A DNA stretch of 34,246 nucleotides, taken from assembly GCA_013001685.1 (NCBI GenBank), contig JABDMD010000183.1:1-34246 (forward strand). Reading direction: 5' to 3'. Every line of letters begins with the position of its first letter. The first letter of the stretch is position 1. Below the pieces are notes generated by a model, which was given only the letters and a program-made list of their open reading frames with translations, was not told where the DNA came from and did no database searches. The stretch is from Gammaproteobacteria bacterium. GTDB lineage: Bacteria; Pseudomonadota; Gammaproteobacteria; UBA4575. A program made the translations under genes and the position numbers. Positions 1-34,246 of this stretch are shown here, one piece after another.

Positions 1-20
1 GTTTGGCTATATAGACTATT

Positions 21-47
21 ATGTCCGCTTACACCGGAAGTGTGAGC
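21..47. repeat. partial palindromic repeat / hairpin at left edge
   Basis: The 12-mer ATGTCCGCTTAC at 21-32 recurs exactly at 109-120, where it forms the left arm of a better-preserved palindrome. Here the right arm of that palindrome is missing. Instead 27-34 can pair with 40-47 (GCTTACAC with GTGTGAGC, one G-T wobble) around a 5-nt loop. I read it as a degenerate copy of the same element. Function unknown. Confidence 0.45.
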
Positions 48-107
48 ACGTGGATGTGCGAATATGAGTTACATCAAGGATGATGTATTCAAAATCAAAT
101 TTTACAA

Positions 108-137
108 AATGTCCGCTTACGGCCAAAAGCGAACATT
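108..137. repeat. REP-like palindromic repeat, copy A
   Basis: An imperfect inverted repeat: AATGTCCGCTT at 108-118 pairs with AAGCGAACATT at 127-137 with one mismatch, around a loop containing GGCC. A close relative lies near the other end of the window (33808-33837), sharing AATGTCCGCT, CGGCCAA and AGCG. It sits between genes, just past the stop of the small minus-strand gene, as expected of a short interspersed palindromic element. It could also act as a transcript-end hairpin. Copy number elsewhere in the genome is unknown. Confidence 0.6.
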
Positions 138-165
138 AATACCCCTGTTAAAAGTCAATTCTTTA

Positions 166-375
166 TTAATTTAGTTCTAGTGTTGAGTGTTGGTATAAAG
201 ACGAGGCTTTTTCGCAAAGTTCTTTGCGTAGTTCTTCTTCATACGCACCTTCAAAGCGGGGTAATTTTGAAATCGTTGCGATGAGGTGCCACAAACCATT
301 TGGTTGGCTCATGAAATAAGAAACCATTTTATTGGCTTGTCTTCTGGCTCTTGCCAAGAGTAATTCGTCTTGCAT
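166..375 (-). CDS. small hypothetical protein
   Basis: I do not recognise this 69-residue protein. It is charged and probably alpha-helical: an N-terminal stretch rich in Ala and Arg, a middle with PNGLW, and an acidic EEELRKE segment. There is no signal peptide, membrane segment or Cys pair. The longest reading frame begins at 381 (MEMQDELL), but the Shine-Dalgarno-like AGGAGA at 387-382 directly abuts that ATG. The second ATG at 375, giving MQDELL, has a normal 6-nt spacing, so I chose it. A palindrome lies about 50 bp upstream (428-457), and the gene runs toward the repeat at 108-137. It stands alone with no operon partner. That it is a real gene rests only on the ribosome-binding site and the uninterrupted frame. 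Confidence 0.5.
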   Translation of the reverse strand: MQDELLLARARRQANKMVSYFMSQPNGLWHLIATISKLPRFEGAYEEELRKELCEKASSLYQHSTLELN

Positions 376-427
376 TTCCATTCTCCTAAAAATAAGTCCA
401 TTTGAAGAATTAAATCTTGAACGTCAT

Positions 428-457
428 TTTATATATTGCATGTGTTCAATATATAAG
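428..457. promoter_or_regulatory. AT-rich palindrome upstream of the small gene
   Basis: ATATATTG at 431-438 and CAATATAT at 447-454 are perfect inverted arms separated by 8 bp. Pairing continues outward through T430/A455 and T429/A456, with a T-G wobble at 428/457. It lies in the 240-bp gap between the 5' end of the small minus-strand gene and the 3' end of cysZ. It could be a repressor operator for the small gene or a hairpin. I see nothing else clear in this gap. Confidence 0.35.
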
Positions 458-615
458 CGTTATTGAGCTTTGATTAATGGTGCGAATTCCCTTAATCAAA
501 GGTTCGAATGCAATAATGTTACTTAGGGTGATAAATTATGAGAAGGTTCTGTTATAAAATATGTTAATAAGAGAACTTTAATAGAAAATATAGTAGAAGA
601 ATTGTTTTATATAGA

Positions 616-1398
616 TTATTTATTTTCAAAAATAGGTGCATGTTGTTTTAGATGCTCAGTCCAAAGAGCGGTAGCGGCTGCAACACCAACGGGCATGGCA
701 AAGAAATTAAGCACTGGAATAATGGTCATTACCATTAGGCCTATGCCCATGCCAAGACATAAAAATCGATTTTGTTTGATTAACGTTAATTGTTGTTTAA
801 AAGTGAAGTCGCGATTACCCATGGGGTAATCTAAATATTCAATGGCGAGCAGCCACGCACCGAATAGAAACCATATAAATGGAGTAAATACATTTATTCC
901 GGGAATTAGTAATAGCAAGAGCAGCGGAATGGCGCGTATGGCTATATAGAAGAGTTTGCGAAATTCATTACTCAGGCCGAGACGTGCTCCACGTAATAAT
1001 GTTAGGTAGCTGTTTTTATGCTCTATTTCTTGCACTGTTTCTAGGTTTTCTTCAGAGGTCTGCTTTTCATTGATGAGTTTTTCTTCAATTTTTTCAGATA
1101 ACACGCCATTGAAAGGTGCTCCAATTACATTAGCAACAAGTGTGAATGCAAAAAAAACGATTACTAAAGCAGCAATAAAAAAAATCGGCCAAATGAGAAA
1201 TTCTAGCCAGTTCAACCAATCGGGTAAATTTTGTTCTAATAAGCTGTCAAATTTTATATATCCGTACCAAATTGCTGCAGTAAACAAAATAATATTTATC
1301 AGTGCAGGAATAGCAACATAGCGTTTAACGCCACGTAATTTGATCAAACGAAAGCCATCTCGCACATGAGAAATCCCTTTAAGTATTTGGGAAACCAT
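616..1398 (-). CDS. cysZ: CysZ-type sulfate transporter / EI24-family membrane protein
   Basis: This 260-residue inner-membrane protein matches CysZ, which takes up sulfate for cysteine synthesis and is about 250 residues long in Escherichia coli. Hydrophobic blocks lie near residues 27-47, 66-93, 149-187 and 213-245. The N-terminal GISHVRDGFRLI segment and the block ending NVIGAPFNGVLSEKIE are typical of the family. The C-terminal part contains MGNRDFTFKQQL, the usual cytoplasmic link before the last hydrophobic block. In many Gammaproteobacteria cysZ lies beside zipA and ligA, and here those genes follow within 5 kb on the other strand, with smc and queF between. The gene lies 40 bp downstream of queF on the same strand and may be co-transcribed with it. 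The family call is firm; transport specificity is inferred. Confidence 0.88.
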   Translation of the reverse strand: MVSQILKGISHVRDGFRLIKLRGVKRYVAIPALINIILFTAAIWYGYIKFDSLLEQNLPDWLNWLEFLIWPIFFIAALVIVFFAFTLVANVIGAPFNGVLSEKIEEKLINEKQTSEENLETVQEIEHKNSYLTLLRGARLGLSNEFRKLFYIAIRAIPLLLLLLIPGINVFTPFIWFLFGAWLLAIEYLDYPMGNRDFTFKQQLTLIKQNRFLCLGMGIGLMVMTIIPVLNFFAMPVGVAAATALWTEHLKQHAPIFENK

Positions 1399-1438
1399 TT
1401 AAACAGCTCTTTAGATATCGGTTGCTTGTTAGCAGTAG

Positions 1439-1837
1439 TTAATGTGAATTGGGAAGTTTTACAGGGGTTGCAGCTTGCCAACCTTGCTTTCGATGCTCGA
1501 CGATGACGTGTGTGTACATGCCTCCACGCACATTAAAGTCGGCAACAATTCGCATAAATCGGGGCTTTAGCAATGTCGCAATATCGCTTAGAATTTCATT
1601 AGTTATTGCTTCATGAAATGCTCCTTTGTCTCTAAATGATGACATATACAATTTGAGTGCTTTTAATTCAACGCACAGGTTGTCTGGAACATATTCAATT
1701 AAAAATTTAGCGTAATCAGGTTGTCCTGTGAGCGGGCACAAGCAAGTAAACTCAGGAATGCGAATGCATATGGTGTAATCAGTTTCTGTTTGCGGGTTTT
1801 CAAATGTATCTAAATACTGTGTATGGAAATTTGTCAT
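1439..1837 (-). CDS. queF: NADPH-dependent 7-cyano-7-deazaguanine reductase (preQ0 reductase), short form
   Basis: QueF reduces the nitrile of preQ0 to the aminomethyl group of preQ1 in queuosine synthesis for tRNA wobble positions. At 132 residues it is the short, single-domain type I (YkvM-like) form. The catalytic Cys34 lies in [10 protein letters not shown] with Asp41, and His75 and Glu76 lie in DKGAFHE. These match the thioimide-forming Cys, the acid Asp and the substrate-contacting FHE of the Bacillus enzyme. The QueF signature appears as ELKALKLY (residues 57-64). It is divergent from smc with 63 bp between starts, so both promoters must share that gap. Many Gammaproteobacteria carry the long two-domain form of about 280 residues, so the short form is worth noting. 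Confidence 0.95.
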
Positions 1838-1900
1838 TAGGAGCTTGGTCTCATTCTAAATAATCTATATATTCTATCTAAATAATTGGCGAAATAATTA

Positions 1901-4900
1901 ATGCGTCTCACATCTATTAAAATGGCGGGGTTTAAATCTTTTGTAGACCCGACTACTCTGGATTTTCCTACATCAATGGTTGGTATCGTCGGTCCAAATG
2001 GCTGTGGTAAATCAAACATTATTGATGCAGTACGCTGGGTGATGGGTGAAAGCTCTAAACATATCCGCGGCGATACAATGGAAGATGTTATCTTTAATGG
2101 TTCTTCCACACGCAAACCTATTGGTCAGGCTTCAATAGAATTGGTGTTTGATAATAGTGATGGCAAATTGGGTGGCGAATATTCATCGTTTGCCGAAATT
2201 GCAGTTCGCAGACAAGCAACACGTGACGGCACTTCTAAATATTTCTTAAATGGTACGAAGTGTAGACGCAAAGATATTGTGCAGCTGTTTTTGGGCACCG
2301 GTTTAGGTCCTCGCAGTTACGCCATTATTGAACAAGGCATGATTTCAAGGCTGATTGATGCGAAGCCAGAAGAATTGCGTGTGTATCTTGAAGAGGCTGC
2401 GGGGATTTCTAAATATAAAGAGCGCCGTCGTGAAACGGAAATCCGTATTCGACACACACGCGAAAATCTAGATCGATTGAATGATGTAATTGAAGAAATT
2501 ACTAAACGTATCCAGCACTTACAAAGACAAGCTAAAGCGGCAGAACGTTATAAAGTACTTAAAGTAGAAGAGCGCCAAGCGAAAATAGAATTATTAGCCC
2601 TGCGTTGGCAAGCGCATCAGGATGAAGTACAAGAACGTAAGAACGCAATGGAGCACAAAGAGACGGAAAGTCAAAAAGTAGTTGCGGATATTCGTGCAAT
2701 CGAGGCTGAGATTGAAGCTTTGCGTCAACAGCATGCAGATGAGACCGAACTGTTTAACCAGGTTCAGGGTGATTATTATAAGTTAGGTGGAGAAATTTCA
2801 CGTATTGAGCAATCGATTAGTCATGTACAAGAACTGAATAGTCGATATGACGAAGAGCTTAAACAGGTGCAAGAGTCTTGGGCGCAATCTGAAAAATCTT
2901 TGCTTGGGGAGACCGCAAAAGCGGATGAGCTAGAACAGAAGATTGCTGAAATCGAACCAAGCCTGAATTCTGCGCGTGATGAGTTAAGTTCTAATTCAGA
3001 AAAACTTGGTGAAGCAGAATCTGAGATGGCGAAATGGCAAGACGCTTGGGAAGCACTAAGTGTAAAAATTGCTGAGCCTGCACAAATTATTGAAATTGAA
3101 GCTTCACGAATTGAATATCTTGAAAATCATCTTGAGCAATTGGCCGAGCGTAAAGATAAATTGCTTGAGGATTTGCATCGATTTAGTCAAGTTAAGTCTT
3201 CTAGACAGTCTGAGGACTTTGTTTCACGAGTAAATGAAACCAGTACTGCTTTACAAGCTATTTCTCCAAAAATTATTGAGCTGTCTAAAAGTATTAGTGC
3301 TGGTCGAGATAATAGCCAAACACTAGGGGTGCAGCTTGAGAAGGCGCGCGAACAACTGCAAACTAAACAAACTGAATTGTCATCTTTGCAGGCTCTGCAG
3401 CGTGTTGTTTTGGGAGAAGAAGGTAAAGATGTAAGTCGGTGGTTAGATCAACATGGTTTAAGTAAAGCCCCGAGGTTGATGGACAAACTTAAAACTGAAG
3501 CTGGATGGGAGGCTGCAGTTGAGACTGTGCTAGGTGATTATCTAGAAGCGGTTTGTGTAGATAAAATTGAACAAGTTGCCAGTTCAGTAAAAGATATTAA
3601 AACCGGCCGCATGATGGTCTTAAGTAATGGTGCCTCCTATGCTTCGACACCAAGTCATGCTTTAGGTGAAACCTTGGTTTCTAAGGTTAAAGCGCCAGTG
3701 GATTTATCCGCTAAGCTTGGAAGTATTTTCATTGCCAATGATCTTCAAAGTGCATTAAAGAAGAGTGCATCCTTGGAGTCAGGTCAATCTGTTATCACTA
3801 GAGATGGTGTTTGGTTAGGAGTGGGATGGCTACGTGTCTCAAGAATTGCTGCAAATAAAGGCAACGTCTTGCAACGCAAGAATGAAATATTAAATCTTGA
3901 GAAGGAAGTGCAAGCTCAACAAAACGAAATTATTCAAATGGTTTCTGATTTAGAAACTTGTCAGCGCGAGTTATATGAGAATGAAAAGCAGCGCGACACG
4001 GTTCAAGCTAGTTTATCGAAGGCACAAAAAGTGCATGCGCAGGCAGAAGCGGAAATGTCTGGCTGGGAAAGTGAAAAAGAACATGTCGAGCGTCAAGAAG
4101 AACAATTGAGAGACTATTTGGATGATGTGGATCGTCAAATTAATCAATCTGAAGAAGAGCTTGAAGAGTCAAGAGCTTCTAAGCAACAGGCGGATTCCCT
4201 GTTAGAAGTGTTTGATGTTGAGCGTAAAGGAATGTTAGAGCAGCGTGATAGCGCAGTTTTCCATCTCGATGGTGCGCGAAGTAAAGAAGTTGAGCGCCGC
4301 GAATCTACACATCGTTTAGCATTACATTTAGAGTCGTATCGCGCTTCATTGAATGCAACTCATGCTTCTCTTGAACGCATGAAGGAGCATGCAGAGCAAC
4401 TTAAGCAGCGCGAACAGTCTCTGCAGCAATCCATTAAAGACGGCAGCACACCGCTTGTTGAGCTGAACGAAAATTTAAAAGAATATGTTGATCAGCGTGT
4501 TAAGCTAGAGCACAGTTTGTCAGATGCACGTATGGTTGCGCAAAAAACTGAAGAGAAAATACGTGCTAAGCAAGAGCATAATGTTGAAACGCAACGTAAT
4601 CTTGAGCAACTTAGAGACGAGTTAAATGAATTGCAGTTAGCTTGGCAAGAAGCTAATGTGCGCAGTAAAACCATTCAAGAACAGTTGCACGAATATGATG
4701 TCGCGCCTGAGGCAGTGTTAGAAAAGTTAGAGGAAGATGCGACGCTGGAAAAATGGGAAGAAAAAACACAATCTTTAGAGCGTAAAATTAGTCGTTTAGG
4801 GCCAATTAACTTGGCAGCCATTGGTGAATATGAGGAACACAAAGAGCGCAAAGAGTATTTGGATAAGCAGCATGAAGACCTTTCTAATGCATTAGAAACA

Positions 4901-5410
4901 CTTGAAGATGCTATAAGGAAAATAGATAAAGAAACTAAAGATCGTTTCAAAGATATTTTTGAGAATGTGAATAGCCATTTACAAGCAATGTTTCCGCGTT
5001 TGTTTGGCGGTGGTAAAGCTTTCCTTGAAATGACAGGGGATGACCTGCTCACTACTGGTGTGGCAATTATGGCGCGTCCTCCAGGTAAAAGGCTTTCATC
5101 TATACAGTTGATGTCTGGTGGAGAAAAAGCCCTTACGGCAGTTGCGCTGGTATTCTCATTATTTGAACTTAATCCTGCTCCTTTCTGTCTACTCGACGAG
5201 GTCGACGCTCCTTTGGATGATGCAAATGTCATGCGTTTTTGTGATTTATTAAAAGATATGAGTGATCGGGTGCAATTTATTTATATCACACACAATAAGA
5301 ATACCATGGAGTATGCTAGACAATTACTGGGAATTACGATGCATGAGCCTGGGGTATCTCGAATTGTTTCTGTGGATGTGGATGCTGCGGCTGAATTGGC
5401 TGCGGTTTAA
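1901..5410 (+). CDS. smc: chromosome segregation ATPase SMC
   Basis: SMC is the ATPase of the bacterial condensin that loops and compacts DNA around newly replicated origins. The 1169-residue protein has full SMC architecture. The N-terminal head carries the Walker A loop GPNGCGKSN (residues 31-39). Long coiled coils flank a hinge at roughly 500-640. The C-terminal head has the ABC signature MSGGEK (1071-1076) and Walker B ending CLLDEVDAP, with D1099 and the catalytic E1100. The start MRLTSIKMAGFKSF is the usual SMC beginning. Many Gammaproteobacteria, such as Escherichia coli, use MukB instead, so this organism belongs to an SMC-using branch. The kleisin partners ScpA and ScpB are not in the window. 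zipA follows after 62 bp. Confidence 0.98.
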   Translation: MRLTSIKMAGFKSFVDPTTLDFPTSMVGIVGPNGCGKSNIIDAVRWVMGESSKHIRGDTMEDVIFNGSSTRKPIGQASIELVFDNSDGKLGGEYSSFAEIAVRRQATRDGTSKYFLNGTKCRRKDIVQLFLGTGLGPRSYAIIEQGMISRLIDAKPEELRVYLEEAAGISKYKERRRETEIRIRHTRENLDRLNDVIEEITKRIQHLQRQAKAAERYKVLKVEERQAKIELLALRWQAHQDEVQERKNAMEHKETESQKVVADIRAIEAEIEALRQQHADETELFNQVQGDYYKLGGEISRIEQSISHVQELNSRYDEELKQVQESWAQSEKSLLGETAKADELEQKIAEIEPSLNSARDELSSNSEKLGEAESEMAKWQDAWEALSVKIAEPAQIIEIEASRIEYLENHLEQLAERKDKLLEDLHRFSQVKSSRQSEDFVSRVNETSTALQAISPKIIELSKSISAGRDNSQTLGVQLEKAREQLQTKQTELSSLQALQRVVLGEEGKDVSRWLDQHGLSKAPRLMDKLKTEAGWEAAVETVLGDYLEAVCVDKIEQVASSVKDIKTGRMMVLSNGASYASTPSHALGETLVSKVKAPVDLSAKLGSIFIANDLQSALKKSASLESGQSVITRDGVWLGVGWLRVSRIAANKGNVLQRKNEILNLEKEVQAQQNEIIQMVSDLETCQRELYENEKQRDTVQASLSKAQKVHAQAEAEMSGWESEKEHVERQEEQLRDYLDDVDRQINQSEEELEESRASKQQADSLLEVFDVERKGMLEQRDSAVFHLDGARSKEVERRESTHRLALHLESYRASLNATHASLERMKEHAEQLKQREQSLQQSIKDGSTPLVELNENLKEYVDQRVKLEHSLSDARMVAQKTEEKIRAKQEHNVETQRNLEQLRDELNELQLAWQEANVRSKTIQEQLHEYDVAPEAVLEKLEEDATLEKWEEKTQSLERKISRLGPINLAAIGEYEEHKERKEYLDKQHEDLSNALETLEDAIRKIDKETKDRFKDIFENVNSHLQAMFPRLFGGGKAFLEMTGDDLLTTGVAIMARPPGKRLSSIQLMSGGEKALTAVALVFSLFELNPAPFCLLDEVDAPLDDANVMRFCDLLKDMSDRVQFIYITHNKNTMEYARQLLGITMHEPGVSRIVSVDVDAAAELAAV

Positions 5411-5472
5411 TCATTTTTTTTTCAAATCATTAATCTGCGCCTGTTAAATCAGCATATGTTTGCGCAAGCTAT

Positions 5473-6267
5473 ATGGAATTAGAACTACGAATTGCATTAT
5501 TGCTAATTGGATTGGCAGCTATCGTGGCGATGTATTTTTTTGGCAGGTCCAAGCGCGCGGTACGTAAGCGTGAAGACGATGAATTTAATTTCCAAACCAA
5601 CGATTTACCTGATCCGTTAGAGTTAGATCAAGCGCTTGAACTAGGGGATGATCTTCAAAAAGATGTAAATGGTGTGGTGGATGAGGAAATTATTGACGAT
5701 TCAGGCGATGATTTAAGTAACCTAGTTCACGATGATATTGCTGAATCGCACCGTATAGAGCTTCCTAACGAAAAACCTTCCTTTAGTCATCAGCCCAGCA
5801 TTTTTGATAAAGAGCCTGAGCCGTCTAAAATTGCAGAAAAATTAGTTATTCTGCACGTGATGGCGCGACGACCACATAAATTTAATGGCAAAGCGATTTT
5901 GAATCTTTGCAAAGAGCTTGATTTAGAGCTCGATAATTTATTTATTTTTAATAAAAATGTTGAGCGCTTCAGTGGTAAAAAAGCACTATATAGCATCGTA
6001 AATATGGTAAAGCCGGGTACATTTGATGCAGATGGTATGCATGAATTTGAAACTCCGGGCCTGAGTTTTATATTAAGTTTGCCTGGGCCAGAAGAAGGTT
6101 TGCGATCGTTTAACATCATGCTGGAAGATGCAAGAAAATTTTCGGAGCGCTTAAATGGTGATTTACTAGATGAATCCCGTAATCGTTTAAATCCACAAAT
6201 GACAGCTCATTTGCAAGAAGATATACAGTTATTTAGTTTACGGCACCCGCGACCAGTACCGGTATAA
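5473..6267 (+). CDS. zipA: cell division protein ZipA
   Basis: ZipA tethers FtsZ to the inner membrane in the early divisome and is restricted to Gammaproteobacteria. The 264 residues show the expected plan: a short N-terminal periplasmic part and membrane anchor (about residues 5-25, ending MYFFGRSKRAVRKR), an acidic linker (about 30-120, rich in Asp and Glu rather than the Pro/Gln linker of enterics), and the C-terminal FtsZ-binding domain (about 125-262). The last includes KLVILHVMARRPHKFNGK, MVKPGTF and the PGPEEGLRSFNIML segment. It lies between smc and ligA on the same strand, the conserved order. There is no clear Shine-Dalgarno before the ATG, but the membrane anchor fixes the start. 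Confidence 0.95.
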   Translation: MELELRIALLLIGLAAIVAMYFFGRSKRAVRKREDDEFNFQTNDLPDPLELDQALELGDDLQKDVNGVVDEEIIDDSGDDLSNLVHDDIAESHRIELPNEKPSFSHQPSIFDKEPEPSKIAEKLVILHVMARRPHKFNGKAILNLCKELDLELDNLFIFNKNVERFSGKKALYSIVNMVKPGTFDADGMHEFETPGLSFILSLPGPEEGLRSFNIMLEDARKFSERLNGDLLDESRNRLNPQMTAHLQEDIQLFSLRHPRPVPV

Positions 6268-6374
6268 TAAACTAGAGCTTTCTTAAGAAATTTTTAGTCT
6301 GCAAATTTTTATGTCGCAGCATTATAATGGATATGCTGAATTCTCGTTATACCCTCAACATCCGTGGTACATAA

Positions 6375-8399
<2,025 letters not shown>

Positions 8400-8489
8400 C
8401 TTGATTGACATCACTATATGCATATTAGATAGTTTATCGATGTCATGCTTGAGAGTGAATGAATTTAATTATCAGCACGGAGCGGTTGT

Positions 8490-8861
8490 TTGAAAACTGA
8501 ACGCAGGGTAGTTGCTCGCTACCGAGCTAAATTAGATGTTCAGATTGATATGAATGAATACAGTTTTGAGGCGGTCTCTATGGAAGTTTCGCTGCGAGGT
8601 CTACGTATTGTATGTGAGGGGCTGCTTGCAAATAAAATATTTAGTCGATATTTACAAGTCACGCCTGGTGAGAATATCACAGCAAATATCGAAATAAAGA
8701 TACCAAGACAGCATGATTTGAACGACACTCTTAAATGTAACACTAGAGTTATTTCAGTAAACCGAATTTCTCAGAGTAGTTATGTCGTTGGGTTCAATAT
8801 TATTGATTTTGATGGAGATGCTATGGAATCTTGGGAAGCTTATATTGCTAAACGGCACTAA
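8490..8861 (+). CDS. PilZ-domain protein, possible c-di-GMP receptor
   Basis: This 123-residue protein is essentially one PilZ domain, a beta-barrel that binds cyclic di-GMP and controls motility, adhesion or exopolysaccharide. The N-terminal arginine motif is present as RRVVAR (residues 5-10, RxxxR spacing). The second motif, normally D/N-x-S-x-x-G, appears as EVSLRG (32-37), so the first residue is Glu rather than Asp or Asn. The start is TTG at 8490, supported by GGAG eight bases upstream and by the Arg motif lying just inside the N-terminus. An upstream TTGACA at 8405-8410 could be a -35 box, but the -10 is poor. It stands alone between ligA and lpxA, so its target is unknown. Confidence 0.72.
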   Translation: MKTERRVVARYRAKLDVQIDMNEYSFEAVSMEVSLRGLRIVCEGLLANKIFSRYLQVTPGENITANIEIKIPRQHDLNDTLKCNTRVISVNRISQSSYVVGFNIIDFDGDAMESWEAYIAKRH

Positions 8862-8926
8862 TATATATCTGTATTTATATTAAAATTAAAACACATTCTT
8901 ACTTAATTTCTTAATAGTTTTCTAAA

Positions 8927-9688
8927 TTGTCAAATATTCATCCAACTGCTGTAGTTTCTTTGAAAGCCGAAATTGATACCGATGTAAAAATTGGTCCATA
9001 TAGCGTCATTGAAGATAATGTCATTATTCAATCGGGTACTGAGATCGGGCCACATTGCGTGCTACATTCCTATGTAAAACTTGGTAAAAATAATCAACTA
9101 CATGCACAAGTTGTACTAGGGGGATTGCCTCAAGATTTATCGTTTAGCGGTGAAGCAACTTGGGTTGTGATAGGTGATGAAAATATCATTCGTGAAAATT
9201 GCACGGTACATCGCTCTACTAACCCTGATGTTCCAACAACATTAGGTTCTAAATGCTATCTAATGAGTTATTCGCATGTTGCGCATGATTGTCATCTTGG
9301 TGATGAAGTTATTCTCACCGCTTATGTTGGTTTAAGTGGCCATATAGATATTGGTGATAAAGCAAATCTTGGCGGACACGTCGGCACTCATCAATTTATT
9401 CGCATAGGAAGTATGTCTATGGTTGCAGGCTTTACTCCGGTGCGTAAAGATGTATTACCATTTTGTCTTTTGGGTGGCGATCCAGTACGTCATTTTCGGT
9501 TAAATACAATTGGTTTGCGACGCTCTGGAATAAAAGGTGAGCGATATAAAAAACTTGAACGGGTATTTCGACATTTACGTGAAGGTGGATCAATAGAAGA
9601 TCAACATGGGACACCAGAAATTGATCATCTTCGAGAATATATGCTGGCTCCCTCAAAACGCGGGATCTATGGCTTTTTGCAGGCTTAA
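8927..9688 (+). CDS. lpxA: UDP-N-acetylglucosamine O-acyltransferase (LpxA family), stand-alone
   Basis: LpxA transfers an R-3-hydroxyacyl chain from acyl carrier protein to UDP-GlcNAc, the first step of lipid A synthesis. The 253 residues form a left-handed beta-helix of hexapeptide repeats (NIHPTAVV onward to about 190) and a helical C-terminus. The catalytic pair appears as HVAH with His120 equivalent to the E. coli active-site His125, and the downstream SGH and THQF histidines are kept. At the acyl-chain ruler position MVAG has Gly, as in the long-chain E. coli enzyme. The start is TTG with no good ribosome-binding site, but it puts NIHPTA at the expected N-terminus. It is not next to lpxD, fabZ or lpxB as in the usual cluster, and the C-terminal DPVRHFRLN stretch looks divergent, so it may be a second copy. 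Confidence 0.85.
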   Translation: MSNIHPTAVVSLKAEIDTDVKIGPYSVIEDNVIIQSGTEIGPHCVLHSYVKLGKNNQLHAQVVLGGLPQDLSFSGEATWVVIGDENIIRENCTVHRSTNPDVPTTLGSKCYLMSYSHVAHDCHLGDEVILTAYVGLSGHIDIGDKANLGGHVGTHQFIRIGSMSMVAGFTPVRKDVLPFCLLGGDPVRHFRLNTIGLRRSGIKGERYKKLERVFRHLREGGSIEDQHGTPEIDHLREYMLAPSKRGIYGFLQA

Positions 9689-9725
9689 ATTGCTTGTGTT
9701 GCATGGCTAGACAGTAACTTTTTCC

Positions 9726-10241
9726 ATGCCAGAACTTGTAAAAATACTTTTCAATATTTGTCTGTTACGTAAAGGGCCAGAAGATCTGCCTTGTGATATG
9801 CCGCTTATGATGTTTTTGGTTGGGGTGAGTCTTGCAGTTTCAGTTTGGTTGGGTACGATTATTTATGACCCCAGTATAGCAGGGCTTTCAAGTATTACAG
9901 GTTTGTTTTTTTCATTCGTATTTGCAAAAATTTTATTACTTAAGAATCCAGAGCGTTTTATACAAACATTTTGTGCGATGATGGGTACGGTAACTTTAAT
10001 TAATCTTATCTCTGTACCTGTTGTGTACCCTTTGTCAAATGAAGAGCTCAATGAAAATTTAGTTTTGTTTTTTGGCCTATTAAGTTTTGCACTTTTTGTT
10101 TGGATTATTGTTGTATATGGATTTATTTTTAGTCGGGCTATTGCTTCAACATTAGCTAATGGAGTGGCAATTAGTGTTGGCTATGCTTTGTTAAGTATTA
10201 TGATTCTACAATTATTTTTATCTGGAAGAGCAGCAAGCTGA
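9726..10241 (+). CDS. hypothetical integral membrane protein upstream of mpl
   Basis: I cannot name this 171-residue protein. It has a short soluble N-terminus (LLRKGPEDLPCDMP, about residues 14-27) and then hydrophobic segments at roughly 28-48, 55-73, 82-102, 112-136 and 145-167, so about five membrane helices. The layout resembles small Yip1-like or DUF membrane proteins of Proteobacteria that start with a similar LLR-x-GP-x-DLP motif, but this is from memory. Its stop overlaps the start of mpl (TGATG, shared base 10241), which implies translational coupling. A link to peptidoglycan recycling or muropeptide import is therefore possible but not shown. Confidence 0.7.
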   Translation: MPELVKILFNICLLRKGPEDLPCDMPLMMFLVGVSLAVSVWLGTIIYDPSIAGLSSITGLFFSFVFAKILLLKNPERFIQTFCAMMGTVTLINLISVPVVYPLSNEELNENLVLFFGLLSFALFVWIIVVYGFIFSRAIASTLANGVAISVGYALLSIMILQLFLSGRAAS

Positions 10242-11623
10242 TGCATATACATATCCTTGGAATTTGCGGAACGTTTATGGGCAGTTTGGCCATTATTGCT
10301 AAGCAGCTTGGGCATACAGTGTCTGGTTCGGATATGAATGTGTATCCGCCGATGAGTACACAGCTTGAGATGGCGGGTATTGAGCTTATGAGTGGTTACT
10401 CAGTTGATCATATTTTCCCATTACCCGATCAGATCATAGTTGGCAACGTGATGGGTCGAGGTAATGAGGTGGTTGAATATCTACTAAATAACCACATTCC
10501 TTTTACCTCTGGCCCAGCTTGGTTGCATGACCAAGTATTAAAAGATCGCTGGGTGCTAGCGGTAGCGGGTACGCATGGTAAAACGACTACCAGTAGTATG
10601 CTGGCCTGGATCCTTGAATCTGCAGGCTTAAAGCCTGGATTCTTAATTGGTGGCGTACCAGAGAACTTCGATTATTCTTCTAGATTGGGTGATTCTAAGT
10701 ACTTTGTTATCGAAGCAGATGAGTATGACACGGCTTTTTTTGATAAGCGGTCTAAATTCGTACACTACTGTCCCCATACCTTAGTGCTAAATAACTTAGA
10801 ATTTGATCACGCAGATATCTTTGATGATCTAGACGCTATTAAACGTCAATTCCACCATCTGATTCGAATTCTGCCTAGCGATGGGAAACTAATCATCAAT
10901 ATAGATGACCAAAATATACAAGATGTAATTGATATGGGATGTTGGACGCCAACGGAATCATTTTCGACCACGAATTCTGCTGCAACTTGGTTTGCAGTGG
11001 ATATCGATTTACAAAATTCTCAATTTACATTAAAGCAAAATAACAAGCCACGTGGTTTAGGTGTGTTGAAATTGTTTGGTCGTCATAACATTGCAAATGC
11101 TATTGCTGCTATTGCTGCAGCCCAGCATGCAGGTGTGTATGTGGAAGATGCTCTGCAAGCTTTAACTACCTTTGCAGGAGTGAAGCGTCGTCTAGAGCAC
11201 AAAGGTACATTTAATAAAATAAGTGTCTATGACGATTTTGCGCATCATCCTACAGAAATTGCAGCTACTATTTCCGCATTTAGAAATCAACGACCAGACG
11301 GGCGCATCATAACTATTTTTGAACCACGATCTAATTCAATGCGTCTAGGAATTCATGTTGAGCATTTGGCAAAAGCATTTGACGATGCAGATAAGGTTTT
11401 TATTTTTGAGCCAAAAGATTTGCAATGGCCAATTCAAGACGTAACAAATAATATTAAGCCCGATGCAAAAACATTTTCTGTAGTAGATGACATTATTTTG
11501 GATTTACTAAATGACGTAAAGCCAGGCGACAATGTTTTAATTTTGAGTAATGGTAGTTTTGATGGCTTGTCCGAGAAACTTGTGCTGCAATTATCAAGTC
11601 GAGAAGCTAATATTTTACACTAA
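10241..11623 (+). CDS. mpl: UDP-N-acetylmuramate:L-alanyl-gamma-D-glutamyl-meso-diaminopimelate ligase
   Basis: Mpl attaches recovered murein tripeptide to UDP-MurNAc, returning cell-wall fragments to peptidoglycan synthesis in the cytoplasm. The 460-residue protein has Mur-ligase layout. The N-terminal domain opens HILGICGTFMGSLA, where Mpl has GTFMG rather than the GIGMSG of MurC. The central ATPase domain carries the P-loop AGTHGKTTT (109-117), EADEYDTAFFDKRSKF and NNLEFDHADIFDDL. The C-terminal domain has FAGVKRRLE, YDDFAHHPTE and FEPRSNSMR. The usual Mpl length is about 450-460. The ATG overlaps the stop of the preceding membrane gene. The kinase gene begins 14 bp after its stop. Confidence 0.96.
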   Translation: MHIHILGICGTFMGSLAIIAKQLGHTVSGSDMNVYPPMSTQLEMAGIELMSGYSVDHIFPLPDQIIVGNVMGRGNEVVEYLLNNHIPFTSGPAWLHDQVLKDRWVLAVAGTHGKTTTSSMLAWILESAGLKPGFLIGGVPENFDYSSRLGDSKYFVIEADEYDTAFFDKRSKFVHYCPHTLVLNNLEFDHADIFDDLDAIKRQFHHLIRILPSDGKLIINIDDQNIQDVIDMGCWTPTESFSTTNSAATWFAVDIDLQNSQFTLKQNNKPRGLGVLKLFGRHNIANAIAAIAAAQHAGVYVEDALQALTTFAGVKRRLEHKGTFNKISVYDDFAHHPTEIAATISAFRNQRPDGRIITIFEPRSNSMRLGIHVEHLAKAFDDADKVFIFEPKDLQWPIQDVTNNIKPDAKTFSVVDDIILDLLNDVKPGDNVLILSNGSFDGLSEKLVLQLSSREANILH

Positions 11624-11637
11624 AGTGTATTAATAAT

Positions 11638-12945
11638 ATGAGTGATAGAAGAAAACGTCGTAGTTTATCCTCCAGAGACCGGATAGGTAAATATCAATTA
11701 GATAAAATTATTCATCAAGGTAAATATCGAACTATCTATAAAGCGCATGACCCGTTTCTGGAGCGTGACGTTGCAATTAAAGTCAGTCAGTTTCCTGATG
11801 ATCAAGACGGCGAAGAAAATTCCCAGCAACTGCGTAATTCGTTTTTTCTAGAAACTCGCGCGGTTGGTCAATTACAACACCCTAATATTGTATCGGTTTA
11901 CGATGCGGGTGTGGGTGATCGGCAAACTTTTATTGTAATGGAATATATACATGCTAAAAGTTTAGCGTCTATGATGAATGCTAAAGAAGAAATTCCAGTA
12001 TCAAAAGCAATTGATATTATATTCAAGTGTTGTAAAGCACTTGAATATGCGCATAGTAAAAATATTGTGCATCGCGATATAAAACCCGCAAACATACTTA
12101 TTACTGAAGATGGAAATGTCAAAATTGTTGACTTTGGAATTGCGAAAGTGCGCAATGAAATCGATACTTTTTCTAGTGGTTTATTTGGTTCTCCTCTATA
12201 TATGGCGCCAGAGCAAATAGAAGAACAAGAAGTGGGCCCAGGAACAGATTTATATGCACTTGGAGTAGTGCTGTATGAGTTGCTAACGGGTGGTAAAATA
12301 TTTGAGGCAGACAATGTGCATACGCACCTGTATAAGATCTTAAATGAAAAGCCTAAACCTCTTTCAAGTTATGGTGTTGAGTATGCAGAAAAAATTCAGC
12401 CTATCATTGACCAGGCTTTAGAAAAACAAAGTGATCAGCGTTATCCTGCTGCAGCCGATTTTGCTGCTGCAATTCGTAGTGTGGATATTGCACTGCGTTA
12501 TGAAGAAGCAGAAATAATTAAGCGCGTCAACGCAGACCAAGCCGGTACGCTTGAATTCTTTAAAGAATTTAGTCAGAAACAGTTATCTGAATTTGTTGAT
12601 CTTGCAACATGGTTGCGCATTTCTAATGGTGAGACCATTTTATCTGCAGGAGAGATCGACCAAACATTTTATGTGATCGTTGGTGGTAAAGCGATTGTAT
12701 ATAAGTCAAATGAACCAGTTAAAACTTTATCCGAAGGTGATTGTTTTGGAGAGATTGGTTTATTAAGAAATGAAAATAGCAATACTAGTATTATGGCAAG
12801 TACTGATATGCTGTTAATGAAGTTAACTTCTACTGATTTAAATAAAATGTCTACTGATTTACAAGCACAGTTTTATAAGTCGGTTGCTCATTCTATGGTT
12901 AAACGCTTGGCAGATCATAAAATTGCTGCTGATAAAGCTGCATAA
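11638..12945 (+). CDS. Ser/Thr protein kinase with C-terminal cyclic-nucleotide-binding-like domain
   Basis: This 435-residue, apparently soluble protein joins a Hanks-type kinase (about residues 18-290) to a cNMP-binding-fold domain (about 305-425). Catalytic elements are intact: Lys48 in VAIKV, HRDIKPAN with Asp147 and Asn152, DFG at 165-167, and the activation segment ending MAPEQ. The glycine-rich loop is reduced to HQGKYRTIY, with only the middle Gly kept. In the C-terminal domain the phosphate-binding cassette starts FGEIGLL (370-376) but then reads RNENSNTS, lacking the Arg-Ala that normally holds the cyclic phosphate. It may thus sense another ligand or serve as a structural or oligomerisation module. 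There is no transmembrane segment. It starts 14 bp after mpl and probably shares its transcript. Substrates are unknown. Confidence 0.9.
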   Translation: MSDRRKRRSLSSRDRIGKYQLDKIIHQGKYRTIYKAHDPFLERDVAIKVSQFPDDQDGEENSQQLRNSFFLETRAVGQLQHPNIVSVYDAGVGDRQTFIVMEYIHAKSLASMMNAKEEIPVSKAIDIIFKCCKALEYAHSKNIVHRDIKPANILITEDGNVKIVDFGIAKVRNEIDTFSSGLFGSPLYMAPEQIEEQEVGPGTDLYALGVVLYELLTGGKIFEADNVHTHLYKILNEKPKPLSSYGVEYAEKIQPIIDQALEKQSDQRYPAAADFAAAIRSVDIALRYEEAEIIKRVNADQAGTLEFFKEFSQKQLSEFVDLATWLRISNGETILSAGEIDQTFYVIVGGKAIVYKSNEPVKTLSEGDCFGEIGLLRNENSNTSIMASTDMLLMKLTSTDLNKMSTDLQAQFYKSVAHSMVKRLADHKIAADKAA

Positions 12946-12980
12946 TCAATGTAAAATTCAAATTACTTTTCATTCTTAAA

Positions 12981-12997
12981 TTAAGCAACGAGCTTAA
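12981..12997 (+). other. small hairpin just before the LonN-domain gene
   Basis: TTAAGC (12981-12986) and GCTTAA (12992-12997) form a perfect 6-bp stem with loop AACGA, followed by GTTTTG. It lies in the 55-bp gap after the kinase gene and ends 3 bases before the TTG start of the next gene. It would cover the ribosome-binding region, so it could be a weak terminator or attenuate translation. Confidence 0.35.
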
Positions 12998-13000
12998 GTT

Positions 13001-13594
13001 TTGTCTTCTAATTTGCATGAGCTGCCTTTATTCCCGCTGAATTCAGTGATTTTTCCTGGCGGAGCACTACCGTTGCGACTATTTGAACCACGTTATCTCG
13101 ATATGGTGAAGGATTGTATGCGCAATGAGCATGGGTTTGGTATTGCACTTATCAAAAATGGCCAAGAAACCGATCAGGCAGCAGATGTGTATAAGACAGG
13201 AACAGAATGTCGTATAGGGGATTGGGAAACGCTACCAGATGGGTTGTTAGGGATTACAGCCTACGGCGAGACAAAAATTTATATTGAAAATACTCATATT
13301 CAGACTAACCAGTTGCTAATAGGGCATATTCAACGCCTTGAAGCAGACCCTGATCCTGATTTGCCTGAGGAATTTGGAGCTATGCGTATATTGTTACAAA
13401 AAATAATTACTAAAGTTGGTAAGCCATATACGACTTTGCCTGCTGCTTATGACCACGCAGGGTGGGTAGGTGCTCGTCTTACGGAACTGTTACCTCTACA
13501 ATCAGCGACTAAACAAAGGCTCTTGGAGATCGATGACCATATTGTGCGTCTGTATCATCTTAAAGAAGCAATGCAGGAATCTAAATTTTTATAA
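13001..13594 (+). CDS. Lon N-terminal (substrate-binding) domain protein
   Basis: This 197-residue protein is a stand-alone version of the N-terminal substrate-binding domain of the ATP-dependent protease Lon. It has LPLFPLNSVIFPGG near the start, then LRLFEPRYLDMV and GFGIALIK, all hallmarks of the LON/PUA-like fold. The AAA+ and protease domains of Lon are absent. Such proteins are common in Proteobacteria, and their role is unclear; an adaptor or substrate-recognition role is assumed. The start is TTG at 13001. A second in-frame TTG at 13013 would give a protein beginning MHELPLFPL and is a real alternative, since neither has a convincing ribosome-binding site. The thioredoxin gene follows 14 bp after its stop. 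Confidence 0.9.
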   Translation: MSSNLHELPLFPLNSVIFPGGALPLRLFEPRYLDMVKDCMRNEHGFGIALIKNGQETDQAADVYKTGTECRIGDWETLPDGLLGITAYGETKIYIENTHIQTNQLLIGHIQRLEADPDPDLPEEFGAMRILLQKIITKVGKPYTTLPAAYDHAGWVGARLTELLPLQSATKQRLLEIDDHIVRLYHLKEAMQESKFL

Positions 13595-13608
13595 CGAAGG
13601 AGAGTGAT

Positions 13609-13992
13609 GTGGCAACGATTGCCCTGACTAAGGATAATTTTAACGATACAGTTGAAAAAAACGACACAATCATTATCGATTTTTGGGCATCATGGTGTGG
13701 TCCATGTAAATCATTTGCACCAACTTTTGAGACAGCATCTGAAAATCATGACGATGTTGTATTTGCAAAAGTAAACACAGAAGAGCAGCAGGAGTTAGCA
13801 GAAGCATGCAATATCCGCTCGATTCCAACGTTAATGATTTTTCGTGAACAGATATTATTATATTCACAAGCAGGCGCATTACCGCCAGCGCAACTAGAAG
13901 ATATCATTGATAAAACTAAAGCGTTGGATATGGATCAAGTCAGAGTGGATATTGAAAAGCAGAGCCAGGATAAGGGTTCGAAAAAAGCTTAA
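13609..13992 (+). CDS. thioredoxin-family protein
   Basis: A cytoplasmic thioredoxin of 127 residues that should reduce protein disulfides or act as a redox partner. The active site is WCGPC (Trp29 to Cys33) in DFWASWCGPCKSF, and the cis-proline loop is present as SIPTLMIF. The fold ends at about residue 108. A charged, Lys-rich C-terminal tail (about 110-127) goes beyond the roughly 105-110 residues of classical TrxA. There is no signal peptide. The GTG start at 13609 is backed by one of the strongest Shine-Dalgarno sequences in the window (AAGGAGAG, 13597-13604). It lies in the run mpl-kinase-LonN-trx-ABC exporter. Whether it is the main thioredoxin cannot be said. Confidence 0.93.
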   Translation: MATIALTKDNFNDTVEKNDTIIIDFWASWCGPCKSFAPTFETASENHDDVVFAKVNTEEQQELAEACNIRSIPTLMIFREQILLYSQAGALPPAQLEDIIDKTKALDMDQVRVDIEKQSQDKGSKKA

Positions 13993-14006
13993 TAGTTGCA
14001 ACCTAA

Positions 14007-15842
14007 ATGACAGAAACTAATCGTATCAATAAGGCATCTGAAAGAACTTTAGAATCTGCTCCTGAAAAATACACTGTGCGCCATGTGTTAAACATGGCGC
14101 TTGTGCATAAAAAAGAACTTGTTTCTGCGCATGTTATAGCCGTCATTGCCGTATTGGCGAGTATTCCTATACCGTTACTTATTCCATTGTTGATTGATGA
14201 GGTTTTGTTAAATAAACCTGGCAAAGTCGTTGCTATGGTAGGCAAGTATTTCCCTGAGTCGCTGCATAGTCCATTTCTTTATATTATTGTTTTGACCGTA
14301 ATATGCATTCTGTTGCGTTTGACGTATCTCTCGCTAAATGTTTGGCAAACCAAAAAGTTTGTAAGTATTGCTAAAGATATTATTTACCGAATCCGTTATC
14401 AGTTACTCAACCGTCTTAAGTCGGTAACCATGTCTGAGTATGAAACTTTGGGCGGTGGTGCGGTATCTTCAAAATTTGTTACCGATTTAAATACTGTTGA
14501 TCAGTTTGCTGGTGAAACAGTAAGTAAGTTTTTAGTTGCTGGCTTAACCATTGTGGGTGTTGCCGGTGTATTGATTTGGCTGCATTGGCAGCTCGCGCTG
14601 TTCATTATGTTTGTAAATCCACTAGTGATTTACATTACGATGTTGATTGGTAAGAAAGTAAAAGAATTAAAGAAAAAAGAGAATAAGTCGTTTGAAAAAT
14701 TTCAGCAATCGCTTACAGAAACCTTAGATGGTATTCAGCAAATTCGCGCTAGTAACCGAGAGGGTTATTATTTAGATAGGGTAAAGAAAAATGCTAAAGA
14801 ATTAAAAGAACATTCTGCAGCATTTTCATGGAAGAGTGATGCAGCTAATCGATTATCATTTTCGGTGTTTTTGATAGGCTTTGATATTTTTCGTGCACTA
14901 AGTATGGCGATGGTGTTATTAACTGATCTTAGTATTGGCGAAATGATCGCCGTGTTTGGCTACCTTTGGTTCATGATGGGGCCAGTGCAAGAGGTATTAA
15001 GTATTCAATACTCTTTTTATAGTGCTAAGGCTGCTCTTGGACGCATAAATGAGTTGTTACACTTGCCAAGAGAGCCGGAATTTCCGCATATTGAAAATCC
15101 ATTTACCGATAAGCATGCGGTGAGTGTGCAAATTGAAGATATCAAGTTTGCATATGGTGATGGTCCTTATGTATTGGATGGCGTTAATCTTGCCATTCAG
15201 GCGGGTGAAAAAGTTGCCCTGGTGGGGGCCAGTGGCGGCGGTAAATCCACTTTAGTGCAAGTGTTGCTTGGACTATATCCACCATTGTTTGGTGAAATAA
15301 AATTTGACCAGGTACCTGTTTCTCGTATTGGTATGGAAGTGGTGCGTGAGCATGTGGCTTGTGTGTTGCAGCACCCAGCATTGTTTAATGATACGGTGCG
15401 TATGAATTTAACCTTGGGTAGAGAAGTGCCTGATGCAGCGCTTTGGCGAGTGCTAGAAGTTGCACAAATTAAAGATGTCATTGAAGCCATGCCAAGAGGT
15501 TTGGATAGTTTGATTGGTGTAGATGGTATACGTTTATCAGGTGGGCAACGACAACGAATTGCAATTGCAAGAATGGCACTTACTAATCCACAAGTAGTCA
15601 TTTTGGATGAAGCCACTTCTGCTTTAGATGCTGAAACAGAAGCTAAATTACATATTGCTTTAGCGGAATTTCTTAAAGGTCGTACGATGATCATCGTCGC
15701 GCATCGTTTAAGTGCCGTTAAACAGGCCGATACAGTTTATGTATTTGAAGATGGTAAAATAACTGAACAAGGTGGTCATAAAGAACTACTGATTGCGAAT
15801 GGACTCTATGCAAAATTATATGGCCAACATCAAACGGCTTAG
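14007..15842 (+). CDS. ABC exporter, fused permease and ATPase
   Basis: A 611-residue half-transporter that would work as a homodimer in the inner membrane, of the MsbA/lipid and multidrug exporter type. The membrane domain (about 40-335) has hydrophobic segments near 41-64, 88-111, 178-213 and 285-330. The ATPase domain (about 373-605) has Walker A GASGGGKST (407-415), a Q-loop at VLQHPALF, signature LSGGQRQR (510-517), Walker B VVILDEAT with Glu535, and the H-loop His566 in VAHRLS. All catalytic residues are intact. The substrate cannot be read from sequence. Given the number of envelope genes nearby a lipid or peptide cargo is possible, but that is a guess. It starts 14 bp after trx, and the next gene overlaps its 3' end. 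Confidence 0.95.
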   Translation: MTETNRINKASERTLESAPEKYTVRHVLNMALVHKKELVSAHVIAVIAVLASIPIPLLIPLLIDEVLLNKPGKVVAMVGKYFPESLHSPFLYIIVLTVICILLRLTYLSLNVWQTKKFVSIAKDIIYRIRYQLLNRLKSVTMSEYETLGGGAVSSKFVTDLNTVDQFAGETVSKFLVAGLTIVGVAGVLIWLHWQLALFIMFVNPLVIYITMLIGKKVKELKKKENKSFEKFQQSLTETLDGIQQIRASNREGYYLDRVKKNAKELKEHSAAFSWKSDAANRLSFSVFLIGFDIFRALSMAMVLLTDLSIGEMIAVFGYLWFMMGPVQEVLSIQYSFYSAKAALGRINELLHLPREPEFPHIENPFTDKHAVSVQIEDIKFAYGDGPYVLDGVNLAIQAGEKVALVGASGGGKSTLVQVLLGLYPPLFGEIKFDQVPVSRIGMEVVREHVACVLQHPALFNDTVRMNLTLGREVPDAALWRVLEVAQIKDVIEAMPRGLDSLIGVDGIRLSGGQRQRIAIARMALTNPQVVILDEATSALDAETEAKLHIALAEFLKGRTMIIVAHRLSAVKQADTVYVFEDGKITEQGGHKELLIANGLYAKLYGQHQTA

Positions 15843-16707
15843 TTTTTTATTATTCTCGGCATTAGTATTTTTTAATGCATCTGCATGTGCTCAAACTTTA
15901 AACTCATATAGTCAGTTTGCAAACAGCGGCAAGCAGTTTACCCCTGCTTCGAAGATGTCCAGTAAAGACTGGAATCATCCTGATGAATTAGAGCGAGTAT
16001 GGCAAGCGAGTCTAGTTCGAATTCCGTCTGAGGAAGGCGCATATATTCAAACTAACATTGCAGAAATTACTCACTCATCCTTAAAGGTTAATAAACAGTT
16101 TCCTACCGTAATCTATATGCATGGGTGCTCAGGCGTTTGGGAAGGTACAATTCGGCGCATTAATTTTCTAGCTAAAAATGGTTTTGCAGTCATTGTGCCA
16201 CCTAGCTTCGCTCGTGAGAAATACCCTAGATCATGTGATATCTATCGATATGAAGGCGGTTTGTATCGTGAAATTATTAAAATGAGGCAAAATGATGCAG
16301 GAAATGCTATTGAAAAGGCTAAAAAACTTCATTGGGTAGATAAGAATAATGTTTTTTTGATGGGTTTGAGTGAAGGTGGTATTACTACCGCAACATTTTT
16401 TTCGAAAAATAAGAATCGATCTGTAAATGCGCGTGTAGTAGAAGGGTGGACATGTACTTCAACGTGGGATGAATACAAAGGTGTAAGGGCTCCTAAAACT
16501 GAACCCGTACTTACATTGCTTGGTTCTAAAGACCCTTGGTTTCAAAATCCTTACACTAATGGTGCATGCACAAAATTTTTGAATAAACGCAATGGGAGCA
16601 AATCTGTTGTGTATCGAAAAGGTAATTTAAGTTATAAGCACGAGTTATTAGAAGATCAAGAAGTAAAAAATGTAGTGCTTGAGTTTTTGCAGCAGCATAT
16701 TAAGTAA
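15820..16707 (+). CDS. secreted dienelactone-hydrolase-like alpha/beta hydrolase
   Basis: An exported alpha/beta hydrolase of about 295 residues. The N-terminus MANIKRLSFLLFSALVFF followed by NASACA is a good signal peptide, with cleavage expected after ACA at about residue 24; lipoprotein processing at Cys23 is less likely. The oxyanion region reads YMHGCSGVW. The nucleophile elbow is GLSEGG with Ser184, and likely partners are Asp238 (LGSKDPW) and His274 (SYKHEL), a complete triad in the right order. This resembles the dienelactone hydrolase group, but the substrate is unknown. I chose the ATG at 15820 because it starts at the signal peptide; the frame is open further upstream to a TTG at 15793 inside the ABC gene. 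It overlaps the exporter gene by 23 bp, which suggests coupling. The cupin gene follows 11 bp later. Confidence 0.82.
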   Translation: MANIKRLSFLLFSALVFFNASACAQTLNSYSQFANSGKQFTPASKMSSKDWNHPDELERVWQASLVRIPSEEGAYIQTNIAEITHSSLKVNKQFPTVIYMHGCSGVWEGTIRRINFLAKNGFAVIVPPSFAREKYPRSCDIYRYEGGLYREIIKMRQNDAGNAIEKAKKLHWVDKNNVFLMGLSEGGITTATFFSKNKNRSVNARVVEGWTCTSTWDEYKGVRAPKTEPVLTLLGSKDPWFQNPYTNGACTKFLNKRNGSKSVVYRKGNLSYKHELLEDQEVKNVVLEFLQQHIK

Positions 16708-16718
16708 ACAATATTTCA

Positions 16719-17087
16719 ATGCAGCCAAACATCAAGAAAGCCGATCTTTCCAGTGAGTACTATTTTGATGAAGGTTGTTTTATTTGTGAGCTTTCAAATT
16801 CTGATGATGATCCAAATCTTTCTATTACTAAGGCTAGAGTTGAGCCTGGCGTTACAACAAAGCTACATAAATTATCAGTAACTGTTGAGCGTTATGTAAT
16901 TTTGGAAGGTGAAGGACTGGTTGAGATAGATGGTCTTGAGCCGCAAAAGCTTGTTATTAATGATGTAGTAATAATACCGCCTAACTGTGCACAGAAGATT
17001 ACAAATACGGGTTCGGCTGACCTGGTTTTCTTAGCTATTTGTAGTCCAAGATTTAAACCTGAGATTTATAAGTCTATAGAAGAATAA
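16719..17087 (+). CDS. cupin-domain protein
   Basis: A single-domain cupin of 122 residues, probably cytoplasmic. The core is PGVTTKLHKLSVTVERYVI, then LEGEG and, in motif 2, the segment ending DVVIIPPNCAQKI. In motif 1, His50 and Glu57 are kept, but the second His of the usual HxH pair is Leu52, so metal binding may be altered or absent. The family to which I assign it often has this form. Function is unknown; it may bind a small sugar-like or acidic ligand. It begins 11 bp after the secreted hydrolase and is followed by a broken peptidase gene. It has no strong ribosome-binding site. Confidence 0.85.
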   Translation: MQPNIKKADLSSEYYFDEGCFICELSNSDDDPNLSITKARVEPGVTTKLHKLSVTVERYVILEGEGLVEIDGLEPQKLVINDVVIIPPNCAQKITNTGSADLVFLAICSPRFKPEIYKSIEE

Positions 17088-17090
17088 AAC

Positions 17091-17626
17091 TTGTCTTTCA
17101 ATATATCTGAGAATAAAAAGCGCATTAAAAAACGACATGTATTATTGTTTTTTTTGTCTTGTGCGTAGGTTTTTTGTTGCCTGAAGAACAGATTATTCCT
17201 GTGCAGGGGGCAGAAAAAAACGATTGTAACCTTGATACTTTTTGGTATGAACCTTGGGGCAAGTCTGGTGTATACAAGGGTATAGATATATTTGCGTCTC
17301 ATGGTCAAGCAGTGTTTAGCTCAAGTTATGGTTTGGTTATTTGTACTGGTACTTTTTACTATCGGTGGTAATGTTTCAATAGTCTTAGGCTCAAAGTGGC
17401 GCTTACATTATTATGCACATATGCTAAGTTTTTCGACTACTACAAAAAGATTGTTAGCAAAAGGAGAGGTTGTTGGCGCAGTAGGTAATAACGGTAATGC
17501 ACAGGGTAAAGCACCGCATTTACATTACTCGATTGTTACTCTCATTCCATATCCTTGGAGGTGGATAGTTTAATACAATGTTGGAAGAAAATATTTTTCT
17601 TGAATCCAAGCGAACTATTTTTATGA
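17091..17626 (+). pseudogene. decayed M23-family metallopeptidase (three frameshifts)
   Basis: Stitching three frames gives a recognisable M23 (LytM-like) peptidoglycan endopeptidase of the small membrane-anchored type. A basic-hydrophobic N-terminus (IKKRHVLLFF) is followed by TFWYEPWGKSGV, KGIDIFA, KWRLHYYAH, PHLHYSIVTLIPYPWRW and finally WKKIFFLNP. The first shift lies in the T run at 17148-17155 (one T missing, or two extra). The second is one extra T in the run 17353-17357. The third is one missing G near 17563-17564. The first zinc ligand, normally His in GVHKGIDIFA, is Tyr (TAC), a single C-to-T change. The second motif HLHYS is intact. No reading frame now encodes a working enzyme. 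It lies between the cupin gene and the convergent hemL. Sequencing error in homopolymers could explain the shifts but not the lost ligand. Confidence 0.88.
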
Positions 17627-17638
17627 ATCTAAAATTTT

Positions 17639-18919
17639 TTATAGTTCTGCAAACGCTTTATCCGCGATCTCGATGGTCTTTTGAATATCTTCTTCGCTAT
17701 GAGCTGCAGATATAAACCCTGCTTCATAAGATGAGGGAGCCAGGTACACGCCTTGATCTAGCATGCTGTGGAAAAACTTATTGAAATGGTCTGAGTTGCA
17801 GGTAGTAACTTGGGCAAAGGAAGTAATCTTTTCTTCTTCACTAAAAAATAAACCAAACATGCCGGTAACATAATTGGCAGTGAGTGGAACATTATTCTTG
17901 TTCGCAGCATCTAATAGTCCATCGATTAACAACTTTGTTTTACGTTGTAATTGATCGTGAAAACCGCGCTCTGAAAGTAGTTTTAATGTTGTGAGGCCTG
18001 CGGTCATGGCTATGGGGTTGCCAGACAAGGTGCCGGCTTGATAAACAGGGCCGACTGGCGCCAGTGAATCCATAATGGCACGTTCGCCCCCGAGTGCGCC
18101 CACGGGCATACCACCGCCTAGTATTTTGCCAAGGGTTGTTAAATCCGGAACCACTTTATAAAGTTGCTGCGCACCGCCTTTGGCGACACGAAAGCCGGTC
18201 ATGACTTCATCAAAAATTAAAATGGCTTTATATTCAGAGCAAACTTTTCTTAAAGTTTGTAAAAATTCTTTTACAGGAGGAATGCAATTCATGTTTCCTG
18301 CAATCGGTTCAACTATCACGCAAGCAATTTCTTCACCCATTTCTGTAAATACTTTTCCGACTTCTTCTATATTGTTATAGGTGAGAGTGATAGTGTTTTC
18401 TGCAGTCTCAGCTGGCACTCCGGGAGAACTGGGCACACCTAGTGTGAGTGCGCCGGAGCCGGCTTTCACTAACAGTGCATCGCCATGGCCATGGTAACAG
18501 CCTTCGAACTTTATAATTTTATTGCGTCCAGTATGACCACGTGCCAAGCGTATCGCGCTCATCGTCGCTTCTGTGCCAGAGCTGGTCATACGCACCATTT
18601 CTATGGACTCAACTAGTTCACAAACTAGCTTAGCCATTTGAGTTTCTATTTCGGTAGGTGCGCCAAAACTCAAACCATGTTCTGCTGCACGTTGCACAGC
18701 TTCAATTACTTCAGGGTGTGCATGCCCTAAGATCATCGGACCCCAAGAGCCAACATAATCAATAAATTCTTTATCATGAATGTCATATATATGAGCACCT
18801 GATGCTCGTTTGATAAATACCGGTGCTCCACCCACGGTCTTGAAGGCACGCACAGGCGAATTGACACCACCAGGGATATATTTTTGGGCTTTTTCGAAAG
18901 CTTGTTCTGAAGTGGTCAT
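17639..18919 (-). CDS. hemL: glutamate-1-semialdehyde 2,1-aminomutase
   Basis: HemL converts glutamate-1-semialdehyde to 5-aminolevulinate, the entry to haem synthesis by the C5 pathway, using pyridoxal or pyridoxamine phosphate. The 426 residues match the usual length. PLP binds at Lys265 in [15 protein letters not shown]. Other landmarks are [11 protein letters not shown] at the N-terminus, [16 protein letters not shown] (113-128), [25 protein letters not shown] and GTLSGNP. It leads away from thiE (15-bp gap) and thiD on the same strand, a grouping common in Gammaproteobacteria. hemJ, a later step of haem synthesis, lies 8 kb away. It converges on the M23 pseudogene with only 12 bp between. 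Confidence 0.98.
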
Positions 18920-18933
18920 AGTTTTTTATAAGC

Positions 18934-19551
18934 TCACATTAATAATAAATATTCTTGCACAGCCTGCTTAGGAGATGAAGCATTAAAAACGGCACTAATT
19001 ACAGCAATCATATCTGCTCCTGCGGTTAGTAGATTAGTAGCATTTTTAGGTGTAATGCCACCAATTGCACAGATAGGAATATTAAATTCTTGTTTTGCTT
19101 GGGTAAGAAGCTCAATTTTTGCTCTAGGTGCATCGGGTTTGGTTGCAGATGGGTAAAAACTGCCAAACGCAATGTAATCTGCTGAAGCATTAATAGCTGT
19201 TCGTGCATTTTCAAATTTTGCATAACAGGAAGCTCCAATTATTTTGTTTTTTCCAAGCTGCTTTCTGGCTTGTTTAATCGATGCATCGTTTTTGCCTAGA
19301 TGTACACCATCCGCATCGATAGACTTCGCTAATTGCACATCATCATTGATGAGCAATAAGCATTTATAGTTGTTTGTAAGCCTGCGTAGCGCTGCAGCAT
19401 TTTTGTATCGATGATCTCGAGTATTAACTTTGTCTCGATACTGAATAACTTTCACACCAGCAGCTAAAACTTCTTTTGTTTTGCTAATAATTTTATCTGT
19501 ACCAATACAATCAGCATCGGCGATTGCATATAGACCCTGTAATTTTTGCAT
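18934..19551 (-). CDS. thiE: thiamine-phosphate synthase
   Basis: ThiE joins hydroxymethylpyrimidine pyrophosphate with thiazole phosphate to give thiamine phosphate. The 205-residue TIM barrel shows LYAIADAD at the N-terminus, QYRDK (37-41), LLINDD (66-71), DGVHLGKND (81-89), the pyrophosphate loop FGSFYPSATK (129-138) and CAIGGI (161-166). Length and motifs are normal. It lies between thiD (18 bp upstream) and hemL, and together with thiD forms the late pyrimidine arm of thiamine synthesis. The thiazole genes are not in this window. There is no room for a TPP riboswitch in front of thiE itself. Confidence 0.97.
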   Translation of the reverse strand: MQKLQGLYAIADADCIGTDKIISKTKEVLAAGVKVIQYRDKVNTRDHRYKNAAALRRLTNNYKCLLLINDDVQLAKSIDADGVHLGKNDASIKQARKQLGKNKIIGASCYAKFENARTAINASADYIAFGSFYPSATKPDAPRAKIELLTQAKQEFNIPICAIGGITPKNATNLLTAGADMIAVISAVFNASSPKQAVQEYLLLM

Positions 19552-19569
19552 TACTGAAAGAGCTAACTA

Positions 19570-20358
19570 TTATAGCCAATGAAAACGATTAGGAATTTTT
19601 TGCCCCATGCCAAGCTGACGTGCACCTTGTAAACATTTCCAGGTATATTCTTGTGCTTGGTGAGTGGCCGAAACAATATCTTGTCCACGTGCAATGTTTG
19701 CAGCAATGGCAGATGAAAGTGTGCAGCCCGAACCGTGGTATTGATCCGGTAGTCGTGGCCAACTGTGTGTATCTAGTTTACGATTATTGCCATATAAAAC
19801 GTTACAAACTTTATCGGTTTTTTCATGAGTACCCGTGACTAATACATAATGTGTGCCACGTTCTAAAAGCGCCATTGCACAAGCGTCAAGCGTGTCGCCT
19901 TCAGGTGCTAAGTTTCTAGTTTCATCGCTATTAGGAGTAACAATAGTTGCTAGAGGCACTAATAATGTGTTGATTGCATCAACTACATCTTCATTCGCTA
20001 ATACTTTTCCGCCACCGGCGATGATTATGGGGTCTAGTACAACAGGAATATTTTTATAATCTGTAAGCAGTGTATGAATAGCCATTGCAGTAGTGTCACT
20101 TTCAATTAAGCCAATTTTAATGGCAGCAATATTCATATCTTCTAGTACAACACGGGCTTGTTGGATAATAAAATGTTCATTGATTTGAGTGGTATCAACG
20201 ACATTGGTAGTATCTTGTGCCGTTACTGATGTGATAATTGGTGCGGCATGACATCCCAAGCTTGCAATGGTTTCGATGTCTGCTTGAACACCTGCGCCTC
20301 CTGTTGGATCTGCGCCCGAGAGCGCCATGACAACAGGTGTATTTGTAGAAGTATTCAT
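19570..20358 (-). CDS. thiD: hydroxymethylpyrimidine / phosphomethylpyrimidine kinase
   Basis: ThiD phosphorylates HMP and then HMP-P to supply ThiE. The 262-residue ribokinase-like protein starts with ALSGADPTGGAGVQADI (12-28), the substrate loop. It contains VLDPIIIAGGG and, near the C-terminus, the anion-hole and catalytic motif HGSGCTLSSAIAA with its conserved Cys. Length is normal. It is the first gene of thiD-thiE-hemL. Its start lies 43 bp from the divergent rubredoxin start, so promoters for both must lie in that gap or overlap the coding ends, and I see no riboswitch-sized leader. Confidence 0.96.
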   Translation of the reverse strand: MNTSTNTPVVMALSGADPTGGAGVQADIETIASLGCHAAPIITSVTAQDTTNVVDTTQINEHFIIQQARVVLEDMNIAAIKIGLIESDTTAMAIHTLLTDYKNIPVVLDPIIIAGGGKVLANEDVVDAINTLLVPLATIVTPNSDETRNLAPEGDTLDACAMALLERGTHYVLVTGTHEKTDKVCNVLYGNNRKLDTHSWPRLPDQYHGSGCTLSSAIAANIARGQDIVSATHQAQEYTWKCLQGARQLGMGQKIPNRFHWL

Positions 20359-20401
20359 TGATTAACTGAGTAATTTAAATGGAATAGGGAAAGAACCATT
20401 A

Positions 20402-20572
20402 ATGCAGTATAAAACATATATGTGTGTAATTTGTGGCTGGATCTATGATGAAGCTAAGGGCGCGCCTGAAGAGGGAATTGAACCGGGTACGCGCTGGGAA
20501 GACATTCCTTTTAACTGGAAGTGCCCAGAGTGTGGAGCGATGAAGGATGATTTCCAGCTAGTTGAAATTTAA
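20402..20572 (+). CDS. rubredoxin
   Basis: A 56-residue iron-only electron carrier. The four iron ligands are Cys8 and Cys11 ([12 protein letters not shown]) and Cys41 and Cys44 ([13 protein letters not shown]). The family markers [13 protein letters not shown] and the aromatic core residues are in place. Rubredoxins pass single electrons to partners such as alkane or aromatic oxygenases, superoxide reductases or rubrerythrin; the partner here is unknown. The gene is divergent from thiD, an arrangement seen in Pseudomonas and relatives. Its stop codon overlaps that of the aldolase gene on the other strand (shared TTTAA, 20569-20572). Confidence 0.96.
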
Positions 20573-21126
20573 GATTTTAATTGATGATTTAGAAACGCAA
20601 TTTTTGCTGAGTGTTCTAAAGAGCAGCTCCATTTATAGGCAAGGTTAATCGATTCTGCGCAGGCATATACGCCATGTCCACGGACAATGGTAATGCAGTA
20701 TTTGCTAAGCGTGTCAGCCACTAATTGTGGCGATTTTTCTGAATATTCATCAAATCTAATAGTATGAACAGGAACGTTAGGGAAATAGAGCTTGCCTTCA
20801 AAATCATCAGGTATGAAGTCTTCGCCATTCATAGTTAGTGCGATGGTGTGTGGGCCATGGCTATGGAATACCGCACTAGCCTTAGCGTTTTGTTTATAGA
20901 CTTCAATATGTAATTTTGCATCTAACGATGCGTTTTCTCCGCAGGAACCATCAATTGAGCAGGAAACTAAATCATTTGCTTGTAGTGTGTCTGCACATGC
21001 ACCGGTAGGGGTTACCCATATCGTATCTCCATCTCGTACTGAGGCATTGCCACTGTGTGAATCGTTATAGCCATATTTACGTAGCCATGCATAGTGGCGA
21101 ACTAAGTCTTCTTTTAATACCGTCAT
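20569..21126 (-). CDS. class II aldolase/adducin-family protein
   Basis: A 185-residue zinc-dependent aldolase-fold enzyme related to fuculose- and ribulose-phosphate aldolases. The zinc ligands are His88 and His90 in FHSHGPH and His151 in VRGHGVYA. The N-terminal [10 protein letters not shown] and WVTPTG loops form the phosphate site. Where fuculose-phosphate aldolase has its catalytic Glu73 (SSEWRFH), this protein has Asp69 in SLDAKLH, which could alter the reaction or simply be a conservative swap. Substrate unknown. It ends tail-to-tail over the rubredoxin stop and is divergent from a PfkB kinase 99 bp away, so a kinase plus aldolase sugar-phosphate route is conceivable. Confidence 0.88.
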
Positions 21127-21225
21127 TTATAAATACAATTTATATTATCGCGACTACAGCTGATACTCTGAATTCTCGATTTTCGCATCGATTTAACTTA
21201 ACGAAAAATTAAAAGGAATGAAACG

Positions 21226-22158
21226 ATGTCTGCACTAATTTGTGGTTCCCTAGCATATGACACGATTATGGTTTTCCCTGATCGTTTTAAAGAGCATATC
21301 TTGCCTGAGAAAGTACATATTCTAAATGTATCATTTATGGTTCCACAAATGCGTAGAGAGTTTGGTGGTTGTTCAGGCAATATTGCATACAACCTAAATT
21401 TACTCGGTGGCGATGGCCTGCCGATGGGTACCGTTGGGCAAGATTTTGATCCTTATGCTAAATGGATGTCTGAATGTGGCATCGATCAAAAATATCTTAA
21501 AAAGATCGATAGTGAATACACCGCTCAAGCATTTATCACAACCGATTTAGACGATAATCAAATTACAGCTTTTCACCCAGGTGCGATGAATAATGCTCAT
21601 GAAAATCTAATTCCTAAGCAAGATGGCATCACTCTGGCATTAATATCGCCGGACGGTAAAGACGGTATGCTGCAACATGCGCAACAGTGTGTGGATGCAG
21701 GTATTCCGTTTATGTTTGATCCTGGTCAAGGTATGCCAATGTTTGATGGCGAAGAGCTGCTTAAATTTGTAGAACAGGCTACTTATGTTTGTGTGAATGA
21801 CTATGAGTCGCAATTGTTGCAAGAGCGTACTGGATTATCGATTCAACAAATAGCTGGGAAAGTAGAAGCTGCAATTGTAACGCGCGGTGGTGAAGGCTCT
21901 GTTATTCATACTGACACCAAGTCAATAGAAATTCCTGCAGTTAAAGCAAGTGCTGTGCAAGACCCAACCGGTTGTGGAGATGCTTACCGTGGGGGATTGA
22001 TTTACGGTTTAATGAATAACCTAGACTGGGAAGTCACAGGTCGTATTGCTGCGTTAATGGGTGCAATAAAAGTTGCACACAATGGTACACAGAATCATAA
22101 ATATTCATTGAATGAATTTAAGGAGCAGTATAAAAAAGAATTTGGGCAATCTTTTTAA
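21226..22158 (+). CDS. PfkB-family carbohydrate/nucleoside kinase (adenosine-kinase-like)
   Basis: A 310-residue ribokinase-fold kinase. It opens LICGSLAYDTIMVFPDRF, has the substrate loop REFGGCSGNIAYNL (44-57) and ends with the anion-hole signature DPTGCGDAYRGG (246-257), in which Asp252 is the catalytic base. Proteobacterial proteins of this type are usually labelled adenosine kinase or simply carbohydrate kinase; the true substrate is not certain. The ATG at 21226 has AAGGA nine bases upstream. It is divergent from the aldolase and converges on a HAD phosphatase, with 12 bp between the stops. Confidence 0.92.
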   Translation: MSALICGSLAYDTIMVFPDRFKEHILPEKVHILNVSFMVPQMRREFGGCSGNIAYNLNLLGGDGLPMGTVGQDFDPYAKWMSECGIDQKYLKKIDSEYTAQAFITTDLDDNQITAFHPGAMNNAHENLIPKQDGITLALISPDGKDGMLQHAQQCVDAGIPFMFDPGQGMPMFDGEELLKFVEQATYVCVNDYESQLLQERTGLSIQQIAGKVEAAIVTRGGEGSVIHTDTKSIEIPAVKASAVQDPTGCGDAYRGGLIYGLMNNLDWEVTGRIAALMGAIKVAHNGTQNHKYSLNEFKEQYKKEFGQSF

Positions 22159-22170
22159 GATTAAAAGAAT

Positions 22171-22824
22171 TTACTTTAAGCTAATTTGTTGCCAATTATT
22201 TTTTTCTGCATGCTTTGCTAGCTTTTCATCAGCATCTACTGCAATAGGATTGCTAACTAACTCTAACAGCGGGATATCGTTACGCGAGTCAGAATAAAAA
22301 TAACTTCCTTCAAGAGAATGTTTAGAGTCTTTTAGCCATTCTTGCAAGCGATCAACCTTGCCTGGTCCAAAGCTTGGTGTGCCTTGCACTTCGCCGGTGA
22401 AGCCGCCATTTTTCATTTCAGGTTCTGTTGCAATTAACTCGTGTATTCCAAAAATTTCTTTAGTTGGTTCGGTAATAAAGCTGTTTGTTGCAGTGACAAT
22501 CATTAAGTGATCTCCCGCATCTCGATGTTTTGCAATCAAGTCAAATGATTTGGGTTTGATAATTGGCTTAATGCGTTGCCTTATAAAATCATCACGCCAT
22601 TGGCATAATTCTTCGTAAGAATTATTTGCTAACGGTTGCAGCGCAAAATTCAAAAATTCATAAACATCTAAGGTGCCAGCAAGGTACTCTTCATAAAATC
22701 GTTTGTTCTCATTTGCATAGTGTTCAGCATCTACTTTGCCAATGGATACAAGGTGAGATCCCCACTCATAATCACTGTCGCCAGCGATAAGGGTTTCGTC
22801 TAGATCAAATAATGCTAATGCCAT
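22171..22824 (-). CDS. HAD-IB family phosphatase (SerB-like)
   Basis: A 217-residue haloacid-dehalogenase phosphatase. Motif I is FDLDETL with nucleophile Asp7 and acid Asp9. Motif II is VTATNSF. Motif III is the Lys in FGPGKVDRL, and motif IV is YSDSRNDIPLLE. The helical cap between motifs I and II (about 20-85) marks subclass IB, the group that includes phosphoserine phosphatase. Several family members act on phosphoserine or other small phosphomonoesters; a specific substrate cannot be assigned. It is divergent from rppH across about 140 bp, a pairing common in Gammaproteobacteria. Confidence 0.92.
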   Translation of the reverse strand: MALALFDLDETLIAGDSDYEWGSHLVSIGKVDAEHYANENKRFYEEYLAGTLDVYEFLNFALQPLANNSYEELCQWRDDFIRQRIKPIIKPKSFDLIAKHRDAGDHLMIVTATNSFITEPTKEIFGIHELIATEPEMKNGGFTGEVQGTPSFGPGKVDRLQEWLKDSKHSLEGSYFYSDSRNDIPLLELVSNPIAVDADEKLAKHAEKNNWQQISLK

Positions 22825-22967
22825 AATTATTATAAATATTAAGGTTTAAAGAATATTGGCTTAATAATGCTAAGTTATTGTATTGTATATTAAGTTTGCT
22901 TATCTAGACGCAGTCTAAATTGCCCCATTCTAGGCCCTATGCAACAATATAAAACAGGAGGGAAGTG

Positions 22968-23468
22968 ATGGAAGGCAATCAACATGTAATCGATGCTTCG
23001 GGGTTTCGCAAAAATGTTGGCATTATCGTTTGTAATGAATCTAGACATGTAGTTTGGTGTAAACGTTACGGCCAAGAAGCATGGCAATTTCCTCAGGGTG
23101 GTGTTCTGCCAAATGAAACGATTGAGCAGGCGCTTTATCGTGAATTAAAGGAAGAAACCGGTTTAGACTACAATCACGTTGATATTATCACTTGTACAAA
23201 AGATTGGCTGCACTATAGGTTGCCTGAGCGTTTAGTGCGTAAGCACAGTATGCCTAAGTGTATCGGACAAAAGCAGCGTTGGTTTTTATTAAAACTGCAA
23301 ACCGATGAAAGCAATATCTGTTTAAACCACTCTACTAAACCAGAGTTTGATAATTGGCGTTGGGTAGATTATTGGCATCCTCTCGAAGAAGTGGTTGCGT
23401 TTAAACGTAAGGTGTATAAGAAGGCGCTAAAAGAATTTGAACCGTTTTTATTTACTGCAGTTCATTAG
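22968..23468 (+). CDS. rppH: RNA pyrophosphohydrolase (Nudix)
   Basis: RppH removes pyrophosphate from the 5' end of mRNAs and so triggers RNase E decay. The 166-residue protein begins with [13 protein letters not shown], matching the canonical DSDGFRPNVGI start, then WQFPQGGV and a full Nudix box at residues 44-66 ending [10 protein letters not shown]. The C-terminal [17 protein letters not shown] and [13 protein letters not shown] are also typical. I chose the ATG at 22968 over the GTG three bases before it because AGGAGG (22957-22962) is then 5 nt away instead of 2. Its stop lies 2 bp from the convergent PepSY gene stop. Confidence 0.96.
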
Positions 23469-23470
23469 CC

Positions 23471-24199
23471 TTAACGGCGCACCACCCAAAGCCAAATTCC
23501 TGTTATAGAAAGTATTAGTAGTAATATGCCTGCTAAATCTATAACGTAAATTCCATATTTACCAAAAACTCGTCCACTGTGGGCGTCGAGTAAAAACCTT
23601 TCTAAATTAATTTGTTTGCTCATGTCATGAGATTCTATTGTTTGCCTTAATGCAGGTAGTGTTATCGCAGGCGCTACCCAGTGAGGATGAGGTCCTTGTA
23701 GTTTTTGCCAGCTAGTTAAATCGCCGAGATTTTCCCAATAAGTATTAATTCCACGCACAACAGTAGTATTATTTTTTGAGAGTGCGATGCCTATAGGAGC
23801 TTCCTGTAAGCCATCTTGTGTTGTGACTTCATCAATAATGTCGCCTTTATCGTCTATTACAATTAATGAATTTGAGGTGGCAATAATTATTTCACTATTC
23901 GAGTCGGAGGTATGTTTAATGGCACCGTGAATAGCTGAAACTTCATCTGTAATAGGCTTGCCAGATAAATAGACTGATTCTCCAGCATGGGAAATGGTTT
24001 GGTTGCCTAGTTGGTAAGTCGTGATTGGATTGGGTTTTATACCGTAGTACTTCAGTAACCAGGAGTTGGTCAAGTATTGCGCATTTAGATTGAAGTCATC
24101 ACTATGCTGTAATGCAATACCGGTAATAACTAAAAAAACAATAAATGATGCAGCAAGCAGGCCTATTCTGCGATGCCACTTGTGGAGTTTGGCGGCCAT
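23471..24199 (-). CDS. PepSY-associated transmembrane protein
   Basis: An inner-membrane protein of about 242 residues with one N-terminal helix (about 11-30, after the His-rich LHKWHRR), a periplasmic domain of about 175 residues and a C-terminal helix (about 217-240). The end reads LLDAHSGRVFGKYG then DLAGILLLILSITGIWLW, the typical PepSY_TM ending. Relatives are often tied to iron acquisition as ferric-siderophore or flavin/haem reductases; conserved His6 and His9 and the later DAHSG could hold haem. The frame is open to a TTG at 24247, but the ATG at 24199 gives the standard MAAKLHKWHRR start. It follows the FMN-binding and porin genes on the same strand; the former is a plausible electron-transfer partner. 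Confidence 0.85.
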   Translation of the reverse strand: MAAKLHKWHRRIGLLAASFIVFLVITGIALQHSDDFNLNAQYLTNSWLLKYYGIKPNPITTYQLGNQTISHAGESVYLSGKPITDEVSAIHGAIKHTSDSNSEIIIATSNSLIVIDDKGDIIDEVTTQDGLQEAPIGIALSKNNTTVVRGINTYWENLGDLTSWQKLQGPHPHWVAPAITLPALRQTIESHDMSKQINLERFLLDAHSGRVFGKYGIYVIDLAGILLLILSITGIWLWVVRR

Positions 24200-24344
24200 A
24201 ATCTTAGGAAGCTCTGATTTATTAATACAATGACTGAGATGAGGCAAAAAATATTGAGAAAGCGGAATGTATGTTTAAATACATGAGCATTTTGAGATCA
24301 TATTTTAACGAAGTATCGGGATAAATCAGCGGTTCCTAAAAATA

Positions 24345-24851
24345 CTAACACGAATCTTTAGTCACGTGTTCATGTAGCAAAAGAGCCATTCTGGAAATGC
24401 TAGTAACTGCATTTACTGAAAGTGTTGCGCCAGAAATATTGTCAATTGTGGTATCTAATCTGTTTTTATCGGTTAATTTTGCACCGATAAATTGCTGCCC
24501 AAAAAAATCATGTTTAACTTCCCAACCACGGCTTTCTCTAAAAACTAATACTTTCACTTTCTCAAGCCCCTGAGAGTTCACTGCGAAACCAGTAGTGATC
24601 GGTCGCTCTTTGCCGATTTCCTCAAGTACCCAAGCAGTTCTGCAACCATCTTGCCAATAAGGTACACGAATCTTTTTGTAGCGATGATCGAGAATCTTTT
24701 TAACTTGCTTGGATAGGTCTCCTGATAGCGTTAATCGCTGAGGGTCTGGAACGCTATCAAAAGTGCTCGCCAAAAAATCATCTTGTGATTGATATACTTC
24801 TTCGGCATGCGCGAAACTGAATAATAAACTGATGCATAAAATCCATTTCAT
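24345..24851 (-). CDS. periplasmic FMN-binding domain protein
   Basis: A 168-residue exported protein with signal peptide MKWILCISLLFSFAHA, cut after about residue 16. The C-terminal part is an FMN_bind domain with the flavinylation motif DNISGATLS (137-145), in which Thr143 is the expected attachment point for FMN by an ApbE-type transferase. The same motif occurs in NqrC and RnfG and in the small proteins of extracytosolic electron-transfer chains. No apbE gene is in the window. It lies between the porin and the PepSY membrane protein on the same strand, suggesting electrons pass from the membrane to FMN in the periplasm, for example to reduce ferric iron; that is inference. Cys70 and Cys168 could form a disulfide. 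Confidence 0.88.
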   Translation of the reverse strand: MKWILCISLLFSFAHAEEVYQSQDDFLASTFDSVPDPQRLTLSGDLSKQVKKILDHRYKKIRVPYWQDGCRTAWVLEEIGKERPITTGFAVNSQGLEKVKVLVFRESRGWEVKHDFFGQQFIGAKLTDKNRLDTTIDNISGATLSVNAVTSISRMALLLHEHVTKDSC

Positions 24852-24913
24852 AATAATTATCTTTATTAGTGCTAGCTTATTTTATTTCTAAAATTTTGGA
24901 TTAAGTGTAAAGC

Positions 24914-24948
24914 CAAAAAGCCCGCAGTAGTTATTTCTACTACGGGCT
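24914..24948 (-). terminator. rho-independent terminator after the porin gene
   Basis: AGCCCGCAGTAG (24919-24930) pairs with CTACTACGGGCT (24937-24948) over 12 positions with one mismatch, around the 6-nt loop TTATTT. Read on the minus strand the stem is followed by a run of five T. It begins 17 bp past the porin stop, so porin transcripts should mostly end here, before the FMN-binding gene. Confidence 0.85.
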
Positions 24949-24964
24949 ATATAGGATTTAATGT

Positions 24965-26227
24965 TTAGAACATATAGCCTATACCTAAATCAAAGCCATC
25001 AAAGTCGCGACCATCTGCTTCCGCTTCTGGGTCATGCGAACGATCTCGGTAGTCAAATTTAACTACTACGTCTGTATGTGGCCACCAATTTGCACCCACT
25101 TCCCATTGGCTGAACTGATCTTGTACACGTGCGCCTTCAACTTCTTCGTAACGAGCATATAATCCAAGCCAGTTATTCACTTTGAAACTTGGTTCAAGAT
25201 ACCATCCAAATTGCTCGTCGATATCTCCTGCAGCATCTTCAATGTCACCACTGAAGTCCCATTGTGCATAGAGAGCACGTAAACCTAAACGGCCTCGATT
25301 ATAGATAGCATGGGCTTGATAAAGTGTTGCATCATCAATGAAGTCATCTTCAGCATTTGTGTCATCATCTTGTGTAGGATCGGTTTGATGGTTTATAGAT
25401 GCTGCTAATTCAAGGCCTTGAATGCCAGTGTATTTAACGCGTCCAGTAACGGCTGGGTCGCTTAAACGTTGATTTGAAACTTTACCGCGTGCGCTTCTGA
25501 TTCGTCCGCTAGTTCCTGAGAAATTTAAACCTGAATGTAAGGCAGCATCAAATGAGAAACCATTGTTTGTGCGAAACGTTGATCCAACACCTGCTTCCCA
25601 CCATGTTGATGGAATAATTACGTTTTCGACATCATTGCGCTCTACACCATAGAAAGTGGGTGGTTCATGAGTCTCGTTTAAAATTCCAGCTGGAACTAAG
25701 AAAACGCCGCCACGAACTTGAGCGTTATCGTTAACATCATATTCAATGTAGGCCTGTTCAATTTCGACTTCTCCACCAAGAGGATCGCCATCTGCTTCAA
25801 CGCCACCATGCTCAATTTCAAATTCAGAAACAAAACGTAAATCATCGGTAAATTCTTTACCGACAAATAGTACGAATCGATGTAGGTCAACTTCTTCTAA
25901 ATCGCGGTCGCTATCATCCGCACTTAAATTGTTATAGTGCACTTCTCCATACCCACCTAATGAAATACCTTCAAAAGCATCTAGAGGGCTGTCTTCAACA
26001 ACTTCTGCAGTAGCATTTGCAACTTCATTTGCTTCGTCTGCTTTCTCTTCTGCACGTGTGGCAGTTTCCATTGCTTGTTTTTGCTGAATCATTAAATACT
26101 CAACTGCCTTTTTAAGGTTTTCGTATTCTTCTCGGTCAACTGAGATTTGTTCCGCCTGTAGAGGCAGGGTGAGAGCAAGTAGTGCACTTAATGCTATAAG
26201 CTTGCTTGCTGGTTTAATGCATATCAT
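24965..26227 (-). CDS. outer-membrane porin with N-terminal coiled coil
   Basis: A 420-residue outer-membrane beta-barrel protein. A signal peptide ends at PLQA (about residue 25), followed by a coiled coil (about 30-75, rich in Glu, Ala and Gln) that probably binds peptidoglycan or makes trimers. From about 88 (SLGGYGEVHYN) there are alternating amphipathic strands with aromatic girdles, and the C-terminal residue is Phe (LGIGYMF), the BAM recognition end. Loops are strongly acidic (DDDTNAEDDFIDD), suggesting a cation route. It resembles porins of the phosphate-selective OprP/OprO superfamily, but specificity cannot be read. A Fur-like box lies 83 bp upstream and a terminator just downstream. 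Confidence 0.87.
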   Translation of the reverse strand: MICIKPASKLIALSALLALTLPLQAEQISVDREEYENLKKAVEYLMIQQKQAMETATRAEEKADEANEVANATAEVVEDSPLDAFEGISLGGYGEVHYNNLSADDSDRDLEEVDLHRFVLFVGKEFTDDLRFVSEFEIEHGGVEADGDPLGGEVEIEQAYIEYDVNDNAQVRGGVFLVPAGILNETHEPPTFYGVERNDVENVIIPSTWWEAGVGSTFRTNNGFSFDAALHSGLNFSGTSGRIRSARGKVSNQRLSDPAVTGRVKYTGIQGLELAASINHQTDPTQDDDTNAEDDFIDDATLYQAHAIYNRGRLGLRALYAQWDFSGDIEDAAGDIDEQFGWYLEPSFKVNNWLGLYARYEEVEGARVQDQFSQWEVGANWWPHTDVVVKFDYRDRSHDPEAEADGRDFDGFDLGIGYMF

Positions 26228-26309
26228 TTTATATATCTCTTAAAAATCAATTAGTTATTAATAATTGGCTGATTTATTAGATTTATCAGTCAATGTTTAT
26301 AGTAATACT

Positions 26310-26328
26310 AATGAGAATGATTCGCATT
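26310..26328. promoter_or_regulatory. candidate Fur box
   Basis: The 19-mer AATGAGAATGATTCGCATT is palindromic except for one pair and its centre. It agrees with the 7-1-7 Fur consensus TGATAATNATTATCA at 11 of 14 defined positions (26312-26326). It lies 83 bp upstream of the porin start and 106 bp upstream of the divergent DUF1461 gene, so it could serve either. Confidence 0.65.
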
Positions 26329-26434
26329 TATATACCTACTTTAGGGTAACCAAGGTTAATTAGCTATGTTTTAGGTCGTCTCTATGAAGGGATTAGTCCA
26401 GAACAGCTAAATTACAGTTAGAATTGTATGGTTT

Positions 26435-27163
26435 ATGAAAACCCGTTCTGCAATTCTAAATTTCCTACTTTCTCTATCATTATTTTGTGTGAGTTTTTAT
26501 ATCGCGTGGAACATCAATGCAGCTACAAACTTTTTGTATTCGACTTGGTATGAAGTGCTTAGTCTTGATGCGGCGATTAGTAAATACGCGCCTGATAATA
26601 AATTTAAGTATGGTTTTGAACATACAAATAAACAGCAGCATATTGAATCGTTTTCAGGAATTGTTGATGCAATTCAAAATAACGGGCAAGGCTTAAAGGA
26701 GTTAAGTTACACGGATTCAAAAAATCATGTGACGAGTACACTTCTTACTGATGCTGAAGTAATACATCTTGAAGACGTGGCTAATTTAATAAGTAAATTT
26801 AAATATCTTGCTATTTTTGGATTTCTAATTGCATTTATAGTTTTTATGTTGATGCGGTCTAGAAAAGTAGCAATAGCAAAGTTTAAACGTCATCTGCTTG
26901 GCGGAATAGGAACAATATTAACGTTAGCAGTTTTAGTAGTGCTGATAGGACCAACGAAAATATTCTATGTTGGCCATGAGCTAATATTTCCAAATAATCA
27001 TCAATGGTTTTTTTATTATGAAGAATCGCTAATGAGTACAATGATGAAAGCACCGGCATTATTTGGCCCCATTGCATGTCAGTTGCTTTTGTTAACGATG
27101 TTGCTTTGGTTGTCTGCGCTATACCTCTTACAGTGGCTGCAAGCTAAGTTTAGAAAGGTTTAA
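26435..27163 (+). CDS. DUF1461 membrane protein, homologue of lipoprotein transacylase Lit
   Basis: A 242-residue inner-membrane protein with hydrophobic segments near 8-30, 123-141, 155-175 and 208-232 and an extracytoplasmic loop at about 31-120. Two features point to DUF1461: HLEDVANLI with His111, and GHELIFPNNHQWFF with His181, followed by a hydrophobic, Pro-containing segment. In Firmicutes this family includes Lit, which moves an acyl chain within the lipid-modified Cys of lipoproteins to give the lyso form, using two histidines. Lit-type activity in this Gram-negative is inferred and may not hold. It is divergent from the porin with a Fur-like box between, and its 3' end overlaps hemJ by 14 bp tail-to-tail. 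Confidence 0.72.
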   Translation: MKTRSAILNFLLSLSLFCVSFYIAWNINAATNFLYSTWYEVLSLDAAISKYAPDNKFKYGFEHTNKQQHIESFSGIVDAIQNNGQGLKELSYTDSKNHVTSTLLTDAEVIHLEDVANLISKFKYLAIFGFLIAFIVFMLMRSRKVAIAKFKRHLLGGIGTILTLAVLVVLIGPTKIFYVGHELIFPNNHQWFFYYEESLMSTMMKAPALFGPIACQLLLLTMLLWLSALYLLQWLQAKFRKV

Positions 27164-27584
27164 CGACAACCAGAATTACTATTGCGAAGAGTGCAAGCAC
27201 AGGTGCTTCATTAAACCATCGATACCAAACATGTGATTTGGTATTGGAGTCGTTAGCAAAGGCTTTAGCTATTCTTCCGCACCATACATGGTAAATAATA
27301 AGTAATATGATAAGTAGTAACTTTGCATAGAACCATCCAGCAGTCACATACGCACTCCAATTAGCAACTAATAGCAAAGTACCGAAGACAATTGTCAAGG
27401 CCATGCTGGGCGAGGTGAATCTATATAGTTTGCGCTCCATGATTTTAAAACGCTGTTTGGTAGCTTGGTCATCCGTCATTGCATGATGCACAAATAAGCG
27501 AGGTAAATAAAACAAACCCGCAAACCACGTAATTACAAATATGATGTGGAAAGCTTTTAACCACGGAAAGATACTTAGAAGCAT
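27150..27584 (-). CDS. hemJ: protoporphyrinogen IX oxidase HemJ
   Basis: HemJ oxidises protoporphyrinogen IX to protoporphyrin IX, the penultimate step of haem synthesis. It is a 144-residue inner-membrane protein with four helices. The N-terminal LKAFHIIFVITWFAGLFYLPRLF is diagnostic and holds the conserved His13. PSMALTIVFG and the Lys in WFYAKLLL are also family markers, as is the C-terminal WFNEAPVLALFAIVILVVVKPF stretch, given here in pieces: WFNEAP then VILVVVKPF. The length is typical. It follows the ClC gene by 21 bp on the same strand and may be co-transcribed with it. It is placed near, but not beside, hemL. Confidence 0.93.
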   Translation of the reverse strand: MLLSIFPWLKAFHIIFVITWFAGLFYLPRLFVHHAMTDDQATKQRFKIMERKLYRFTSPSMALTIVFGTLLLVANWSAYVTAGWFYAKLLLIILLIIYHVWCGRIAKAFANDSNTKSHVWYRWFNEAPVLALFAIVILVVVKPF

Positions 27585-27605
27585 AGCCAGTTCTCTTAAA
27601 GGTTT

Positions 27606-29357
27606 TTATATATCGTAGGAGCTTTTGAATTTATCTTTGGTTAGTACTCCATACACTCGAATAATATCAGGTCCAATTGTGCTGCTTATGCATAGCGCTT
27701 CAACACCTTCCTGTATAAAATGTTCACGTGCTGAGTCTGCAGTAGCACGCAAATCAATGCAGCTCACCTGCAGCCTTTTGGCTGGTATTTCCATTAAATT
27801 AATCTCAGTCACTTTCTCTTCATTTTTATCTTCTAGGTAGTTGCTTAAATCGGATGTTGGTAAAATTGCAATAGGCTGGTCTTCTTCAATAACAATCCAC
27901 TCTTTATTTTGCTTAACTAATTCTTCTGCTTTTTCATGGTCAATAATTTTAGCACTGCGATGTATATTGCGATTCATTACATTGGCAACTCCCACTCGAC
28001 GCAAAGCTTGCACCATTGGCTCGTGTCGATAATCAAGACCTTTTAATTGCATCAACATTCTATATATGGAGCGCTGTCCAAATAACTGGCTTGCAGTGAG
28101 TTGTGCGGTAACAATGGCCAACATGCCCGGTAAAATAATATTGGGATTACTGGTAAGTTCAAAAACCGCGGTGAGCGCCGCTAGAGGTGCTTGCAATGTT
28201 GCTCCCATCATTGCTGCCATGCCTATTAGCGCATACATGCCGGGCGAAGATGAAAGTTCTGGGAAAATAGGTTGGGCTAAGATACCTAAGATTCCTCCAA
28301 GGCTAGCACCAATCACAAAGGTTGGACCTATTAAACCAGCTGGCAAACCTAACCCAATGCTACATGCCGTTGCAATTAACTTTGCTGCGAAGATGATGAG
28401 TAAAAGGCTGAGACCAATATTATTAACTAATGTGTAATTAACGGTGTCATAGCCAATGCCCATAATTTGGGGTGCAACAATCGCAAGTAATCCCGTTATG
28501 GATCCTGCAATAGTAAATTTAAGCCAGATAGGTAATTTTTTCCCTGCAAGTGCTGACAGTCTGGTTAAGTAAATAAAAACAAAGGCCGCGATACCAGTTA
28601 TCACTCCAAGAAACATCACATAGGGAAGTTCTAGTAAGTTAGTAAGCTGAAAATTAGGAACTGAAAATACTACTTCTGTGCCAAATACTGCCCGAGTAAC
28701 AGCAGTTGCACTAACTGCAGATAAAATTACCGGCAGGAAACTTGCCAGCGAATACTCCATCATTACAACTTCGAGGGCAAAAATTACTCCTGCAAGCGGT
28801 GTATTAAACGAGGCTCCAATTGCAGCAGCAGTACCACATGCTACTAGGGTACGGATTGTATTGTTGGGTAAACCAAGTTGTTGGCCTATTAAACTGCTGG
28901 TTGCAGCGCCAAGGTGTATAGCAGGGCCTTCCCGTCCAAGTGATTGTCCTGAAATGATTGTCATGGCAGCTCCTAAATACTGCAATGCCAAGTTGCGAAT
29001 GCCTAAATAGCCCTGATGATAAGAAAGTCTTTCCATTACGTGCGATACGCCAACACTAGTATCTTTTCTTGCTAGTAATTTATATAGGATTGCTATCAAT
29101 AATGCGCCAGCAATTGGCAGGAGTATTCTTAGGTGAAGAGGCAGTCCTTCATAATTTTCTGGATCTCCATACGGCAAGAATGATTTTTGTGCTGCTTCTA
29201 TGAGTAATCGAAATGAGATAATCACAAGACCTGTCATCAGGCCAGCTAAGGTAGCTAAGATTGCCAGCTGAATGAGAGCATCCGGTCTGGAAGTTCGTAG
29301 GCGCAAGTTCTCAAGTGCTTTTCTAAGCAGTGTGCGAATCGATGAATCCTTTCCCAT
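27606..29357 (-). CDS. ClC-family chloride channel/antiporter with CBS domains
   Basis: A 583-residue inner-membrane ClC protein. The pore motifs are GREGP (141-145), whose Glu143 is the gating and proton glutamate, SVGVSHV in place of GSGIP, and GLPAGLIGPTFVIGASLGG for the GxFxP region. The membrane part runs to about residue 430. Two weak CBS-like domains follow (about 450-505 and 530-580), which in other ClCs bind adenine nucleotides and modulate gating. The gating glutamate suggests Cl-/H+ exchange rather than a pure channel, although this is not proof. The long antisense frames inside it are shadows. It lies upstream of hemJ, 120 bp from the divergent argC. Confidence 0.94.
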   Translation of the reverse strand: MGKDSSIRTLLRKALENLRLRTSRPDALIQLAILATLAGLMTGLVIISFRLLIEAAQKSFLPYGDPENYEGLPLHLRILLPIAGALLIAILYKLLARKDTSVGVSHVMERLSYHQGYLGIRNLALQYLGAAMTIISGQSLGREGPAIHLGAATSSLIGQQLGLPNNTIRTLVACGTAAAIGASFNTPLAGVIFALEVVMMEYSLASFLPVILSAVSATAVTRAVFGTEVVFSVPNFQLTNLLELPYVMFLGVITGIAAFVFIYLTRLSALAGKKLPIWLKFTIAGSITGLLAIVAPQIMGIGYDTVNYTLVNNIGLSLLLIIFAAKLIATACSIGLGLPAGLIGPTFVIGASLGGILGILAQPIFPELSSSPGMYALIGMAAMMGATLQAPLAALTAVFELTSNPNIILPGMLAIVTAQLTASQLFGQRSIYRMLMQLKGLDYRHEPMVQALRRVGVANVMNRNIHRSAKIIDHEKAEELVKQNKEWIVIEEDQPIAILPTSDLSNYLEDKNEEKVTEINLMEIPAKRLQVSCIDLRATADSAREHFIQEGVEALCISSTIGPDIIRVYGVLTKDKFKSSYDI

Positions 29358-29477
29358 GGACTAGATTATGCCATAAGAAAATATTAGGTCTGTTATTAAA
29401 GAGCTTATCTGTTTTGCTTTAGGGGAAACTTATTAGCTTGTATGATGCACCAAGATTTAAATCAGGAAATATAAGAG

Positions 29478-30509
29478 ATGATTTCAGTAGGAATAGTTGG
29501 AGGTACGGGATATACAGGTGTAGAACTGCTGCGCATTCTCACTATGCACCCTAATGCTGAAATTAAAGTGGTTACTTCACGCAGTGAGGCAGGTAAAAAA
29601 GTTGCAAGCCTTTATCCTAGTTTGTCACCTAGCTTGGATACGATCTTTACTAGTCCTGATGTAGCAGTTTTAAAGGAATGTGACTGCGTATTTTTTGCAG
29701 CACCAAATGGAACTGCGATGCAGATGGTGCCCGAACTTTTGAAAGCAGGTGTAAAAATAATTGATCTTGCTGCGGATTTTAGAATTAAAAATTCAGCTAC
29801 TTGGGAACATTGGTATAAACAAGCTCATGCTTGTCCTGATGTATTGCAAACTGCTATTTATGGTTTGCCTGAGCTGCATCGAGAAGAGATTAAGAATGCA
29901 CAATTGGTGGCAAATCCGGGTTGTTATCCCACAGCTGTAATTTTGGGATTTTTGCCCTTGCTTGAAGCAGGGATAGCAAAGGATACGCAGCTTATTGCCG
30001 ATACCAAATCTGGCGTTAGTGGTGCGGGGCGTGCTGCAAATGTCCCCACGCTTTTTAGTGAAGCAGGTGAGAATTTCAAAGCTTACAATGTAAATGCCCA
30101 TCGTCACTGGCCTGAGATAAAACAAGAGTTAGAAATAATCGCCACTCATGATGTGAGTTTTGTATTCACACCTCACTTAGTTCCTATGGTGCGTGGCATT
30201 TTTGCAACGCTGTATGTAAACAATGCTGAGATATCTATGGATTTAGCGAGTCTGTATAAAGAACGATATGAAAATGAGTCATTTGTACAAGTATTAGAGG
30301 AGGGTGTATTGCCTGAAACTAAACATGTTCGAGCCTCTAATCAGTGTATGTTGTCAGTTTCGCGGCCCTATTCGGGGGAAACCGTAGTAGTCTTGTCCGT
30401 AATCGATAACTTGGTAAAAGGCGCTGCAGGGCAAGCGATTCAGAATATGAATTTGATGTTTGGTATTGAGGAAGCCACTGGCTTATTGCAGCCGGGGCTA
30501 TTTCCATAA
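29478..30509 (+). CDS. argC: N-acetyl-gamma-glutamyl-phosphate reductase
   Basis: ArgC reduces N-acetylglutamyl phosphate to the semialdehyde in arginine synthesis, using NADPH. The 343 residues begin with the dinucleotide-binding loop VGGTGYTGVELLR (7-19). Catalytic Cys149 lies in VANPGCYPTA, and SGVSGAGRA and NVNAHRHWPEI complete the substrate site. Length is normal. A ribosome-binding AGGAAA lies upstream of the ATG. It heads the conserved argC / coiled-coil protein / bactofilin / erpA run, 17 bp ahead of the next gene. No clear ArgR box seen upstream. Confidence 0.98.
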   Translation: MISVGIVGGTGYTGVELLRILTMHPNAEIKVVTSRSEAGKKVASLYPSLSPSLDTIFTSPDVAVLKECDCVFFAAPNGTAMQMVPELLKAGVKIIDLAADFRIKNSATWEHWYKQAHACPDVLQTAIYGLPELHREEIKNAQLVANPGCYPTAVILGFLPLLEAGIAKDTQLIADTKSGVSGAGRAANVPTLFSEAGENFKAYNVNAHRHWPEIKQELEIIATHDVSFVFTPHLVPMVRGIFATLYVNNAEISMDLASLYKERYENESFVQVLEEGVLPETKHVRASNQCMLSVSRPYSGETVVVLSVIDNLVKGAAGQAIQNMNLMFGIEEATGLLQPGLFP

Positions 30510-30526
30510 GTCTTTAAATATTCACC

Positions 30527-31258
30527 ATGAATTTGAAAACTTTTAAATATAAGTATCAAACTGGTTCCTATCTGGTTTCATTTGCTATCACCGCAGGGTT
30601 TTTCTTGTTGTCTTTGTTTTGTGCCTATTGGGTAGGTGCGAATGGGTTAAATATTCCGTTCATATCTTCGCAAGGCGCTACTGAATTTGCCGATAAAGAT
30701 GAAAAAATAAAGTACTTAGAAAAAACCATTCGTGAACTAGAGCATGACTTAGCTTTTGTGGAACGTTCTACCAAGGTTGAGCTTGCTGCAGTTGAGCAAA
30801 TGAAAAAAACACTGCAAGAAAAAGATCTTGAGTTATTAGAGCTGAATCAAGAATTACATTTTTATAATACACTTTATACGGCAAATACTGATAACACTTT
30901 AGTGCACATTAAGGCATTTAATTTACATAAAGACTTAGTTACCAATAAATATGTATATGAGTTAGTTTTAACTGGTGTTCCAAAGAAGAACGAAAAAAAA
31001 GTGTCTGGTGTGATTGGATTGAGTGTAGATGGCGAAGAGCAAGAGATTCTAAAACGGTTAGTATTTGAAGATGCTAGTGAGGTATCTGATACCTCTTTGA
31101 CATTCTCTTTTAAATATTTTCAGAAAATTTCAGGTAGTTTTTCGTTGCCTGATGAATTTGAGCCATCAATTGTCCATTTAGAAGTTCGGCGAGATCAAAA
31201 TAGCAAGCAACCAATTGCCGTTAGTTACAATTGGGACGAAGTGTTCGGTAAAAGTTAA
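30527..31258 (+). CDS. coiled-coil membrane protein, DUF6776-like
   Basis: A 243-residue protein with one membrane segment (about 14-38), a periplasmic coiled coil (about 56-116, rich in Glu, Lys and Leu) and a C-terminal domain of about 120 residues with beta character. I know this type as an uncharacterised family (DUF6776) regularly placed directly before bactofilin in Gammaproteobacteria, which is the case here with 12 bp between. A role with bactofilin in shaping the envelope or placing complexes is plausible but unproven. There is no enzyme motif. Confidence 0.8.
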   Translation: MNLKTFKYKYQTGSYLVSFAITAGFFLLSLFCAYWVGANGLNIPFISSQGATEFADKDEKIKYLEKTIRELEHDLAFVERSTKVELAAVEQMKKTLQEKDLELLELNQELHFYNTLYTANTDNTLVHIKAFNLHKDLVTNKYVYELVLTGVPKKNEKKVSGVIGLSVDGEEQEILKRLVFEDASEVSDTSLTFSFKYFQKISGSFSLPDEFEPSIVHLEVRRDQNSKQPIAVSYNWDEVFGKS

Positions 31259-31270
31259 AAGCGGGTTTAT

Positions 31271-31654
31271 ATGGCATTTAAGAAAAAAATTAAAACCATG
31301 CGTGTTGATACATTAGTGGGTCAGCATTCAAAGATCGTAGGCAATATTCTCTATATTGGTGGTGTACATGTTGAAGGAGAAGTAGAAGGTAACCTCATGG
31401 CTGAGGAAGTTGATAAAGGCTTTGTGGTGGTCAGTGAAACCGGGGTAGTGAAAGGTGAAATTCGTGGGCCTACAGTTATTGTCTACGGCACGGTGAATGG
31501 CGATGTGTATGCCACAGGTACTATCGAGCTTGCAGCTAGTGCAAAAATAACCGGTAGTGTTTATTATAATTTATTGGAAATGACTACAGGTGCTGAGGTG
31601 AATGGTAGCTTGATACACCAGCAGAGCCCGCGTGATCAGATAGAAAACGGCTAA
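31271..31654 (+). CDS. bactofilin
   Basis: A 127-residue polymer-forming cytoskeletal protein. The core (about 20-118) is a right-handed beta-helix with repeats of the VGNILYIGGVHVEGEVEGNL type, later KGEIRGPTVIVYGTVNGDV and GTIELAASAKITGSV, as in bactofilin (DUF583). Short N- and C-terminal tails flank it (KKKIKTMRVDTL and QSPRDQIENG). Bactofilins assemble without nucleotide into membrane-bound filaments that position cell-wall enzymes. It is the partner of the DUF6776-like gene before it. No M23 peptidase lies beside it; the only one in the window is the pseudogene at 17.1 kb. Confidence 0.95.
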   Translation: MAFKKKIKTMRVDTLVGQHSKIVGNILYIGGVHVEGEVEGNLMAEEVDKGFVVVSETGVVKGEIRGPTVIVYGTVNGDVYATGTIELAASAKITGSVYYNLLEMTTGAEVNGSLIHQQSPRDQIENG

Positions 31655-31682
31655 AACCACCAACATATACAACCATTTAGGA

Positions 31683-31707
31683 ATAGTTGACTAATTTACT
31701 AAGGTAA
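31683..31707 (+). promoter_or_regulatory. candidate IscR type 1 site upstream of erpA
   Basis: By my count this 25-bp stretch agrees at 22 positions with the IscR type 1 consensus, whose halves are ATASYYGACT and AGTCRRSTAT around RWWWY. The left half reads ATAGTTGACT exactly, the centre AATTT fits, and the right half reads ACTAAGGTAA with three mismatches. It overlaps a TTGACT that could be the -35 box, as expected for [2Fe-2S]-IscR repression. Confidence 0.75.
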
Positions 31708-31716
31708 TGTTAGTAT
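31687..31716 (+). promoter_or_regulatory. likely erpA promoter
   Basis: TTGACT at 31687-31692 and TAGTAT at 31711-31716 with an 18-bp spacer fit a sigma-70 promoter. A TATATT at 31714 is an alternative -10 but gives a 21-bp spacer. It lies 36 bp before the erpA ATG, so erpA can be transcribed apart from argC and bactofilin. Confidence 0.55.
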
Positions 31717-31751
31717 ATTAGCAAGTTCTAACGTAAATTATTGGAGAAACT

Positions 31752-32129
31752 ATGTCAGCAACTGATAGTGCACAAGCTACGGCACCTTCAGCACCGCCAG
31801 CATCACTTATATTTACAGATGCGGCAGCGAATAAGGTTCAGCAACTTATTGACGAAGAAAAAAATGAAAACCTTAAACTACGCGTTTTTGTAAGCGGAGG
31901 TGGTTGTTCAGGTTTCCAATATGGATTTACTTTTGATGAGAACCTCCAAGACGGCGATACTTCTGTAGTAAATGCTGGTGTTACTTTACTAGTAGATCCG
32001 ATGAGTTTTCAGTATCTAATGGGCGCTGAAATCGATTATTCAGAAGGTTTAGAGGGTGCGCAATTTGTAATTCGTAATCCAAATGCACAAACAACCTGTG
32101 GTTGTGGATCATCATTCTCACCTGGTTAA
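31752..32129 (+). CDS. erpA: A-type iron-sulfur carrier ErpA
   Basis: ErpA delivers iron-sulfur clusters to apo-enzymes such as those of the isoprenoid pathway and respiratory complexes. The 125-residue protein has the three cluster-binding cysteines of A-type carriers: Cys52 in [12 protein letters not shown], and Cys116 and Cys118 in [11 protein letters not shown] short Ala/Pro-rich N-terminal tail (about 1-19) comes before the fold. [15 protein letters not shown] is typical of ErpA. GGAGAA lies 5 nt before the ATG. The upstream IscR-like site and a strong terminator downstream suggest it is a single-gene unit controlled by cluster status. Confidence 0.95.
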
Positions 32130-32150
32130 TGTAATCTTTTCATATATTTT

Positions 32151-32180
32151 AAAAAAGCGCTCTAATGAGCGCTTTTTTTT
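32151..32180 (+). terminator. rho-independent terminator after erpA
   Basis: GCGCTC (32157-32162) and GAGCGC (32167-32172) form a perfect stem with loop TAAT, extended by A-T pairs on both sides and followed by eight T (32173-32180). It starts 22 bp past the erpA stop. The A run on the left would also let it work on the minus strand. Confidence 0.92.
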
Positions 32181-32260
32181 ATCTTTTTTTTGCCATGTAG
32201 AAAAGCAAATTGTTTTAGAATGATACTAAGCACATTAATTTATTATGTTGGACGTTAATT

Positions 32261-33310
32261 ATGCATAAAAAAGTTTCAGAAATAGTAAATGAATTTTCAG
32301 AATGGAATTTGTTTATAAAGCAAGAAGGGCCAGATAATGAAATAACGGGGATGCCAGATGTTAAAATTTCTGGTGAGGGTGCTTTGGTGTTTATTGAAAG
32401 TGAAGAATACGTTACGTATGCAAGAAACCTAAAACCTTCTGCAATAATTACCAATGAAAAACTTGCAAATAAATTTTCAGATTTAATCGATACGGCAGTG
32501 TTGGTAAGTTCAAATGCAAAATTGGCACAAGCATTATTACGACAAGCTTATGTAGATCGTGATTTTCGCGATAATGGTTGGCCACAAGTTCATAAATCAG
32601 CTGTGGTGCATGAGTCTGCAAAAATTCAAAAAAATGTAAGCATTGGGCCTAATGTGGTTATCTCAAAGAATGTAAGTATTGGCGAGAATACCACGGTATT
32701 GGCAAATACAGTTATTGAGGAGAATGCACAAATAGGTTCTGACACTATTATCCATGCCAATGCTACTATTGCCTATGCTTGTGTAATTGGTGATAGGTGC
32801 ATTATTAAGTCAGGAGCAGTAATCGGTATGGAAGGTTTTGGTTTTGCGCAAGACGAAAAACAAAAAAGTTATCGAGTGCCGCAATTAGGTAATGTGGTTG
32901 TAGGAAATGATGTAGTTATAGGTGCTTGCAACACAATAGATCGTGCAACTTTCAATACCACATTTATTAAAGATGGATGTAAGTTTGATAACCAAGTGCA
33001 TATTGCGCATAACACAACAGTTGGTGAAGATGGATTAATTGCAGCGCAATGTGGTGTGGCAGGATCAACTGTTATTGGTAAAAGAGTGCGTTGCAGTGGT
33101 CAGACTGGAATTATCGATCATTTAGAAATTAGTGATGATTGTGTATTTGTGCAACGTGCAGCCGCATTAAGCGATATAAAAGAGCCCGGGATTTATGCAG
33201 GGAATCCATTGCTTCCGATGCGACAATGGTTCAAGAATGCAGCCATACTCAAGCAGCTTGAAGAATTGAAAAAAACAGTTAGCCGACTCGATAAGCTCTC
33301 AAAAAAATAA
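32261..33310 (+). CDS. lpxD: UDP-3-O-(3-hydroxyacyl)glucosamine N-acyltransferase, stand-alone
   Basis: LpxD adds the second hydroxyacyl chain to UDP-3-O-acyl-glucosamine in lipid A synthesis. The 349 residues comprise an N-terminal uridine-binding domain (about 1-108, with ALVFIESEEYVTYA), a left-handed beta-helix of hexapeptide repeats from about 110 (HKSAVVHESAKI), and a C-terminal helix (about 325-349). The catalytic His is His250 in HIAHNTTVG, with GMEGFGFA and DNQVHIAH as family landmarks. The late segment RAAALSDIKEPGIYAGNP differs from the common LpxD ending. The gene stands alone after the erpA terminator, without bamA, skp, fabZ or lpxA beside it, so it may be a second copy. Its partner could be the isolated lpxA at 8.9 kb. 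Confidence 0.9.
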   Translation: MHKKVSEIVNEFSEWNLFIKQEGPDNEITGMPDVKISGEGALVFIESEEYVTYARNLKPSAIITNEKLANKFSDLIDTAVLVSSNAKLAQALLRQAYVDRDFRDNGWPQVHKSAVVHESAKIQKNVSIGPNVVISKNVSIGENTTVLANTVIEENAQIGSDTIIHANATIAYACVIGDRCIIKSGAVIGMEGFGFAQDEKQKSYRVPQLGNVVVGNDVVIGACNTIDRATFNTTFIKDGCKFDNQVHIAHNTTVGEDGLIAAQCGVAGSTVIGKRVRCSGQTGIIDHLEISDDCVFVQRAAALSDIKEPGIYAGNPLLPMRQWFKNAAILKQLEELKKTVSRLDKLSKK

Positions 33311-33319
33311 AATTCTTAC

Positions 33320-33772
33320 GTGTTTGATGGCATGGAAACTTTATTTCAAAAGTTTGATAGTCAGTATCAAGTTCAGCAATTAGCGGAAGAATTTTATGAT
33401 GTGATGGATCGCGACCTAAGTGCCAAAGAATTGCGTAGTTTGCATCCTGAAAATCTTTTTTTCACAAAAAAAATTCTTTATCGTTTTCTAGTACATTGGT
33501 CTGGTGGGCCAAAAATTTTCAATTCTGATCTAGCTAATTCAAATTGGTTAGAGTTGCGACATAGGAATGTCGATCTCAACGAAGTACATCAAAAACAATG
33601 GTTATATTGTATGGAAACTGCAATGCAGAACTTGGATTTTAAAGCTGAGTTAATTGAAGAGGTGCTTACAAGATTTTCTTATTTAATTAATTCAATGGTG
33701 GCCCGCAGGGATGCGTGCCAACGAGGGCGTCATGGAAGACGCAACAGATTAGAGCAAGGTGGGGTTAAATAA
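33320..33772 (+). CDS. group II truncated haemoglobin with extra C-terminal tail
   Basis: A 150-residue globin of the trHbO (group II) class, likely for oxygen or nitric oxide chemistry in the cytoplasm. Landmarks are FYDVMD with the distal Tyr26 (B10), LRSLHP, FLVHWSGGP for the CD/E region, the proximal His81 in LRHRNVDLN, and KQWLYCM with Trp95 (G8). The fold should end at about residue 125. The last 25 residues (ARRDACQRGRHGRRNR and following) are Arg-rich and not usual for the family. They are coded by a GC-richer stretch (33700-33760) unlike its surroundings. The start is GTG at 33320; an ATG four codons on is possible. It starts 9 bp after lpxD. Confidence 0.85.
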   Translation: MFDGMETLFQKFDSQYQVQQLAEEFYDVMDRDLSAKELRSLHPENLFFTKKILYRFLVHWSGGPKIFNSDLANSNWLELRHRNVDLNEVHQKQWLYCMETAMQNLDFKAELIEEVLTRFSYLINSMVARRDACQRGRHGRRNRLEQGGVK

Positions 33773-33807
33773 AGAGTTGGTAGGGAAAATTCAAACTATG
33801 GGTTCAA

Positions 33808-33837
33808 AATGTCCGCTCTCGGCCAATAGCGGTCATT
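33808..33837. repeat. REP-like palindromic repeat, copy B
   Basis: AATGTCCGCT (33808-33817) faces AGCGGTCATT (33828-33837) with one mismatch, around a loop containing CGGCCAA. It shares both arms and the loop core with copy A at 108-137. It lies between the convergent globin and universal stress protein genes, where it could end transcription from either side. Confidence 0.6.
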
Positions 33838-33847
33838 AAAATGATTT

Positions 33848-34246
33848 TTAAGACTTAGAGGGCACTATAAGAATAGGTGTGTTACTCAAGCGTATGGTGT
33901 TTTCAGCCGTGCTACCTAACAATAGTCTTTTTATCCCAGTTTTCCCTCGTGTGCCCATGATAATTAAATCCGCCTCCCAATCACTTGCAATTGATACAAT
34001 TCCCTTGCTTGGCTTTCCTTCTGGTAAAAATCGTTCGAATTCATTTACGTTAATTTGTTTAGCAATACTATCAATAATTTTATCAGCCTCAATCTTTAGT
34101 TTAGCAATTTGCTCCTGAGGAAGTCTTCCAGATTTGCCTTCATTATTTACTTTTGCTGTATCAATTACATAGACTACAGCGATACTAGCACCAAGCTGAG
34201 AAGATAAATTCACGCCATGTTCAGCGACTCTCATGGAATGTTCACT
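33848..34246 (-). CDS. universal stress protein (UspA family), 5' end outside the window
   Basis: The C-terminal 132 residues of a single-domain universal stress protein. The nucleotide-binding loop GTRGKTGIKRLLLGST matches the G-2x-G-9x-G-S/T motif of ATP-binding members, and NTPILIVP ends the fold. The frame remains open past the internal Met at 34234 to the window edge, reading SEHSMRVAEHG, as in the usual GSEHS near the N-terminus. The true start therefore lies beyond 34246, and about 10-15 residues are missing. It is convergent with the globin gene. Confidence 0.92.
   Translation of the reverse strand, partial: SEHSMRVAEHGVNLSSQLGASIAVVYVIDTAKVNNEGKSGRLPQEQIAKLKIEADKIIDSIAKQINVNEFERFLPEGKPSKGIVSIASDWEADLIIMGTRGKTGIKRLLLGSTAENTIRLSNTPILIVPSKS

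Follow-up and report, generated by a model that had tools for sequence, protein, structure and literature searches.

Does a gammaproteobacterium that has the N-acyltransferase Lnt also make an alternative form of its lipoproteins with a Lit-type enzyme, and does iron control whether it does so? The question is raised by an open reading frame in the window, the whole stretch of 34,246 nucleotides that was analysed here, which had been read in a preliminary description as encoding a DUF1461/Lit-like protein next to a Fur-like box. The features of the locus are collected in Table 1.

Table 1. Features of the lit locus (positions in the window).
Feature	Position	Strand	Remarks
PepSY-associated TM protein	23471..24247	-	PF03929; follows the FMN_bind gene
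FMN_bind domain protein	24345..24851	-	PF04205; follows the porin gene
Outer-membrane porin (Porin_O_P)	24965..26227	-	PF07396; first gene of the divergent operon facing the box
Fur-like box AATGAGAATGATTCGCATT	26310..26328		separates lit from the divergent porin operon; end 106 nt from the lit ATG
lit homologue	26435..27163	+	242 aa; four predicted membrane helices; predicted cytoplasmic N and C termini
HLEDV, codons 111-115	26765..26779	+	by alignment to B. cereus Lit; where the second membrane helix begins on the outer side
Codons 177-191, second extracytoplasmic segment	26963..27007	+	by alignment to Lit; Phe177, His181, Phe185, Trp191
UPF0093 protein, convergent	27150..27584	-	PF03653; 14-nt overlap with the 3' end of lit

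Family, fold and active site of the lit product

The lit reading frame starts with ATG and is a real open reading frame. In a Pfam profile search residues 12-204 of its product match PF07314 (Lit, formerly DUF1461) with 46.6 bits (E 5.3e-12), as compared to a gathering cut-off of 24 bits, and the match covers positions 5-171 of the 176 positions of the profile. The proposed DUF1461/Lit-like assignment therefore stands for Pfam, but it does not extend to TIGR01906, against which the protein scores 37.4 bits and thus stays under the cut-off of 74.8, nor to the NCBIfam Lit equivalog NF051877 (32.9 bits, cut-off 400). Since both NCBIfam cut-offs are missed, membership in Lit applies at the level of the superfamily only, and the protein represents a divergent subfamily rather than the curated Firmicute equivalog. 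A phmmer search of all PDB chains returned a single match, Lit of Bacillus cereus (7b0o/7b0p, E 2.2e-4), with which the protein shares about 20% identity. Judged by its sequence, the 242-residue protein is a member of the Lit superfamily.

The membrane layout had been described as matching that of Lit, and this is borne out by an AlphaFold2 model generated from a 12-sequence alignment (pLDDT 88.6, pTM 0.82). In a Foldseek search of the PDB with this model the top six matches are all B. cereus Lit, the Lit entries are the only significant ones, and the TM scores to 7b0o/p/q/r range from 0.61 to 0.68. Likewise, VIA-align superposes the model on B. cereus Lit with a Z of 14.8 and an rmsd of 3.7-4.0 over 213 residues, the next unrelated chain reaching a Z of 5.5. 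The four helices are predicted at residues 3-30, 106-142, 150-171 and 206-241, and helices 2 and 3 are separated by the basic loop RSRKVAIAKFKRH, which is predicted to be cytoplasmic, so that both histidine segments would lie outside and both termini inside. As in Lit, the model places His181 in an outer helix (173-184) and His111 where helix 2 begins on the outer side. The superposition on 7B0O/P/Q/R, the helix positions and the basic loop together point to an extracytoplasmic His111-His181 dyad, with the two histidines probably as close to each other as the 5 A or so expected of a Lit dyad. The lack of a significant family match or an incompatible model had been named as grounds for abandoning the assignment; what was obtained is a significant match and a model that fits.

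The motifs HLEDV and GHELIFPNN, from which two conserved histidines had been proposed, are found at residues 111-115 and 180-188. By alignment to B. cereus Lit, His111, Asp114 and Val115 correspond to His85, Asp88 and Val89, and Phe177, His181, Phe185 and Trp191 to Phe149, His153, Phe157 and Trp162; in mature numbering, which is offset by 19, chain residues 104 (aligned with His111) and 172 (aligned with His181) of the Lit structure become His85 and His153. The residues reported as highly conserved in Lit are His85, Val89, Phe149, His153, Phe157 and Trp162, and mutagenesis has shown that both histidines and Phe157 are required (Olatunji et al., PMC8275575). All six have invariant equivalents (His111, Val115, Phe177, His181, Phe185 and Trp191, each 82/82) among 82 distinct gammaproteobacterial homologues, and Asp114 is conserved in 81 of them. 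These homologues were retrieved with the peptide patterns [NDE]HQWFFY and [TM][LM]M[KQ]APxLF[GA], and conservation within the patterns is thus partly due to selection; His111, Asp114, Val115, Phe177, His181 and Phe185 lie outside them. The active site is followed by an invariant motif private to this subfamily, WFFYY..SLM...M.AP; the stretch HQWFFYY..SLM begins at codon 189. We had also considered His189 as an invariant third histidine of the site and rejected it, as it is present in only 72/82 homologues. The protein is a Lit by fold, pocket and dyad, but its subfamily falls outside the curated equivalog.

The Fur-like box and the iron context

The Fur-like box noted beside lit is real, and relatives have kept it ahead of their lit genes. 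In the window, AATGAGAATGATTCGCATT is the sole match to the pattern AATGMGAATNATTCKCATT, with 0 mismatches, and it remains the sole match when 3 mismatches are allowed; the chance expectation at that tolerance is 0.17 matches, which can serve only as a guide because the pattern was written after the site had been seen. Agreement with the classical 19-bp Fur consensus of E. coli is moderate (13/19), and the box is set apart by the 9-1-9 palindrome pattern rather than by this consensus. On the other side of lit, the convergent UPF0093 gene presumably encodes a HemJ-type protein, and the 3' overlap of the two genes recurs in most relatives of the host's family. Elsewhere in the window, the product of 11638-12942 combines a protein kinase domain of the eukaryote type with a cyclic-nucleotide-binding domain and adjoins a Mur-ligase-type protein. 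Downstream of a bactofilin gene, 32261-33307 encodes a hexapeptide-repeat protein that falls slightly short of the LpxD cut-off and may be an LpxD-like acyltransferase.

Within the host's family lit is present in 9 of 19 genomes, and all nine carry a Fur-like box. In eight of them the end of the box lies 98-116 nt upstream of the lit start, and in the ninth the box heads a six-gene iron operon that ends with lit. The sequence AATGAGAATGATTCGCATT recurs unchanged in two other genomes of the host's genus, 106-108 nt from the lit start. A fourth genome of the genus, G001, has the identical box between the porin and an imelysin-CCP_MauG-DHOR-imelysin-DUF1513 operon, where lit follows as the sixth gene, 34 nt after DUF1513. 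Two further genera of the family have the variant AATGAGAATGATTGTCAAT/C, which ends 98-116 nt from lit and has bfd or bfr on the side away from lit. No member of the imelysin family was found in the host genome (G000) or in G002 and G003, that is, where lit directly follows the box, and this suggests that in these genomes the imelysin operon was lost and lit was left behind its promoter. The gene directly after lit in G003 encodes a Fur-family regulator. A Fur-family regulator gene in a sister genome (L026, 8105-8524) is convergent with lit and 1 nt apart; there is none at that place in the window.

Would the box then regulate lit, or does it serve only the divergent porin or bfd, with lit merely adjoining? 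We consider the latter rather doubtful. It would fit with the porin-FMN_bind-PepSY and bfr/bfd genes being plausible Fur targets by themselves, and promoter prediction gave no sigma-70 promoter directed towards lit. Moreover, outside the host's family lit lacks iron neighbours, the genes next to it being varied by visual inspection (diacylglycerol kinase, alpha/beta hydrolases, pseudouridine synthase and others), which rules out an iron context as a general trait of gammaproteobacterial Lit. Against this stands the finding that three different arrangements, porin/lit, bfd/lit and lit at the end of the imelysin operon, all place lit downstream of a Fur-like box, and that the imelysin genes are missing where lit directly follows it, as if lit had been retained at the promoter. 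The background chance of a box of at least 17/19 in such an interval is 2%, but as the genomes are related, it is the three arrangements that carry weight rather than this figure. The iron control suspected earlier thus retains the conserved box in the host's family as its support, but has none in the gammaproteobacterial Lit genes elsewhere. We suggest that in the host's family Fur-iron would repress lit and that iron scarcity would derepress it together with the neighbouring iron genes.

Distribution, coexistence with Lnt and the likely substrate

The presence of a Lit homologue in a Gram-negative gammaproteobacterium, which had been the point of departure, is no isolated oddity. Of 370 genomes sampled evenly across the class, 36 (about 10%) have a Lit homologue above the Pfam cut-off. 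This contradicts the statement in a 2021 review that Lit is without homologues in Gram-negative bacteria (PMC8689077). In the literature covered by our search, outside which most subscription papers lie, we found neither a description of a Gram-negative Lit nor the name DUF1461. A scan of genome contigs yielded 216 relatives, and the best 80 of the 216 span many gammaproteobacterial orders; looking for plasmid-borne relatives, we found none. In a sample of the phylum 5 of 397 genomes match, and all five are Gammaproteobacteria, the share of that sample from outside the class being only partly listed. Named carriers include Thalassolituus maritimus, Pseudoalteromonas denitrificans, Colwellia hornerae and Thiomicrorhabdus arctica; Thalassolituus and Colwellia do not belong to the host's family. 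The gammaproteobacterial sequences form two groups, one with the WFFYY..SLM motif and a shorter one bearing cysteines (L002, L012, L117, L122 and L123). The latter shares with the former the Pfam Lit match, HLTEV/HLADV and HP..F segments and a similar topology, but its members are about 210 residues long, have paired cysteines in the first outer segment, lack WFFYY..SLM and align only weakly with the group of the lit product.

The host, a marine-type gammaproteobacterium with a genome of 2.64 Mb (99% complete), carries a full-length Lnt (G000:C50, 311.9 bits), and this settles the question of lnt in the same genome that the preliminary description had raised. It also has Lgt, LspA and LolA and a single full-length LolC/E/F-type protein, i.e. 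one of the LolF type. Lit is therefore an addition to and not a substitute for Lnt, and a replacement of Lnt in the host is ruled out. Similarly, Lnt is present in 48 of 49 named Lit-bearing gammaproteobacteria tested, in 26 of 27 Lit-bearing genomes tested from the class sample and in the genomes of the cysteine-bearing group. A link of Lit to loss of Lnt was looked for and not seen: 2/15 Lit-bearing as compared to 6/79 Lit-free relatives lack an above-cut-off Lnt (p 0.61). The exception in the class sample is G021 (1.5 Mb, 97% complete), where Lit, Lgt, LspA and LolA are present and a search of the genome gave zero Lnt candidates and no LolC/E/F above the cut-off, for which assembly gaps could account. 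The lit gene of G021 begins 2 nt after a LysM/M23 (NlpD-like) gene bearing a lipobox; the locus (L024, 5580-7691, contig C22) has lit right behind the nlpD-like gene and is apparently a pcm-nlpD locus. A conserved lipoprotein partner gene did not emerge from the comparison of same-strand neighbours, a lipobox being found in 4/53 neighbours of lit and in 33/932 others (p 0.13). As a separate observation, two Gammaproteobacteria whose genomes are reported to be 100% complete, G030 and G064, have Lgt, LspA and LolA and neither Lit nor an above-cut-off Lnt.

What, then, would Lit do beside Lnt? By homology with B. cereus Lit, we infer that His181 would deprotonate the N-terminal amine of a diacylglyceryl-cysteine lipoprotein, which would then take over the molecule's own sn-2 acyl chain, with protonated His111 stabilising the intermediate, and that the product would be an N-acyl, S-monoacylglyceryl (lyso-form) lipoprotein. 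Lit would thereby draw on the diacyl substrate in competition with Lnt and convert a fraction of it, without consuming phospholipid or leaving lyso-phospholipid behind. Being N-acylated, the product should still enter a sorting route of the LolDF type. LolF species are known to survive the loss of lnt (PMC8689077), a Firmicute Lit keeps E. coli viable without lnt via the Lol system, so that a diderm cell is able to use the lyso-form product, and N-acylation appears to license entry into Lol (PMC11784454); in combination these findings suggest that a lyso-form lipoprotein could be sorted in a cell of the host's type. On balance, and by a modest preference, we believe that the protein is a Lit-type transacylase which makes some lyso-form lipoproteins beside Lnt and is probably derepressed in iron scarcity. 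Set against this reading are the low score to the NF051877 equivalog (32.9 of 400 bits), the limited identity to B. cereus Lit, and Lnt itself, whose presence in nearly every Lit-bearing gammaproteobacterium means that the substrate would be contested and that the need for a lyso-form is not evident.

For the same reason, and because of the private motif, the main rival with regard to the substrate is a Lit with the same fold and acyl-shift chemistry that acts on another molecule, for instance an aminolipid, a lyso-phospholipid or a particular lipopeptide, lipoproteins not being its main target. Where Lnt coexists with Lit, as it does almost everywhere, little diacyl lipoprotein would be left, and the distance from the equivalog model, the WFFYY..SLM...M.AP motif, which may reflect a different acyl substrate, and His189, usually present as a third histidine close to the dyad in the sequence, would all fit such a role. 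We nevertheless regard it as unlikely, as all pocket residues named as highly conserved in Lit are kept and G021, in which no Lnt is detectable, keeps Lit beside a lipoprotein gene. A constitutive low-level backup of Lnt without a special physiological role seems quite improbable: the single LolC/E-type protein of the genome and the tolerance of LolF species to lnt loss (PMC8689077) would make N-acylation less critical and a redundant enzyme harmless, but an active site that is absolutely conserved in many orders speaks for a selected activity.

Lit homologues with a whole active site in about one tenth of the sampled gammaproteobacterial genomes prompt one to ask if lyso-form lipoproteins are made in diderms and, further, why one cell would keep two competing N-acylation enzymes. 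As a tentative generalisation of the preferred reading, Gram-negative bacteria with an intact Lnt may make lyso-form lipoproteins with a Lit of their own, in the host's family upon iron starvation, the acyl form of outer membrane lipoproteins would then be environmentally switched in diderms, and Lit might have replaced Lnt in at least one gammaproteobacterium. The named sequenced carriers are practical hosts for a direct test.

Comparison with known systems

With the Lit proteins of B. cereus and Enterococcus faecalis (PDB 7B0O-7B0R) the lit product shares the fold, the four-helix topology with an extracytoplasmic cap and the His-His dyad, and it has equivalents of Asp88, Val89, Phe149, Phe157 and Trp162 of the B. 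cereus enzyme. It differs from the latter in the low identity of about 20%, in length (242 as compared to 218 residues), in its private WFFYY..SLM motif and in that its host is a diderm gammaproteobacterium which has Lnt too. A further parallel is Lit2 of the mobile copper elements of Listeria and Enterococcus, a Lit which likewise occurs in cells whose lipoproteins otherwise take another form and which is apparently under metal control: Lit2 is induced by copper and co-transcribed with lgt2 on mobile elements (PMC8689077). The lit gene described here, by contrast, is chromosomal, stands in an iron context, has no adjoining lgt copy and has no plasmid-borne relatives among those found. Does metal stress select the lipid form in this family as well, as copper does for Lit2 in Listeria? 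Finally, Lnt shares with Lit the N-acylation of the lipoprotein cysteine, but it is an unrelated nitrilase-type enzyme that draws on a phospholipid as acyl donor, and it is separately encoded in the host genome.
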